From: Bacteroidaceae bacterium
Lineage (GTDB): Bacteria; Bacteroidota; Bacteroidia; Bacteroidales; Bacteroidaceae
Assembly: GCA_017933995.1 (NCBI GenBank)
Contig: JAGBKI010000057.1
Coordinates: 1 to 59,088 of the forward strand
DNA length: 59,088 nt
Direction of reading: 5' to 3'
The translations under genes were made by a program, and so were the position numbers. Positions 1 to 59,088 of the stretch are shown piece after piece (within the stretch, counting starts at the first letter, position 1; the number at the start of each line of letters is the position of its first letter). The notes beneath the pieces were generated by a model. The model made no database searches. It worked only from the letters and a program-made list of their open reading frames with translations, and had not been told where the DNA came from.

Positions 1-215
1 AAAGCAAGCAAAACAAGGTTTTGGTTGCCTTTTGCCGAGCCGCAGCCTAACTTCGCGAAAGCAAAGTAGCGCAAGGCGAGCGCAAAAGCAAGCAAAACAA
101 GGTTTTGGTTGCCTTTTGCCGAGCCGCAGCCTAACTTCGCGAAAGCAAAGTAGCGCAAGGCGAGCGCAAAAGCAAGCAAAACAAGGTTTTGGTTGCCTTT
201 TGCCGAGCCGCAGCC
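1..215. repeat. 84-bp tandem repeat, about 2.6 copies
   Basis: The same 84-base unit starts at 1, 85 and 169; the third copy breaks off near 215. The copies look identical by eye. Because 84 is a multiple of three, a reading frame stays open through them, but the resulting protein is only a repeat of itself and I do not call it a gene. A related short piece (gagccgcagcc next to gcgcaaggcga) recurs at about 8085-8175, so the unit belongs to a dispersed intergenic family. The window may start inside a longer array. Confidence 0.85.
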
Positions 216-456
216 CCATGCCAATAAGCAAAAACGCTTGTGGGGCACGCTTTCAGCGTGCGTGCGCTATATGCCAACAGCCGCAGGTGCGCTCCATTGC
301 ATTCCGCGTACCTGCGGTTACAGAAAGGCAGACGCTTCCAGCGTCTTTGGGCAGGCTTTATCTTCGTAAAAATCCTGAAGAACCCCCAATAAAGTTTCCT
401 AAAGCCCTGGTAATCGCGCCCGGCGTGGACAAAATCCTTTTTATGCCCACAAAAAT

Positions 457-530
457 CTATAAACCAAAGTTTGGTCTGTACAAACCAAACTTTGGTTTGT
501 ACAAACTTAGGCTTAATTTGTACAAACATA
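457..530. repeat. 21-bp iteron array (TGTACAAAC)
   Basis: TGTACAAAC occurs at 477, 498 and 519, exactly 21 bases apart. The intervening bases include the palindromic AAACCAAACTTTGGTTT and the block TTAGGCTTAATTT. The block cttaggcttaattt also occurs in the inverted-repeat element at 46843-46948, which has the same 21-base period. The array lies about 250 bases before rprX. Nothing gene-like was found between 215 and 757 otherwise. Confidence 0.7.
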
Positions 531-756
531 ACCTTGATTTGAAGAATAGGAGGGACTTAGACGCGAATAGGGCGGACGCAGCAGTTTTTTTGAGCGACAG
601 CGGCGCAATTTTAGGCGTATTTCCGACAGACAGGAAGCACAACAAGTTGGTATCGAGAAAATATAATAAAACAGAAAGGCACACTGCGAAATGTTAAATA
701 ACATTTTTCTTCGTCCAGCAGCGCGTGCATTAAACCTTTTGCTCCTTTTTTGTTCT

Positions 757-764
757 TACCTTTG
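757..764 (+). promoter_or_regulatory. Putative -7 promoter element of rprX
   Basis: TACCTTTG matches the Bacteroidetes -7 consensus TAnnTTTG and lies 17 bases before the rprX start codon. A TTTG at 738-741 is nearer (15 bases) than the usual 19-21, so the -33 assignment is weak. Confidence 0.45.
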
Positions 765-781
765 TCGCACCGAACAGTTTT

Positions 782-2278
782 ATGAAGAAAACAACCATTT
801 GGATAGTCGCCATCGTGATGGGCGCGTGCTTTTTGGCGCTCATCCTGCTTGAGGCGGGCTACATTGACGACATCGTAAAGATGCGCCGCAGGCAGGTGGA
901 CACGTCCGTGAACCGCGCGCTCTATGTGGCCGTGCGCAACGTGGAACTCGACGAGACGCAGCGCGGACTGGAAATGGGCTTGTCCATGAACGGTCGCGAC
1001 ACCACCGAACTGCGCCGCGAGGCACTGGCCGACAGCCTACAGAAGATGCCCGACGCATGGGGCACGCAGCGGCGCAGCCTGGCTTTCAGCGACGCCGAAG
1101 CCCCCGCCGCCGACTCCCCACAAGGTGTGCGGACCTTGCGCCGCAAACTCTATCGCACCAACCTGTCGCAATACAAACGCGCGCAACTCGAAGAAGTTAT
1201 TTTTGACATCCTCTATAAAGCCAGCGAACTGCCACTCGACGAGCGCGTGGACTTCAACAAACTGGATCTTTACGTGCGCAACGCCTTGCAGCGCGAGGGC
1301 ATAGACCTCAAGTTCCACATGACCGTGCAGAACAGCGACGGCGAGGAACTTTTCCGCTGTAAGGACTACGACCCGCGCGGCGAGCAGACATCCTACACCG
1401 CCACGCTGTTCCCCAACGAGAAACAGACACTGACGGGAAGCGTCACCGTACACTTTCCCGACATGAACCGCTACATTTTCGCCAGTGTCCGCTTCATCAT
1501 TCCCGCCGTCATATTCACCTTCGTGCTGCTTGTGATCTTCTGCTTCACGGTCTACATCATCTTCCGACAGAAGCGGATGTCAGAAATCCGCAACGACTTC
1601 ATCAACAACATGACGCACGAATTCAAGACGCCCATCTCGACCATCTCGCTGGCCTCACAAATGCTCTCGGACCAAAGCGTGCCGAAGTCGCCCGCCATGC
1701 TGGCCCACCTGAGCGGCATCATACGCGACGAGACCAAGCGCCTGCGCTTCCAGGTGGAAAAGATACTGCAAATCAGTATGTTTTCACGCCGCAGCGGGGC
1801 GTACAAAAACAAGGAACTCGACCTCGGCACCGTCATCGACGACGTGGTAGGTACGTTCCGCCTCAAAGTGGAAGCCGCAGGCGGGCGCATCGACACCGAC
1901 CTGCGCGCCACCAACACCAAGGTATACGGCGACGAGATACACCTCACGAACGTCATCTTCAACCTGCTTGACAACGCCGTGAAGTACAAGAGCGACGAAC
2001 GCCCGCCCGTGCTCTCCGTCAGCACGCGCGACGACGACGGGCGGCTGCGCATCGAGGTGCAGGACAACGGCATCGGCATCCGCAAGGAGGACGTCAAGAA
2101 AATCTTCGACCGCTTCTACCGCGTGCACACCGGCAACCGCCACGACGTCAAGGGCTTCGGACTCGGCCTGGCCTACGTCAAGAACGTCATCGACTACCAC
2201 AAGGGCAGCATCCACGCCGAGAGCCAGTACGGCAAAGGCACACGCTTCATCATCACGCTGCCCGTGATAAAGGCATGA
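782..2278 (+). CDS. rprX: RprX-type sensor histidine kinase
   Basis: A 498-residue inner-membrane sensor kinase. It has a membrane segment at residues 6-26, an extracytoplasmic sensor region of about 210 residues and a second membrane segment near 240-262. A HisKA domain follows with the H-box NNMTHEFKTP (His about 279), then a HATPase_c domain with N-box NLLDNAVKY (about 393), G1 DNGIGI (about 427) and G2 GFGLGL (about 458). There is no clear HAMP domain. The partner regulator starts 120 bases downstream on the same strand, and the pair matches Bacteroides RprX/RprY in order, length and motif wording. The stimulus is not visible in the sequence. The start is the first ATG after a TAnnTTTG element. 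Confidence 0.9.
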   Translation: MKKTTIWIVAIVMGACFLALILLEAGYIDDIVKMRRRQVDTSVNRALYVAVRNVELDETQRGLEMGLSMNGRDTTELRREALADSLQKMPDAWGTQRRSLAFSDAEAPAADSPQGVRTLRRKLYRTNLSQYKRAQLEEVIFDILYKASELPLDERVDFNKLDLYVRNALQREGIDLKFHMTVQNSDGEELFRCKDYDPRGEQTSYTATLFPNEKQTLTGSVTVHFPDMNRYIFASVRFIIPAVIFTFVLLVIFCFTVYIIFRQKRMSEIRNDFINNMTHEFKTPISTISLASQMLSDQSVPKSPAMLAHLSGIIRDETKRLRFQVEKILQISMFSRRSGAYKNKELDLGTVIDDVVGTFRLKVEAAGGRIDTDLRATNTKVYGDEIHLTNVIFNLLDNAVKYKSDERPPVLSVSTRDDDGRLRIEVQDNGIGIRKEDVKKIFDRFYRVHTGNRHDVKGFGLGLAYVKNVIDYHKGSIHAESQYGKGTRFIITLPVIKA

Positions 2279-2398
2279 TGAGGTTTAAGAGGTTTAATGA
2301 GGTTTAAACCTTCAGGCACGCCGCCCATACTCTCCATAAAGCCCATTAACCCCACGCCGCCCCAACCAACTGATTAACTGATTAACTTCCCAACTGAT

Positions 2399-3106
2399 AT
2401 GACCCACAACGACAGAATGCACATCCTCCTTTGCGAGGACGACGAGAACCTCGGTATGCTCCTGCGCGAGTACCTCCAGGCCAAAGGCTACGAAACCACC
2501 CTCTGTCCCGATGGCGAGGCAGGCTACCGCACGTTCACCTCCACCCACTTCGACATCTGCGTGCTCGACGTGATGATGCCCAAGAAGGACGGCTTCGCGC
2601 TGGCCAAGGACATTCGCCTGCAAGACCGCGACGTGCCCATCATCTTCCTCACGGCCAAGACGCTCAAAGAAGATATCGTCGAGGGCTTCAACATCGGTGC
2701 CGACGACTACCTGACCAAGCCTTTCTCGATGGAAGAACTCACGCTGCGCATCGAGGCCGTGCTGCGCCGCGTCAAGCGCCGCCGCAACGAAGACCAGGAC
2801 CAGTACGTCATCGGCTCCTTCACCTTCGACACCAAGAAGCAGATACTCTACCACGGCGACGAGCAGACCAAACTCACCACCAAGGAGAGCGAACTGCTGA
2901 CCCTGCTCTGCGCCCACGAGGGCGAGGTGCTGCAACGCGACTACGCGCTGAAGAGCATCTGGATTGACGACAACTACTTCAACGCCCGTTCCATGGACGT
3001 CTACATCACCAAACTGCGCAAGCACCTCAAGCCCGACCCCTCCGTAGAAATCATCAACATCCACGGCAAGGGCTACAAACTCGTCACGCCCGAAAACCAG
3101 CAATAG
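2399..3106 (+). CDS. rprY: RprY-type OmpR-family response regulator
   Basis: A 235-residue cytoplasmic response regulator and the presumed phosphoacceptor of RprX. The receiver domain has the acidic pair in CEDDEN, the phospho-aspartate in VLDVMMPKKDG (about residue 57) and the conserved Lys in LTKPFSMEEL (about 106). An OmpR/PhoB winged helix follows from about 140, ending in RSMDVYITKLRKHL and HGKGYKL. An internal ATG at 2417 gives MHILLCEDDEN, which fits family N-termini well, so the real start may be there. The bases before the gene contain a repeated AACTGATTAACTGATTAAC stretch that also occurs before valS. A strong hairpin follows the stop codon. Confidence 0.92.
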   Translation: MTHNDRMHILLCEDDENLGMLLREYLQAKGYETTLCPDGEAGYRTFTSTHFDICVLDVMMPKKDGFALAKDIRLQDRDVPIIFLTAKTLKEDIVEGFNIGADDYLTKPFSMEELTLRIEAVLRRVKRRRNEDQDQYVIGSFTFDTKKQILYHGDEQTKLTTKESELLTLLCAHEGEVLQRDYALKSIWIDDNYFNARSMDVYITKLRKHLKPDPSVEIINIHGKGYKLVTPENQQ

Positions 3107-3132
3107 TCCCTACGGCTTGGCGACAACCGCAA

Positions 3133-3180
3133 ACGCAAGCCCGGCGCAGGACACGCGAATGTCCTGCGCCGGGCTTGCGT
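3133..3180. terminator. Bidirectional terminator hairpin between rprY and metY
   Basis: A perfect 21-base-pair stem (3133-3153 with 3160-3180) with a 6-base loop. It lies between the convergent ends of rprY and metY and can serve both. No long T-run follows on the plus side. Confidence 0.85.
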
Positions 3181-3197
3181 CTTTACGAAATGCGCCG

Positions 3198-4481
3198 TCA
3201 GAGTTTGTCGAGTGCTTGGCGGATGTCGTCAAGGATGTCCTCCACGTCCTCGATGCCCACAGAAAGGCGAATGAGATCGGGCGCGACGCCAGCCTCGCGC
3301 AGCTGCTCGTCGGAAAGCTGGCGGTGGGTGTGGCTGGCGGGGTGTAGCACGCAGGTGCGGGCGTCGGCCACGTGGGTGACGATGGCCACCAGGCGCAACG
3401 CGTCCATGAAGCGCACGGCTGTGGCGCGGTCGCCCTTGAGGCCGAACGACAACACGCCGCACGAGCCTTGGGGCAGGTACTTTTGGGCCAGCGCGTGGCT
3501 TTCGTCGCCGGGCAGGCCACTATAGCGCACCCACGCCACACGCTCGTCGGCAGCCAGGAACTCGGCCACGCGCTGCGCATTCTCGCAGTGGCGCGGCACG
3601 CGCAGGTGGAGCGTTTCAAGCCCCAGGTTGAGCAGGAAAGCGTTGTGGGGCGAAGGGATGCTGCCCAGGTCGCGCATCAACTGCGCCACAAGTTTCGTCA
3701 GATAGGCCGCCTTGCCGAACGCCTTGGTGTAGGTCAGGCCGTGGTAGGAGGCGTCGGGCGTGCAGAGGCCGGGGAACTTGTCGGCCTGCGCCTCCCAGTC
3801 GAAGTTGCCGCTGTCCACGACACAGCCGCCCACCTGCGTGGCATGGCCGTCCATATACTTCGTCGTGGAGTGCGTCACAATATCGGCGCCCCACTCGAAC
3901 GGGCGGCAGTTCACAGGCGTGGGAAACGTGTTGTCGACGATGAGCGGCACGCCGTGGCTGTGGGCGATACGGGCGAACTTCTCGATGTCGAGCACCTTGC
4001 AGCCGGGGTTCGACACGGTTTCGCCGAACAGGGCTTTGGTGTTGGGGCGGAAGGCGTGGCCAATATCCTCCTCCGAAGCGTCCTGGCTCACGAAGGTGCA
4101 TTCGATGCCCAGTTTCTTCAGCGTCACGCCGAAAAGGTTGTACGTCCCGCCGTATATCTCGCTCGACGCCACGATGTGGTCGCCCGCCTCGCAGATGTTG
4201 AACACGGCGTAGAACGTCGCGGCCTGCCCGCTCGACGTCAGCACGGCGCCCACACCGCCCTCCAGTGCGGCAATTTTAGCCGCCACGGCATCGTTCGTGG
4301 GGTTCTGTAAGCGCGTGTAGAAGTAGCCCTCCTTCTTCAGGTCGAAAAGGTCGGCCATCTCCTCCGTGTTATCGTACTTGAACGTCGTGCTCTGCACAAT
4401 GGGCAGCACGCGCGGCTCGCCGTTCTTCGGCGTCCACCCCGCCTGTACGCACAGGGTGGCCATTCGTTGTTTCTGTTCCAT
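3198..4481 (-). CDS. metY: O-acetylhomoserine sulfhydrylase (aminocarboxypropyltransferase)
   Basis: A 427-residue PLP enzyme of the Cys/Met metabolism family. It is expected to convert O-acetylhomoserine and sulfide to homocysteine in methionine synthesis, and this class may also show cysteine synthase activity. The family landmarks are present: STTFKYDNTEEM near the N-terminus, YTRLQNPTND (about 55-64), SSGQAATFYAVFN (about 83-96), VDNTFPTP, and the PLP-binding lysine in HSTTKYMDGHA (Lys208). The length is typical and the reading frame intact. It stands alone on the minus strand with its own TATCTTTG promoter 30 bases upstream. The leader is too short for a SAM riboswitch. Confidence 0.93.
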   Translation of the reverse strand: MEQKQRMATLCVQAGWTPKNGEPRVLPIVQSTTFKYDNTEEMADLFDLKKEGYFYTRLQNPTNDAVAAKIAALEGGVGAVLTSSGQAATFYAVFNICEAGDHIVASSEIYGGTYNLFGVTLKKLGIECTFVSQDASEEDIGHAFRPNTKALFGETVSNPGCKVLDIEKFARIAHSHGVPLIVDNTFPTPVNCRPFEWGADIVTHSTTKYMDGHATQVGGCVVDSGNFDWEAQADKFPGLCTPDASYHGLTYTKAFGKAAYLTKLVAQLMRDLGSIPSPHNAFLLNLGLETLHLRVPRHCENAQRVAEFLAADERVAWVRYSGLPGDESHALAQKYLPQGSCGVLSFGLKGDRATAVRFMDALRLVAIVTHVADARTCVLHPASHTHRQLSDEQLREAGVAPDLIRLSVGIEDVEDILDDIRQALDKL

Positions 4482-4510
4482 ATTGTCTTGTCGTTTTTGC
4501 TTTACAGCTG

Positions 4511-4518
4511 CAAAGATA
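4511..4518 (-). promoter_or_regulatory. Putative -7 element of metY
   Basis: TATCTTTG on the minus strand (CAAAGATA as given), about 30 bases upstream of the metY start codon. No clean TTTG lies at the expected -33 distance. Confidence 0.5.
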
Positions 4519-4547
4519 CGGCAAGGTAGGCGCGAAAGGGGGAAACG

Positions 4548-4829
4548 TTACCCTAATTCTCCTCGTTGCCGCGCCACGATGACAAGGAAAGTGATAAGTT
4601 CCGAGGCGGGGACGGCGAGCCAGAGGCCGACATCGCCAAGGATGCTGGGCAGGAGGATGAACGTGGGCACCACGACGATGAGGCCGCGCAGGAGCATATA
4701 GAGCGTGGCGCGGCGCGGCTTCTCGATGCTCTGGTAGTAGCCGATGTAGACGAGGTTGAGGGCGAAGAGCACGAAGCTGAGCGAATACCACGGAAAGCCC
4801 TCGGCGGCAATCTGCCACGCGCGGCTGGC
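4548..4829 (-). pseudogene. C-terminal remnant of a MATE efflux transporter
   Basis: About 93 codons of the last transmembrane helices of a NorM/DinF-like MATE transporter remain. Recognisable pieces are WQIAAEGFPWYSLSFVL, YIGYYQSIEKPRRATLY and GLWLAVPASELITFLV. A stop codon lies in frame just upstream (about residue -6) and the rest of a ~450-residue gene is absent. The junction with AT-richer DNA is close to 4830. It is not a copy of the intact MATE gene at 45374, whose C-terminus reads differently. It is probably not functional. Confidence 0.7.
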
Positions 4830-4918
4830 GTGCCTAAGCTGTCTACGTCGTCATCGTGGCGAGGAAGAGGAGGTATTTCTTAAAATTGAAGTTCATCCGT
4901 TTGTTTCTAATAACATTA

Positions 4919-5218
4919 TTAAAAAGTCTCCATCTCGTCTTCGTTCATATCAACACCCTTAGATTTCATGTCGCTAATGATACTCTCCCAAGCCTGCTCA
5001 TCGTTTGAATAACGCGAGGCAAAAATAAACATTAAGTCGTCATAATCTTTTACATCGTAAGCATTAAGAACTTTATCCAAATCTGCGAAGGCATTTCCTT
5101 CTTCTGTATGGCCATCAGAATACTCGTTGATATAATCTACCTGAAATTGATATATGCCATCTTCGCAAATATCTTCACAATAGATAAAAACCCTCTTGGT
5201 AACTCCTGGATATTCCTT
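4919..5218 (-). pseudogene. C-terminal fragment of an unrecognised acidic protein
   Basis: A clean 99-codon open frame encodes an acidic, natural-looking tail (segments such as KRVFIYCEDICEDGIYQF, LNAYDVKDYDDLMFIF, SNDEQAWESIIS). It ends at a TAA at 4919. No ATG, GTG or TTG is available in frame before a TAG near 5249. Its 5' part overlaps, in another frame, the odd C-terminus of the truncated Abi_2 gene at 5137. I read this as the surviving 3' end of a foreign gene joined to the Abi_2 gene by a deletion. I do not recognise the family. Confidence 0.55.
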
Positions 5219-5778
5219 ATAGAATATTTCGCACCTTGTTTGATGTTGCTAAAGATGTTGGTGATGACTCCGAATGGTAGTACCTCAGCCAATATCCATG
5301 CTGGGGGATAGACATCGGAGTAAGTCTGCTTAAAATGAACGATAAAGTCCTCGCGAGAGCGATGCTGCTCCGCATCTATCAGTTCCATCGTGCGGCGGAA
5401 CTTCCCTGCATCAATAAAGTTTCCCCCGTCGGTCATCCAAAAAGGATTGCCCGTCATCTCGCTTCCTATGTTTACAATCGCGCTCCTCACGGCCACTTCA
5501 ATCTTTTCAATCTCGTTGAAGATGAGCAGGCGCAGTTTCTTGTCAAAGCGATAGAGCATCATCACTTGGCTGAACGATGTACCGGGCTTGTAGCGGTGTA
5601 GTCCTTTCGGCATCCGTAGCAAGGGATACATATAGGCCGACAGACGGTAATAGCCTATGTGTTCAAGATAGTTCGCTGCTTTGGCGGTATCATCCACTTG
5701 CAAGCCGCGCGATTGCAGGAGACTTATGAGGCCATGTGATTTGACATAAGGTTTGCGGAAGGGTTTTCGCTCTGTCAT
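5137..5778 (-). pseudogene. Truncated Abi_2 (AbiD/AbiF-like) HEPN gene
   Basis: A 213-residue reading frame very similar over its first ~180 residues to the intact Abi_2 protein at 8367. Shared segments include LLQSRGL, HIGYYR.SAY.YPLL, RFD..LRLL.FNEIEKIE.AVRSAIVN, GNPFWMTD and YPPAW.LAE.LP.GV. After about ...IFSNIKQG the similarity stops, and the last ~30 residues come from another gene read out of frame. The region that carries the HEPN R-x4-H motif in the second copy is missing, so ribonuclease activity is unlikely. The start MTERKPF follows the conserved leader; a longer in-frame start at 5874 lies upstream of the promoter and is rejected. Confidence 0.75.
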
Positions 5779-5838
5779 AGTATAAAAATAAAACGACCCG
5801 CACATTTGAGCATCGTGGAGAGGCTTGGCGGGTTCTGG
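5779..5838 (-). ncRNA. Conserved structured leader upstream of truncated Abi_2
   Basis: Reading on the minus strand, the leader has ACCCGC (5828-5833) pairing with GCGGGT (5796-5801), an internal AGC/GCT pair, then CGTTTTAT before the ATG. It aligns closely with the leader at 8312-8366, including the loop AAGCCTCTNCACNATGCTNAAAT. Conservation of a leader between two diverged genes suggests an RNA with its own role. The abiF RNA motif reported upstream of Abi_2 genes is the obvious comparison; I have not checked it against a covariance model. Confidence 0.6.
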
Positions 5839-5843
5839 TGGTG

Positions 5844-5875
5844 CAAAAGTACGGCCTTTATTCGAGTTGACCAAA
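5844..5875 (-). promoter_or_regulatory. Bacteroidetes promoter of Abi_2 copy 1
   Basis: On the minus strand TTTG (5872-5875), 20 bases, then TACTTTTG (5844-5851). Spacing and both boxes are identical to the promoter at 8273-8304. Confidence 0.8.
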
Positions 5876-5900
5876 TTTTCTATGGGGAAAAGTGAATAAT

Positions 5901-6407
5901 TCAGTTTTTGAAATTTTTCTTTCCGACGCGCTTCTGCTTCCCGCTCATTTCAAGGATGTGCAGGCGGATGATGGCGGTGCGGGGCAGGGAATGCTCGGTG
6001 TAGCGCAGGCCCTTCTCCATATCATTGGGCGAAAGTTTTTGGAGCAGGAGGCGGAGGGCTTTGCGCCGCTCTTCGTCGCTCTGGCAGACGGTGGCCGTGG
6101 CGCGGAGGACGACGCTCTCGTATTCGGTGGTGAACTGCGAGGGAAGCAGATGTACGCGCCCTACGACGCAGAACGATACCTCCGCGCAGTGCCGGATGGC
6201 GCGCAGTTTCCGCCCCTCGGGCGCACAGTGGACGTAGAGGCTGTCAGCCCCGTCCCAGACGAAGTTCACGGGAATGCCGTAGGGCTGCCCGTCAGCGTCC
6301 ACCATCGACAGCACGCCGTACTCGGCCTCGCGCAGCAGTTCCAGCGCCCGCTCCTCGTCGAGCAGGCGGTCTTGCCGCCGCACGCTTTGGTTGTTATAGG
6401 TTATCAT
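5901..6407 (-). CDS. Pyridoxamine 5'-phosphate oxidase family (Nim-like) flavoprotein
   Basis: A 168-residue protein of the split-barrel FMN-binding family that includes nitroimidazole reductases (Nim). Visible features are RRQDRLLDEERALELLREAEYGVLSMV at the start, a PYGIPVNFVW strand, SLYVHCAPEGRKLRAI (the segment that usually contacts FMN phosphate) and CFCVVG-like core strands. It would be a soluble flavoprotein acting on small electrophiles or flavin-type substrates; the real substrate cannot be read. The start at ATG 6407 is preferred over a TTG at 6425. A possible promoter lies upstream beyond the acetyltransferase remnant. Confidence 0.75.
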   Translation of the reverse strand: MITYNNQSVRRQDRLLDEERALELLREAEYGVLSMVDADGQPYGIPVNFVWDGADSLYVHCAPEGRKLRAIRHCAEVSFCVVGRVHLLPSQFTTEYESVVLRATATVCQSDEERRKALRLLLQKLSPNDMEKGLRYTEHSLPRTAIIRLHILEMSGKQKRVGKKNFKN

Positions 6408-6417
6408 AAAAGTGGAA

Positions 6418-6561
6418 TTATTCAATGGCTTTTTTCAGGCGTGCTGGGTTGCAGCCAACGAGGGTTCGCGGGAGAACGTCCTTCGTCACTACCGCACCAG
6501 CGGCAACTACTGCGCCGTCGACCAAGATGCGTGCGCGGATGTCGAGGATTTCCACGTCGCA
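6418..6561 (-). pseudogene. C-terminal remnant of a hexapeptide-repeat acetyltransferase
   Basis: About 47 codons match the end of left-handed beta-helix acyltransferases: VDGAVVAAGAVVTKDVLPRT followed by LVGCNPARLKKAIE. The preceding codons (CDVEILDIRARI) are already degenerate and a TAG lies in frame just before. The bulk of the gene is gone. It ends 11 bases before the start codon of the Nim-like gene. Confidence 0.65.
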
Positions 6562-6632
6562 CGACTACAGAGTTGTTGCTTGCCTGTCATAACCGGAGAC
6601 TTTGAGTTGATAAGTTCTTGAGTTTGCGTCAG

Positions 6633-6640
6633 CAAAAGTA
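6633..6640 (-). promoter_or_regulatory. Putative -7 element facing the acetyltransferase remnant and Nim-like gene
   Basis: TACTTTTG on the minus strand. No convincing TTTG at -33 was seen. If active it would transcribe the remnant and then the Nim-like gene. Confidence 0.4.
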
Positions 6641-6789
6641 CGCAAAGTGTTAGGAATAATTCTCTTCCCTGCGGCACAAACTTGTAGAAGTTGGCTTCGC
6701 TCCGTTCTGGGGACACGGCCACGGCGAAGCAAATCTGCACAGCCCGCCGCGTGTAGTGCGGTGATGGCTGAGCCTGCAAACAGGCGGCT

Positions 6790-6981
6790 GTGAAGAACGG
6801 CGGTATTCTTAATCCCGTGTACCGCCACGAGAAGAAGGAAGGATGCCTACGCCAACGCAAAAATTGGTTCAACACTTACCGGCATATCTCCGTTCAAGTG
6901 TTGAAGGAAAAACTCGTTGAACTCATCGGAGAAGAATGTCCGGGTTTGTTTGACAATTTATTGAGCCGCGAGCGCGGTTAA
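6790..6981 (+). other. Possible short open frame, unrecognised
   Basis: A 63-codon frame whose second half (VLKEKLVELIGEECPGLFDN) looks protein-like, while its first half does not. A purine-rich AGAAGGAAGG precedes an overlapping ATG at about 6843 in another frame, which stays open for only about 25 codons. It may be another gene remnant in this decayed stretch. The rest of 6640-7060 shows nothing I can name. Confidence 0.2.
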
Positions 6982-7077
6982 TATCATATTTTTTTATCTT
7001 TGCAGAAAAAGCGAAGATACGCTGCGGCTCGGCAAAGAAATCACATCCAGATATGTTTTTTTGCACTCGCCTTGCAG

Positions 7078-7085
7078 TATCTTTG
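7078..7085 (+). promoter_or_regulatory. Putative -7 element of the FISUMP-type lipoprotein
   Basis: TATCTTTG about 90 bases before the start codon at 7174. A second TATCTTTG lies at 6995-7002. Neither has an ideal -33 box. Confidence 0.4.
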
Positions 7086-7173
7086 CACTTGAACTATTAT
7101 TTGACTTCATCCCTATGTCTTGTGGACGTAAGGTTTGTGTATTAGATAAATATTCACCCTAACAATAACAATT

Positions 7174-7890
7174 ATGAAGCAAAAGATTCAATTTCTCTTG
7201 ATGGCCGCCTGCTTCCTTTGCACGGGCTTAGCCTTTACATCGTGCGGCAGCGATGACGATGATGACGGTATTGTGCCACCACCTGTAGAAGATGTTCATC
7301 AATACGTTGATTTGGGCTTGCCCAGCGGTCTGAAATGGGCAACGTGTAATGTCGGTGCTGATAAGCCAGAAGCCTACGGTTCTTATTTCGCTTGGGGCGA
7401 AACGCAAGCGAAGAACGACTATACGTGGGCTACCTACAAGTGGGGAACGGAAGATGAACTTACAAAGTATTGCGGCGATTCTAACTATGGCAAAGATGGC
7501 TTTACCGATGCGCTGACCGAACTAGAACTGAGCGATGACGCTGCGCGTGCTAATTGGGGCGGCCAGTGGCGCACGCCTACCAAGGAAGACTTTGCAGAAC
7601 TTATCGCCAATACAGATAACACGTGGGTAGCCGACTATGAGGGCACAGGTGTCAGTGGCTACAAGTTTACGAGCAATAGCGATGCGACAAAGTCTATTTT
7701 CCTGCCTGCTGCGGGCTGTCGCGGTGGGGCTTCGTCCTTCGGCAGGGGGGCGGAGGGCGACTATTGGTCACGTTCGCTCCACTCGGGTTACCCAGGCAGC
7801 GCGTACTACTTGGACTTCAGTTCAGGCAGCGTGTACGTCGACTACTACGGCCGCTACTGCGGCTTCGCCGTGCGTCCCGTGCGTCCGTAA
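7174..7890 (+). CDS. Lipoprotein with Fibrobacter major paralogous (FISUMP-like) domain
   Basis: A 238-residue lipoprotein. The signal peptide ends in a lipobox near LAFTSC (Cys about 25), followed by an acidic Asp-rich linker. The domain then opens with YVDLGLPSGLKWATCNVG, has YFAWGET and WRTPTKEDFAELI in the middle, and ends CGFAVRPVRP. This wording is typical of the Fibrobacter succinogenes major paralogous domain seen in many Bacteroidales surface proteins. It is probably exported to the outer membrane surface; the function is unknown. It has its own upstream promoter-like sequences, and a hairpin 110 bases downstream can terminate it. Confidence 0.8.
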   Translation: MKQKIQFLLMAACFLCTGLAFTSCGSDDDDDGIVPPPVEDVHQYVDLGLPSGLKWATCNVGADKPEAYGSYFAWGETQAKNDYTWATYKWGTEDELTKYCGDSNYGKDGFTDALTELELSDDAARANWGGQWRTPTKEDFAELIANTDNTWVADYEGTGVSGYKFTSNSDATKSIFLPAAGCRGGASSFGRGAEGDYWSRSLHSGYPGSAYYLDFSSGSVYVDYYGRYCGFAVRPVRP

Positions 7891-8002
7891 GGAAAACGCA
7901 AGAAGCGTGGCTAATCAATTCTCTTTGTTTAGCCAAATACACTATTCTTGGTTTATCTAAGCAAGCGAAACAGATAAAATCACTGTCTTTTCCCACCCCT
8001 CC

Positions 8003-8046
8003 CAAGCGTGCTAATTTTGCCCATTGCAGCAAAATTAGCACGCTTG
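8003..8046. terminator. 17-bp hairpin, copy 1 of a duplicated element
   Basis: CAAGCGTGCTAATTTTG (8003-8019) pairs perfectly with 8030-8046 around a 10-base loop. The same arms with a different loop occur at 11728-11771. GTTTTAT follows on the plus strand, compatible with termination of the lipoprotein gene. Confidence 0.75.
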
Positions 8047-8084
8047 TTTTATGAGCAGCACCAACATCAAGACCAGCAGGACTC

Positions 8085-8144
8085 ATCGGCGATACCTTTT
8101 TGGCGCAAGGCGAAATCGGCGATACCTTTTGGCGCAAGGCGAAC
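8085..8144. repeat. Two tandem ~30-bp repeats
   Basis: The unit tcggcgatacctttt(t)ggcgcaaggcgaa occurs twice back to back, at 8086 and 8116. The gcgcaaggcga and gagccgcagcc pieces nearby match parts of the 84-bp unit at the window start. Confidence 0.65.
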
Positions 8145-8272
8145 GTAGAGTACCCTGTATACTGAGCCGCAGCCCAAAAGCCTGTAAGGATTTTTCGACT
8201 TTATTCAACAACTTAACCCCCTCGCGAACGCAGGTAAAATCTTATTCGCTCCGCATTATTTCCACCTAATAG

Positions 8273-8304
8273 TTTGGCTGTTTGATATAAAGACCGTACT
8301 TTTG
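8273..8304 (+). promoter_or_regulatory. Bacteroidetes promoter of Abi_2 copy 2
   Basis: TTTG (8273-8276), 20 bases, TACTTTTG (8297-8304). The start of transcription should fall near 8311, placing the conserved leader at the transcript's 5' end. Confidence 0.82.
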
Positions 8305-8311
8305 CATCACG

Positions 8312-8366
8312 AGAACCCGCCAAGCCTCTTCACAATGCTTAAATCGGCGGGTCGTTTTATGTTTAT
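8312..8366 (+). ncRNA. Conserved structured leader upstream of intact Abi_2
   Basis: A 7-base-pair stem ACCCGCC (8315-8321) with GGCGGGT (8346-8352), an inner AAGC (8323-8326)/GCTT (8337-8340) pair, and then CGTTTTAT. The ATG follows at 8367. It resembles a small terminator or attenuator and is conserved with the leader at 5779-5838. It may be an antitoxin-like RNA or attenuator for the HEPN protein. Confidence 0.6.
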
Positions 8367-9269
8367 ATGGCACATTACGCAAAGAGACACTCGTCACCTG
8401 GTCAGTTAGTGGCATTGCTGCAATCGCGCGGTCTTCACGTTGAAGATGCAGCGCGGACGCAGAAATATCTCCGCCACATTGGTTATTATCGCTTCAGCGC
8501 ATACCTCTACCCGCTACTAACCACACCAAAGGAAAACCACGTTTTCAAGCCTGGCGTAACGTTTAACCAAGCGTTGGATATGTACCGCTTTGACCGGCAC
8601 TTGCGGCTGCTGATGTTCAACGAGATTGAAAAGATAGAGATTGCCGTCCGCAGTGCCATAGTCAATATCACAAGTCGAGAAACGGGCAATCCGTTTTGGA
8701 TGACCGACCCTTCTTGCTTTTATGACGACAAGACTTTTGCCAAGACGGCGCAACTCATAGATGCAGAATTGGCCAAATCCCGCGAGGGTTTCATAGAGCA
8801 TTTCCGCAACACTTACTCCGACCCTTATCCTCCTGCTTGGATGTTGGCAGAGATTCTTCCCTTAGGTGTCTTGACCAAGATATACGACAACATCAAGAGC
8901 AATCAGATACGAAAGCAGATAGCAGGTGAGTTTTCGTTGGGCGTACCGGTGTTTCTCTCATGGATGACGATTATTACTGTTGCCAGGAACAACTGCGGCC
9001 ATCACGCCCGCGTATGGAACCGCACCTTTGCCCTGCGGGTATTGACGCAGCGGCGTATGGCGCGGCCTTGGATAGCAATCCCCGTCAATCAGAAGAAGGC
9101 GTATTTCAGTCTATGCATCATCAAGTATTTTCTGAACATCATATCACCCAGCAACGATTTGAAGGCAAAAATCAATGCGCTATTTTCTGCTTACCCGTCT
9201 ATTGACATTCACGCTATGGGCTTCCCGCATGGTTGGGAGGCAGAACCTTTATGGAACGACATCCATTAA
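8367..9269 (+). CDS. Abi_2 (AbiD/AbiF-like) HEPN-family abortive infection protein
   Basis: A 300-residue cytoplasmic protein of the Abi_2 family, a predicted HEPN-type RNA-cutting toxin used against phage. The conserved N-terminal block (HIGYYRFSAYLYPLL, FNEIEKIEIAVRSAIVN, GNPFWMTD, YPPAWMLAEILPLGV) is intact. A HEPN-type R-x4-H motif is visible as ARNNCGHH (Arg207, His212). The AbiF-like class has been described as paired with a non-coding RNA, and here a conserved structured leader sits immediately upstream under its own promoter. The paralogue at 5137 has lost the HEPN region. Function is inferred from the family. Confidence 0.85.
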   Translation: MAHYAKRHSSPGQLVALLQSRGLHVEDAARTQKYLRHIGYYRFSAYLYPLLTTPKENHVFKPGVTFNQALDMYRFDRHLRLLMFNEIEKIEIAVRSAIVNITSRETGNPFWMTDPSCFYDDKTFAKTAQLIDAELAKSREGFIEHFRNTYSDPYPPAWMLAEILPLGVLTKIYDNIKSNQIRKQIAGEFSLGVPVFLSWMTIITVARNNCGHHARVWNRTFALRVLTQRRMARPWIAIPVNQKKAYFSLCIIKYFLNIISPSNDLKAKINALFSAYPSIDIHAMGFPHGWEAEPLWNDIH

Positions 9270-9341
9270 TTGATATATAAGATAGATAATTCGGAATTTA
9301 TTCTTTTACTCGGCAGTTGGAGAATGCTATGCTGATGACAT

Positions 9342-10220
9342 TCAGCGTTCCATTCTGAACCGCTTCGGCCCCACGCCCTTCATCCGCAGGAAGAACTTGC
9401 TGAACGACGACTGGTCGGCGAAGCAAAGGCGGCGGGCGATGGCGGCGAGCGGGAGGTCGGTGGTTTGGAGCAGGAATGAGGCCTCCATCAGCAGCATTTG
9501 GTTGATATAGTCCACGACGGTGCGGCCCGTCACTTGGCGCACGATGCGCGAGAGGTGGGTGGGGGTGATGCAGAGTTCGGAGGCATAGAAGGCGATGTCG
9601 TGATGCTCGATGAAGTGCTGGGGCAGCAGGCGCATGAAGCCGACGAAGAGTTCGGTGGTGCGCTCGCCGTGGTGGCGGGTGCTGATGGCGCGCTCCTGTA
9701 TGTCGGTGAGGTCGAGCAGGAAGAGCGTGTAGAGCGTGCGCTGGGCTTCGGAGCGGAAGCGGTGGGAACTGAACTGGTAGTCCTTCACCTCGTGCATACG
9801 CCGTCGCAGGCGGTCGAAGCTGTCGTCGGGGATATGCACCACAGGCTGGCCCCACTCGGCGACGGGCAGGTAGGCCGTGCGGATGATGTCGCGCACGGTG
9901 GGCATCTGGAGCGTCACGCCCTCGTCGGCCATCAGGCAGATGCCCCGATAGTCTTCCGAGCCGCCGACGATGGTCACCTGGAAGCCTGGCTAGTAGATGT
10001 AGAGGTCGCCGCGCTCCAGCGTCAGCGAGCGTCCGTTGTAGAGCAAGTTGAGCCAGCCGCGCTCCACGAGCGTAAACGTGTAGGCAGCGAGCGAGTCCTG
10101 CATACGGTTGGTGTAGAACGTCAGTTCCGTGTCGGTCTCGCTACAGGCCAGCTCGTCAGAGGGGATGTCGGCATTGTCCACGCCCAAAACAAGATGAAAG
10201 AAATCGCGCAGTCGGTACAT
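9342..10220 (-). pseudogene. AraC-family regulator interrupted by an in-frame TAG
   Basis: Reading leftwards, 76 codons (MYRLRDFFHLVLGVDN... ERGDLYIY) are followed by TAG, then the frame continues unchanged with PGFQVTIVGGSEDYRG and ~210 more codons. The second half is a normal AraC DNA-binding region with two helix-turn-helix motifs (about ASFLLQTTDLPLAAIARRL and DQSSFSKFFLRMKGVGPKRF). A single base change would restore a ~292-residue protein with an N-terminal cupin-like sensor domain. It may be a recent null allele, a sequencing error or a truncated product. It is divergent from the ferritin-like gene at 10359 and may once have controlled it. Its own TATCTTTG box is at 10228-10235. Confidence 0.8.
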
Positions 10221-10227
10221 ATCGCTG

Positions 10228-10235
10228 CAAAGATA
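10228..10235 (-). promoter_or_regulatory. Putative -7 element of the AraC gene
   Basis: TATCTTTG on the minus strand, 8 bases upstream of the AraC start codon, which would imply a nearly leaderless transcript. Confidence 0.4.
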
Positions 10236-10313
10236 CGGATTAAAAGCGAGAAAATGTTTGTTTCAGACAAATTCCTGTTCGCCTCGGATTGCGAGGATAA
10301 AGCGCCCTCGCCG

Positions 10314-10321
10314 TACTTTTG
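10314..10321 (+). promoter_or_regulatory. Putative -7 element of the ferritin-like gene
   Basis: TACTTTTG 38 bases before the start codon at 10359. The -33 region reads ATTGC rather than TTTG. Confidence 0.55.
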
Positions 10322-10358
10322 CAGCCGAAAACATCTATAATCAAAAAGCGAAACAACT

Positions 10359-10829
10359 ATGACTAAAGCAGAAGCATTGAAGCAGTTTGCCGAGCTCGGC
10401 GCTGCGTGGTTTGGAAACAGTAAGCAACACTTCGCCTTCTCGGCCTACTGCCGCTTGCAGGGCTGGAACAAGTTGGCCGACAAGTGGAAAGAAGAGGCCG
10501 AAGAAGAATGGGAAGAGGCCGAAGAGGTGCTCCAGCGCCTTGTGGAACTTGGCTGCAAGCCCGCTGACCTACAGGAGGTCATGAAGACGCGCGAGTTCCC
10601 CTTCTACGACGACCCGAAGCAGCAGCTTGAGTCGGACTATTCGGATGAGGCAAAAGATGCCATCCGAATGTTGAGCGAACTGGCCACAGCCTTCGCCGAC
10701 GACTATCCCACGCAGAAACTCATCCAGAAATGGATTGACGGCGAGCAAGAGCACTTGGCTTGGATGGCTCAATACCTGAACTACATCGACAGACTGGGCT
10801 ACGAGAACTTCCTCGCTGCAATGATGTAA
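10359..10829 (+). CDS. Ferritin-like diiron-domain protein
   Basis: A 156-residue all-helical protein rich in Glu and Trp. Helix-like segments carry candidate metal ligands in KEEAEEEWEEAEEVL (about 44-58) and in KWIDGEQEHLAWMAQYL (about 128-144, with an ExxH pair). This fits the ferritin/bacterioferritin-like group of Bacteroidales, whose members store iron or protect DNA under oxidative stress. There is no signal peptide. An imperfect palindrome separates it by 96 bases from the MBL hydrolase gene. It could also be a rubrerythrin-like enzyme without the rubredoxin domain. Confidence 0.7.
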   Translation: MTKAEALKQFAELGAAWFGNSKQHFAFSAYCRLQGWNKLADKWKEEAEEEWEEAEEVLQRLVELGCKPADLQEVMKTREFPFYDDPKQQLESDYSDEAKDAIRMLSELATAFADDYPTQKLIQKWIDGEQEHLAWMAQYLNYIDRLGYENFLAAMM

Positions 10830-10838
10830 TTTTAACTT

Positions 10839-10910
10839 AACACGAATTATCATAAATTGGCCACGAATTATTCATGAATAATTTATGTTTAATTTGTGGT
10901 AATTCGTGTT
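10839..10910. repeat. Palindromic CACGAATT-type hairpin
   Basis: AACACGAATTA (10839-10849) pairs with TAATTCGTGTT (10900-10910), with a further imperfect palindrome around AATTATTCATGAATAATT inside. The CACGAATT motif also forms an inverted arrangement at 19298-19360. It may terminate or attenuate between the ferritin-like and MBL genes. Confidence 0.6.
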
Positions 10911-10925
10911 TAAATAGAAAACAAA

Positions 10926-11675
10926 ATGGAAATCAAAGCAATCCGCATGTTCGACAGCGGGTTTATGACCCAAGCCTTTGCCTTTGGCGGCGAGGACAAG
11001 GCTGGCTTCGACGAACAAATCATCTACCGCAGCTCGCTCCAGAACTTCCTCATCGACACGGGCGAGGAAGTCATCCTCATTGACACGGGCTTCAAGACCG
11101 GTATGGCAGCCCCCGCCAAGAAACTCGGCGCACCGCTCTACATGGGCGATAAGGTGGCCGACTATATGGAAGCCTTCGCCGCCCTCGGCTATCGGCCCGA
11201 ACAGGTGACGAAGATACTCATCACCCACAAGCACCCCGACCACACGGGCGCGCTGGAGTATTTCCCCAATGCCAAGGTCTATATCTCGCCCGAAGATGCC
11301 GACGCACTAAAACTGCCTGAGGACGACCGCATCGTCCGCGTCGCCTACAAGGACGGAGCCTACAAGAACTTCCCCGCCAGCGAGACCATCCTCCCCAGCC
11401 TTCACTTCATCGAGGCCAAAGGTCACACCCTCGGCAACAGCATCGTCATTCTGGAAGACGACGGCCTCTACTATATGTTCCACGGCGACGTGACCTACTG
11501 CGACGCGGCCTTGAAAGCCAACAAACTCAGCATCGTCTACGAAGACATCCGCGCCGCCCGCGAAACCCTCGACCGTGTGCGCGAGTTCGTCTCGAACCAT
11601 CCCACCGTTTACCTCTCCACCCACTGCCCCGAAGGCTACGAGAACCTGGAGATGAAGCGCGTGATGCGGCTGTAG
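10926..11675 (+). CDS. MBL-fold metallo-hydrolase (AHL-lactonase-like)
   Basis: A 249-residue cytoplasmic metallo-beta-lactamase-fold hydrolase. The zinc motif HxHxDH is present as THKHPDHTGAL (about 99-109), with further ligands expected in GHTLGNS (about 166) and in the HGDVTY Asp (about 189), and a late STHCPEG. The overall pattern is closest to N-acyl-homoserine-lactonase-like hydrolases, but that class covers many substrates and none can be assigned. It may be co-transcribed with the upstream ferritin-like gene. Confidence 0.8.
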   Translation: MEIKAIRMFDSGFMTQAFAFGGEDKAGFDEQIIYRSSLQNFLIDTGEEVILIDTGFKTGMAAPAKKLGAPLYMGDKVADYMEAFAALGYRPEQVTKILITHKHPDHTGALEYFPNAKVYISPEDADALKLPEDDRIVRVAYKDGAYKNFPASETILPSLHFIEAKGHTLGNSIVILEDDGLYYMFHGDVTYCDAALKANKLSIVYEDIRAARETLDRVREFVSNHPTVYLSTHCPEGYENLEMKRVMRL

Positions 11676-11727
11676 GACTACCGCCCAGCCCCCCGCGCCG
11701 CCCTCGCGCGATAATTAAAGGAATAAA

Positions 11728-11771
11728 CAAGCGTGCTAATTTTGTTCGTTACAGCAAAATTAGCACGCTTG
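11728..11771. terminator. 17-bp hairpin, copy 2 of a duplicated element
   Basis: Arms at 11728-11744 and 11755-11771 are identical to those at 8003-8046; only the 10-base loop differs. It lies between the convergent ends of the MBL hydrolase and GDPD genes and can terminate both. Confidence 0.75.
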
Positions 11772-11815
11772 GGGATGGCTATAAAAGACAGCGCGAAGGT
11801 ATGTCTTGTGGTTTG

Positions 11816-12760
11816 TTAATCGTGAAGTTGCCTCTCTCTCAAATAGTCGAGCAGCCGCTGTGGGCGGTCGGTCTGAATGATGCGGGCGTGAAGGGTGTCA
11901 ATGAGATAGCCGTACCCTTGGGAATGGTCGCGCAACGAAGCGTCGTCATCGTGCGCTCCGGCCATCGTGTCCCACATCGTGTTGTACCACAACAAGGTTT
12001 TACCCCGCATATCCTTTGCGAGCTTGAAGGGCAGCGGGTTATCGTCGGTGCGGTATAGCAGTTCGTAGGCCACGGGGTGCATACCCTGTTCAAAGGCGTA
12101 GATGTCTTCCTCGGCAGTGGGGCTGTCAAGGTTCACGATGGGCATATATAAAACGTCGTTTAGAAAACTTCCATATTGTCGGCGGACTTCTTCGGCGGTT
12201 CCTTTGCCTTTCATCACGACTTGTCGTTCAGTGCCGGTGCGCTGGAGGAGTGCATAGATTTCGGGAAAGTAGCGGTCGGCCTTGTCAAGGTTGAGCAGCA
12301 CGCGGCCTTTGGCGCAAAGAAGAGCCTCTTCAAGCGTCGGGACGCGGTGGCGTGTGCGGATGGCACAACCATTGAGCAGGTAAAGCGAGTGGATATACTC
12401 CCAAGTGGTGTCGGCAATGAGGCCGTGCCCCGTTGTGGTGCGGTCAAGGCGAGGGTCGTGCATAAGGATAAACGTGCCGTCTTTGGTGCGCTGCACGTCG
12501 ATTTCGACGATGTCCACCCCCATCTGTATTGCGCTCTCAATGGCTTCCAGCGAGTTTTCGGGGAAGCCGCGCCAGTCGCCACGGTGGGCGGCGACAAGAA
12601 CGGCTGTGGTGTCGGTTGAAACGATACGGGTGCGAATGGTTTCTGCACGTGTCTGCGCGTGAAGCGAAAAAATAAAACATTCGCAGCACAGAGCAACTAT
12701 TGTGAGAAATAAGGGATATTTAACTTTCAAAATAACCCATTTGGATTCGTCTTGTTTCAT
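11816..12760 (-). CDS. Glycerophosphodiester phosphodiesterase family protein
   Basis: A 314-residue exported protein: a hydrophobic segment at about 13-35 ends in SLHAQ, a likely signal-peptidase site. The GDPD barrel starts with VAAHRGDWRGFPENSLEAI (HRG and the ENS catalytic start), then VDIVEIDVQRTKDGTFILMHDPRLDRTT (metal-binding ExD and catalytic His). Such enzymes hydrolyse glycerophosphodiesters to glycerol-3-phosphate. It starts 24 bases after the stop of the DUF1016 gene and likely shares its transcript. The sequence around its start codon (AAATCGGAATTTATGAAA) is the same as at the start of that gene. Confidence 0.88.
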   Translation of the reverse strand: MKQDESKWVILKVKYPLFLTIVALCCECFIFSLHAQTRAETIRTRIVSTDTTAVLVAAHRGDWRGFPENSLEAIESAIQMGVDIVEIDVQRTKDGTFILMHDPRLDRTTTGHGLIADTTWEYIHSLYLLNGCAIRTRHRVPTLEEALLCAKGRVLLNLDKADRYFPEIYALLQRTGTERQVVMKGKGTAEEVRRQYGSFLNDVLYMPIVNLDSPTAEEDIYAFEQGMHPVAYELLYRTDDNPLPFKLAKDMRGKTLLWYNTMWDTMAGAHDDDASLRDHSQGYGYLIDTLHARIIQTDRPQRLLDYLRERQLHD

Positions 12761-12784
12761 AAATTCCGATTTGTTTGTCTCGCG

Positions 12785-13960
12785 TTATTTCTCTTGTTGC
12801 AGTCTGAAGAATTCCTTTTGTTGCTCAATTTCACGGCGCAGTTCCTCTTGTGTCGGCATATAAGTGAGGTATTTAGCCGCAAAAAGCTGGTCGTTGTTGC
12901 TTAGGACGGAGTAATGCGCCACATCCTCATCGGTGTCGGCACACAGAAGAAGGCCGATAGTGGGATTATGGCCTTCGGGGCGCACCAATTCGTCGTACAT
13001 CTTGACATACATGTCCATCTGCCCCACATCCTGGTATCGCAGTTTTGAGGTCTTCAAATCGACAAGGACGAAACAGCGTAGGTGGTAATTGTAGAAAACC
13101 AAGTCAATGTAGTAGTCTTCCTTTTCGGTGTGTATATGTTTCTGGCGATCAACAAAAGCGAAACCCTTTCCCAACTCCATAAGGAAAGGTATCAAGTGGT
13201 CGATGATGCTCTGCTCCAAAGTGCTTTCCGAATAATCGGAATTGTTCTTGAAGCCGAGAAACTCTGCCACAACGGGATTTTTCAGGTATTCCAACTTGTC
13301 TTGCAATGGAGCCGTGAGCGTTTGCATTTCACTATGCACCACCTCTTGATTCTGCGACTGCAATAGCCTGTGGTAATACTGCGACGACACATTACGCTGC
13401 AACGTGCGTGTGCTCCACATCTCGCGAGCGGCCTCTTTTTCATACCATTCCCTGCCCTCGGCAGTAGTCTCCTGTAAAATAATGCGATAGTGAGTCCACG
13501 AAAGTCGTATCGGAGATTTTGAACGCAGCGAGTTCAGAATGTCATCGTCCACAGATTTTCCACGCAGCGCGTGAAAAATGTTGTTATAAAGGCTGTCCGA
13601 TGATTTTCCACTCACTGCGTGGAAAAAGTCTGGCCAAGCAACATAGAATCCGACATAGTTATAGAGATTAGTTTTTGTAAACCCTGTTTTGTATCTTATT
13701 GTCAGTTCTTTTGACAATTGCTTGATAATCTTCTCTCCATATTCTGCACGCTGTCCTTTCAACACTTCATGCTGGATGCGAAGCCCAAGTAGCCAGTTCC
13801 GTTTTATAAGAACTTCGTTTACGGAACGATAGGCCAAATTTTGTGCCTGGTCAATGATGGCACACGCATCAATATACAAGTTATTCTCTGAAGTAAAACC
13901 CGATGCCTGTCCTTGCTGGGTGATAATGTCGTTGTTTGTCATATTATTGTTTTCTTTCAT
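12785..13960 (-). CDS. DUF1016 (YhcG-type) PD-(D/E)XK nuclease-like protein
   Basis: A 391-residue cytoplasmic protein. The N-terminal DUF1016 region has ...YRSVNEVLIKRNWLLGLRI and the C-terminal part is a PD-(D/E)XK-like nuclease fold with DYYIDLVFYNYHLRCFVLVD followed by LKTSKL (the D...DLK catalytic pattern) and GLLLCADTDEDV. YhcG-type proteins are predicted nucleases often found in genomic islands and near restriction systems. The ATG at 13960 is chosen; MTNN at 13942 is an alternative. An open frame extends further upstream across the VOC gene, but nothing there matches the family. Confidence 0.82.
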   Translation of the reverse strand: MKENNNMTNNDIITQQGQASGFTSENNLYIDACAIIDQAQNLAYRSVNEVLIKRNWLLGLRIQHEVLKGQRAEYGEKIIKQLSKELTIRYKTGFTKTNLYNYVGFYVAWPDFFHAVSGKSSDSLYNNIFHALRGKSVDDDILNSLRSKSPIRLSWTHYRIILQETTAEGREWYEKEAAREMWSTRTLQRNVSSQYYHRLLQSQNQEVVHSEMQTLTAPLQDKLEYLKNPVVAEFLGFKNNSDYSESTLEQSIIDHLIPFLMELGKGFAFVDRQKHIHTEKEDYYIDLVFYNYHLRCFVLVDLKTSKLRYQDVGQMDMYVKMYDELVRPEGHNPTIGLLLCADTDEDVAHYSVLSNNDQLFAAKYLTYMPTQEELRREIEQQKEFFRLQQEK

Positions 13961-14013
13961 AAATTCCGATTTATTTTCGTGGCTTGAAAATAGAAGAGAG
14001 GAGCCATTACTCG

Positions 14014-14430
14014 TCAATCTGTCAGTTCCAGCTCCACGCCGTCCTCCAGCAGGATGCAGCTCTCGTAGTAGCCCTCGCCCGTGGTGCGGGGACCGCTGAC
14101 GTGGCGGTAGCCGTCGGCAAGGAGGCGTGCCGTCATTTCGTCCACGGCCTTGTGGCTGCCCACGCTGAGGCAGAGGTGGGTGTAGCCCAGGGCGTGCAGC
14201 TGTTGGCGGAGGCGTCCGTCGGCGTCGGGCGCAAAGCCCTCGGCGGGCATCGCGGGCCAAGTCATCAGTTCCAGGCGCGCGCCGCCGTCGGGGAAGGTGA
14301 GGAAGTAGGAGCGCAGGCCGGTGCGCGGGTTGTGGTAGGGCGTGGCGGCCTCGGCGCGGAAGTATTTGCAAAAGAAGTCCTTTGCGGCCTCAAGGTCGCG
14401 GACGTTGAGGGCAACGTGTTCGATGTGCAT
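14014..14430 (-). CDS. VOC-family (glyoxalase/dioxygenase superfamily) protein
   Basis: A 138-residue protein with two beta-alpha-beta-beta-beta modules: MHIEHVALNVRDLEAAKDFF at the start and GYTHLCLSVGSHKAVDEM in the second half, ending YYESCILLEDGVELEL. Metal ligand positions (His in HVAL, Glu in LELM, His in THLCL, Glu in ELEL) are consistent with an active metalloenzyme of the glyoxalase I type. The substrate is not readable. It is the first gene of a probable VOC-DUF1016-GDPD run behind a good promoter. Confidence 0.8.
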   Translation of the reverse strand: MHIEHVALNVRDLEAAKDFFCKYFRAEAATPYHNPRTGLRSYFLTFPDGGARLELMTWPAMPAEGFAPDADGRLRQQLHALGYTHLCLSVGSHKAVDEMTARLLADGYRHVSGPRTTGEGYYESCILLEDGVELELTD

Positions 14431-14464
14431 AGGGAACAGGTATTATTGGTTATGCATAGCGATG

Positions 14465-14495
14465 CAAATGTAATCAATTCCCCGCAGAGCGCAAA
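14465..14495 (-). promoter_or_regulatory. Promoter of the VOC-DUF1016-GDPD run
   Basis: On the minus strand TTTG (14492-14495), 19 bases, TACATTTG (14465-14472). The TTTG lies inside a GCAGAGCGCAAAGGC hairpin block that also supplies the -33 box of both GNAT modules. Confidence 0.7.
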
Positions 14496-14537
14496 GGCGG
14501 GGCGGGAGATTTATCGCGAGCTCGTTGTTGCATGGTC

Positions 14538-15596
14538 CTACTTCGCTTTCAGGTGCTGTTTGTCCGTATTGATTTGTATCTCCTTCATCAGTTGGTATGT
14601 CCCCTGGATTGCTTCCAAGTCCGTTACAACAGGCCGTTTACGGCCTTCCACTGCATCGGCAAAGGCTTCTATTTCGCCAAGATAGCCCAGAGAATAGACT
14701 TGGTTGCCCCCCAATATCGGGGCGAAAGTGTTGCGGGCATATAGATATTTGACGGAGGGGCGACGGGGAAGGACTTTCTCAACGGGCACTCCGAGGAGGG
14801 AGGACGATGTGGACGAGAAAGTCAGTTCCTCCATTTGTGAGAGGTTGTAGCTGCCGGAACGGGTGCAGACTTTCAAGGATTCTTCGGCGGCAGTCCAGGT
14901 GTAGGCAGTGGAGAGTTCCAATGTGCCGACAATATGTGGATGCTGGAGCATAAGGAGGTAAGAGTCCTCGGCTACCTTTTGGAAGGCGATTATCTCTGGT
15001 TTGCCGAACAGATAGCACACGAGGTCGAGGGGATGGATGTAGAGGTCGAGCAGGGCATTGCCCTCTGGATAGGCTCCTGTGAGGTAATGCAAATCGTAAT
15101 TGATTAGACGCTCTTTGTCGAGACGCTTCTTCAGCAGTTGGGCGGCAGGGGTGTAGCGCTTTTGCAGACCTATCATCGCGACGGGTGCGCCGTGAAGCCG
15201 CTGCAAACGGGTGAGCGCGTCAAGTTCCTCTAACGAATGGCAGGGCGGTTTCTCAATGAAAAGTGACCGACCGCTCTTTAGAACTTGCGAGGCGATGGAG
15301 AAGTGGGACGATGGGGAGGCCGAGACGAATACGCCTTTGACGGCTTCATCGTTCAGAATCTCGTCAAGCGAGGTCGTGGCTTTCACGCTGGGGAATTTCC
15401 GCTCTATCAGTCGCGCCTTTCGCTCTGAGGTCACGCAGATGTATTTCAGCGGTACGCCGAGGTAGTGCAACGCGGGATAGAGATTGGTCAGCGAGTGCTG
15501 GCCTATGCCGACGAAGGCATATTGATATTGGTACGTTTGGCGCAGGTAATGCGCTGTGCGCATTCGTTTGTATCGGTTGATGAGTGCTTGTATCAT
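14538..15596 (-). CDS. Gfo/Idh/MocA-family oxidoreductase
   Basis: A 352-residue NAD(P)-dependent oxidoreductase. A Rossmann start is seen in YQYAFVGIGQHSLTNLYPAL and the family EKP motif in SLFIEKPPCHSLEEL, followed by a C-terminal alpha/beta domain. Members oxidise or reduce sugar-like substrates. The start codon overlaps the stop of the upstream radical SAM gene (ATGA, 15593-15596), so the two are translationally coupled; this fixes the start at 15596 although a longer frame exists. Pairing with a SPASM radical SAM enzyme suggests one pathway, possibly sugar or peptide modification. Confidence 0.85.
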   Translation of the reverse strand: MIQALINRYKRMRTAHYLRQTYQYQYAFVGIGQHSLTNLYPALHYLGVPLKYICVTSERKARLIERKFPSVKATTSLDEILNDEAVKGVFVSASPSSHFSIASQVLKSGRSLFIEKPPCHSLEELDALTRLQRLHGAPVAMIGLQKRYTPAAQLLKKRLDKERLINYDLHYLTGAYPEGNALLDLYIHPLDLVCYLFGKPEIIAFQKVAEDSYLLMLQHPHIVGTLELSTAYTWTAAEESLKVCTRSGSYNLSQMEELTFSSTSSSLLGVPVEKVLPRRPSVKYLYARNTFAPILGGNQVYSLGYLGEIEAFADAVEGRKRPVVTDLEAIQGTYQLMKEIQINTDKQHLKAK

Positions 15597-16654
15597 TGTA
15601 TTGCTTTCAGATGTTTGCGATATGTTGTCCGTGGGTCTGCCGTCCATTGATATGGGCCGTAGAACTTCTCAATGAGCCATTTGGGCAACAGCCGCTCGAA
15701 GTTGCGCACGAGGATGATGTCGTACTTGCGGTGGAAGTTTATCCAGCAGTCGTTGCAGTGGCGGGAGTAGTGGCATTGGGTCTTGCAGGCCGACACTCCG
15801 TTGAATATCTCGTCGAGCGATTGCTCGTGGATATTCCCCAGCACCACGTCGAGGTTCTGACAGAGCGGAACGTCCCCGTTGCTATGCACCACGAGGCAAC
15901 TCAAGATGCTCTGGCAGCGAAGCCGAAGCCGTCCGTTGCGCCATTCGTCGTAGAGTGCCACGAAGTCGTAGTTCTCCTGTGTGTCGTGGATGCTCTGCGG
16001 TATCTGCTTCACGAAGTCCGAAGCCGTCAGCAGTTCGCTTGTCGTGTCGAAGAAGGCCATCGTGCCGTAGATGCCGATGCGAATGTCTATGCCGTAGCGT
16101 TTGGCCACGTCAATGACAAATGCCATGTCCTCGAACGTGTTCCACGGTGACAGGCAGAACATCAGCGACAGGGGCACTTCATCTTTGAGCGCTTCCACCA
16201 CCTCTATCACACGGTCGTAGCCGTCGCGTCCCCGCATCCGCTGGTATGTCTCGCGGCCACCGTCGAGAGAGACGTACAGATGTCGGGGCTGATAGCGGCG
16301 GACGGCATCTATGACACGGCGGGGCGCGAGGCAGTTTGACAGTAGCGTATAGTTGGGGTGATGCTCGTGGAACCACGCCATGATTTCCTCGGCCTGCGGA
16401 TGCAGGATGAACTCGCCGCCCTCCAGCCCTACGCTGGTTCTCCGCGTCACGCACCGGCTCTGCATAATTCGCTGGATGTCTTCGAGCGAAAGATGTTCCA
16501 CGGGGCGTTTCTGCCAGATGTTGCAGTGCTTGCACCGCGACTGGCACGCCGTGGTCGAGTAAATCATCAATTGCGAAAGCCGCTTGTGTCTCGGCCTCGC
16601 TACGTTGTTCAGATAGAGTAGCCCATTGTAGGCATAGTCGTAAAAGTCGTACAT
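15593..16654 (-). CDS. Radical SAM protein with SPASM-like C-terminal cluster domain
   Basis: A 353-residue iron-sulfur enzyme. The radical SAM cluster motif C-x3-C-x2-C is ACQSRCKHCNIW (Cys37, 41, 44); GLEGGEFILHP is the SAM-binding glycine motif. The C-terminal region has Cys-rich SPASM-like spacing: CQSILSCLVV, VPLCQNLDVVLGN, then SACKTQCHYSRHCNDCW. SPASM enzymes modify peptides or other substrates, but no precursor peptide was found nearby. The gene is coupled by ATGA overlap to the oxidoreductase downstream. A strong hairpin sits just upstream, and no clear promoter separates it from the sigma-barrel gene, so it may depend on readthrough. Confidence 0.85.
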   Translation of the reverse strand: MYDFYDYAYNGLLYLNNVARPRHKRLSQLMIYSTTACQSRCKHCNIWQKRPVEHLSLEDIQRIMQSRCVTRRTSVGLEGGEFILHPQAEEIMAWFHEHHPNYTLLSNCLAPRRVIDAVRRYQPRHLYVSLDGGRETYQRMRGRDGYDRVIEVVEALKDEVPLSLMFCLSPWNTFEDMAFVIDVAKRYGIDIRIGIYGTMAFFDTTSELLTASDFVKQIPQSIHDTQENYDFVALYDEWRNGRLRLRCQSILSCLVVHSNGDVPLCQNLDVVLGNIHEQSLDEIFNGVSACKTQCHYSRHCNDCWINFHRKYDIILVRNFERLLPKWLIEKFYGPYQWTADPRTTYRKHLKAIQ

Positions 16655-16659
16655 AAAAA

Positions 16660-16710
16660 ATTCGCCAGCGTTTTGGTTCTCTACTTATATAGTCCAAAAC
16701 GCGGGCGAAT
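16660..16710. terminator. Hairpin between the sigma-barrel gene and the radical SAM gene
   Basis: ATTCGCCAGCGTTTTGG (16660-16676) pairs with 16694-16710 with one mismatch around a 17-base loop. It starts right after the stop codon of the sigma-barrel gene and ends 5 bases before the radical SAM start codon; on the minus strand AATTTTTTATG follows, a U-rich tract. It looks like a terminator or attenuator controlling readthrough. Confidence 0.75.
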
Positions 16711-16721
16711 GACTGCACCGG

Positions 16722-18425
16722 CTACCACGTAAAGCGCAGGCCCAGCGGCAGGGAGAAGGAGAAGGGATGCGCCGTGCGGTAGGTCTCGACGCTGCCGGCG
16801 GGCGGGATGTAGTAGCGCAGGCTCGGTTCGGCGAAGAAGCCGAGGCGGGGCGTGATGCTGTAGTGCACGCCGAGGCCCGCGCCCACCGACCACTGCCACG
16901 GCGCGCGGACGCTGCTCTTGTCCGACGCCTGCAAGGCGCCGCGCAGGTAGTAGTTCGTCTGGAGCGGCGCGTAAACGGGTATCTCCGCGCTCACGCCGAG
17001 GCTGCCGTAGAGGTTCCACGCCTGTGCCTTATATATATTATATGTACCCTTCACGGGGATGCCGATGTAGTGGACGGTCTGCTCCTCGCGGATGGCATTG
17101 CCGCCTGAACCCGTCTCGAACTCAGACCGCAGGCGGCTGTAGCTCACGCCCGTCTCCAGTCCGAAGCGACCAGTCAGCCGATACTTCAGGGCCAACGTGA
17201 AGCTGAAGGGCGCATAGTGGTGGCTCCTGCGGACGATTTCGTCCGTGCCTGCGCCGGCATTACTGAGCGCAATGTTCATCAGGACGTCGCGCTTACGGTC
17301 GCCGTCGACGTCGGGCTCCTCGGAAAGGAAGGCGGCGTAGTCGCTCCAGCGCTCGAACGTGACGGGCGATGGCGGCTCGCCGGAAATGGCGAGCGTGGGC
17401 GTTTCCGTAAAACTGAAAGGACGGTTTGCGCTCTGCCCGCCAAGGCCGCCCGCGCAGGCGAAGTCTACCGACCACCGCCCGTTCCCGCGCGGACTCTTAG
17501 CCCCTTCGTCGGGGAATATAACCGCAAAATCATAGTGCGGCAGCACCGACCGACCGCCGAAGCGCGTCGCATCTGCCTGCTCGCCCTGCCGGATGGTATC
17601 GGAGACGCTTTGCTCCTGCGCCAACATCGGGGGCAAGGTGTCGGGGGTAAGCGAATCCTGCGCCTGGGCAACAGCCGCCGCGAGTGTGCTTTGCGGCGTA
17701 GTATGTATCGAAATATGGACTACCGTCGGCCTCCGCTTTGGTCTGGCTGAGGGGTACGTTGCTTGCTCCTCCTGCTTCGGCAAAAACGCTCGCTCTGCAA
17801 TGGCAGGCGCATCCTCGTCGGCTGCGTCTTCCCTCCGAAGCAAGAACATCGTGAGGGGTACAAGCAGCAGGAGCAAGGCCCAATACTGCTGCATCATCCG
17901 GCGGAGCATCCTCTTGGCCCGCGCCAACTGCGAGGACGACGAATGAGCTTCAATGCCCAGCGCGGCGGCAATCTCCTTGTGCGACATCCCTTCAAACACC
18001 GACAGCCGGAACACCTTGCCGTAGCCTTCGGGCAACTTGTCCACCAGCGTCATCACCTCGTCCAATGGAACGCCTCGCACATCGTCCGCTTCCTCGTCCG
18101 TCATCATCATCGCCTCGTCGAGCGGTACGAACTGACGGCCCGCCAGCTGCTCCTTGTATTTCGAGGCCACGTTCCTCGTTATCGCCATCATCCACGCCTC
18201 GGCGCGTCGGTCGTCCCGCAGGCGGTCGAACGAGGTGAAGATAATCACGAAGGCATCGTGCAGCACGTCGTCCACCCCCTGCGCGTCGCTGACATAGCGC
18301 CGGCACACGCCCCTCATCCTCTGGGCGTATGCCGTGTAGAGCTGGCCGAGCGCGTCCGCGTCGCCCCGCCTGCACCGTTCTATCAGCTGCCGGGTCTCCA
18401 TCGAAAGCATAACGTCTCTACCCAT
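16722..18425 (-). CDS. ECF sigma factor fused to an inner-membrane segment and an outer-membrane beta-barrel
   Basis: One uninterrupted frame of ~567 residues. It starts with sigma-70 region 2 (RQLIERCRRGDADALGQLY, then DDVLHDAFVIIF) and region 4 (VDKLPEGYGKVFRLSVFEGM, SHKEIAAALGI). A single membrane segment follows (WALLLLLVPLTMFLL) and a Pro/Gln-rich periplasmic linker of ~150 residues. The end is a porin-family barrel with alternating strands (FSFTLALKYRL, GLETGVSYSRL, WSVGAGLGVHYSI, FSFSLPLGLRFTW). Bacteroidales often place an ECF sigma gene next to a membrane-anchored barrel gene; here both are one polypeptide. TTG 18488 with a GGAGG upstream is an alternative start. A TATATTTG box lies at 18524-18531. 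How one chain serves both compartments is open. Confidence 0.85.
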   Translation of the reverse strand: MGRDVMLSMETRQLIERCRRGDADALGQLYTAYAQRMRGVCRRYVSDAQGVDDVLHDAFVIIFTSFDRLRDDRRAEAWMMAITRNVASKYKEQLAGRQFVPLDEAMMMTDEEADDVRGVPLDEVMTLVDKLPEGYGKVFRLSVFEGMSHKEIAAALGIEAHSSSSQLARAKRMLRRMMQQYWALLLLLVPLTMFLLRREDAADEDAPAIAERAFLPKQEEQATYPSARPKRRPTVVHISIHTTPQSTLAAAVAQAQDSLTPDTLPPMLAQEQSVSDTIRQGEQADATRFGGRSVLPHYDFAVIFPDEGAKSPRGNGRWSVDFACAGGLGGQSANRPFSFTETPTLAISGEPPSPVTFERWSDYAAFLSEEPDVDGDRKRDVLMNIALSNAGAGTDEIVRRSHHYAPFSFTLALKYRLTGRFGLETGVSYSRLRSEFETGSGGNAIREEQTVHYIGIPVKGTYNIYKAQAWNLYGSLGVSAEIPVYAPLQTNYYLRGALQASDKSSVRAPWQWSVGAGLGVHYSITPRLGFFAEPSLRYYIPPAGSVETYRTAHPFSFSLPLGLRFTW

Positions 18426-18523
18426 TATGTCCGCAGGATTGCGGAAAGACTGCACGGAGCGTATAACTTTTTTGTGTGCACGCTGCAAAATGCCTCCCCC
18501 TCGTTAGTGTACTTTTCGCAGTG

Positions 18524-18531
18524 CAAATATA
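18524..18531 (-). promoter_or_regulatory. Putative -7 element of the sigma-barrel gene
   Basis: TATATTTG on the minus strand (CAAATATA as given), about 100 bases before the ATG at 18425 and 36 before the alternative TTG. Confidence 0.4.
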
Positions 18532-18588
18532 GCGCGCATTTGGCGCAAAAACAAGCATTGGTGGCCGTCGCTTCATGGATTTACTTCC

Positions 18589-18740
18589 GTACTTCCACGG
18601 AATAACTTTCGTACTTCCTTGGCATTACTTTCGTACTTCCCTGCAAACACGAAAGTACTTCCTTGAGAGTACAAAAGTACTTCCTTGGAAGTACAAAAGT
18701 ACTTTGAGGGAAGTACAAAAGTACTTTCAAGGAAGTACTT
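18589..18740. repeat. 22-bp iterons centred on GTAC (seven copies)
   Basis: GTACTT occurs at 18589, 18611, 18633, 18655, 18677, 18699 and 18721, exactly 22 bases apart. Most copies extend to AAGTACTTCC or its complement, so the array also has partial dyad symmetry. It lies between the DUF6078 gene end and the sigma-barrel promoter. The spacing puts every copy on the same face of the helix. No gene is present here. Confidence 0.85.
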
Positions 18741-18770
18741 TTAGTAAAAGAGGAAACGGCACGGGCGGAA

Positions 18771-19277
18771 TCAGTCTTCCCAGAACAGCATCTGCTCGTA
18801 GGCATCGAACTCCACGGGCTGCGGCGCGCCGTGGCTGGCGAGGATGGCGGCGATGACGTCCTGCTCCTTGGGGGAGAGGGCGCGCTGTCCGCGCCGCATT
18901 TCGTAGTAGTGGTTGCGCCCCGTGCCGAGTGCGCGGCAGATGGCGGCGTAGACGGCGGGGCGGTGCTTTGAGGCGATGTCGCCCAGCGCACGGGTGAAGC
19001 CGCGCGCCATCCTTACGGGCTCGGCGGTGCGGAACGCCTCGCATCCGTCAGCCGTAGCCGTGCGCCAGAGGCGGGGAGCGACGAACATCCACTGCGGCTT
19101 GTCCTCCGGCAGCAGCTGCGCCGCCACCCACCGCAGGCACGCCTCGCGCACCGCGCAGTCTGCCGACGGGCAGAGGGCGAAGGTCTTGCTGACGTCTTCC
19201 CAGCTCAGAACAGCCTCACCCCCAGCCCCTCTCCCAGTGGAGAGGGGAGTGGATAGTGTTGTTTGGTTGTCGTTCAT
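18771..19277 (-). CDS. DUF6078-family protein
   Basis: A 168-residue cytoplasmic protein resembling DUF6078 of Bacteroidales: FALCPSADCAVREACLRWVA (paired cysteines), a middle MARGFTRALGDIASKHRPAV, then GTGRNHYYEMRRGQRALSPK and an ending VEFDAYEQMLFWED. The function is unknown. About residues 7-24 of the chosen start are encoded by one arm of a dispersed inverted repeat (19212-19249) and do not look like family sequence, so the N-terminus is repeat-derived or the real start lies further in. HU-like and DUF6078 genes are co-directional. Confidence 0.75.
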   Translation of the reverse strand: MNDNQTTLSTPLSTGRGAGGEAVLSWEDVSKTFALCPSADCAVREACLRWVAAQLLPEDKPQWMFVAPRLWRTATADGCEAFRTAEPVRMARGFTRALGDIASKHRPAVYAAICRALGTGRNHYYEMRRGQRALSPKEQDVIAAILASHGAPQPVEFDAYEQMLFWED

Positions 19278-19437
19278 AACTGAAAGTATTCAAGAAAATT
19301 CGTGGACATTCGTGGGCATTTATGTTAAAAAAGTTCACACGAATTGCCACGAATGACCACGAATTTCCATATAATTTTTTCGCTGCTTATCGCATTTTAC
19401 GCCCCTCTCCACTGGGAGAGGGGGCGGGGGTGAGGCT
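19212..19437. repeat. Inverted repeat pair flanking the DUF6078 start
   Basis: The ~37-base sequence at 19212-19249 (CCTCACCCCCAGCCCCTCTC..., a small hairpin itself) recurs inverted at 19401-19437 with two or three differences. The left copy lies inside the DUF6078 reading frame and the right copy touches the stop codon of the HU-like gene. Between them, CACGAAT/ATTCGTG motifs form a second inverted pair (19298-19360). Confidence 0.7.
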
Positions 19438-19837
19438 ATTTGGTGTCCGTCGTATGCACATCCTGCGCGGGCACCCACTCGGCGTGCTGCATCTTCTCGC
19501 GGAACTCCTTGGTGAAGTCCACACGGACGTTGACCTTCTTCACCAGGTCGGGCGTGCAGGTCTTCGCGTCGGCGGAGCCGGCGGACGTGGCGGTGATGTG
19601 GAACGAGGCCCAGTCGCCCAGACGGACGGAGTAGCTGTCGAGCAGCGTGCGCTGCATCTCGTCGACGAACGAGTTGAGCACGAGCTCCACCTCCTGCGGC
19701 GACATCGTCGTGTTCTTGGCCACGCGCGTGGCGATTTCGCGCAGCGTGAGCAGCTTGATGGTCTTCGGCGTGACGTAGTACTTCACACTCTTGTCCTTGA
19801 TGTTCTTTCGGGGAATCTTGTTGTATAAGATAGCCAT
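19436..19837 (-). CDS. HU-related histone-like DNA-binding protein
   Basis: A 133-residue protein of the HU-relative family found in Bacteroidales. It starts MAILYNKIPRKNIKDKSVKY, has the helical LREIATRVAKNTTMSPQEVELVL and the beta-arm region VRLGDWASFHITATSAGSA. It is longer than canonical HU (~90 residues), as expected for this group. It should bind DNA, but a nucleoid or regulatory role is not distinguishable. The start at ATG 19837 is preferred because upstream residues in the same frame are low-complexity Arg/Pro-rich. Confidence 0.85.
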   Translation of the reverse strand: MAILYNKIPRKNIKDKSVKYYVTPKTIKLLTLREIATRVAKNTTMSPQEVELVLNSFVDEMQRTLLDSYSVRLGDWASFHITATSAGSADAKTCTPDLVKKVNVRVDFTKEFREKMQHAEWVPAQDVHTTDTK

Positions 19838-19984
19838 AATTTTTGGGATGTTTTGTGCCTTCCGGGGCCGCTCCCTGCCTGCTCGGCGCGGGGGCGGCAC
19901 TCTTCGGGCGGGTTTATAATTGGGTTGTTTTTGCGGAAATCTCACAAGGGGTCTGATCCCTTGTGAGGTTCGGATGGGGGATTA

Positions 19985-21406
19985 TTAGTGACGGCCGCCG
20001 AGGACGCCAGCACTCTGCACTTTGGCGCCGACGAACATCGTCTCAAGGAACTGCGCCAACTGGCGCGCCACGATGATGCTCTGCTGCATCGGCGCGGCGG
20101 CGTGGTCGATGATGTTGATGCCGTAGGCGACGGACTCGGCGTCGAGCAGGTCGGTGAGCGACACGTAGCCGTCCTCGTCGGCAAAGTTGAGGGCTATCAT
20201 GGGACGGTAGTCCACGCCGAGCTTCGTGGTGACGAGGCGCATGGGTATCTGCTGGCCGACGCCCTTGCAGGTCATCTCGGCCTTGATGAGCGCATTCAGT
20301 TGCTGGGTGTACTGGTCGATGGTCTGCTCGTCGGCATACTGGCGGCGGGCGGCGCTGGCTGCCTGCCAAACCTCTGTGGCCTTGGCGCAGTCGCTGATGC
20401 TGAGGGTGGTGGTCAGATCGTCGAGCAGGGTGAGCTTCAGACCGTCGATGCTGTTGCCCTCGACGGCGGCGTAGATGAGGTCGAGGATGCTGCTCGAACT
20501 GGTCAGCAGCGAGAGGTCGGTGCGGCCGTTTGAGTTGCTGTTGGTGGCAGCGAGTTCCAGCATCTTCCGCCCATTCTGCACAAAACAGAAATCAATGTCC
20601 GACTTGTGAGTGGCGGGGTTCTGGGTGATGGAGAAGGTCGTCGTCGCGATGTCATTGACGGGGTTGCCTTCCCAATTCTCTTGGGCATCGCCCGTCAGTG
20701 TTCCGCTGATAGTCCACTGGCTCTCGGAGAGCACGGCATACTGGCTGCCGCTCACGGGCTGAATCTTGTTCTGGAACTTGCCCACGAGATTCGTGGTGCC
20801 AAAGTCCGACGAGATGGAAATTTCGAAGGTTTCGGGAATGAGCATCACCACGGCCACCGTGTCGTTCGACAGCGTTCTGCTGAGCAGCTCCTGCGAGCCG
20901 CCGCCTGCCTTCAGCAGCAGGCGGGTGCAGTATATCTTGCCCGGCTCCCACTGGTCATCCTGTAGCACCATCTCGAAGTCGTCGGCCTCCTCCACGTCGA
21001 AGCCCGTCAGGTCGAGGCGCTGGGTGAAGCGGTAGTTGAACGCTGTGAAGTCGACCGTACCCACATACTTGTAGCCCATCTCGGCCAGTTCGCTTCCGGC
21101 CTCCACGGGGCGCATGCTCTCGCGCACCTTCTGGCTGAACATGGTGGTGATGGTCTTCTCGAACGCGGCATTGTTGAGCACCTCTTCGTTGAACTCCAGG
21201 TTCGTCTGGTTCCCCAACTCCCACGCCGCGAAGTTCAGGTTCTCGGCCAGTTCCTTCAGCACGCTGCGGGTGTGCTCGGTGAACTCCTGGCGGTTCTTCT
21301 TCGCCTGCTCCTGGGCGGGGTTGTCGTCGTTGTCCGAACACGATGTGAATACGCTTGCGCCGCAAATGAGGATGGCGGCCATCACCCATTGCATAACCTT
21401 TTTCAT
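19985..21406 (-). CDS. Putative surface lipoprotein of unknown function
   Basis: A 473-residue protein with a lipoprotein signal: hydrophobic VMAAILICGASVF, then TSCSDNDDN (lipobox Cys23). The mature part starts with a helical segment (NRQEFTEHTRSVLKELAENLNFAAWELG) and contains several beta-rich stretches and a Ser/Thr-rich part (SLLTSSSSILDLI). I do not recognise a domain. It precedes the HU-like gene and follows a short-peptide gene and a beta-helix protein on the same strand, suggesting a surface-protein cluster. Confidence 0.75.
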   Translation of the reverse strand: MKKVMQWVMAAILICGASVFTSCSDNDDNPAQEQAKKNRQEFTEHTRSVLKELAENLNFAAWELGNQTNLEFNEEVLNNAAFEKTITTMFSQKVRESMRPVEAGSELAEMGYKYVGTVDFTAFNYRFTQRLDLTGFDVEEADDFEMVLQDDQWEPGKIYCTRLLLKAGGGSQELLSRTLSNDTVAVVMLIPETFEISISSDFGTTNLVGKFQNKIQPVSGSQYAVLSESQWTISGTLTGDAQENWEGNPVNDIATTTFSITQNPATHKSDIDFCFVQNGRKMLELAATNSNSNGRTDLSLLTSSSSILDLIYAAVEGNSIDGLKLTLLDDLTTTLSISDCAKATEVWQAASAARRQYADEQTIDQYTQQLNALIKAEMTCKGVGQQIPMRLVTTKLGVDYRPMIALNFADEDGYVSLTDLLDAESVAYGINIIDHAAAPMQQSIIVARQLAQFLETMFVGAKVQSAGVLGGRH

Positions 21407-21529
21407 TGTTACTTATAGGTTTTTATGCCCTCCGAGCGGCCTTCTGACGGGTATATATGGCCGTCGGCGGTGCTCTTTGGGCGGGTTTATAATGGGGTTG
21501 TTTGTTACCGTTTTTGCTGTGTCAGATTA

Positions 21530-21712
21530 CTACTCCTCGTTGCTCCAGTCATTGTCCCAAATGCTGTGCTGGCGGGTGCGGGCGGGGCCGCTGCCACCGC
21601 CGCCGTAGCCGATGCCAGCGTTGCCGTCGGTGCCGGTGACGCTGGCGGCGAGCATCTGCGTGAGTCCAAGCACTGTTATTTCTGTGCTGGGTGTCTGATA
21701 TGTCTTTTTCAT
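21530..21712 (-). CDS. Short MKKTYxTP-type peptide
   Basis: A 60-residue frame, MKKTYQTPSTEITVLGLTQMLAASVTGTD followed by a glycine-rich tail and DNDWSNEE. Short peptides beginning MKK.Y..P...E and containing QMLAASV are common unannotated products in Bacteroidales, often beside surface-protein genes, which supports a real gene. It starts 18 bases downstream of the beta-helix gene's stop codon. Role unknown; it may be secreted or a precursor. Confidence 0.6.
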   Translation of the reverse strand: MKKTYQTPSTEITVLGLTQMLAASVTGTDGNAGIGYGGGGSGPARTRQHSIWDNDWSNEE

Positions 21713-21731
21713 TGCTGTGTCCTCCTTTGCT

Positions 21732-23957
21732 TTATTTGATGAATACCTTACGACCATTATTCACGTAGATGCCGCGCACGGCGGGCTTGCCCGCGAGTCG
21801 GCGACCGTCGAGGGTGTACCATGCGGCGGCGTTCGTCGGATTCGTGACGCTCGTTGCCGTTATCGCCGTGGTCTCGCCGTCGCCAAAGTTGAGTACGAAG
21901 GCACGAACGCCAGCCGTCCCAGGTTCGCCCGCCGTGATGCCGTTCAGCGTGAAGTAGGCGCGGCAGGAGCCTATCTGCATGGCGGCATTGGGGTAGTAGA
22001 GCGTGTTGTCGGCTCCGAGGTAGAGCATCGTCTTGTCCTCGCCGCTGATGCTGACGGGCGAGAAGCAGCCCACGAAGTCGACGTAGGTGGTCGAGACGTT
22101 AGCCGTCGTGCCCGAGATGGTCACGCCCTCGAACACGGGGCTGACGAGGTTGTCGCCGTTGCCCGTGTAAGTGTAGGGGCTTTCGCTGATGGCTCCCTCG
22201 GTGCCGCCGATGGTGACGGTGCCGCACGAGCCCTTGTAGCCCGCACCAATGCTGTTGGTGGCACCGTCGCCCTTGATGGCGGTGACGCTGGTCACGCCAT
22301 CGGTGATGGTGATGTCGCCGCACGAGCCTGCGACACCGCTGCCGATGCCAGCCGCATCGGCGCCGCCCGTGGCGGTGATGGTGCCGCCCGTGATGCTGAT
22401 GTTGCCGCACGAGCCATACATGCCGCCGCCGATGCCAGCCGAAAGTTTGCCGCTCGTGGCGCTGATGGTGCCGCCCGTGATGACGATGTTACCACAGTTG
22501 ATGTAGTAGCCGCCGCCGATGCCCGCGCCCGTGCCGTTGCTGCTGGCGTCGAGCGAGCCGTCGCCTTGGATGGTCAGCGTACAGCCCTCTGCGATGTAGA
22601 TGCCGGAATAGTTCTCATGGAATCCCTTGACGGAGTTCTCGCCCGAGAGGACGATGGTGGCGTCGCCCTCGCAGGTGATGCCTGCCCACTTGTAGTTCTC
22701 GTCGTTCACGCCGTTGATGGTCGCGCCGCTGAGCGTCAAGGTGGCTCCATCGGCAATGGTAATCTTGTAGTTGCCGCCGAGCGTACCCGTTAGCACGTCG
22801 CCGTTCTGTGCCTCATAGTCTGAGGTGAGCGTCGAGAGGTCCACGATGTTGCCCGACGCAGCGCTCTCCCACTTGATGATGTACGGCTTGCCTGCCTCCA
22901 GAGTGCTCACGGCCTCGCCGAAGGTGAGGGTGAGGGTCTTTGTCTCGCTGTCGTAGGCGGTGGAGGTGAGCGTCTTCGCCGTAGCCCCGTCGAGCACCGA
23001 GCCGCTGAGGGAGAGGTCGAACGGCAGGCAGAGCGTGTTCCACGAGCCGTCCTTGTAGAGCGTGCGCCCGCTGAGCACTGTGGGTAGTGTCAGACCGTCG
23101 GCCTTGATCAAAACGTCGGTGTTGTCAGCGTCATCCTTCAGGCCGACGGCGGGTCTAAGCGTCTTGCCGTCCAGCGTGCCTTGCGCGGTGTTGGTATGCA
23201 CCGTGCCATCGTCGTCGACGAAGGCATCGGCCAGGGTGATGCTGCCAAACGTTCGTCCATAGATATTGCTGAGGCTGCTGGCTTTGATGAAGTCGGTGGC
23301 TTTCGTCCAGCCAATGGTGAGCGAGCCGCTGCTGATGTCGTTGCCATCATCATCGTAGCCCGGCCCGATGCCAGCGCCCCTGTTGACGCCTGTCGCCGTG
23401 ACCTGTCCGCCGTTGATGATGATGGTGCCGCACTGGCCGTAGGCACCGCTCCATTTCGAACCGCTGCCGCCGCCGATGCCAGCACCTCGATTACCACCCG
23501 TGGCGTTGATGATGCCGCCGTTGATGGTGATGGTGCCAGAACTGAGGCTATTCATGCTGCCGCCGATACCGGCAGCGTCATCCCCGCCCGTAGCGTTAAT
23601 GATGCCGCCGTTGATGGTGAGGTTTCCGCATTTATAGGCTCCGATGCCGGCCTTGGTCGATTCCCCATTGGTCACCAGCGTGCCGCTGTTTTTGGCGTCG
23701 CCGTTGATGGTCAGTTGGTTGCCTTCGGAGAGTTCGATGCCACCTTTCGCCGTGAGCGTGTAGCCGTCCCTCAACACGAGCGTGGCCGAGCCGCTGACGG
23801 TGATGCGGCTGCTGATGGTGACGTCGCTCGCCACCCAGTAGGTAACGCCATCGCTAAGCGTAGTGGTCTCGTCCGTCACCACCTCAATGGCCTTTGCGCC
23901 CGTCGACACCGTCAGCAGCAGGGCGAGCATGGTTAAAAACTTGTGTAATATTCGCAT
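21732..23957 (-). CDS. Secreted beta-helix repeat protein with a sorting-type C-terminus
   Basis: A 741-residue exported protein with an N-terminal signal (FLTMLALLLTVSTGAKA). Two sets of imperfect repeats follow: ITINGGIINATGG...AGIGGG at about residues 110-200 and ITGGTI.AT.G...AGIGGG..GSCG at about 470-590, which suggest a right-handed beta-helix. The end, WYTLDGRRLAGKPAVRGIYV followed by NNGRKVFIK, matches the conserved C-terminal segment of many Prevotella and Bacteroides secreted proteins and resembles a type IX-like sorting tail. It is likely a surface adhesin or glycan-binding protein; no catalytic motif is seen. Confidence 0.8.
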   Translation of the reverse strand: MRILHKFLTMLALLLTVSTGAKAIEVVTDETTTLSDGVTYWVASDVTISSRITVSGSATLVLRDGYTLTAKGGIELSEGNQLTINGDAKNSGTLVTNGESTKAGIGAYKCGNLTINGGIINATGGDDAAGIGGSMNSLSSGTITINGGIINATGGNRGAGIGGGSGSKWSGAYGQCGTIIINGGQVTATGVNRGAGIGPGYDDDGNDISSGSLTIGWTKATDFIKASSLSNIYGRTFGSITLADAFVDDDGTVHTNTAQGTLDGKTLRPAVGLKDDADNTDVLIKADGLTLPTVLSGRTLYKDGSWNTLCLPFDLSLSGSVLDGATAKTLTSTAYDSETKTLTLTFGEAVSTLEAGKPYIIKWESAASGNIVDLSTLTSDYEAQNGDVLTGTLGGNYKITIADGATLTLSGATINGVNDENYKWAGITCEGDATIVLSGENSVKGFHENYSGIYIAEGCTLTIQGDGSLDASSNGTGAGIGGGYYINCGNIVITGGTISATSGKLSAGIGGGMYGSCGNISITGGTITATGGADAAGIGSGVAGSCGDITITDGVTSVTAIKGDGATNSIGAGYKGSCGTVTIGGTEGAISESPYTYTGNGDNLVSPVFEGVTISGTTANVSTTYVDFVGCFSPVSISGEDKTMLYLGADNTLYYPNAAMQIGSCRAYFTLNGITAGEPGTAGVRAFVLNFGDGETTAITATSVTNPTNAAAWYTLDGRRLAGKPAVRGIYVNNGRKVFIK

Positions 23958-24031
23958 AATGTTTAGAATTAAAATTGTGAATAATATGTGTTAATTGTCT
24001 GTCCGTGTACCCACTTCTGGACATACACGCA

Positions 24032-24072
24032 AAGGTGCGTCACAAGCCCGCTGTTGGCTTGCGACGCACCTT
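24032..24072. terminator. Hairpin upstream of the beta-helix gene
   Basis: AAGGTGCGTCaCAAGCC pairs with GGCTTGcGACGCACCTT around a 7-base loop. It lies between the GNAT gene end and the beta-helix start on the minus strand. Confidence 0.65.
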
Positions 24073-24248
24073 GTGGTTCCTGGTGGTCCCCGATACGTTT
24101 TCCCCGCCCCTGCGCCAAATTTTAGGGGGGGGGGTGAAATGAGACGAAAAAGTTTGTGTCATGCGCTTTGCGTTTTGTTGGCAGTTTGTCAGTACTTCGC
24201 AATTTGAACGTGCAAATTTCCCCCTTTTCGCCCAAAACCGTAAGAAAA

Positions 24249-24291
24249 GAGGTGTGTCAATTTGGCTTTTTTTGCCAAATTGACACACCTC
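24249..24291. terminator. Terminator of the GNAT module 1
   Basis: A perfect 18-base-pair stem (24249-24266 with 24274-24291) with an all-T loop, about 80 bases after the GNAT stop codon. A run of ten G/C-rich bases near 24125 and the 24032 hairpin complete this ~400-base intergenic stretch. Confidence 0.7.
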
Positions 24292-24371
24292 TGAGCGCTT
24301 CTACGCCCCCGTAGCTACGCGCCGAGCGGCGCGGCGGGGGATGGTATGTGGGGGGTATGGGGATGTAAGGG

Positions 24372-24890
24372 TTATTTCATCAGTTGTTTCAAGTCGTAGT
24401 ACATAGGAATGGTGTAGGCATCCTCGCTGATGTCGTTGACCAACATCTTAAAGCCATTCTTCACATAGAATGGAACTGCCGCACGGTAGGCATCGACAGT
24501 GAGGAAGCGGCAGGCCGACTGCGACTGCTGCATGATGAGCATTTGCTTGATACCCGAGACGAGACGGGTGCCTATGCCGCCCTGCTTGCAGGAGAGCGAC
24601 ACGGCCAGACGGCCAATCTTCACGGCGGGGTAACTGCTGAAATGCTTTTCGTGGGGGATGGTGTTGCGGAGTTTGCGCCATAGGTTCTTGGGAACGGTGG
24701 TGTTCGAAATCTTGTCGTTCAACAGGCTGTAGTAGGCCAGCGTCTGTTCGTCGTCCTCAAGTACGAAGGTGTTGGCCAGCATCTGCTGATGATAGAATCT
24801 GGCATCGTCAACAAGGAAGCCGTTCAGATCGTCGTCTCCGCAATTGAACGGCTTCAGCCTCTCTATGTCTTCCAGTCTGGTCAGTTGCAT
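24372..24890 (-). CDS. GNAT acetyltransferase, toxin-like, module 1
   Basis: A 172-residue acetyltransferase of the TacT/AtaT-like type. It starts with the characteristic FNCGDDDLNGFLVDDA, then NTFVLEDDEQTLAYYSL, VKIGRLAVSLSCKQGGIGTR (acetyl-CoA motif with GGIGT) and CRFLTVDAYRAAVPFYVKNG with the conserved Tyr and FY motif. Toxins of this group acetylate aminoacyl-tRNA. The upstream partner ends only 6 bases away. The paralogue at 26785 has exactly the same length. The partner is not the usual RHH or Xre antitoxin, so the toxin role is inferred. Confidence 0.82.
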   Translation of the reverse strand: MQLTRLEDIERLKPFNCGDDDLNGFLVDDARFYHQQMLANTFVLEDDEQTLAYYSLLNDKISNTTVPKNLWRKLRNTIPHEKHFSSYPAVKIGRLAVSLSCKQGGIGTRLVSGIKQMLIMQQSQSACRFLTVDAYRAAVPFYVKNGFKMLVNDISEDAYTIPMYYDLKQLMK

Positions 24891-24896
24891 GGCGGT

Positions 24897-25055
24897 TTAC
24901 ATTTGGAAGGTTGCGATGCTCTTCATCCATGCGTAAGCATCAGATGACTGTGCCTTCTCCTCTTCCGAGGCAGACTTTATGTTTTCCATGTCGCGAAGAA
25001 AGCGCGTTGCGTCCTCACCGAAGAGAATGGGGGTTTCTGCGATTTGTCGTGCCAT
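24897..25055 (-). CDS. Small GNAT partner (antitoxin-like), module 1
   Basis: A 52-residue protein: MARQIAETPILFGEDATRFL at the start, then an acidic helix-forming stretch (MENIKSASEEEKAQSSDA) and an ending SIATFQM. The first 16 residues follow the pattern MARxIxETPxLxGEDA shared with the partner of module 2, while the rest differs. It lies directly upstream of a toxin-like GNAT gene and in the same transcript, the usual place of an antitoxin. It is not a recognisable RHH or HTH protein. The ATG at 25055 is supported by the shared N-terminus; the longer frame from 25088 is not. Confidence 0.75.
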   Translation of the reverse strand: MARQIAETPILFGEDATRFLRDMENIKSASEEEKAQSSDAYAWMKSIATFQM

Positions 25056-25085
25056 AATTCTATTGTATTTACGTAAATCTGGGTG

Positions 25086-25160
25086 CAAAAGTAGTCATTA
25101 TTTACGTCGTTATTCTTCCCTTTTCGCCGCAAAGATAACAAATCCCCCGCAGAGCGCAAA
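25086..25160 (-). promoter_or_regulatory. Promoters and terminator hairpin before GNAT module 1
   Basis: On the minus strand TTTG (25157-25160), 19 bases, TATCTTTG (25130-25137); a second box TACTTTTG lies at 25086-25093. The upstream TTTG sits in the loop of an 11-bp hairpin (25140-25150 with 25167-25177) that begins at the stop codon of the wHTH fragment. The block is nearly identical to that at 27522-27552. Confidence 0.7.
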
Positions 25161-25175
25161 GGCGTGGCGGGGGAT

Positions 25176-25352
25176 TTATCGCTCGCTCGCCAGCCCGTAG
25201 CCGAAGCTGGGGCGGGTGGTGAGGGCGGCTGCGAGGGGGGCGAGCTTCTTGCGCAGGCGGGTGACGGTGACATCCACAGTACGGTCGGATACGACAACGC
25301 CCTCTGGCCAGGCGGCGGCGATGAGTTCGGGGCGGGAGAAGACCTTACCGGC
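25176..25352 (-). pseudogene. Duplicated 3' fragment of the transporter-fused winged-helix domain
   Basis: About 58 codons encode KVFSRPELIAAAWPEGVVVS, then DRTVDVTVTRLRKKLAPLAA and FGYGLASER, matching the last residues of the protein at 27568-29631 with two or three substitutions. The similarity ends abruptly near 25352. No start or upstream domain is present. It marks a duplication that carried the 3' end of the transporter gene together with a GNAT module. Confidence 0.85.
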
Positions 25353-25393
25353 CCGTCTTGCATGCGCGAATTCGGGTTAATGGATATTGGCGT

Positions 25394-26512
25394 TTATTTC
25401 ACGGGGAACTTGTCGGCGTCTTCCAAAATCTGGAAGTTTTCCCACAAGGGGGCCGAGGCGTAGGAGTCTTTAGTGCCTGCCGGGACGTGGAGATTGTTGC
25501 AGGGATTGAAGGATCTGTAATCTTTGGGTTGAGCATGAACGTTATTTACACTTACACTCTCTGGAGACTTCCAATGGACGTACACGTCTTTTAGCTTCGA
25601 GCAATAGATGAACGCCTGACTTCCGATGACCGTCACAGAGGCGGGGATGTTGACGCGTCGCAAACGTCCGCACTGATAGAACGCTTGGTTGCCAATGGCC
25701 GTTACGGAGGAGGGGATGCTGATTTCCGTCAGATTGCCACAGGACTTGAACGCAGCGTCTCCGATGGTCGTTACGGAGGAGGGGATTGTCACGTTATCCA
25801 AACCTGTGTCAGAGAACACATTGCTCTCAATGGTTGTCAGCGGAGCGTCAAAATCTATTCGGGTAAAGCCTGCACAATGTTGGAACGCCCCGCTTCCGAC
25901 GCTTGAAAGCGACGAGGGCAGTTTGAGGTTACCTTTTAGGCTTTTGCAATAGTAGAACGCTTCACTCCCGATGCTCGTCAGTGAAGATGGCAGGTCGAGG
26001 CGTTCCAGACTGCTGCAATAGTAGAAAGCCTTGTTTCCGATACTCTTCAGCGACGTGGGTAGATCAGCCCGAGCGAGTGCCTTGCAGCAATAGAACGCAT
26101 CTTCTGCAATGGTAGTCACTGTGCCAGGGAAAATGACGCTGCGAAGGCTGGTGTTATCCACGTAATTACCAGCATCATCTTTGTGCGCGAATGCCGAATA
26201 GCCTATGCTCGTCACAGTGTAGACCTGGTCTTCGTAGGAACATTTGCTGGGAATGAGAGCAGATTTGGTACTTTTATCCACGCAGCCTATCAATTCCAAC
26301 TCCTTGTCGGTGGCACTGGTGACTTTGTAGATGAATTCGCCGTCGGTGAACGTGCCGTCGGTAAGTCTGACAAGAGTGTCTTCGCCTTCGGGTTCTATCA
26401 CGGGTTCGGGCGCGGGTTCGTCGTCGTCATTGCTGCCGCACGCCGTGCAGAGCGCGAGGGGCAGCACGGCGCAGAGAAGCGCGTAGGAGAGGAATGAAAA
26501 GATTTTCTTCAT
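25394..26512 (-). CDS. BspA-type leucine-rich-repeat lipoprotein
   Basis: A 372-residue lipoprotein: hydrophobic LLCAVLPLALC then TACGSNDDD (lipobox), followed by about nine LRR_5 (BspA) repeats with the pattern L..I.IPSSVT.IG..AF..C. The C-terminal part (CNNLHVPAGTKDSYASAPLW, then ENFQIL) is typical of the family. Such proteins sit on the outer membrane surface and bind host or matrix proteins. The start at 26512 follows directly from the signal peptide. It lies between the two GNAT modules. Confidence 0.88.
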   Translation of the reverse strand: MKKIFSFLSYALLCAVLPLALCTACGSNDDDEPAPEPVIEPEGEDTLVRLTDGTFTDGEFIYKVTSATDKELELIGCVDKSTKSALIPSKCSYEDQVYTVTSIGYSAFAHKDDAGNYVDNTSLRSVIFPGTVTTIAEDAFYCCKALARADLPTSLKSIGNKAFYYCSSLERLDLPSSLTSIGSEAFYYCKSLKGNLKLPSSLSSVGSGAFQHCAGFTRIDFDAPLTTIESNVFSDTGLDNVTIPSSVTTIGDAAFKSCGNLTEISIPSSVTAIGNQAFYQCGRLRRVNIPASVTVIGSQAFIYCSKLKDVYVHWKSPESVSVNNVHAQPKDYRSFNPCNNLHVPAGTKDSYASAPLWENFQILEDADKFPVK

Positions 26513-26784
26513 CGGTCTTAAAGGATTAAAAGGGTGAATGATGTTTATACGCAGGCGGCACTTCCTGCCCACGCGAACGTGAGGGCGGAAGTGCCGCAAT
26601 ATGAGTGTGCAATATGCGCGAATAATATGCGCGTATTTAGCTGTGTTACAGCATATTTATGGGGGGGGATTTTGCCGCTCCGCCACAGGAAACGCCCGCC
26701 AGGGGCTTCGCGGCGCGGCTATAACGGGTTTCTATGACGGGGGTGGGGGAGGGCATTTTCTTGGAATGTGTCTTGCAGTGAATA

Positions 26785-27303
26785 TTATCCGTCAATCTCC
26801 ATCATATCGAAGTACATCAGGCGCGTGTGCTCGTCCTCGTCCTTCTTCGTCAGATGCACAAACCCATTCTTCTCGTAGAACGGCACGGCAGAGAGGTAGG
26901 CGTCGACGGTGATGAAGCGGAAGGCCAAGGCATTGCGCTCTATCTGTAACTTGTTGACGAGCATCTTCATCATAGTCTTGCCCACATGAAGTCCACGGAA
27001 ATCCACAGACACGGCCAAGCGCCCAATCTTCACACTGGGATAACTGCGAAACTGCTTGCCTTTCGGAAAACGGGAGCGCACCTTCTTCCAGCGACTGCCA
27101 ATCACCTCGTCCTTGCTCACCTTGTCGCTGAGCAGGCAGAAGTAAGCAGCAATACGTCCATCGTCGGCTTCGAGGATGAACGTATTGGCAATGCGAAGTT
27201 CCTGCGATGGCTTGGCATCGTCAAGCAGGAACTTGTTGAGGTCTTCGTCGCCGCAGTCAAAGGCGGTCAGCGGATAATCGGGCGTGAGGGGAATGAGCTC
27301 CAT
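26785..27303 (-). CDS. GNAT acetyltransferase, toxin-like, module 2
   Basis: A 172-residue paralogue of the acetyltransferase at 24372. Landmarks are FDCGDEDLNKFLLDDA, ANTFILEADDGRIAAYFCLL, VKIGRLAVSVDFRGLHVGKT (acetyl-CoA motif, less glycine-rich than in module 1) and FRFITVDAYLSAVPFYEKNG. Roughly half the residues agree with module 1. Four bases separate it from the upstream small partner. The same caveat on toxin function applies. Confidence 0.82.
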   Translation of the reverse strand: MELIPLTPDYPLTAFDCGDEDLNKFLLDDAKPSQELRIANTFILEADDGRIAAYFCLLSDKVSKDEVIGSRWKKVRSRFPKGKQFRSYPSVKIGRLAVSVDFRGLHVGKTMMKMLVNKLQIERNALAFRFITVDAYLSAVPFYEKNGFVHLTKKDEDEHTRLMYFDMMEIDG

Positions 27304-27307
27304 AGGT

Positions 27308-27478
27308 TTACCAGCACCATTCAATCTTAATGGGGGAGTTCGCAATCTCCTCCTCCAACTTGCGGCGGTTCTCAGCACGCTGTTCCTTGCTCATGTGTTC
27401 TACTTCCAGCCTTCTCATCTCGAAGTTGAAGGCGTCTTCGCCCTTCAGTACGGGGGTTTCGCGGATAGGTCTTGCCAT
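27308..27478 (-). CDS. Small GNAT partner (antitoxin-like), module 2
   Basis: A 56-residue protein: MARPIRETPVLKGEDAFNFE, then a charged helical region (MRRLEVEHMSKEQRAENRRK and LEEEIANSP) and an ending IKIEWCW. The N-terminal motif is shared with the module 1 partner; the C-terminal halves are unrelated in wording, as seen in toxin-specific antitoxins. It has its own promoter, identical in layout to that of module 1. Confidence 0.75.
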   Translation of the reverse strand: MARPIRETPVLKGEDAFNFEMRRLEVEHMSKEQRAENRRKLEEEIANSPIKIEWCW

Positions 27479-27521
27479 AATTCTATATACTTTTACGTCA
27501 TTTTTCTTCCCTTTTCGCCCG

Positions 27522-27552
27522 CAAAGATAACAAATCCCCCGCAGAGCGCAAA
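27522..27552 (-). promoter_or_regulatory. Promoter of GNAT module 2
   Basis: On the minus strand TTTG (27549-27552), 19 bases, TATCTTTG (27522-27529). The TTTG lies in the loop of the terminator hairpin (AAATCCCCCGC with GC-rich right arm) of the transporter-wHTH gene. Confidence 0.72.
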
Positions 27553-27567
27553 GGCGTGGCAGGGGAT

Positions 27568-29631
27568 TTATCGCTCGCTCGCCAGCCCGTAGCCGAAGCC
27601 GGGGCGGGTGGTGAGGGCGGCGGCGAGGGGACCGAGCTTCTTGCGCAGGCGGGTGACGGTGACGTCGACGGTGCGGTCGGATACGACAACGCCCTCGGGC
27701 CAGGCGGCGGCGATGAGTTCGGGGCGGGAGAAGACCTTGCCGGCGTTCTCCATCAGCAGGCGCAGCAGGGCGAACTCCGTGGGTGTGAGGCTGACGGGTT
27801 GCCCGGCGATAGTGGCCTGCTTGCTGTCGAGGTCGAGCGCGAGTGTGCGGTAGGTGAGTACGTCGTGCGGCGCAGTGGAGGGAGACGAAGACGAGGTGGG
27901 GAACGTCAGGCCGAAGCGGGCTTCGAGGACGTTGACAATGTAGTCGCCAAGGCGTTCGAGTTCGTTGATAAAGTCGATATAAATAGTCCCGAGAGTGAAG
28001 GAATAGGCGTGCTCGTCCACGGCGCGGACGTTGGCCGTGCGCAGTTCGCGGCGCAGGGCGTTGATTTGCTGCTCCAAGGCGATGCCGCGCGCGGGGCTTT
28101 GGTCTTCCAGGCGACCGCCAAGTACGACGCACATCTGATCCAAGGCTTCCTCCACGAGGTGCATCATCCGCTCCACGCCCTCGCGCTGTGCGTCGGTGAA
28201 CTGCTCCTTCCCCTCACCGAGGCGGCGCAGGATGCGGGCGAGGTTGTAGCACGCGTCGCCCACGCTTTCCAGTTCGCTCACTTCGCGCAGCAGGGCGCGG
28301 ATTTTCGCTTTCGTATCTTCCGAAAGGTGGGCATCGCTCACCTGTCCGAGGTAGCGGCCAATTTCTGCTTCCATATTGTCGGCAATCTGCTCGTATTTCT
28401 CAATGCGTGCGAACTGCTTCTTGAAGGCTTCGTCGTCCGTCGTCTCCAAGAGCGGGCGGACGAAACCGAACATCCGCTGCATGCGCTGGGCGAAGAGGGC
28501 CGTCTCTTTTTGCGCTGCGAGGAGTGACGCTTCGGGCGTGGCCACGAGTCCGCCGCCGATGTATTGCAGGCGCGTGGGTTCGTCATCCTCGCCCGCTTTC
28601 TTCTTGTCGCGGATGACACGGCAGACGATGCGCTCCATCTGCGGGATGAAGCCGATGAGCACGGCGCTGTTCAGGAGGTTGAAGCAGGTGTGGAATGTGG
28701 CCAGCACGACGGTCAGTTTCGCGGCGTTGGCCAGGAAAGCCACCTGTCCCGCCGACGTGCGCGTCATCTCGGCGTCATAGCCTACGAGTCCGCATACTCC
28801 GTCCACGAAAGGATGGAACACGACGAGCATCCAGCACACACCGAAGAGATTGAAGAACATGTGGGCGAAGGCTGCGCGGCGCGCCTCGGTGGAGGCGGAG
28901 AGGGCGGCGAGGTTGGAGGTGACGGTCGTGCCGATGTTCTCGCCCATCACGAGGGCGATGCCTTGATAGATGGGCAGTGCGCCGCTGGAGCAAAGTATCA
29001 TCGTGATGGCCATCACGGCGGCGGACGACTGCACGCACATCGTCAGCACGCCACCAATGACGAGGAAGAGCAGCGTCGTCGTGAAACTGTGCGGGTCGAA
29101 AGATGCGAAGAAGCGCAGCACGGCCTCCTGCTCGCCAAGATTCATGTCCACGCCCGTCTGCCGCAGTGTGCCCAGACCGAGCATCATAAAGGACAGGCCG
29201 AAGAGGAAGTCGCCCGCCGAAGCCTTCTTCCTGTAGATAAGAATGAGGGCGATGGCGAAGGCGGGCCAGACGAGGCTCGTCACGTTGAAGGCCGTACCAG
29301 CGGAGATAATCCATGCCGTGAGCGTCGTGCCGATGTTCGCGCCCATAATGATGCTGATGGCCTGCGCCAGTGTGAGCAGTCCGGCATTGACGAAGGAGAC
29401 GGTCATCACCGTTGTAGCCGTCGACGACTGCACCGCCGCCGTTACCGCCACGCCCGTCAGCAGACCCGTGAAGCGATTCGTCGTCATGCGTCCCAAGGCG
29501 TGGCGCAGCCCAGGACCCGCCATCTTTTGCAACGCCTCGCTCATCGCCTTCATACCGTAGATGAGCAGTGCCAGTGCGCCGACGAGTTTCAGCGCAATGA
29601 AGATATAGTCCAAAGTTGAGGTGGGTTCCAT
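27568..29631 (-). CDS. Na/Pi cotransporter with PhoU-like region and C-terminal OmpR-type DNA-binding domain
   Basis: A 687-residue inner-membrane protein. Residues ~10-330 form a Na/phosphate cotransporter (NptA/YjbB type) with the duplicated QSS motifs VTAAVQSSTATT and CVQSSAAVMAI and the GANIGTT / GENIGTT signatures. Residues ~370-560 are a PhoU-like helical region. After a Ser/Pro linker, residues ~590-687 are a winged helix of the OmpR/PhoB type (LTPTEFALLRLLMENAGKVF, SRPELIAAAWPEG, SDRTVDVTVTRLRKKLG, GFGYGL). No receiver domain is present. The frame is continuous, so this is a real fusion, not a missed stop. It could couple phosphate entry to gene control. Start at ATG 29631; a further start at 29646 is possible. 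Confidence 0.88.
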   Translation of the reverse strand: MEPTSTLDYIFIALKLVGALALLIYGMKAMSEALQKMAGPGLRHALGRMTTNRFTGLLTGVAVTAAVQSSTATTVMTVSFVNAGLLTLAQAISIIMGANIGTTLTAWIISAGTAFNVTSLVWPAFAIALILIYRKKASAGDFLFGLSFMMLGLGTLRQTGVDMNLGEQEAVLRFFASFDPHSFTTTLLFLVIGGVLTMCVQSSAAVMAITMILCSSGALPIYQGIALVMGENIGTTVTSNLAALSASTEARRAAFAHMFFNLFGVCWMLVVFHPFVDGVCGLVGYDAEMTRTSAGQVAFLANAAKLTVVLATFHTCFNLLNSAVLIGFIPQMERIVCRVIRDKKKAGEDDEPTRLQYIGGGLVATPEASLLAAQKETALFAQRMQRMFGFVRPLLETTDDEAFKKQFARIEKYEQIADNMEAEIGRYLGQVSDAHLSEDTKAKIRALLREVSELESVGDACYNLARILRRLGEGKEQFTDAQREGVERMMHLVEEALDQMCVVLGGRLEDQSPARGIALEQQINALRRELRTANVRAVDEHAYSFTLGTIYIDFINELERLGDYIVNVLEARFGLTFPTSSSSPSTAPHDVLTYRTLALDLDSKQATIAGQPVSLTPTEFALLRLLMENAGKVFSRPELIAAAWPEGVVVSDRTVDVTVTRLRKKLGPLAAALTTRPGFGYGLASER

Positions 29632-29704
29632 AAGTGTTTCTATCAATGGTTTTGCACCGCGAAGTCAGCCGTTCGTGGTGATCTCGCGGTGCAAAAATAG
29701 CGCA

Positions 29705-29733
29705 CAGCGCGGGAACCAAATGTCCCCGCGCTG
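29705..29733. promoter_or_regulatory. GC-rich palindrome upstream of the transporter-wHTH gene
   Basis: CAGCGCGGG (29705-29713) and CCCGCGCTG (29725-29733) form a perfect 9-bp inverted repeat, 75-100 bases upstream of the start codon and overlapping the promoter zone (TATTTTTG on the minus strand lies next to it). It could be an operator for the gene's own DNA-binding domain or a small hairpin. Confidence 0.45.
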
Positions 29734-29830
29734 TTACAATATGGTTACAAAACCGCTCGCGAAGCGCAAAAGCCGTGCGGACGTTTTAAGTAGGAGAGAA
29801 ATGTAGCGTACTTCTACTTACGCTACAGGT

Positions 29831-32038
29831 CTATGCTTTCTGCTCCCATAGTTTCCCGTAGGCTTTCTTCACGATGGCAGCCATCAAGCGGCGGGACAAC
29901 TCCGCTTCGACCTCCCTGTTCGCGTCGCTCTCGGAAATAGGGGCAAGGTTAAATTCCAAGTCTGCGTATGAGACGTTCAACTTATTGAAGAGGAAGTGGA
30001 TGATGATTACCTTGGTTTGCGTGCTGTTGGAGGAGTTTATGTAGCAACCTTTTTCAAACTCTGTGCATCCCTTATGTCCTTTTTCTTGTACCCATATTTC
30101 ATCGTGCGCCCATTCGTTGGCGTTACACAACACACGCATTGACGAGGGAGATTCTTGGTATAACAAGCCGCAAAGTCCCACAAGCATATCTTTCCACGAA
30201 CTTACTTCGTGTTTTTCACCCTTGTATGTGAAAGAAAGGATTTTACGTCCCGTAAGTTCTGTTTCATCGTCGTCAAACGAAACAATGTCTGTTTCTGTTT
30301 CTAAAGGTTTGAACGTAGTGGTAGGCATTGGCCACAGGGATAAGAATTTGTTGTAGAGCAGTTGCTGGCGTTCGAGCAACTCCTTTTCCGTCCACTGGTC
30401 GGCGCTCTTCACATAGTCGCTCAGCGTGAAATGGCTCTCGTCAATGCCGGGGATATGCTCTCCTTTGTATTCGTAGCCTGACTTCTTTTCAGAAAACGGG
30501 CGGTTTCCGTAGTTGCTGTTGTAGGCGGTCAGTGTAAGGTTGGCAAATGTGTGGAGATACTGATCGTGAATACGTTCGGCCTCTGGTCCCAAGTGTTGTC
30601 GCCAGGTAGTGGAGAGAGTTTGTGGCATGATATGCTCGATGGTAACATCTCCATTCTTCATAAGTTCCACGTCCCAAGTTCCCTCTTTGCTGCCTCCGTT
30701 TTCCATTCGTTCAAAGAGAAAGTAACGATTCGCGACAGACAGGCGGTAAATCTCGCGCGTCTTGAACTCTTCTTGCAACAGGCCATCGGAGGGATATAGG
30801 CCACTGCCTTGACGTTTCAGTAGCACGAACTTCAATACTTCCGCATATCGGGAAATGGGGAGTCCGCGTCCTGCTTCTTTAACCATCAGCCGAATGATTT
30901 CGTGATGAATGGCGGCAAAAACCTTGTTTAGGGCATTGGAAGGCAGTCTGCAAATGATACGCCGCGCCCAATAACCCTCTACGATGTCAAACACTTCGTA
31001 TTGTTCGCGGGCCGAAAGATTGTTGTCGTGGGCATATTTAAGGAATACCGTAAAGAAAGGAATTCCGACCGTTGAGTCAAGGGTATTCAACTGGCGGAAT
31101 TTCTTATTGAGTCGCTTGTCGCCAGAGTTGCAATGGATGAACTTAGCATAGTATTGCGCTAATTCGGCCATATCGCTCAACACTGCTTCGCGCGTCAAGT
31201 GTTTATTCAGAACGTACGACTTAAAATCGGGATAAAGGTTACCAATCTTACTGATGCTCCTTGTTTGGATGGTCAGATAGTCGCGGATAAACATCGTAGG
31301 TTCGTAGTCGGTACATTCTTCGATTACGTTCCAATAGTCTTTGTAACAGCGTTCCTGCTCCTTTGCGTCCATAGACATCAACAGGTAGTTGCGGATTTTG
31401 TCGGCCTCGCTCAAGTCAAGTCCTGTGGAGTTGAGGCTCTCAAAGATAAGTTGCGGGTCGTCATCGCGCTCCAGCCGGATGTCTATGATGATGAGTTTCC
31501 TAATGGAAGCCAGCATTTCCTCCAACGTCAGTTGGCAGCCTTTCAGCAGGTTGTAGAATAGCAGATAGTTGCGCGTCACGTTGGATTCCTTCACATACTT
31601 GTCGCTCGTCTTATATAGGAGTGCCTCGAACGCTTCCCTGTCGTTCTTTATCGGTTTCAGCTTCACCTTGTGGTCGTCGTCTTGGTATTCGTCCACAAGG
31701 TAGGTCTTGAGTATCTTGTCAATTTGGCGCACGTCGTCGTAGCGTAGGTCACCGCTTTTCGCAGCATTGACCATCGCGATGAAAAGCAACGAAATGGTGG
31801 TGATACGTTGCTGACCGTCTATCACAAGGAAATCGTCGTTGACATCGTTAGCACGGCTCGTGACTATGCTGCCGAAGAAGTGGGATTTGCGCCCCTCCTC
31901 GTGAGTCTTCACAAGGTCAGAAAACAGTTGTCGGCAATGTAAAATCTGCCAATCGTAGTTGCGTTGGTACAAGGGAATGATGAAACGTTTGTCCGCTCCC
32001 TCGAAGAACCGTATGAGTTGTTTGTCTTCGCCTTTCAT
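29831..32038 (-). CDS. GmrSD-like restriction protein (DUF262 plus DUF1524 HNH)
   Basis: A 735-residue cytoplasmic protein. The N-terminal DUF262 domain has IIPLYQRNYDW (about 20-30) and the ParB-like NTP-binding motif VIDGQQRITT (Asp74-Arg78). The middle DUF1524 HNH nuclease region has TIEHIMPQTLS (about 465) and TLTAYNSNYGNRPFSEKK. The C-terminal ~150 residues (SFTYKGEKHEVSSWKDMLVG, then EFEKGC) form an extra domain seen in some single-chain GmrSD proteins. GmrSD enzymes are type IV restriction systems that cut modified phage DNA using NTPs. The low-GC codon usage compared with the flanking genes suggests transfer. Confidence 0.88.
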   Translation of the reverse strand: MKGEDKQLIRFFEGADKRFIIPLYQRNYDWQILHCRQLFSDLVKTHEEGRKSHFFGSIVTSRANDVNDDFLVIDGQQRITTISLLFIAMVNAAKSGDLRYDDVRQIDKILKTYLVDEYQDDDHKVKLKPIKNDREAFEALLYKTSDKYVKESNVTRNYLLFYNLLKGCQLTLEEMLASIRKLIIIDIRLERDDDPQLIFESLNSTGLDLSEADKIRNYLLMSMDAKEQERCYKDYWNVIEECTDYEPTMFIRDYLTIQTRSISKIGNLYPDFKSYVLNKHLTREAVLSDMAELAQYYAKFIHCNSGDKRLNKKFRQLNTLDSTVGIPFFTVFLKYAHDNNLSAREQYEVFDIVEGYWARRIICRLPSNALNKVFAAIHHEIIRLMVKEAGRGLPISRYAEVLKFVLLKRQGSGLYPSDGLLQEEFKTREIYRLSVANRYFLFERMENGGSKEGTWDVELMKNGDVTIEHIMPQTLSTTWRQHLGPEAERIHDQYLHTFANLTLTAYNSNYGNRPFSEKKSGYEYKGEHIPGIDESHFTLSDYVKSADQWTEKELLERQQLLYNKFLSLWPMPTTTFKPLETETDIVSFDDDETELTGRKILSFTYKGEKHEVSSWKDMLVGLCGLLYQESPSSMRVLCNANEWAHDEIWVQEKGHKGCTEFEKGCYINSSNSTQTKVIIIHFLFNKLNVSYADLEFNLAPISESDANREVEAELSRRLMAAIVKKAYGKLWEQKA

Positions 32039-32080
32039 TTTTTTATTCTTATATAATGATTCGTTGTATGTTTAGTTGTT

Positions 32081-32242
32081 TTAGTCTGTTAGCGGCAGCG
32101 TGTCTGCGTCTTCCGCTTTTTCCGCTTTGATACCTTTGATATAGTCCGTGGCGCGTTCGGGCGAGACGACGGAGCGACCCAGGCGGCGTTCCATCGTGCG
32201 GCGGGCGTCGCGAGCCACTTCGCCGCCTTCCTGAGCGGTGCC
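32081..32242 (-). pseudogene. C-terminal remnant of a phage-antirepressor/DinD/RhuM-like protein
   Basis: A 53-codon frame without a start codon ends at TAA 32081. The segment ARDARRTMERRLGRSVVSPE resembles the conserved tail of phage antirepressor, RhuM and DinD-like proteins of genomic islands. A TAA lies in frame just upstream of the first residue. It sits 40 bases before the GmrSD start. Family assignment is from memory of the motif only. Confidence 0.45.
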
Positions 32243-32361
32243 CCATTATATATAGCGTTGCAAAGATAGTACACACTGAGTGCAATGAAAACTGTTTCTA
32301 CATGTTTCTTTTTCAAGGCGCAGTAGTACGTCGCGGCTTTTATACCGCCAAATACAAATAC

Positions 32362-32393
32362 GCCCGCTAAGCGCAAAGGCCGTGCGGACGTTG
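32362..32393. repeat. GCGCAAAGGC hairpin-family element
   Basis: CGCCCGCTAAGCGCAAAGGCCGTGCGG belongs to the same short family as 14478-14515, 25140-25177, 27535-27575 and 29757-29790. Between this and 32242 only promoter-like A/T tracts are seen. Confidence 0.45.
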
Positions 32394-32442
32394 TTGATTG
32401 ATTACTGGTGTAACTACTCCTTATATATATTATATGTTATAG

Positions 32443-34590
32443 CTACTTCGCCGTCTCCTTTCCTAATATCCCCGCGTCGGTATCCTTATGCTCAAGGGCG
32501 CGGTCGATGTCGCGGTAGCGGCGGCCACGGTCGAGACGCCACGACAGGCGCAGGCAGACGAGGTTGCCCAGGTCGCGGTGGTGCTGCGTGATGTCCTTGT
32601 GGACGTACCGGCTCACGACCTCCGCGCTATATGTGAGTGGGTGTTGGCTGAAGGGGTGCTGCGCGAAGAGCGAGACGGAGAGGGCGTCCGTGGCGCGGTA
32701 GGTGGCGGTCAGATACCACGCCCCGGCCTGATGGCCCCGGTTTTCGCCCTCCATAAAGCGCCAGCCGTTGTCGGCATACGCGCCGAGCGACCAGCGGCCC
32801 AGGTAGGCTTGCAGCGAGCAGCCGCCGTTGAAGGAAGTGTAGAAGTGGCGGTAGTCCGCGCCATAGTTGAAGAAGCGGTAGACGCCGCCGTAGACGGTGG
32901 CGGTGAGGCGGCGGGGGATGACCTCATACTGCGTGTAGGCGTCCACATAGAACATATTGACGCGCCCCTCGTTGGTCTGCGTGTAGATGAAACTGCCGTC
33001 GCGGCGGATGTACTGCGCCATGTTGCAGTGCGGGTTGCGGCGGTAGTACGCCTGCACCTGCGCGGTGAGGCGCGGCGAGGTGTACGAAAGGCCGAGCAGG
33101 TGCGACTCCACGCGGTTGGGGCGCAGGGCGGGGTTGCCCACAAGCGTCTCCATGGCGTTGCGCTTGATGCTGACGTCGCTCACAAGGGCTATCTGCGAAA
33201 CGTGCTGCGACACCTCGGCGTCGTACTTCAGCCGCAGGCGGTCGGTCAGCGCCCAGGCCAGCGTCACCTTGGGGCGTATCAGCCAGAAGTGCTGCAGGGC
33301 GCCGCCCTGGCTGTATCGGCGGTGGCTCGCGCCCAGCCCGCCTGTGTACGTGAATCGTCCCACGCGCCCCTGCAACTGGCCGAAGACGTAAAGCGACGCG
33401 GTGTGCAAGCCGTTCAGCGCCGAAGCGTCGCCCGCATAGCGGTTGCGGCTGTAGCGCAGGGCATATTGCACGCCGCCCGTGACGGTGAAGGGGCGCAGGC
33501 GGTTCTCGTAGAGTGCCTCCGTCCAGAGCGAGCGGGTGCGCCCGTCGGTGGTGTAAGCATAGGGCGCGCCCTCCCCCATTTCGGTCGTGCCGCGCGTGCG
33601 GATGAACGTGCCCACGGCGTTGGCCGTGAACGACTGGTGGCGGCGCAGGTCGCGGTGAAAGTAGAAGTCGAGCGAGGGCGTGAAGTTGCGCGACGTGGAG
33701 CGGTCGCGGTAGGACGTTCCGTCGGTCTCCATCAGCGCGTCGGTCTTGTCAGGACGCAATGTGCCGCTGGCCGTCAGCCGTGCCTGGAAAACGTAGGAGG
33801 TGTCGCTGAGACTGTAGGTGAGCGCGGCGTTTTGGCCGAGGCTGCGGCTCAGTTGGTCGAGCGAACGGCGGTGGAGCGTCACGGCGTCGCCCGACTCCAG
33901 CGTATAGGTGGCGCGCTCGTCGTACTCCGCCCCGTGGAAACGCTCATAGTCAAGCGAAGCGCTGGCCGAGAGTTCGCTGCGCCCACGGTTGAAGCGGCCG
34001 TAGACTGTCTCGCCGCCGTGAAGCGCGGTGAACGCATTGAGCAGGTTCGCGCCCAGCGTGTAGCCGCTCGCGGCGCGGCGCACGCGGATGTTGATGACGT
34101 AGGCCACGCCCTCGCCGTAGCGCACGCCGGGGTTGTCGATGAACTCGATGCGCTGCACGGCACGGGCGTCGAGGGCGAGCATCTCGTCGCGCGTGGCCAC
34201 AACGTCGTTGATGCGCAGCTGCACCGTGCCGAGGTTCGACAACGCCGTGACCGTCCCCATCGCCTCGTCCACACGGATGCGAGGCAGACTGATTTTTGCT
34301 AACAAACTGTAGCCGTCCGTCGCGGCATCGAGCAACTCCTGCGCGGGGTATATCCACATTCCGTCCGCGCGCTGCACGCACCTCGCGCCGCACACCACCG
34401 CCTCGCCCAGCGCAGCCGTGTCGGCGGGTTCTACTTGCGGCGCGTTCGTGACGCTCTCAACCTGTGCGCCACCGCTCTCAAGTTGCGCGCCTTCATCTTC
34501 TTTTGCGCCGCCATCTTCAACCTGCGCCCCTACACCCGCCGCCATAGCAGCGAACAAGGCCAGGCACATCAATCGTTTGGTCATTTCCAT
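32443..34590 (-). CDS. TonB-receptor-like outer-membrane beta-barrel protein
   Basis: A 715-residue exported protein with signal peptide (MCLALFAAMAAGVGA, cleavage near AQ). An acidic/Gln-rich segment (about 23-55) is followed by a plug-like region (ISLPRIRVDEAMGTVTALSN, RIEFIDNPGVRYGEGVAYVI). The rest is a large barrel of alternating aromatic strands. The plug-like segment resembles that of outer-membrane beta-barrel family proteins of Bacteroidales related to TonB receptors, but no SusD-like partner is adjacent. The substrate is unknown. MTKRL at 34584 is an equally good start. Confidence 0.8.
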   Translation of the reverse strand: MEMTKRLMCLALFAAMAAGVGAQVEDGGAKEDEGAQLESGGAQVESVTNAPQVEPADTAALGEAVVCGARCVQRADGMWIYPAQELLDAATDGYSLLAKISLPRIRVDEAMGTVTALSNLGTVQLRINDVVATRDEMLALDARAVQRIEFIDNPGVRYGEGVAYVINIRVRRAASGYTLGANLLNAFTALHGGETVYGRFNRGRSELSASASLDYERFHGAEYDERATYTLESGDAVTLHRRSLDQLSRSLGQNAALTYSLSDTSYVFQARLTASGTLRPDKTDALMETDGTSYRDRSTSRNFTPSLDFYFHRDLRRHQSFTANAVGTFIRTRGTTEMGEGAPYAYTTDGRTRSLWTEALYENRLRPFTVTGGVQYALRYSRNRYAGDASALNGLHTASLYVFGQLQGRVGRFTYTGGLGASHRRYSQGGALQHFWLIRPKVTLAWALTDRLRLKYDAEVSQHVSQIALVSDVSIKRNAMETLVGNPALRPNRVESHLLGLSYTSPRLTAQVQAYYRRNPHCNMAQYIRRDGSFIYTQTNEGRVNMFYVDAYTQYEVIPRRLTATVYGGVYRFFNYGADYRHFYTSFNGGCSLQAYLGRWSLGAYADNGWRFMEGENRGHQAGAWYLTATYRATDALSVSLFAQHPFSQHPLTYSAEVVSRYVHKDITQHHRDLGNLVCLRLSWRLDRGRRYRDIDRALEHKDTDAGILGKETAK

Positions 34591-34852
34591 TGCAGTTCGT
34601 TTTGGGTTTCACGGTGCAAAGGAACAACCTCCCTCCCCCTCCCCGCGAAAAAACTCCCTGACATCTTCCTGACATTTCTTCGACATCGTAAGTCAGACTA
34701 TAAAGCGTGCATTTTCTTGAGTGGTACTCAAGAAGCCCCGCACTTTCCGTGAACCGCACACACCGTGCGACCTCTCCATCTCTCGCCTGCCTTTTTGGGG
34801 GTCTGTGGCCGTATTTTGTCCCCGCACCGCCGCTCGGGTGGGGATTTCTGCG

Positions 34853-34860
34853 TACTTTTG
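34853..34860 (+). promoter_or_regulatory. Putative -7 element of valS
   Basis: TACTTTTG about 165 bases before the valS start. No TTTG at the expected distance. The leader contains repeated AACTGATTAACTGATNAAC and ATAAACCCA motifs (34955-35020) like those before rprY. Confidence 0.5.
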
Positions 34861-34954
34861 CGCGGAAAATGAGGTTTTTAGTTAATCAGTAGAGAAGTTT
34901 ATCAGTTGATAAGTTGTTTGACAAAGTCTCCGGAAAGCCCCGTCAGCATTACCA

Positions 34955-35020
34955 ACAAACTGATTAACTGATCAACTTACAAACTGATAAACTCATAAAC
35001 CCACGAACCCATAAACCCAC
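34955..35020 (+). repeat. AACTGAT-type repeats in the valS leader
   Basis: AACTGATTAACTGATCAACTT, AACTGATAAACT and three ATAAACCCA/ACGAACCCA pieces follow each other to within six bases of the start codon. A closely similar AACTGATTAACTGATTAACTT lies at about 2370-2395 before rprY. Confidence 0.55.
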
Positions 35021-35025
35021 CAACA

Positions 35026-37662
<2,637 letters not shown>

Positions 37663-37672
37663 GTGAGAAAAA

Positions 37673-37703
37673 GACAGGCGGAATCCTTTATGTTCCGCCT
37701 GTC
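37673..37703 (+). terminator. Rho-independent terminator after valS
   Basis: GACAGGCGGAA (37673-37683) pairs perfectly with TTCCGCCTGTC (37693-37703); GCTTTTGTTT follows. It lies within the 58 bases between valS and the SGNH gene. Confidence 0.85.
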
Positions 37704-37720
37704 GCTTTTGTTTATATCGG

Positions 37721-38488
37721 ATGAAGACATACCGCAACCTTCTTCTGCTACTGCTCATACCACTCCTGATGCTTGTCGGATGGTATGCCTATGCCACCAC
37801 ACACGACTTGCCGCCTTATGCCCCTGCACGTGCGGATTTTTCAGCCCTTTTTCCCGACACGGTGAATGCGGCTAACAGCACAACAACCGTTTCTCCCCAA
37901 ATGGAAACCGCCAAAGAGGTGGACACCACAGCGCAGCGCATCCTCTTTTTCGGCGATTCTATGGTCGAGGGACTCATGGGGCGTATGGACGACTATGCCG
38001 AACATAACGGTCACCAACTTACGAGTGTCGTGTGGTACAGCAGCGGCACACGACTATGGGCCGAGACCGACACGCTGCAACATTTCTTGAACGAGGTGCG
38101 CCCTTCATACGTCCTCATCTGCTTGGGAGCGAACCAACTCTTTGCGCGCAACTTGCAAGAAGTGGACAAAGAGATTGGCAGCATCATTGCGCGTTTGGGC
38201 ACAACGCCCTACGTGTGGGTCAGCCCGCCGAACTGGAAAGACGACACAGGCATAAACGAACTCATCATCAAGCACGTCGGCAACGAACGCTATTTCGACA
38301 GCAGGCATCTTACTTTGGCACGCCGCCGCGACCGCGCCCACCCCACCGCAGAAGCCGCTGTACAGTGGTGCGACACAGTATGCTCCTGGCTTTCCACGCT
38401 GCAACCAGCCCACCCCATCAGGATGACACGCCCCGACACGCGCGGTCACCGCAAGTCCCGCGTCATACTGCTCCAGCCCGTGCAATAG
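37721..38488 (+). CDS. Membrane-anchored SGNH/GDSL hydrolase-like protein
   Basis: A 255-residue exported protein with one N-terminal hydrophobic segment (NLLLLLLIPLLMLVGWYAY) and a periplasmic SGNH domain: block I is ILFFGDSMVEGL (about 73-84), block III is CLGANQLF and block V is RRRDRAHPTAEA near the end. Such enzymes are esterases or deacetylases of cell-wall or glycan substrates. The substrate is unknown. It is separated from valS by a terminator, so it likely has its own promoter, which I could not place. Confidence 0.75.
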   Translation: MKTYRNLLLLLLIPLLMLVGWYAYATTHDLPPYAPARADFSALFPDTVNAANSTTTVSPQMETAKEVDTTAQRILFFGDSMVEGLMGRMDDYAEHNGHQLTSVVWYSSGTRLWAETDTLQHFLNEVRPSYVLICLGANQLFARNLQEVDKEIGSIIARLGTTPYVWVSPPNWKDDTGINELIIKHVGNERYFDSRHLTLARRRDRAHPTAEAAVQWCDTVCSWLSTLQPAHPIRMTRPDTRGHRKSRVILLQPVQ

Positions 38489-38555
38489 GCATCGGTTAAA
38501 TCCGTCTCTTTTTTCTTTGTACGCAGACACACTGCGCATCACTCCTTATTATATA

Positions 38556-39398
38556 TTAGAACGCTGCTGCCACCGTCAGGCACAGACCACAGCCTGTCGC
38601 GTCGTAGGCGGGCAGAGCCGCCACAGCGGCTGTTCCTTTATTCCACCCCAACAACCGACGCTCAAGCGGTAGCAGCCAGTAGCCCACGCGCGCCGCGAGG
38701 ATACCGAACCCGGCACCCGCCACCACGTCGTTCGTCCAATGGCGGTCGTTGTAGAGGCGCAGCAAGGCAATGCCCGTCGCGAAAGCGTACGCTCCCGCGC
38801 CCCAGGCGTTCCCGTACTCCTCGCGCACCAGCTCTGCCCCCATAAACGCCGTAGCTGTGTGGCCGCTGGGAAAGGAGTTGCGCGCGCGGCTGTCGGGGCG
38901 TGGCTCGCGCACACTCACCTTCGTCACGTTCACCATCACTGCCATCGCAGTCCACGCAGTGAGCTGCGCCGCAGCCCGCTCACGGAACGGGTGGCGCGAA
39001 GGCACACCGACTGCTCCGAGTCCTACATGGGCAGCTGTGGGGAGATATTGCAGATAGTCGTCGGCGTGCATATAGCACGTGCCACGCATCTTGGCCATAT
39101 CCTTGCGGACATCGCCGCGAAGGCGGTGGGCATACCCGTTGCACACGCCAACCGAACCTGTCACGACGAGCGCGCCCGGCACAACAAGTTGTCGCAAACT
39201 AAACGCGGCGTCACGACAATGCGAAAGGCTATCAGCCGGGATGCGCACCGCCACAGACGGCACGGCCATACAAACTACAGCGAGGCACACGGCCACGCGC
39301 GAAAACACGCTGCGAACACAGGTGCTCAAGCATACGTGTTCAAAGACCCTTTGCGGGAAAGATTGTCCCCGTAAAGGAGCAAAAAGGGAAAACTGCAT
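38556..39398 (-). CDS. PAP2-family membrane phosphatase
   Basis: A 280-residue inner-membrane protein. The three PAP2 signature motifs are VSVREPRPDS (KxxxxxxRP-like, preceded by K), NSFPSGHTATAF (PSGH) and RLYNDRHWTNDVVAG (the RxxxxxHxxxD part). The family includes lipid-phosphate and lipid A phosphatases, but the substrate cannot be decided. The N-terminal ~60 residues include a hydrophobic stretch and a long region that could be a signal; the start may be internal. It is convergent with the SGNH gene. Confidence 0.85.
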   Translation of the reverse strand: MQFSLFAPLRGQSFPQRVFEHVCLSTCVRSVFSRVAVCLAVVCMAVPSVAVRIPADSLSHCRDAAFSLRQLVVPGALVVTGSVGVCNGYAHRLRGDVRKDMAKMRGTCYMHADDYLQYLPTAAHVGLGAVGVPSRHPFRERAAAQLTAWTAMAVMVNVTKVSVREPRPDSRARNSFPSGHTATAFMGAELVREEYGNAWGAGAYAFATGIALLRLYNDRHWTNDVVAGAGFGILAARVGYWLLPLERRLLGWNKGTAAVAALPAYDATGCGLCLTVAAAF

Positions 39399-39486
39399 TG
39401 GATTGGTCGTTTATTTAGAGTTTTCAAGCTTCTGCAAACCGTCTGTTACAAGCGGACAAAAAAGCAGGTATGCCGACATTGCTGAT

Positions 39487-39640
39487 GCTCTATCAACTCA
39501 TGGGAACGACCAAGAACCCGGAAATAGATAACGTATAGCAAGCGACACACCCGCTCTGATAGCGGATGCTTGTGTCTGTTGCTTGTCCGTCTATTTCCTT
39601 CTCAAGAAAATTTGGTCGTTTTATGAGTTGAGAACAAGCT
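39487..39640. repeat. ~150-base imperfect inverted repeat (large hairpin)
   Basis: The sequence folds around CCGCTCTGATAGCGG (about 39550-39564). Outward, CAAGCGACACA pairs with TGTGTCTGTTGCTTG, AATAGATA with GTCTATTT, and TCAACTCATGGGAACGACCAA with TTGGTCGTTTTATGAGTTGA. Bulges are present but the pairing continues for ~70 bases per arm. No gene is recognised between 39400 and 39808. It could be a MITE-like remnant or a structured RNA. Confidence 0.6.
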
Positions 39641-39807
39641 CGGCAGTGCATCGGTCTGCCCGTAACGATGTTACAACTTCCTCCCACTGGAGGAACTGCT
39701 CGGCAAAAATAATCAATAAACTGCTACGTCTGGCGTTTTCGCACACCAAATACGGCTGCATCAAGGCGGATAAGTCAGGAAATGGTGAATGGGACGGCAG
39801 AAAATGC

Positions 39808-39815
39808 TATATTTG
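39808..39815 (+). promoter_or_regulatory. Putative -7 element of radC
   Basis: TATATTTG about 40 bases before the radC start codon. It lies downstream of the earlier in-frame ATG at 39789, which is why the later start is chosen. Confidence 0.5.
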
Positions 39816-39854
39816 CACGCGCTAACACGCACTCCGTATTTATATTATATATAT

Positions 39855-40562
39855 ATGCAGACGCCCGCCTCCGACAAGGAACGGCTCACCGTGAAGCAGT
39901 GGGACGAGCAGGACCGCCCGCGCGAGAAACTCCTTGCGCAGGGCGCGCAGGCGCTGAGCGACGCCGAACTGCTGGCCATCCTCATTGGCAGCGGCACGCC
40001 TGAAGAGACCGCAGTCGACGTGACGCGCCGCATCCTCGACACCGCCGACGGCAGCCTGCGGCGGCTGGGCAGGCTCACCTGCCAGGAACTCTGCGCCCAC
40101 AACGGCATAGGCCCCGCCAAGGCCGTCACCATCATGGCGGCGTGCGAACTGGGACGCCGCCGCGAGGCCGAGCACGAAGACCGCCGTCCCCTGATGAACG
40201 ACGCCGCCGTTGTGTGGCGCCACTTCAAGGGCAAACTGGCCGACAGCCTCGTCGAGGAGTTCCACATTGCCCTACTCGACAACAGCCTGCGCCTCATCAC
40301 CACGCGCCTCATCAGCCGGGGCGGCCTGACCAGCACCGCAGTCGACCTGCGCGTGCTGCTGCGCGAAGCGCTGACGGGCGGCGCGGCGGCCATCGCAGCC
40401 GTACACAACCACCCCAGCGGCAACCCCAAGCCCAGCCACCAGGACGACGACCTCACCAGCCGCATCAAAGCCGCCTGCCAGGCCACCGGCCTCCACTTCG
40501 TCGACCACATCATCGTCACCCCCGACACCTACTACAGCTACTGCGAGAGCGGGAGAATTTGA
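39855..40562 (+). CDS. radC: RadC-type JAB/MPN domain protein
   Basis: A 235-residue protein of the RadC family. The N-terminal helix-hairpin-helix-like part (ALSDAELLAILIGSGTPEET; GIGPAKAVTIMAA) is followed by the JAMM metal-binding motif AAVHNHPSGNPKPSHQDDD (about 178-196), which is complete. RadC proteins are predicted zinc enzymes linked to genome maintenance but without a settled activity. The start after the TATATTTG box is used. The next gene is 70 bases away with a tandem repeat in between. Confidence 0.92.
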   Translation: MQTPASDKERLTVKQWDEQDRPREKLLAQGAQALSDAELLAILIGSGTPEETAVDVTRRILDTADGSLRRLGRLTCQELCAHNGIGPAKAVTIMAACELGRRREAEHEDRRPLMNDAAVVWRHFKGKLADSLVEEFHIALLDNSLRLITTRLISRGGLTSTAVDLRVLLREALTGGAAAIAAVHNHPSGNPKPSHQDDDLTSRIKAACQATGLHFVDHIIVTPDTYYSYCESGRI

Positions 40563-40592
40563 AACGACCAGTCCCCCGCAAACACTATCGGC

Positions 40593-40628
40593 CTTTAACT
40601 CCCCCTTAACTCCCCCTTAACTCCCCCT
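40593..40628 (+). repeat. Three 11-bp tandem repeats before the SufT-like gene
   Basis: TTAACTCCCCC is repeated three times directly upstream of the start codon at 40633. A similar run of CTAG-containing 9-mers (aaccctagg, aacactagg, aactctaga, aatcctaga) fills 40990-41045 before lpxH. Confidence 0.6.
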
Positions 40629-40632
40629 TATA

Positions 40633-40953
40633 ATGACCCTTGAAGAAAAAGAACGCCTTGAAGAGCGCATCGTCGAAGTGCTCAAGACCGTCTACGACCC
40701 CGAGATCCCCGTCGACGTCTACAACCTCGGCCTCATCTACCGCATCGAGCTGGGCGACGACGCCCGCCTCGACGTCGATATGACGATGACCGCCCCCAAC
40801 TGCCCCGCCGCCGACTTCATTATGGAGGATGTGCGCCTCAAGCTCGCAGGCATCGACGGCATCGCCGACGTGCAGGTGCACCTCGTCTTCGAACCCGAGT
40901 GGGACAAGGACATGATGAGCGAAGAGGCCCGCCTCGAACTCGGCTGGCTGTGA
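40633..40953 (+). CDS. SufT/MIP18-like (DUF59) iron-sulfur assembly protein
   Basis: A 106-residue protein of the MIP18/DUF59 group: VYDPEIPVDVYNLGLIYRIE (the DPEIP..NLGL signature), then MTMTAPNCPAADFIMEDVRL with the conserved Cys of TAPNCP. The ending FEPEWDKDMMSEEARLELG is typical. It should help deliver or mature Fe-S clusters. It may be SufT, but the suf operon is not in view. Confidence 0.85.
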   Translation: MTLEEKERLEERIVEVLKTVYDPEIPVDVYNLGLIYRIELGDDARLDVDMTMTAPNCPAADFIMEDVRLKLAGIDGIADVQVHLVFEPEWDKDMMSEEARLELGWL

Positions 40954-41059
40954 CAACATCGGAACTCCCAGAAAGCCTCGTGGCACTAGTAACCCTAGGA
41001 ACACTAGGAACTCTAGAAATCCTAGAACTCCTCGTTCCCCTAGAAAAACCCTCCCCCCA

Positions 41060-41827
41060 ATGAAACCCGTCTACTTCCTCTCCGACGCCCACCTGGGCTG
41101 CCTCGCCCTGCGCCACCGCCGCACGCAGGAGCGGCGCCTCGTGAACTTCCTCGACAGCATCAAGCACACCGCCGGAGCCGTCTACCTGCTGGGCGACATC
41201 TTCGACTTCTGGTACGAGTACAAGACCGTCGTGCCGCGTGGCTACACGCGCCTGCTCGGCAAAATCAGCGAACTGACCGACCTCGGCGTGGAGGTGCACT
41301 ACTTCGTGGGCAACCACGACCTGTGGCAGGCGGGCTACCTCACGGAGGAGTGCGGCGTGACCATCCACCGCAAGGGTTGCGCCGTGGAGATCGGCGGCAA
41401 GGTCTTCTTCCTGGCCCACGGCGACGGCCTCGGCACGCGCGACTGGAAGTTCCGCTGCCTGCGCGCCCTGTTCCACAGCCCCACGTGCCGCTTCCTCTTC
41501 TCCACGCTCCACCCCCGCTGGGGTGTCACCTTCGGGCGGCAGTGGGCGCGCTACAGCCAGCTGAAACACCAGCGCCACGGCGAACCACGTTATATGGGCG
41601 AGGAGCGCGAGGAACTCGTCGTCTTCGCCCGCCAGTACCTGCGGACGCACCCCGACGTGAACTACTTCGTTTTCGGCCACCGCCACATCGAGCTCGACCT
41701 GACGCTCGCCCCCGCCGCCTCCCGCCTCCTCATTATCGGCGACTGGATTTCCCGCTTCACCTTCGCCCGCTTCGACGGCCACGAACTCACGATGCAGAAT
41801 TTTGTGGAGGGGGAGACCAAGCCCTGA
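41060..41827 (+). CDS. lpxH: UDP-2,3-diacylglucosamine diphosphatase LpxH
   Basis: A 255-residue calcineurin-type metallophosphatase of lipid A synthesis that cleaves UDP-2,3-diacylglucosamine. The metal-site motifs are in order: FLSDAHLG (about 6-13), LLGDIFDFWYEYK, VGNHDLW, LAHGDGLGTRDW, and FGHRH near the C-terminus. It is peripheral to the inner membrane. The related YbbF/LpxG-type enzymes cannot be excluded. It is followed after 37 bases by an ABC transporter. Confidence 0.9.
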   Translation: MKPVYFLSDAHLGCLALRHRRTQERRLVNFLDSIKHTAGAVYLLGDIFDFWYEYKTVVPRGYTRLLGKISELTDLGVEVHYFVGNHDLWQAGYLTEECGVTIHRKGCAVEIGGKVFFLAHGDGLGTRDWKFRCLRALFHSPTCRFLFSTLHPRWGVTFGRQWARYSQLKHQRHGEPRYMGEEREELVVFARQYLRTHPDVNYFVFGHRHIELDLTLAPAASRLLIIGDWISRFTFARFDGHELTMQNFVEGETKP

Positions 41828-41864
41828 ATATAACCACTACACGACAACAAAACACATACACACC

Positions 41865-42782
41865 ATGCCAGACATATTCCTTTCCGCGCACGAGGTGCGC
41901 AAGCGGTTCGCGGAGCACACGGCGCTCGACGGCGTGAGCATCGACGTGCCGCGCGGACGCATTTTCGGTCTGCTCGGCCCCAACGGCGCGGGCAAGACCA
42001 CCCTGATACGCATCATCAACCGCATCACCGCGCCCGACAGCGGCACCGTCACGTTCGACGGGCGCCCGTTCGAGCCCGCCGACGTGCAGCGCATCGGCTA
42101 CCTGCCCGAGGAGCGCGGCCTTTACAAAAAGATGAAGGTGGGCGAGCAGGCCGTCTATCTGGCCCAACTCAAGGGCCTGTCGCGCGGCGAGGCCACGCGC
42201 CGCCTCAAGGAGTGGTTCGAGCGCTTCGGCATTGCCTCGTGGTGGAACAAGAAACTTGAGGAACTCTCCAAGGGAATGCAGCAGAAGGTGCAGTTCATCG
42301 TCACCGTGCTCCACCGCCCCGAACTGCTCATCTTCGACGAGCCTTTCAGCGGCTTCGACCCCGTGAACGCCGAGCAGCTGAAGCGCGAGATACTGCGCCT
42401 GCGCGACGAGGGGCACACCGTCATCTTCTCGACGCACAACATGGGCAGCGTGGAGGAAATCTGCGACGAGATGGCGCTCATCAACCACGGGCGCGTCGTG
42501 TTGCGCGGCAACGTCGGCGAGGTGAAGCGCCGCTTCTGCACGGGCGACTACGAGGTGGTGGCCGCCGCCGACACGCTGCGCGAGGGTTCGGAGAACTATG
42601 AGATACTCGACAAGACCCCGCTGCCCGAAGGCGTGCGCTACCTGGTGCGCAAACCAGCCGCGCTCACATCGTCGGCCTTTGTCACCGCCCTGGCCGCCGA
42701 GGCCGAACTGCGCCGCTTCGCCGAGCAACTGCCCTCGATGCACGAGATTTTCCTGAAAACTGTGGGCGAGGGTAACAACTAA
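41865..42782 (+). CDS. ABC transporter ATP-binding protein (NatA-like)
   Basis: A 305-residue ATPase. Walker A is GPNGAGKTT (about 35-43), the signature LSKGMQQKVQF (about 138), Walker B LLIFDEPFSGFDPVN, and the H-loop STHNMGS. The C-terminal extension (DYEVVAAADTLREG... MHEIFLKTVGE) is typical of NatA/CcmA exporter subunits. It pairs with the permease at 42906, 123 bases downstream, and would energise export of an unknown substrate such as Na+ or an antimicrobial compound. The upstream ATG at 41802 is rejected because the residues there do not fit the family. Confidence 0.9.
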   Translation: MPDIFLSAHEVRKRFAEHTALDGVSIDVPRGRIFGLLGPNGAGKTTLIRIINRITAPDSGTVTFDGRPFEPADVQRIGYLPEERGLYKKMKVGEQAVYLAQLKGLSRGEATRRLKEWFERFGIASWWNKKLEELSKGMQQKVQFIVTVLHRPELLIFDEPFSGFDPVNAEQLKREILRLRDEGHTVIFSTHNMGSVEEICDEMALINHGRVVLRGNVGEVKRRFCTGDYEVVAAADTLREGSENYEILDKTPLPEGVRYLVRKPAALTSSAFVTALAAEAELRRFAEQLPSMHEIFLKTVGEGNN

Positions 42783-42905
42783 AAATTAAAAAGTAAAAAG
42801 TAAAAATTAAAAGTGTAGAAAGCTGTGCCAAGCGCTCCGCTCCGACGCATAAGCCAAACTCAACTTTTCACTTTTACTTTTTACCTTTTCACTATTATAT
42901 TTCCT

Positions 42906-44225
42906 ATGAACAAGATTCTTATCATCATACGCCGCGAGTTCTTGACGAAAGTGAGCAAGAAGTCGTTCATCATCCTGACGGTGCTGATGCCTTTCATCTT
43001 CGCCGCCCTCATCTTCGTGCCGCTCGCCCTGGCCGGCATCAAGGACAGCGACCAGAAGCAGGTGGGCGTCGTGGACAAGACCGGCCTCTACACCGACGTG
43101 CTGCAGAGCGACGCGCAGTACGCCTTCATCCTGCTGCCCGACACCACCGCCGAACTGCGCGCCGACGACAGCCCGATGGAGGCCGTCGTCTACATCAGCG
43201 ACACGCTCGCCACCAACCCCCGCGCGCTTACCATCTACTCCAACAAGGAGGTCAGCGCCGAACTCCTCTCGCTTGTGCAGTCGCGGCTCACCGAGCGTGT
43301 GCGCAGCGACAAACTCAGCAGTTACAACGTCAGCGGCCTGGAGCGCATCATCGACGACGTGCAGGCCGAGGTCAGCGGCAACACCGTCAAATGGGCCGCC
43401 GACGGCAGCGAGAAGTCCAGCAACACGGGCATCGCTATCGGCGCGGGCTTCCTCTTCACGTTCCTTATATATATGTTCGTGATGGCCTACGGCGCGATGG
43501 TGATGCAGAGCGTGCTGGAGGAGAAGACCGGGCGCATCGTCGAGCTGATGGTCAGCAGCGTGAAGCCTTTCCAGTTGATGATGGGCAAGATTATCGGCAT
43601 CGCCCTTGTGGGCTTCGTGCAGCTCATCATCTGGGGCGTGATGCTGGCCGTCATCATCACCGCCTGCGTGTTCATCTTCGGCCCCTCGGCAGCCCCCGCC
43701 GATGTGGCTGCCATCCACGGCACGGGCGCAGCCGCCGTACAGGCCGCCGTACAGGCCGCTTCGCAGGGCGGCGCGCAGGAGGCGCTCGAAGCCCTCACCG
43801 GCCTGCCTTTCGCCGAGATGGGCGTGATGTTCGTGCTCTACTTCGTCGGCGGCTACCTGCTCTACGCCTCGTTCTTCGCCGCCGTCGGCGCCAGCGTGTC
43901 GCAGCAGGAGGACGCCAGCCAGTTCACGATGCCCGTCATCCTGCTGATGGTCTTCGGCCTCTACGCCGCGATGTACAGCATTGAGAACACCAACGGCCCG
44001 CTGGCTTTCTGGGCGTCGATGTTCCCGCTCACGTCGCCCATCGTGATGATGGTGCGCATCCCCTTCGGCGTGCCGTTGTGGGAGGAAGCGCTGTCGCTCG
44101 CCCTGCTCTTCGCCACGTCGCTGGCCACCGTGTGGCTCGGCGCCAAAATCTACCGCGTCGGCATCTTGATGTACGGCAAGAAACCGTCCCTCAAGGAACT
44201 CGTGAAGTGGATGAGGTATAAGTGA
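42906..44225 (+). CDS. ABC-2 type permease (NatB-like)
   Basis: A 439-residue membrane permease: an N-terminal signal-anchor helix (FIILTVLMPFIFAALIFVPL), a large periplasmic part (GVVDKTGLYTDVL... AEVSGNTVKW), then a cluster of transmembrane helices (GAGFLFTFLIYMFVMAYGAM, IIGIALVGFVQLIIWGVMLA, FVLYFVGGYLLYASFFAAVG). The layout is that of ABC2_membrane_3 / NatB. Between the ATPase and the permease is a spacer with A-rich and T-rich runs (42783-42905) and an AAGCGCTCCGCTCCGACGC piece. It is the partner of the ATPase at 41865. Confidence 0.88.
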   Translation: MNKILIIIRREFLTKVSKKSFIILTVLMPFIFAALIFVPLALAGIKDSDQKQVGVVDKTGLYTDVLQSDAQYAFILLPDTTAELRADDSPMEAVVYISDTLATNPRALTIYSNKEVSAELLSLVQSRLTERVRSDKLSSYNVSGLERIIDDVQAEVSGNTVKWAADGSEKSSNTGIAIGAGFLFTFLIYMFVMAYGAMVMQSVLEEKTGRIVELMVSSVKPFQLMMGKIIGIALVGFVQLIIWGVMLAVIITACVFIFGPSAAPADVAAIHGTGAAAVQAAVQAASQGGAQEALEALTGLPFAEMGVMFVLYFVGGYLLYASFFAAVGASVSQQEDASQFTMPVILLMVFGLYAAMYSIENTNGPLAFWASMFPLTSPIVMMVRIPFGVPLWEEALSLALLFATSLATVWLGAKIYRVGILMYGKKPSLKELVKWMRYK

Positions 44226-44287
44226 AAAAGCGCAGGGCTTTTTAGGAACTCTGCCCACAAACAATCCTAAAGACCAATAACCACACT

Positions 44288-44719
44288 ATGACCGACCAGG
44301 ACTATATGCGCCGCGCGTTGCAGGAGGCCGAGGCGGCGGCGCGCGAGGGCGAAGTGCCCGTGGGCGCCGTCGTGGTGTGCCGCGACAGGATTATAGCCCG
44401 CGCGCACAACCTCACCGAGACGCTCCACGACGTGACGGCGCACGCCGAGATGCAGGCCGTCACCGCCGCCGCCAACGCCTTGGGCGGCAAGTACCTCGAC
44501 CAGTGCACGCTCTACGTCACCGTCGAGCCGTGCGTGATGTGCGCCGGGGCGCTGGGCTGGGCACAACTGGAGCGCGTGGTCTACGGCGCGGCGGACGAGA
44601 AGCGGGGCTACAGCCGCTTCGCCCCCGACGCACTCCACCCCAAGACCGACGTCACCGCAGGCGTGCTGGCCGACGAGTGCGCCGCGCTGATGAAAGACTT
44701 CTTCAAACGACGCCGATGA
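44288..44719 (+). CDS. tadA: tRNA-specific adenosine-34 deaminase TadA
   Basis: A 143-residue zinc deaminase that makes inosine at position 34 of tRNA-Arg. The catalytic motif HAEMQAV (about 57-63) and PCVMCAGAL (about 87-95) carry His, Glu and two Cys ligands. Length and order are standard. Its TGA overlaps the ATG of the next gene (ATGA), so the two are translationally coupled. Confidence 0.95.
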   Translation: MTDQDYMRRALQEAEAAAREGEVPVGAVVVCRDRIIARAHNLTETLHDVTAHAEMQAVTAAANALGGKYLDQCTLYVTVEPCVMCAGALGWAQLERVVYGAADEKRGYSRFAPDALHPKTDVTAGVLADECAALMKDFFKRRR

Positions 44720-45105
44720 CCACCGCGAAACGCCGCTTCGGCGACACGGGCGAAGAACTCGCGACGCGCCACCTGGTACGTCAGGGCTACCATCTGCTGG
44801 AACGCGGCTGGCGCGTCGGCCATCTGGAGGTGGACATCATCGCCGAGCGCTTCGGCGAAATTGTCTTCGTCGAGGTCAAGACACGGCGCGACGAGGTGTT
44901 CCGCACGGCGCGCGAGGCCGTCGATCACACGAAACAGCGCAACCTGTTGGCCGCCGCCCGCGAATATTGCCTCACCAAGGATTTGGACCAGCCCGTGCGC
45001 TTTGACATCATCACTGTGGTGGGCGCGGCTCCGCCCTACCGCCTCGAACACATCCCCGACGCCTTTTCCGCCACCACCTACGCCCACGCCGAGGGGCGCG
45101 GATGA
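44716..45105 (+). CDS. YraN-family (UPF0102) nuclease-like protein
   Basis: A 129-residue protein. It starts MTTAKRRFGDTGEELATRHL and contains the PD-(D/E)XK-like core WRVGHLEVDIIAER..EIVFVE followed by VKTR, and QRNLLAAAREYC. The function of YraN proteins is unsettled; a nuclease or helper of DNA processing is suggested by the fold. The start is fixed by the ATGA overlap with tadA. Confidence 0.88.
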   Translation: MTTAKRRFGDTGEELATRHLVRQGYHLLERGWRVGHLEVDIIAERFGEIVFVEVKTRRDEVFRTAREAVDHTKQRNLLAAAREYCLTKDLDQPVRFDIITVVGAAPPYRLEHIPDAFSATTYAHAEGRG

Positions 45106-45163
45106 GCGTTTGCGGAAGTCTTCACACTCCGTAATTATATTATATATGCTTGTTCCGACGACG

Positions 45164-45336
45164 GACGGCCTGAAAGGCCATAAAGCGAACAGGGGAAGCG
45201 GCAAACACAAAATCCGCCCTGAAAGGGCAAAAGCATCCTTATATTAACGCTTTTGCCCTTTCAGGGCGAGCATAAAAGTCCGTCCCTTCCCAGGGCGTTG
45301 CCCTGGGCTGTGCGCTTTATGGCCTTTCAGGCCGTC
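45164..45336. repeat. Nested CCTGAAAGG hairpin element
   Basis: An outer perfect 24-bp inverted repeat (45164-45187 with 45313-45336, core GGCCTGAAAGGCC) encloses an inner perfect 20-bp one (45215-45234 with 45249-45268, core GCCCTGAAAGGGC) and a third small hairpin CCCAGGGC/GCCCTGGG (45289-45307). The same three modules recur at 54655-54745. It follows yraN and precedes the MATE gene. Confidence 0.8.
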
Positions 45337-45373
45337 ACTTGCGGATAATGTGCAACGTATAACCCCAATAACC

Positions 45374-46654
45374 ATGACGCTCTCCCGCCGCATCTGGGCC
45401 ATCGCCCTGCCCAGCATCGCCACGAACATCACCGTGCCGCTGCTCGGCCTGGTCGACACCGCCATCACCGGCCACCTCGGCGCCACGGCCTACATCGGCG
45501 CGGTGGCCGTGGGCGGCATGATGTTCAACATGGTCTACTGGCTGCTGGGCTTCCTGCGCATGACCACCAGCGGCCTCACGGCGCAGGCGCAGGGCGCGGG
45601 CGACGACGACGCCAGCGATCTGGCGCGCCACCAGTCGCTCACCTGGGGCTTGCTCTTCGGCCTCTTGATGGTCGTGCTGCAAGGGCCGCTGTTACAGGTG
45701 CTGCTCTACTTCTACGCCCCCACGGGCGGCGTGGCCGACGGGGCGACGACGTACTTCCGCATCCTCGTGTGGGGTGCGCCCGCCGTGCTCGCCGTGAGCA
45801 GCCTCAGCGGCTGGTTCCTGGGCCGGCAGGACGCGCGCAGCCCTATGGTCACCGCCGTGGCGCAGAACGTGGTAAACATCGCCGCCAGCCTCGTCCTGGT
45901 GCTGGGCTGCGGGCTGAAAATTGAAGGCGTGGCCCTCGGCACGCTCGTTGCCCAATGGGCCGGGCTGGGCGTCGCGCTTTTCTGCTACTACCGCAAGCAC
46001 GCCCGCCGCCCCCTGCTGCGGCTTCGGCTGCGCGGCTGCGCGCGGTTCTTCAGCGTGAGCCGCGACATTTTCCTGCGCACGGTGTGCCTCGTCGCCGTCC
46101 TGTCGTGGTTCACGCGCACCGGCACGGCTTTCGGCGAGGTGACGCTGGCCACCAACGCCGTGCTGATGGAGTTCTTCGTTGTCACGAGCTATTTCCTCGA
46201 CGGTTTCGCCTATGCCGGCGAGGCCGTCAGCGGCAGCCTGCTCGGCGCGGGCGACCGCGCGGGGCTGCACAGCCTCATACGCTCGCTCTCGCTCATCAGC
46301 GCGGCCACCGCGCTGGTATTCACGCTGGTTTTCCTTGTGGGCGGCGACGCCATCGTGGCGCTGCTCACCGACCGACCCGAGGTGCGTCGTTGCGCCACGG
46401 ACTTCCTTCCCTATCTTGTGGCCGTGCCGCTGGTGAGTTTCGCCGCCTTCCTTTTCGACGGCGTGTTTGTGGGCTGCACGGCCACGCGCCCGCTGCTGTG
46501 GAGCGTCGTGGCCGGCAGCGCAGCTTTTTTCCTCATCCTCTACAGCCTCCCCTCGTTGGCCAACCACGGCCTCTGGCTCGCCTTCCTGGCTTTCTTGTTA
46601 TTGCGCGGCCTCGTCCTGACCGCCGCCGTCCCCGCGTTGTTGCGGCGGGTTTAG
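45374..46654 (+). CDS. MATE-family (DinF-like) efflux transporter
   Basis: A 426-residue inner-membrane protein with about 12 transmembrane helices. The start WAIALPSIATNITVPLLGLV followed by DTAITGHLG is the DinF-type MATE signature. The second half contains a matching DGFAYAGEAVSGSLLGAGD. MATE proteins export drugs or metabolites by Na+ or H+ antiport. The ATG at 45374 (MTLSRR) is preferred over 45350. Confidence 0.9.
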   Translation: MTLSRRIWAIALPSIATNITVPLLGLVDTAITGHLGATAYIGAVAVGGMMFNMVYWLLGFLRMTTSGLTAQAQGAGDDDASDLARHQSLTWGLLFGLLMVVLQGPLLQVLLYFYAPTGGVADGATTYFRILVWGAPAVLAVSSLSGWFLGRQDARSPMVTAVAQNVVNIAASLVLVLGCGLKIEGVALGTLVAQWAGLGVALFCYYRKHARRPLLRLRLRGCARFFSVSRDIFLRTVCLVAVLSWFTRTGTAFGEVTLATNAVLMEFFVVTSYFLDGFAYAGEAVSGSLLGAGDRAGLHSLIRSLSLISAATALVFTLVFLVGGDAIVALLTDRPEVRRCATDFLPYLVAVPLVSFAAFLFDGVFVGCTATRPLLWSVVAGSAAFFLILYSLPSLANHGLWLAFLAFLLLRGLVLTAAVPALLRRV

Positions 46655-46842
46655 GCTCATGCAGAACTAATCCCATACAAAAAGAGAAGGAACTTACTTT
46701 TTTATTTGTAATCACACTGTGCAAGACGCTGGAAGCGTCAAAACGCCGCTTCATCGTTTCAAAAATTTTAGCGGAAATCCCATAAAAAACCATGTATTCC
46801 CTCTCGAATCGCAGGCGAAGCCGCTGAAAAACCGCGCCGTGG

Positions 46843-46948
46843 CTTTTAAATCTGCAAATTAAGCCTAAGTTTCGCCAAATTAAGGCTTAATTTGGCGAAA
46901 CTTAGGCTTAGTTTGTACAAACTTAGGCTTAATTTGCAGATTTAAAAG
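46843..46948. repeat. Iteron and 28-bp perfect inverted repeat element
   Basis: CTTTTAAATCTGCAAATTAAG at 46843 and onward (28 bases) is perfectly inverted at 46921-46948. The block AGGCTTA recurs at 46883, 46904 and 46925, 21 bases apart, and the centre CGCCAAATTAAGGCTTAATTTGGCG is itself palindromic. One TGTACAAAC is included, as at 477-527. The palindrome GACGCTGGAAGCGTC at about 46729 also has a counterpart (GACGCTTCCAGCGTC) near 331. Confidence 0.8.
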
Positions 46949-46999
46949 CCAACAGAAAAGTTTGAAGCCTTTGTACTCGGTTTTCGCGGGGCTTTGGTG

Positions 47000-47007
47000 T
47001 ATTTTTG
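47000..47007 (+). promoter_or_regulatory. Putative -7 element of the HhH-barrel gene
   Basis: TATTTTTG, 18 bases before the start codon at 47025. The -33 region is GTTTTCGCG, not an exact TTTG. Confidence 0.45.
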
Positions 47008-47024
47008 CGCCGATGTAAAACCGT

Positions 47025-49124
47025 TTGGAAACGACAAAAAGATTGATACGCCCCATTTCGCAATATGCCATAGCGGCCATGCTCGCGCTGCTGCCCGCAT
47101 TGGTTGCCGCACAACCCGCGCGGCGCGACAGCATTGGGTGGGGCGAGTTTGTGGAACTGTTCTTCGGCGAAGGTGCGGCCACGGGCGACGACGGCGAAAC
47201 CACGGCGGAACTGCTCGCGGCCTATGAAACCTTAGAGGAACTGCACGCCGACCCGCTCAACCTCAACACAGCCACGCGCGCCGACCTGATGCGCCTGCCG
47301 TTTATCGACGCGGCCAAGGCCGACAGCATTGTGGCCTATCGCGACAGGCGCGGATTCCTGGCGCTCGGCGAACTGCTTTTCGTCCGTCCCCTCACCTATC
47401 GCGACCGCCTCTACCTGCCGCTCTTCGTCTATGTCGGCGCGCGCGAGGAAGTGCGCCCCCGCCTGGCGCAGCGGCTTTTCGGTGGCAAGTATGAGGTCGA
47501 GACGCGCCTCGACATCCCCCTCTACCGCCGCGATGGCAACCGCCCGCACACGCGCTCCCAGATCGAGAAAAGCCCGGGCAGCGTTTATTTGGGCAACGGC
47601 CTTGCCAACGTAACGCGCCTGCGCTACCAGTATGGCACGGAGTGGGCGTGGGGCGCCACGTTCCAAAAGGACGCGGGCGAACCCTTTGCAGCGGAGGGCT
47701 GCGTGCCTTTCGACTACAACTCATTCTACCTACAGCACCGTGCACGGGGCGACCGCTACGAATGGATAGCGGGCGACTACGAAGTGCGCACGGGGCTGGG
47801 ACTGCTCTTCGGCAGCGGATTTTTCCTCAGCAAGGCGATGGCGGCGGGCGGCACGTGGCGACAAGGCGCTATGCTCAAAGCGCACACGTCGTCGGAGGAG
47901 AACGCCTTTTTCCGTGGCGCGGCGGGACGGCTGCGCATAGGGCGGCGCGTGGAGGTGGCGGCTTTCGTGTCCTATCGCAGCCTCGATGCCTCCTTCCAAG
48001 GCGACACCGTGCTGACGCTACAGGCCAGCGGGCTGCACCGCACGCGTCCTGAACTCGACCGCAAGGACTTCGCCAAGGCGTGGACGGCGGGCGGGCGCGC
48101 GGCCTACCGACTGGCGCTCGGCGAGGTGGGACTGACGGCCTATGCCACCCACTTCAGCCGCCTTGTGTGGCCCACGGAGCGATTCTACAACGCGCACTAT
48201 TTTCGCGGTCACGCAGCCTCGGGCTACGCCGTGGACTACGCCTTGCGCCGCCACCGCTGGGAGGTGCGCGGCGAGTTGGCAGCCGACCGCCGCCTGCACA
48301 TCGGCTACACCGCGCAGGCACGCTATTTCGTAGCCGACGAGTTGCAGTTCTACCTGCAACACCGCCACCTCTCGCCGCGCTTCGTGTCGCTCTACGGCCA
48401 CACGTTGCAAGAAAGCTCGCGCTGCGCCAACGAGCACGGCGTGACGCTGGGCGTCGCCGCGCAGCCGCTCTACGGCCTCACCGTGACGGCCTACGCCGAC
48501 GCCTTCATACTGCCCGAGGCCGTCTATCGCAACCACCAACGCACGCGCGGCCTCGACGCTTACGTCAGTGCCGAATTGCGCCGCCACACTGGGCGCGCCT
48601 GGACGCTCACCTATCGCTATAAGGCGAAGGAACAAGGCGTGACGGGCCACGCCGACCTCGCGCAGTTTGTCCACACCCACCGCGCCACGCTGCGGCTCAC
48701 GTTGAGCGGGCGCCGCCTGTCGCTCCACCCCGCCCTGACAGCCTCGCTGCGCCAGCCGCAGACGGGCGGTACGTCGTTCGGGTGGATGGCCTCGGTGCGC
48801 ACGGCGTGGCACCCCACGGCACGCTGGCAGGCAGGAGGATTCGCCGCCCTCTTCTTCAGCGACGACTACCAAAGCGCTCTCTACGCCTACGAGCCGCAAC
48901 TGCTGCGACAAGGCGGCATCCCCTCCTTCTACTACCACGGTCTGCGCCTCGTCGCCACCCTGCGCGCCCGGCTCCCCTGGGGGCTGGAAGCGGGCATCCG
49001 CGCAGGCAGCACACACTACTTCAACCGCTCCGAAATCAGCAGCGGGGCACAGCGCATCCGCTCGTCTTGGAAAAACGACGTATCTTTGCAGTTGCGCTGG
49101 CGGTTTGAGGCACGGCGGCGATGA
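47025..49124 (+). CDS. Outer-membrane barrel protein with N-terminal helix-hairpin-helix
   Basis: A 699-residue exported protein with signal peptide (AIAAMLALLPALVA, cleavage near AAQ). Residues ~75-115 are a ComEA-type helix-hairpin-helix: DPLNLNTATRADLMRLPFID followed by SIVAYRDRRGFLALGELLFV. The remaining ~580 residues are beta-strands with alternating aromatic residues, ending SLQLRWRFEARRR, an outer-membrane barrel. HhH domains bind DNA in ComEA, so a periplasmic DNA contact is possible, but in this family no function is settled. It has its own promoter-like sequence. Confidence 0.82.
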   Translation: METTKRLIRPISQYAIAAMLALLPALVAAQPARRDSIGWGEFVELFFGEGAATGDDGETTAELLAAYETLEELHADPLNLNTATRADLMRLPFIDAAKADSIVAYRDRRGFLALGELLFVRPLTYRDRLYLPLFVYVGAREEVRPRLAQRLFGGKYEVETRLDIPLYRRDGNRPHTRSQIEKSPGSVYLGNGLANVTRLRYQYGTEWAWGATFQKDAGEPFAAEGCVPFDYNSFYLQHRARGDRYEWIAGDYEVRTGLGLLFGSGFFLSKAMAAGGTWRQGAMLKAHTSSEENAFFRGAAGRLRIGRRVEVAAFVSYRSLDASFQGDTVLTLQASGLHRTRPELDRKDFAKAWTAGGRAAYRLALGEVGLTAYATHFSRLVWPTERFYNAHYFRGHAASGYAVDYALRRHRWEVRGELAADRRLHIGYTAQARYFVADELQFYLQHRHLSPRFVSLYGHTLQESSRCANEHGVTLGVAAQPLYGLTVTAYADAFILPEAVYRNHQRTRGLDAYVSAELRRHTGRAWTLTYRYKAKEQGVTGHADLAQFVHTHRATLRLTLSGRRLSLHPALTASLRQPQTGGTSFGWMASVRTAWHPTARWQAGGFAALFFSDDYQSALYAYEPQLLRQGGIPSFYYHGLRLVATLRARLPWGLEAGIRAGSTHYFNRSEISSGAQRIRSSWKNDVSLQLRWRFEARRR

Positions 49125-49140
49125 AAACACCGCGACGCAC

Positions 49141-49200
49141 ACCCCCAGCGGGGCGGCACAAAACCACTGTAGCCCGTCCTTGGTGAAACCCCGCTGGGAG
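49141..49200. repeat. CCCCAGCGGGG-type hairpin repeat
   Basis: ACCCCCAGCGGGGCGGCACAA pairs imperfectly with the downstream GTGAAACCCCGCTGGGAGT. The same AACCCCGCnGGGGTTG family occurs in the element at 57412-57600. Confidence 0.55.
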
Positions 49201-49279
49201 TAAAGCACACCACAAGCGAGCGCACCCATACTGACACATACAATCGTCCTTATTGTACCCCCTAACCACCCATATAGCT

Positions 49280-50230
49280 ATGCCTCGAAAACTTTTCCTT
49301 ATTATTCTATTAGCCATCACCCTCCTGCTGCCCGCCGCCGCGCAACGCGGAAAAGTGGCGCTGGTGCTGGGCGGCGGCGGAGCCAAGGGCGCCGCCGAGG
49401 TGGGCGTGATGAAGGTGCTCGAAGAGGAGGGCATCGACGTCGACATCGTAGTGGGCACGAGCATCGGTGCGCTGGTGGGCGGGCTGTACGCCTATGGCTA
49501 CGACGCGCAGCAACTGGACAGCGTGTTTCGCGCGCCCAATTGGATGGACCTGCTCACCGACCGCGACCCGCAACAGGCCAGCCAACCACTGAGCGTGGAG
49601 GACGGGGCTGTGCGCATCTTCGGTATCCCCCTGTGGGGCACACGGCGCGAGGGCGACAGCCCGCGATTGGGCTTGGTGCGCGGCCACAACGTGCTGGACT
49701 TCCTTGCGCACCTTGTGCCAGGTTGCGACAGCATTGCGTTCGACAGTCTGAAGCGCCCGTATCGCGCCGTGGCCTTTGACATCCGCACGCGCACGGAAGT
49801 GGACCTCGCCAGTGGCTCATTGCCCGTGGCCATGCGCGCCAGCATGTCGCTGCCACTGTTTTTCACGCCCGTCAGCGTGGGCGCAATGCAACTCATCGAC
49901 GGCGGCGTGGTAAACAACCTGCCCGTAGACGTGGCGCGAGCCATGGGCGCGCAATATGTCATCGCCATCGACCTGGCGCAAAGCGGCGCAGACCTGGAGC
50001 GCGAGGAGACATTCTGGCAGACGGTGCGCAGCCGATTGGGCATGGACGATCGCGCCAAGTACACAGCCGCGCGAGCCGATATTGACCTCTATTTCAACCC
50101 GCCGCTTGCGGGCTATGGCGTGGAGAGTTTCTCCCACCGCGCCGTCGACGAGATGATAGCCATCGGCGAGCGCCACGCCCGGAAAAACCTACAGCAGATA
50201 CGCGCTTTCAAACAACGCCTCGGAGAGTGA
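49280..50230 (+). CDS. Patatin-like phospholipase
   Basis: A 316-residue exported protein: signal peptide LFLIILLAITLLLPAAA, then the patatin domain with oxyanion motif VLGGGGAKGAAEVG (about 29-42), the nucleophile elbow VGTSIGALVGG (Ser about 63) and the catalytic Asp in LIDGGVVNNLP (about 205). These are serine acyl hydrolases acting on phospholipids. The size is shorter than the ~700-residue barrel-carrying PlpD type, so no outer-membrane domain follows. ATG 49280 is chosen over 49253 because it precedes the signal directly. Confidence 0.9.
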   Translation: MPRKLFLIILLAITLLLPAAAQRGKVALVLGGGGAKGAAEVGVMKVLEEEGIDVDIVVGTSIGALVGGLYAYGYDAQQLDSVFRAPNWMDLLTDRDPQQASQPLSVEDGAVRIFGIPLWGTRREGDSPRLGLVRGHNVLDFLAHLVPGCDSIAFDSLKRPYRAVAFDIRTRTEVDLASGSLPVAMRASMSLPLFFTPVSVGAMQLIDGGVVNNLPVDVARAMGAQYVIAIDLAQSGADLEREETFWQTVRSRLGMDDRAKYTAARADIDLYFNPPLAGYGVESFSHRAVDEMIAIGERHARKNLQQIRAFKQRLGE

Positions 50231-50368
50231 CCGCAACCCACGCCCGACGCGCCGCACACGCCCTTCCCGCCTCTTAACACCCGTTAAACTCGCGCCCGCC
50301 AATGTTAAACGATGTTGTCGGCGCGCGCTTTTTTGCTCCATAACTACAAGAAAAGTTGCAGCACGGCG

Positions 50369-50376
50369 TACTTTTG
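50369..50376 (+). promoter_or_regulatory. Putative -7 element of the HtrA gene
   Basis: TACTTTTG about 290 bases before the protease gene. If used, the transcript would begin just ahead of the large inverted repeat at 50416-50612. Confidence 0.5.
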
Positions 50377-50415
50377 CACAGCTTTTGCAAAAAGACCGTG
50401 CCAGAACCAATGGAA

Positions 50416-50612
50416 TTAAACCCAAAGCGGTCATTAGAGTTTGTAGGAGAATGGTTTTTTATTTTGTGGGACTTTTGGCTTATGCTCGCGAAGGCATAGC
50501 GGGCTATGCCGAGCGGGCATAAGCCAAAAGACACCAAAAGAAAAGCCATTATCCTGCAAAAAAGACAAACATAAAAACATACCCGTCGGTCTAATGACCG
50601 ATTTGGGTTAAA
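50416..50612. repeat. ~197-base long inverted repeat between promoter and htrA
   Basis: Outer arms TTAAACCCAAAGCGGTCATT (50416...) and ...AATGACCGATTTGGGTTAAA (...50612) pair with one mismatch. Further in, GTTTGT/ACAAAC and GAATGGTTTTTTATTTT/AAAAGCCATTAT-type stretches continue, then CTTTTGGCTTATGC (50472-50485) with 50517-50530, and the tip GGCATAGC/GCTATGCC (50493-50510). A short direct copy, AAACCCAAAGCGG, follows at 50610. No reading frame is present. It can fold into one long hairpin in the htrA leader or be a MITE-like insertion. Confidence 0.8.
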
Positions 50613-50668
50613 CCCAAAGCGGCATACAAAAGTCACAAAAACAGCAATCAACCAAAACCCAGCAAGCG

Positions 50669-52213
50669 ATGAAAAAGATGAAAACACTAAAAACAATAAT
50701 CCGTATGAACAAAAAAGTATTCGGCGTGGCCCTCGTCAGCCTGACGATGGGCTTCAGCCTGCTGGCCTGCGCCGACAAAGGCAACGACGGCCAGGCGCTC
50801 AACCTCGTGCAGACCACCGAAAAAGGCTCCGCAGCAGTGCCGGGTGGTCCCGTAGACCTCACCGTAGCCGCTGAACGCGCGGTGAACTCCGTGGTCTACA
50901 TCAAGGTGACGACCAAGGCCACCCGCCAGCAGCGCCAACAGCAGCAATTTTTCGACCCCTTCGGTTTCGACGATTTCTTTGGCTTCTTCGGCGACCCCTT
51001 CGGCGGTAACCGCAGCCAGCGGCAGCAGCAACAGCAGCAAAGCCCGCAGAAACAAGGCGCGGGCAGCGGCGTCATACTCACCGCCGACGGCTACATCGTG
51101 ACCAACAACCACGTCGTGGACGGCGCGGACGACATCACCGTGAAGCTCAACGACAACCGAGAGTTCAAGGCACGCATCATCGGCACGGACAAAACCACCG
51201 ACCTCGCGCTTATCAAGGTCGACGCCACCGACCTCAAGCCCATAACCGTGGGCAACAGCGACGCGCTCAAACTGGGCGAGTGGGTGCTGGCCATCGGCAA
51301 CCCCTACAGCCTCACCAGCACCGTCACCGCTGGCATTGTCAGCGCCAAGGCGCGCACTGTGGGCGCCAACAACAACGGCATCGAGAGCTTCATCCAGACC
51401 GACGCCGCCATCAACCCCGGCAACTCGGGCGGCGCGCTCGTCAATGCGCGCGGCGAACTTGTCGGCATCAACGCCATGATTTACTCGCAGACCGGTAGCT
51501 ACGCCGGCTATGGCTTCGCCATCCCCACAACCATTGTCAATAAAGTGGTGAACGACATCAAGCAGTACGGACAGGTGCAGCGCGCCATGCTCGGTGTTTC
51601 TGGCCGCGACGTGACCGACTGGATCGACGCGCAGAAGGAAGACGGCGAGGACGAACCCGACCTTGGCACCGTCACTGGCATCTACGTGGCCAAGGTAAGC
51701 CCCAAGAGCGCAGCCGAGCAAGGAGGTATCAAGGAGGGCGACGTCATCCTGGCCGTCGACGGCAAGACTGTGAACAAGTTCGGCGAACTTCAGGAAGTTT
51801 TGGCCGGACACAAACCTGGCGACAAGGTAAAGGTGACCATCATGCGCGACAAAAAGAAGCAGGACATCAGCGTTACGCTGCGCAACGAGCAAGGCGGCAC
51901 CGACATACTCGAACAGGTGAACACCGACGACCTTGGCGTGGCACTCAAGCCCCTCACCGACGCCGAGAAGCGCCAGTTCGGCGTGAGCTACGGCCTCAAA
52001 GTGACGGCCCTGCGTAGCGGCAAGATGAAGGAAGCCGGCGTGCAGAAAGGCTTTGTGCTTCTTGTGGTGAACGACACGCCCATGCGCTCGCAGGAAGACT
52101 TTGACGAAGTGGTGCAGAAAGCCAACAACAGCGACGAGCGCGTGCTGTGGATTCGCGCCCTGACGCCCACGGGGCGTCGCGCCAGCTTCGCCATCGAACT
52201 GGCACAGGAGTAA
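50669..52213 (+). CDS. HtrA/DegP-type periplasmic serine protease
   Basis: A 514-residue exported protease/chaperone of the HtrA family. The catalytic triad is visible: His in VTNNHVVDGA (about 148), Asp in TTDLALIKVDA (about 178) and Ser in NPGNSGGALV (about 253). A Gln-rich LA-loop-like insert (QRQQQQFFDPFGFDDFFGFF) precedes the active site. Two PDZ domains follow (about 300-400 and 420-510). A signal peptide or lipobox-like segment, LVSLTMGFSLLACADK, is at the N-terminus; ATG 50705 is an alternative start. Family members degrade misfolded envelope proteins. A terminator follows. Confidence 0.93.
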   Translation: MKKMKTLKTIIRMNKKVFGVALVSLTMGFSLLACADKGNDGQALNLVQTTEKGSAAVPGGPVDLTVAAERAVNSVVYIKVTTKATRQQRQQQQFFDPFGFDDFFGFFGDPFGGNRSQRQQQQQQSPQKQGAGSGVILTADGYIVTNNHVVDGADDITVKLNDNREFKARIIGTDKTTDLALIKVDATDLKPITVGNSDALKLGEWVLAIGNPYSLTSTVTAGIVSAKARTVGANNNGIESFIQTDAAINPGNSGGALVNARGELVGINAMIYSQTGSYAGYGFAIPTTIVNKVVNDIKQYGQVQRAMLGVSGRDVTDWIDAQKEDGEDEPDLGTVTGIYVAKVSPKSAAEQGGIKEGDVILAVDGKTVNKFGELQEVLAGHKPGDKVKVTIMRDKKKQDISVTLRNEQGGTDILEQVNTDDLGVALKPLTDAEKRQFGVSYGLKVTALRSGKMKEAGVQKGFVLLVVNDTPMRSQEDFDEVVQKANNSDERVLWIRALTPTGRRASFAIELAQE

Positions 52214-52247
52214 CGCGCACCCCGTTCCACGATTATCAACACCCCAA

Positions 52248-52280
52248 GGCGGGTCGACGGACACCATCCGTCGACCCGCC
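52248..52280 (+). terminator. Rho-independent terminator after the HtrA gene
   Basis: A perfect 14-bp stem (52248-52261 with 52267-52280), 5-base loop, then ATTTTTTTGC. Textbook terminator. Confidence 0.92.
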
Positions 52281-52468
52281 ATTTTTTTGCTACCTGCGGC
52301 TTACACCCCGCGTGGCCTCGCGCCCGCCGCAGGCGGTGTTAATTATTTTTAACAAATGGGGGGGCAATTTTAACTATTTGTGTGTTCCTTTGCAGTTGAT
52401 ATGCGGCTTGACCATTGCCGTATGCGCGCCGAGCGCGGCGCTGAAAGTTGAACTTATATAGAGATTAT

Positions 52469-52762
52469 ATGGAGAGAACTACCCTGAATGATTGTGCGTC
52501 GGCCTTTGGCGACGCTTTGGCGCAACCTGCGTCCACTTTCCTAACCGCGTCCGCGCGGCGGGGATATGTTGCGCCCGCCCAGCGTGTGCTTGAACTGGGC
52601 GGCGACAGCGATTTCGCCGCCGGGATAGAAACAGGCGGAAATATTTTCACGGGGTCGCAGGGAAGTGCAAGTATTGACATAGACCCTTTCAAAGACGACG
52701 ACGACCCGTGGAACGACTCTAACACGCGCGGCTACGCCTACGAATGGGGCGAAAGCCCGTAG
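52469..52762 (+). CDS. Small acidic protein of unknown function
   Basis: A 97-residue protein: MERTTLNDCASAFGDALAQP, a middle QRVLELGGDSDFAAGIETGG and an acidic tail DIDPFKDDDDPWND. No signal peptide or recognisable domain is seen. Its start is chosen at the ATG that follows a T/A-rich leader; the frame upstream (MNLYRDY) is an alternative. It precedes a surface lipoprotein on the same strand by 42 bases, in the same arrangement as other short acidic peptides next to Bacteroidales surface genes. Confidence 0.6.
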   Translation: MERTTLNDCASAFGDALAQPASTFLTASARRGYVAPAQRVLELGGDSDFAAGIETGGNIFTGSQGSASIDIDPFKDDDDPWNDSNTRGYAYEWGESP

Positions 52763-52804
52763 TAGGACGGACAGGACATGTAACCCCCAAAACACCATAG
52801 ACAC

Positions 52805-53806
52805 ATGATGCAACTCACCACTTTCACCGTAGAGACGCGCTTCCAGCGCACCCTGCGACGGAGCCTGTACATCATCTGCGCGCTGGCGGCCATGCTGCTC
52901 GTGGCCAACTTGGTGGCCTGCTCCTCGGACGACGAGGTGCTGCCCGCCGAAGAGGAGAAGGGCTATCCCATCACCATCGAAGTGCAATTCCCTGGCGACA
53001 ACAGCGAGTCTACACGGCGCTTCGTCCCGCTCAGCAGCGTGACGGACGAGGGCGGCGCGGCGAGCGACGTGAATCGCTTGGCCTCAATGTACGATGACTG
53101 GGACCTAAAGAATATCACCGTGTGGAACTTCCCTTCTATGGGCGACCAACTTTATCTCCGATACAAAGGAAAAACGAGCGTGCTGGAGTACGACCAGACG
53201 TACTTCCCGCCAGCTTTCAAGGGCACCGTCCACGCCGAGCCTACAGCGGGCGACAGCGTGACCGTATGGCTGAGGAACTCGAACGCGCCCGACTGCTTCA
53301 AGCCAAAGGACACGACAGGAGACAGCATCTACGACTACCGCAACTTCCTCGACCAGGACGGCACGCTCGACAACGCCGTGGCACGCGCGATTTTCAGAGG
53401 AAAAGAGACGTTTTGGCCAGGCCGCGTATGGGACGCGAATACGAACCAGCCCATCGGCGCAGAACTGCCGCGAATTACGCTGAACATCATCGACGTGTGC
53501 CTGATGAGATTCACCATCATTTCGGACGAGAGTCTCTATTATGCAAGAACAACCACCACCGTGTCCTACTGCCAAGGCGGCACGCCGCTGGCCAGTGCAA
53601 CCTTCACGATTGACCCGTCGTTCGAAAACGTCGTGTTCATGGCCGTGCCTGCTGGGACTTACGACGGCCAGGCCACGCTGAAGTATAAGAACGAAGATGG
53701 CAGCGATATATACATTCTGGGCAACAAGACGAGCGGCATCACGCTCAAGCCAGGCTCCCTGTACAGGAGAACTATCGATTTCTGCGAATCGACGATTATG
53801 CAATAA
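52805..53806 (+). CDS. Fimbrillin-like surface lipoprotein
   Basis: A 333-residue lipoprotein: hydrophobic IICALAAMLLVANLVAC then SSDDE (lipobox Cys). The mature protein starts YPITIEVQFPG and has a beta-rich body with VTVWLRNSNA, PRITLNIIDVCLMRFTI, FMAVPAGTYDGQATLKY and a closing SGITLKPGSLYRRTIDF. The overall style is that of FimA/Mfa-type fimbrillin or adhesin lipoproteins, whose members are surface-assembled, but no conserved motif fixes it. ATG 52808 is an alternative start. A strong terminator follows. Confidence 0.65.
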   Translation: MMQLTTFTVETRFQRTLRRSLYIICALAAMLLVANLVACSSDDEVLPAEEEKGYPITIEVQFPGDNSESTRRFVPLSSVTDEGGAASDVNRLASMYDDWDLKNITVWNFPSMGDQLYLRYKGKTSVLEYDQTYFPPAFKGTVHAEPTAGDSVTVWLRNSNAPDCFKPKDTTGDSIYDYRNFLDQDGTLDNAVARAIFRGKETFWPGRVWDANTNQPIGAELPRITLNIIDVCLMRFTIISDESLYYARTTTTVSYCQGGTPLASATFTIDPSFENVVFMAVPAGTYDGQATLKYKNEDGSDIYILGNKTSGITLKPGSLYRRTIDFCESTIMQ

Positions 53807-53819
53807 TAACAGACGCGCA

Positions 53820-53872
53820 CAGCAAAGAGGGGCGCAGCACCGCACGACGCGGTGTTGCGCCCCTCTTTGCTG
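53820..53872. terminator. 24-bp terminator hairpin after the fimbrillin-like gene
   Basis: CAGCAAAGAGGGGCGCA... (53820-53843) pairs with 53849-53872 with one G-T wobble and a 5-base loop. It ends the 52469-53806 cluster. Between here and hisIE only a second promoter zone is seen. Confidence 0.85.
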
Positions 53873-53989
53873 CCGTTTCCGCATCCGTCCTACGGCGGTC
53901 TGCAATCCTTGCTTAGCGAAGAAAGGCCGCTGCGCGCCGCTAATAGGGAAAAACTGTACGTTTTGCTTTACGCAGCAAGCCACTTGCAC

Positions 53990-53997
53990 TACTTTTG
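53990..53997 (+). promoter_or_regulatory. Putative -7 element of hisIE
   Basis: TACTTTTG 20 bases before the hisIE start. A TTTG at 53962-53965 is 24 bases away, slightly long. Confidence 0.5.
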
Positions 53998-54016
53998 CCC
54001 CGCAAAACCCACACCG

Positions 54017-54637
54017 ATGAAACAGACCATTGACTTTGCCAAGGGCGGCGGCCTGGTGCCCGCCATCGTGCAGGACGCCCGCACCAAGACCGTCCTCATG
54101 ATGGGCTATATGAACGAGGAGGCGTACAAGAAGACGCTCCTCACCAAGCGCGTTACTTTCTACAGCCGCTCGCGCCAGACGCTCTGGACCAAGGGCGAGA
54201 CGAGCGGCAACTTCCTCGACCTGGTGAGCATCACGCCCGACTGCGACGGCGACACGCTCTTGGTGAAAGCCCACCCCCACGGCCCCGCCTGCCACACTGG
54301 CACGGACACCTGCTGGGGCGAGACGAACGACGAGAACCCCCTGCTGTTCCTCACCGAGTTGCAGGACTTCATCGAGCGGCGCCACGAGGAGATGCCCGAG
54401 GGGTCGTACACCACCTCGCTGTTCCGCGACGGCCTGAACCGCATGGCGCAGAAGGTGGGCGAGGAGGCGCTTGAGGCCGTCATCGAGGCTGTGCATGGCA
54501 CAGACGAACGCCTCGTCTACGAGGGCAGCGACCTGTTCTACCACCTCATCGTGCTGCTCACGGCCAAGGGCCTGCGCATCGAGGACCTCGCCGCCGAACT
54601 GCGCGAACGCCACAACCCCGGGTGGAAGAAGCACTGA
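54017..54637 (+). CDS. hisI: Bifunctional phosphoribosyl-AMP cyclohydrolase / phosphoribosyl-ATP pyrophosphatase HisIE
   Basis: A 206-residue bifunctional enzyme of histidine synthesis. The HisI part (residues ~1-105) has MMGYMNEEAY, TFYSRSRQTLWTKGETSGN and the zinc ligands in CDGDTL and ACHTGTDTCW. The HisE part (~110-200) has TSLFRDGLNRMAQKVGEEALE and the helical DLFYHLIVLL. It stands apart from other his genes in view. The start at 54017 is fixed by the HisI N-terminus. Confidence 0.95.
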   Translation: MKQTIDFAKGGGLVPAIVQDARTKTVLMMGYMNEEAYKKTLLTKRVTFYSRSRQTLWTKGETSGNFLDLVSITPDCDGDTLLVKAHPHGPACHTGTDTCWGETNDENPLLFLTELQDFIERRHEEMPEGSYTTSLFRDGLNRMAQKVGEEALEAVIEAVHGTDERLVYEGSDLFYHLIVLLTAKGLRIEDLAAELRERHNPGWKKH

Positions 54638-54654
54638 AACTCATATCGGCTGCA

Positions 54655-54745
54655 AGCGGCCTGAAAGGCCAACGAGCATATAGCCCAGGGCAGCGCCCTG
54701 GGGAAGCGGCATTAACAAACCCCGCCCTGAAAGGGCAAAAGCATT
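54655..54745. repeat. CCTGAAAGG / CCCAGGG / GCCCTGAAAGGGC repeat, second locus
   Basis: The three short hairpins GCGGCCTGAAAGGCC, CCCAGGGCAGCGCCCTGGG and CGCCCTGAAAGGGCAAAAGC stand in a row between hisIE and lysC, five bases before the lysC start. They are the same modules as at 45164-45336 but without the inverted second half. Confidence 0.7.
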
Positions 54746-54749
54746 TACT

Positions 54750-56066
54750 ATGAAAGTTCTCAAATTCGGCGGCACCTCCGTGGGCAGCCCCGAGCGCATC
54801 AAGGAAGTGGCACGCCTCGTCAGCAACGGCGAGCGCAAAATCGTCGTGCTCAGCGCCATGTCCGGCACGACCAACTCACTCGTCGAAATCGCCGACTATT
54901 TCAAGAAGCGCAACGTCGAGTCGGGCTACGCCATGATAGGCCACCTGCGCACCCGCTATAAGCACCACGTCCCCGAACTCTACGCCACGCCCGAGGCGCG
55001 CCGCGCCTGCGAGAAGTACTTCCGCGAGACCTTCATCGGCCTGCAGCGCCTCTGCGGCGGCGACTTCACCGACGCCACCGAGAAGACCGTCCTGGCACAG
55101 GGCGAACTGCTCAGCACGCACATGATGACCTACTACCTGCGCGAGCAGGGCGTCAAGGTGCGCCTCGTCCCGGCACTCGACTTCATGCGCATCGACGCCG
55201 AGGGCGAGCCGCTGCTGGCCCCCATCGCCGAATACTGGGACAAACTCCTGGCCGCCGACACCGACACCGAGGTGTTCCTCACGCAGGGCTTCATCTGCCG
55301 CAACTCCGAAGGAGGCGTCGACAACCTGCAGCGCGGCGGGTCTGACTACACCGCCTCGCTCATCGGCGCCGCGCTCCACCTCGACGAAATCCAGATATGG
55401 ACCGACATCGACGGTATGCACAACAACGACCCGCGCTTCGTCGAGGGTACGCGCCCCGTGCGCCAGCTCCACTTCGAGGAGGCCGCCGAACTGGCCTACT
55501 TCGGCGCCAAAATCCTCCACCCCACGTGCATACAGCCCGCGCGCTACGCCGGCGTGCCCGTCCGCCTGCTCAACACGATGCAGCCCGACGCCCCCGGCAC
55601 GCTCATCAACAACACGATGCAGCCGGGCGCCATCAAGGCCATCGCCGCCAAGGACGACATCACCGCCGTCAAGGTCGTCTCCAGCCGTATGCTGTTGGCA
55701 ACGGGTTTCCTGCGCAACATCTTCGAAATCTTCGAGCGCTACCACACGAGCATCGATATGGTGGCCACGTCCGAGGTGGGTGTCTCGCTCACCGTCGACA
55801 ACACCAGCCGCCTCGCCGCCATCGTCGAGGAACTCAAGAAGACCGGCACCGTCGAGGTGGACAGCGACATGTGCATCATCTGCGTCGTAGGCGACCTCGT
55901 GCGCGAGAACAAGGGCTACATCGGGCGCATCACGTCCGCCCTCTCCGACGTCGCCGTCCGCATGATTTCATACGGTGGCAGCAACCACAACGTCTCCTTC
56001 CTCGTCCACCGCGACGACAAGAAGAAAGCCCTCCAGGCGCTGAGCGACACGCTCTTCAAAGAATAG
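54750..56066 (+). CDS. lysC: Aspartate kinase
   Basis: A 438-residue enzyme for the first step of the aspartate pathway. The signature MKVLKFGGTSVGS (1-13) and the catalytic FLTQGFICR / GGSDYTASLIGAALHLDEI are present, followed by two ACT-like regulatory modules (about 290-430, AVKVVSSRMLLATGF, CIICVVGDLVRENKGYIG, MISYGGSNHNVSFLV) where lysine or threonine would inhibit. It is monofunctional (no homoserine dehydrogenase domain). The hairpin repeat directly before the start may affect its expression. lysA follows 150 bases downstream. Confidence 0.95.
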   Translation: MKVLKFGGTSVGSPERIKEVARLVSNGERKIVVLSAMSGTTNSLVEIADYFKKRNVESGYAMIGHLRTRYKHHVPELYATPEARRACEKYFRETFIGLQRLCGGDFTDATEKTVLAQGELLSTHMMTYYLREQGVKVRLVPALDFMRIDAEGEPLLAPIAEYWDKLLAADTDTEVFLTQGFICRNSEGGVDNLQRGGSDYTASLIGAALHLDEIQIWTDIDGMHNNDPRFVEGTRPVRQLHFEEAAELAYFGAKILHPTCIQPARYAGVPVRLLNTMQPDAPGTLINNTMQPGAIKAIAAKDDITAVKVVSSRMLLATGFLRNIFEIFERYHTSIDMVATSEVGVSLTVDNTSRLAAIVEELKKTGTVEVDSDMCIICVVGDLVRENKGYIGRITSALSDVAVRMISYGGSNHNVSFLVHRDDKKKALQALSDTLFKE

Positions 56067-56073
56067 AAAATTA

Positions 56074-56210
56074 GGAGCGAGGAATTAGGAATTGCCATCC
56101 GGCGCGCTTCGTTTTCCGCCTTTCGCGCGGCCAATTCCTAATTCCTAACTCCTCATTCCGACCTCGCGCAGCCAATTCCTAATTCCTAACTCCTCATTCC
56201 TAAGTCCCTG
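56074..56210. repeat. ATTCCTAATTCCTAACTCCTC repeats between lysC and lysA
   Basis: CCAATTCCTAATTCCTAACT plus CCTCATTCC occurs twice (about 56130 and 56171) and a related piece is inverted at about 56076 (AGGAGCGAGGAATTAGGAATT). The block fills the gap of 150 bases and could form hairpins. Confidence 0.7.
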
Positions 56211-56216
56211 ATCCCG

Positions 56217-57389
56217 ATGCCCCAAACCCCGTTCTACTACTACGACCTTGCCCTGCTGCGGCGCACGCTCGACGCGCTCCAGGCCGCTATCCGTCCCGAC
56301 GACCCGTTCCGCGTGCACTACGCCTTCAAAGCCTGCTACAACGCCGACGTGGCGCGCACCATACGCGACCGCGGCCTCGGCGCCGACTGCGTGAGCGAGG
56401 GCGAAGTGGCGCGCCTGCTCGAACTCGGATTCCCCGCCGACCGCCTCGTCTTCGCAGGCGTGGGAAAGACCGATGCTGCCATCGACCGCGCCGTCCAGGC
56501 CGGCATCGGAGCCTTCAACGTAGAGAACCTGCAGGAACTTGAGGTCATCAGCCAGCGCGCCGCCGCACTCGGACAGACCGCACGCGTCGCACTGCGCATC
56601 AACCCCGGCGTCGATGCCCATACGCACGAGAAAATCACCACCGGCCTGCCCGAAAACAAATTCGGCATAGCCCTCGAAGACACCCTCACCGCCATAAGCC
56701 GCGCCCACCAACTGCCCGCCCTGCAGTTCGTCGGCCTCCACTTCCACATCGGCAGCCAGGTGCTCGACGCCAGCCTCTTCGCCCCCCTCTGCGACGTCAT
56801 CAACCGCCTGCAGGACGACGTCGAAGCCGCCGGGTTCACCATGTCCTACATCAACGTGGGCGGCGGACTGGGCATCGACTACGAGCATCCCGACGAGCAC
56901 CCCGTGCCAGACTTCGAGTCCTATTTCGCCGTCTTCCGCCAGGGGCTGCGCCTCCGCCCGGGCCAGACCGTCCACTTCGAGCTGGGGCGCAGCATCGTCG
57001 GCCAGTGCGGCACGCTCATCACGCGCGTGCTCTTCGTCAAGGAGGGCAAGGAGAAACGCTTCGCCATCCTCGACGCCGGTTTCACCGACCTGGTGCGCGT
57101 GGCCATGTACGGTGCCTACCACGCCATCGAGAACCTCTCCGCCCGCCCCGGCGAACCCGTCGAACCCTACGACGTGGCCGGCCCCGTCTGCGAAAGCAGC
57201 GACGTCTTCGCCGTAGACCGACCCCTGCCGCGCACGCGCCGTGGCGACCTCTTCGCCATCCGCAGCGCCGGCGCCTACGGCCACGTCATGGCCTCCACCT
57301 ACAACTACCGCCCCCTCCCCGCCGAATACAGCGGCGACGGCCCTTTTAAGCCTGAAGCAGTTTCAGTTCCGGCACAAAAACGTCAATAA
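56217..57389 (+). CDS. lysA: Diaminopimelate decarboxylase
   Basis: A 390-residue PLP enzyme that decarboxylates meso-diaminopimelate to lysine. The PLP lysine is in VHYAFKACYNADV (about Lys40), followed by the fold-III landmarks VGLHFHIGSQVL (about 178), NVGGGLGIDYEHPDE and the C-terminal catalytic CESSDVFAVDRPLP (about 325), with EPVEPYDVAGPV just before. It is in the same orientation as lysC and likely belongs to the same lysine pathway unit. Confidence 0.94.
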   Translation: MPQTPFYYYDLALLRRTLDALQAAIRPDDPFRVHYAFKACYNADVARTIRDRGLGADCVSEGEVARLLELGFPADRLVFAGVGKTDAAIDRAVQAGIGAFNVENLQELEVISQRAAALGQTARVALRINPGVDAHTHEKITTGLPENKFGIALEDTLTAISRAHQLPALQFVGLHFHIGSQVLDASLFAPLCDVINRLQDDVEAAGFTMSYINVGGGLGIDYEHPDEHPVPDFESYFAVFRQGLRLRPGQTVHFELGRSIVGQCGTLITRVLFVKEGKEKRFAILDAGFTDLVRVAMYGAYHAIENLSARPGEPVEPYDVAGPVCESSDVFAVDRPLPRTRRGDLFAIRSAGAYGHVMASTYNYRPLPAEYSGDGPFKPEAVSVPAQKRQ

Positions 57390-57411
57390 CAACCTCGGAG
57401 AGGTTACAGAA

Positions 57412-57600
57412 GATAGGCCGGGGCAGCGCCCCGGTACCTCGGATAACATTTATAACCAACCCCAGCGGGGTTGCACTAACCACGATGCTTCTTGCAATGG
57501 TTTTGTGCAACCCCGCCGGGGTTGGTTTTTATGCGCACCATTTGCCGGGGCGATGCCCCGGCCTATCGTCTGTACCCCCGCCGGGGGTAACAATAGCGCA
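57412..57600. repeat. Nested GGCCGGGG / AACCCCGCGGGGTT inverted repeats
   Basis: GATAGGCCGGGGCAGCGCCC at 57412 (outer arm) is inverted at 57545-57567 (CCGGGGCGATGCCCCGG...TATC). Inside, CCAACCCCAGCGGGGTTGCA at 57456 is inverted at about 57506 (TGCAACCCCGCCGGGGTTGG). Similar GTACCCCCGCnGGGGGTA pieces follow near 57580 and 57665. It fills most of the 500 bases between lysA and the next gene and resembles the element at 49141-49200. Confidence 0.75.
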
Positions 57601-57816
57601 CATATACGTGGTTATATTACGCACATACACGACACCTTTGCCCTCCCCAGCCTGTCATCCGTACCCCCGCTGGGGGTATCCTCTTCCGCGCTGCCTCTCC
57701 CCTCCCATCTTTTTTTGTTTTGCAACCTCCGCTTTACAAATTACCCCCCCGTGTTAATAAAAGTTAATCCCGTGCCGCAGCGGGCGGGAGCGGGGTCGCA
57801 CGGGCTGTTGTTGGGG

Positions 57817-57824
57817 TACTTTTG
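57817..57824 (+). promoter_or_regulatory. Putative -7 element of the LRR/EF-hand protein
   Basis: TACTTTTG about 67 bases before the start codon at 57891; the -33 region is CTGTTGTTG, not an exact match. Confidence 0.45.
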
Positions 57825-57890
57825 CGGCGTGCTGCGACAGCAGATACGCAGAACTGTCACCCATTTTCATTCACCCTAAAACATCTCAAG

Positions 57891-59088
57891 ATGAAAAAAC
57901 AACTACTCGCGCTGCTTTTGGCAGCAAGCCCTTTTACGCTCCTGGCGCAGAATGTAGCAATCAACGCCACCAACTTCCCCGACGCCACGTTCCGTAGCAT
58001 CGTGGCCCAATACGACAGGGACGGCAACGGCACGCTGACCACCGCTGAGCAGCAACAGGACGCTGACGGAAAAGACCTGACGTTCCTCATCAGTGTCGCC
58101 GACGGGCAAAAGATTACCAAGTTCAACGGCATCAAGCTGCTGAAGAGCGTGAAAACCTTCGACTTCAGAATCGCCTCCGGCGCCACCGTGCCCAACACGA
58201 TTGACGTCAGCGGTATGACCTCACTGAGCTACCTATATGTACGTGATAGCACGATGAGCGTGCAGTACGTGTACGTCGACAACTGCACGGCGCTCGCCAA
58301 CATGTATTTACACAAAGGGGACTTCACAACCGTAAGCCTGCGGGGCTGTACAGCCTTTGACCGTCGCTATATCAACTCACCTGGCACAAGAATAAAGAAT
58401 CTTGACCTGCGCGACTGTATAGGCATAACCGATTATGATGCTTCTACGAGCGAGATGGAGACACTGCTGTTGAGCGGGTGCACCGGGCTGAAATACCTCC
58501 TCGCCATCCATAACCGTCTGACGGAGCTGGACCTTACCGACTGCACCTCCCTCATCACCTGCCGTGTCCAATACAACCACCTTAGGAAACTGGTGCTGCC
58601 CAGCGAGTTCGCATCCACAAACACGAGTAATACCTCCTATTTGTTCTGCGACAACAACCACCTCACAGCGCTGGTGCACATTGACCCGACGCAGGGAAGA
58701 AACATCCTGACCACGCAATACGTGCACACGGACTTGCAGATAATAGAGCACGAAGGCAAGCAGAAGGTCTGCGCGGAGATATTCCCCTACAGCGCGAGCG
58801 CCACAGCCGAAGAGATCAACCTCATGCCCCACACCCACTCGCAGATACTGCTCGGCACGTTCTACCACCCCGAACTCGACTACTCCGCCCAGCTGCCCAC
58901 CACCGCCGACGGCGGGCTGAAAATCATCAAGACCGGCACGGGCGACAACACGCACTTCTACATCGTCGTGGCCGAGGACGTGACCAAGGACATCGACCTC
59001 TACGGCAAGCGCATACACTACAAGAAAGCCAACACCGTTGTCAACGGCAAGAAACAGAACACCTTTATCCTCGACTTCGCCGAAAAGG
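57891..59088 (+). CDS. Secreted leucine-rich-repeat protein with EF-hand loop (partial)
   Basis: An open frame from ATG 57891 to the window end (399 codons so far, no stop). It starts with a signal peptide (LLALLLAASPFTLLA, cleavage near AQ). A canonical EF-hand loop DRDGNGTLTTAE (about 45-56) follows, preceded by FPDATFRSIVAQY. Irregular LRR-like blocks come next (IDVSGMTSLSYLYV, LTELDLTDCTSLITCRV, LLLSGCTGLKYLL, LRKLVLPSEF). The combination of an EF-hand followed by LRRs is common in Prevotella secreted proteins, and a C-terminal sorting tail would be expected beyond the window. Confidence 0.8.
   Translation, partial: MKKQLLALLLAASPFTLLAQNVAINATNFPDATFRSIVAQYDRDGNGTLTTAEQQQDADGKDLTFLISVADGQKITKFNGIKLLKSVKTFDFRIASGATVPNTIDVSGMTSLSYLYVRDSTMSVQYVYVDNCTALANMYLHKGDFTTVSLRGCTAFDRRYINSPGTRIKNLDLRDCIGITDYDASTSEMETLLLSGCTGLKYLLAIHNRLTELDLTDCTSLITCRVQYNHLRKLVLPSEFASTNTSNTSYLFCDNNHLTALVHIDPTQGRNILTTQYVHTDLQIIEHEGKQKVCAEIFPYSASATAEEINLMPHTHSQILLGTFYHPELDYSAQLPTTADGGLKIIKTGTGDNTHFYIVVAEDVTKDIDLYGKRIHYKKANTVVNGKKQNTFILDFAEK

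Follow-up and report, generated by a model that had tools for sequence, protein, structure and literature searches.

A Na/Pi symporter–PhoU protein with a PhoB-type DNA-binding domain, a putative phosphate regulator in Bacteroidales

How PhoU relays the state of a transporter to PhoR and PhoB is a long-standing question. Among regulators anchored in the membrane, ToxR and CadC cross it once, with an N-terminal winged helix in the cytoplasm and a sensor in the periplasm. The Pho box consists of two 7-nt repeats separated by 4 nt, and the PhoB effector domain without its receiver binds DNA constitutively, according to passages of PMC4415409. NptA-type transporters and PhoU relatives are surveyed in PMC13170248, the available sections of which do not mention a DNA-binding fusion. 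The transceptor CbrA is described, in parts of PMC13022988, as an SLC5 transporter fused to a histidine kinase. Searches of the open-licence literature brought up no entry on a transporter–DNA-binding fusion of the kind reported here (subscription papers and most preprints lie outside this scope).

The window, a stretch of 59,088 nucleotides from a Bacteroidaceae bacterium, encodes such a fusion (Table 1). Translation gives a single open frame of 687 codons without internal stops, for which an alternative start is possible at TTG 29646. The front part passes the cut-offs of Na_Pi_cotrans PF02690 (185 bits in two stretches, curated cut-off 29.1) and of the Na/Pi symporter model NF037997 (167 bits, cut-off 50), and stays slightly below that of TIGR00704 (203.6 bits, cut-off 210.1); by family it is a Na/Pi symporter, with a predicted function in sodium-driven phosphate uptake. 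The PhoU domain PF01895 passes its cut-off at residues 486-570 (45 bits, cut-off 23.5), and Trans_reg_C PF00486 matches residues 610-682 with 78 bits (cut-off 26.2) over profile positions 1-76 of 77, which makes the winged helix complete. The top NCBIfam match of this last part is the Bacteroidota PhoB model NF053854, restricted to residues 585-683 and to profile positions 126-224 of 225, so that the score of 102 bits falls below the full-length PhoB cut-off of 270. The recognition region VVVSDRTVDVTVTRLRKKLG is retained in alignments with PhoB and among the fusions. The winged helix is under purifying selection, with dN/dS of 0.02-0.22 in the eight pairs computed, the most distant of which has synonymous sites near saturation. 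Pfam scanning of the fused protein found no receiver domain and no HisKA or HATPase, which sets it apart from transporter-kinases of the CbrA type. No strongly hydrophobic stretch occurs after residue 345, the seven present being confined to the part before it; thus the PhoU region and the winged helix form a soluble tail, presumably cytoplasmic. The sequence-only reading of this DNA had described one frame joining a phosphate transporter core with two QSS repeats and the motifs GANIGTT/GENIGTT, a PhoU-like region and a complete winged helix without receiver; Pfam and the translation agree with it throughout.

Table 1. Coordinates of the features discussed.
Feature	Position	Strand	Details and basis
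Fused gene, Na/Pi symporter–PhoU region–PhoB-type winged helix	27568..29631	-	687 aa, ATG at 29631
Transporter core, residues 1-345	28597..29631	-	Na_Pi_cotrans repeats with QSS motifs; Pfam
PhoU-like region, residues 361-574 (limits set by us)	27910..28551	-	ELESVGD and ELERLGD motifs; PF01895, alignments
Junction/linker, residues 575-589	27865..27909	-	Alignment of 28 fusions
PhoB-type winged-helix domain, residues 590-687	27571..27864	-	PF00486, partial NF053854, PhoB alignment
Putative Pho box, TTGTAAC CATA TTGTAAC	29733..29750	-	Two 7-nt direct repeats 4 nt apart; pattern scan, conserved before relatives
Putative -7 element, TATTTTTG	29692..29699	-	33 bp after the Pho box; sequence and spacing scan
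Palindrome, arms AGCGCGGG/CCCGCGCT	29705..29733	.	Overlaps the box-to-promoter spacer
Duplicate of the last ~60 winged-helix codons and 3′ flank	25101..25352	-	94% identical, without a start of its own
Histidine kinase and response regulator	782-2278 and 2399-3106		The regulator is an RprY equivalog over the NCBIfam cut-off

Compared to the PhoR-PhoB system (NF053854; Bacteroides fragilis PhoB in excerpts of PMC3547664), the fusion shares the PhoB-type winged helix and the 7-4-7 direct-repeat box, and phosphate transport genes are likely targets of both. However, it has neither receiver nor kinase and carries its DNA-binding domain on a membrane transporter-PhoU protein. From the NptA-type Na/Pi symporter with a C-terminal PhoU, as presented in parts of PMC13170248, it differs by the extra C-terminal DNA-binding domain, whereas the transporter, the PhoU region and the conserved motifs are the same. 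To judge from the sections of PMC13022988 on CbrA, both proteins unite a transporter and a signalling output in one polypeptide with a helical domain between, but the output of the fusion would be DNA binding, without an intervening kinase or response regulator, and its transporter belongs to another family. With ToxR and CadC it has in common an OmpR-type winged helix anchored in the membrane. The ToxR-like layout suggested by the sequence-only reading does not hold, as the winged helix sits at residues 610-682 of 687, behind PhoU and a polytopic transporter with its seven hydrophobic stretches. A CbrA-type transceptor with DNA-binding output would be a nearer analogy than ToxR.

A search of 61 genomes of relatives, 37 of them from the window's genus, revealed three of these 37 that encode the full-length fusion (G000, G027 and G023), the window's own genome among them. 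A 393-genome scan of the order added, among the matches listed, one further fused genome (G423) from another family. Public loci were collected from one-genome-per-species contigs with fused proteins as query, and the best 80 of at least 557 related loci were retained. The fusion is encoded by 25 of these 80, a proportion that differs from a population frequency because the set holds the best matches to fused-protein queries. Most of the fused loci come from rumen Prevotella or Prevotellaceae assemblies that are separate from one another; one (L156) belongs to Prevotella aff. ruminicola Tc2-24, apparently an isolate judging by its name, and another (L091) comes from the same genome as G027, Alloprevotella sp. 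RGIG4801. The search among relatives called for by the sequence-only reading thus returned full-length fusions in several separate genomes, contrary to the absence by which that reading could have fallen.

The surroundings of the fused gene contain several repeats. A 253-bp duplicate pair with 94% identity occupies 25101-25352 and 27492-27744, the latter being the 3′ end of the fused gene with its flank, and the former is probably a remnant. After each copy come a small gene and one for a GNAT acetyltransferase; these pairs are paralogous and resemble toxin-antitoxin modules, and a BspA-like LRR gene lies between the two copies. A third copy of the stretch 3′ of the fused gene (61 bp, 85% identical) is found at 14464-14524. 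Directly upstream of the fused gene lies a GmrSD-type restriction endonuclease gene (29831-32038).

Five congeners (G024, G019, G007, G004 and G009) provide an operonic counterpart, in which a response regulator and then a HisKA/HATPase kinase come after an unfused transporter of 560-594 aa, all on one strand; G028 has the regulator and the kinase in the same order. The PhoBs of G024 and G007, the two that were scanned, pass NF053854 with 313 and 286 bits, respectively (cut-off 270). Given this transporter-phoB-phoR order, the fusion resembles the operon minus the PhoB receiver and the gene boundary, and the evidence points to a fused regulator that would be a derived PhoB, not one assembled from scratch.

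Alignment of 28 fusions places the junction where PhoU ends, ahead of the first winged-helix strand. In a transporter-core tree, these fusions fall in four places, termed groups A (17 members), B (seven), C (the window and L091) and D (L092 and L093). Groups A and B have a very short linker; that of group C is Ser/Thr/Pro-rich and 9-14 residues longer than that of group A. In this tree, built from 111 transporter cores with the winged helix excluded, well-supported branches force at least three changes of the fusion label, counted against operonic rows only. For the transporter core, with 46 selected rows, a single origin shared by all fusions was rejected (p-AU 8e-14). The long-branched operonic transporter of G007 falls beside the group A fusion L138 in the 46-row tree, where group A is therefore less clean than in the 111-row tree. 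The tree of the winged helix (~95 residues) joins group A with D (98/94) and does not reject one clade (p 0.499). Both group D proteins look like chimeras, with a transporter part from one paralogue and a PhoU and winged helix resembling those of group A. Judging from these comparisons, groups A, B and C likely arose by separate joins, and group D by a swap of tails. One fused tail may instead have passed from paralogue to paralogue of the transporter; as the winged-helix tree accommodates one clade, this course and repeated fusion are only partly distinguishable.

Profile searches found few PhoR and PhoB matches in fused genomes. Among the congeners, full-length PhoB (E<=1e-75) was found in none of the three fused versus 26 of the 34 unfused genomes, and PhoR (E<=1e-60) in none versus 27 of the 34, one a partial frame. 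For the 50 genomes behind the public loci, the figures for full-length PhoB (E<=1e-75) are 2/25 fused versus 14/25 unfused (Fisher p 0.0006, shared ancestry ignored). PhoR (E<=1e-42) was detected in three of the 25 fused genomes (G430, G439 and G445) and in the same 14 unfused genomes that have PhoB (Fisher p 0.002, shared ancestry ignored). We chose the 25 unfused genomes among 55 unfused loci, five of them because phoB is adjacent; without these five, both PhoB and PhoR occur in 9/20 (p 0.006 and 0.019, shared ancestry ignored). Neither protein was found at these thresholds (E<=1e-75 and E<=1e-42) in 21 of the 25 fused genomes, some of which are incomplete. In fused genome G442, a contig end truncates a phoB frame. 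In fused genome G445 (L211 382-985), a frame change disrupts phoB next to a phoR that looks intact, possibly a decay intermediate of PhoR-PhoB in a fusion carrier. Moreover, PhoB is also missing from 11 of the 25 unfused genomes, so its loss does not require the fusion, which counts against a simple replacement story.

The window's genome, a draft of 66 contigs and 83.7% complete, has two HisKA matches, one of which adjoins an RprY response regulator (417 bits, NCBIfam cut-off 370). A histidine kinase on contig C62 was rejected as PhoR, since it reaches 27.5 bits for HisKA (Pfam 26.9), yet is unlisted by the PhoR profile at E<=1e-25. Besides the fusion, winged-helix matches in the 84% of the genome covered are the RprY orthologue, the duplicate remnant and a 236-aa protein on contig C57 (L008 1492-2202, minus strand). 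By eye, this last protein shows two hydrophobic stretches; its OmpR-type winged helix is C-terminal. It lacks a receiver-like start, unlike PhoB, and is a candidate for another membrane-anchored regulator. In G423, 99% complete, the best match to the PhoB profile is a response regulator with 212 bits, below the cut-off of 270, and it was rejected as PhoB. PstB exceeded its cut-off in none of 49 genomes, four of which, three of them fused, come close at 314-327 bits (cut-off 343). Na/Pi transport may therefore be the main phosphate route in most of these genomes, with PstB as the one gene checked.

A pattern scan upstream of the fused gene revealed a direct-repeat Pho box, which the sequence-only reading had missed, and, 33 bp downstream of it, TATTTTTG, which we take to be a Bacteroidota-type -7 element. 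A box with at most two mismatches precedes 20 of the 21 fused genes of groups A, C and D, the exception being L092 with three mismatches. Such boxes were also found before 9/12 operonic and 5/62 other transporters, and before none of the seven fused genes of group B; the reversed pattern gave 0/102 before transporter genes. In raw counts, each of the 21 fused genes outside group B has an element like TAnnTTTG 32-33 bp after its best box, and only 6/12 operonic transporters do. Within group B, a different element containing TGTTACAAT, an inverted half-site, is common to six of the seven genes. The 9-bp palindrome that had been pointed out in the gene's own promoter zone does exist, with its arms at 29706-29732, and is the sole exact match within the window, but it was not seen in the upstream sequence of L091, the closest fused relative, and was rejected as a conserved operator. 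By sequence, the operator of the fused gene is likely the direct-repeat Pho box, not the palindrome.

Scanning the window's genome with at most one mismatch gave six box matches versus two for the reversed control; the 33-bp spacing is present at all three perfect boxes and at none of the three one-mismatch matches. The perfect boxes precede the fused gene, a PepSY-like gene pair (C52) and a CitMHS/TrkA_C (SLC13-type) permease (C62). PepSY-like genes have boxes at this spacing in G004 (twice) and G007 as well, both genomes with PhoB and PhoR. In G007, a PepSY-like pair, TerC and an SLC13-type permease lie beside transporter-phoB-phoR, all on one strand (L086), possibly an ancestral phosphate regulon cluster. 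Among 20 stretches around box matches that we selected, three obey the spacing rule, namely those of a TerC gene (G441, a fused genome), a Na/Pi transporter (G445) and the fused gene of G443. It is obeyed by nine of 41 further box matches and not by 32. Five of the nine had already been counted (four fused genes and one PepSY gene). The new ones precede a transporter upstream of phoB (G460), another Na/Pi transporter (G474), a PHO4 phosphate permease by Pfam (G467) and a glycosyltransferase-like frame (G454), all in genomes with PhoB; the box of the last (L180, at 1501), a PhoBR genome, is perfect with a 32-bp spacing. Genome-wide, boxes with at most one mismatch number 94 versus 63 for the reversed control in the 25 fused genomes, and 76 versus 94 in the 25 unfused ones, weak evidence that separates little from the control. 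Any regulon is therefore small.

Altogether, the fusion is probably a phosphate regulator that is tethered to the membrane, controls its own gene and has taken the place of PhoR-PhoB, the transporter-phoB-phoR operon having collapsed into one polypeptide. This proposal draws on the architecture, its spread, the operonic counterpart, the lack of PhoB and PhoR matches at the thresholds given above, and the boxes with their constant promoter spacing; we infer DNA binding to the boxes, activation, phosphate as the signal and PhoU as the switch. PhoB would have shed its receiver, and its DNA-binding domain would have become attached to a Na/Pi symporter at the PhoU end; phoR and any separate phoB would have disappeared from most of the fused genomes seen. 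The transporter and the PhoU region would sense phosphate flux or supply. With ample phosphate, the tethered winged helix would be held inactive or be unable to pair head-to-tail on DNA; some such restraint is expected, because the receiver-less PhoB effector domain binds DNA constitutively (passages of PMC4415409). With low phosphate, it would bind the Pho box, which lies immediately before the -33/-7 promoter, and switch on the fused gene itself along with a small number of unlinked ones, such as the PepSY-like pair and the SLC13-type permease. The box-less group B and the full-length PhoB coexisting with the fusion in two of 25 genomes count against this explanation. The one-protein phosphate sensor-regulator imagined in the sequence-only reading gains good comparative support from the operon of the congeners, the conserved boxes and the 21 of 25 fused genomes where neither PhoB nor PhoR was found, although operator, layout and origin differ from what was supposed. 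More tentatively, the transporter itself might be the transcription factor, its transport state gating the PhoB DNA-binding domain via PhoU with no kinase, receiver or soluble intermediate. Such a protein might have arisen more than once in Prevotellaceae and displaced PhoR-PhoB, and it would have to meet the chromosome at the membrane to act on unlinked genes.

Other readings of the same data seem less convincing. It is hardly credible that assembly or sequencing joined two genes by mistake: the window's genome is a draft in many contigs, but the same architecture in 25 of the best 80 public loci, from separate assemblies and one apparent isolate, together with the clean frame and the purifying selection on the winged helix, indicates that the fusion is no artefact. 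The protein could instead be a precursor, from which proteolysis or an internal start releases a free, constitutive PhoB effector, the transporter serving as carrier only. The constitutive binding of the isolated effector domain (as given in parts of PMC4415409) and the longer Ser/Thr/Pro-rich linker of group C fit such a precursor; groups A and B, however, have almost no linker between PhoU and winged helix, leaving little room for a cleavage site, and we regard this course as unlikely.

We also consider it improbable that the fusion is a repressor that shuts its own promoter at high phosphate. Autoregulation alone is silent on the sign, and the palindrome overlaps the promoter spacer in the window. 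Yet a gap of 33 bp separates the box from the -7 element, which puts it ahead of the core promoter, where an activating PhoB would be expected to bind; boxes are placed likewise before phosphate transporters in PhoBR genomes, and the palindrome is not seen in L091. Rather doubtful, too, is a structural or protein-interaction part for the winged helix, for instance in pairing PhoU domains, with the boxes read by another regulator. Other roles for such domains are conceivable, and the canonical box is missing from the group B genes. Against this stand the retained recognition region, the fixed-spacing boxes kept in genomes where PhoB was not found, and the identity of the other winged helices in 84% of the window's genome, namely the RprY orthologue, the PhoB-unlike C57 protein and the remnant.

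For the regulator proposed here, the kinase and the receiver seem to have been removed and the transporter, PhoU and DNA-binding domain placed in one chain, so the coupling between them could be studied in a single protein, and the fusion is present in an apparent isolate (Tc2-24). The rule of a Pho box plus 33 bp offers a way to seek phosphate regulons in this group. If the proposal is true, one protein would be both a transporter and a transcription factor.
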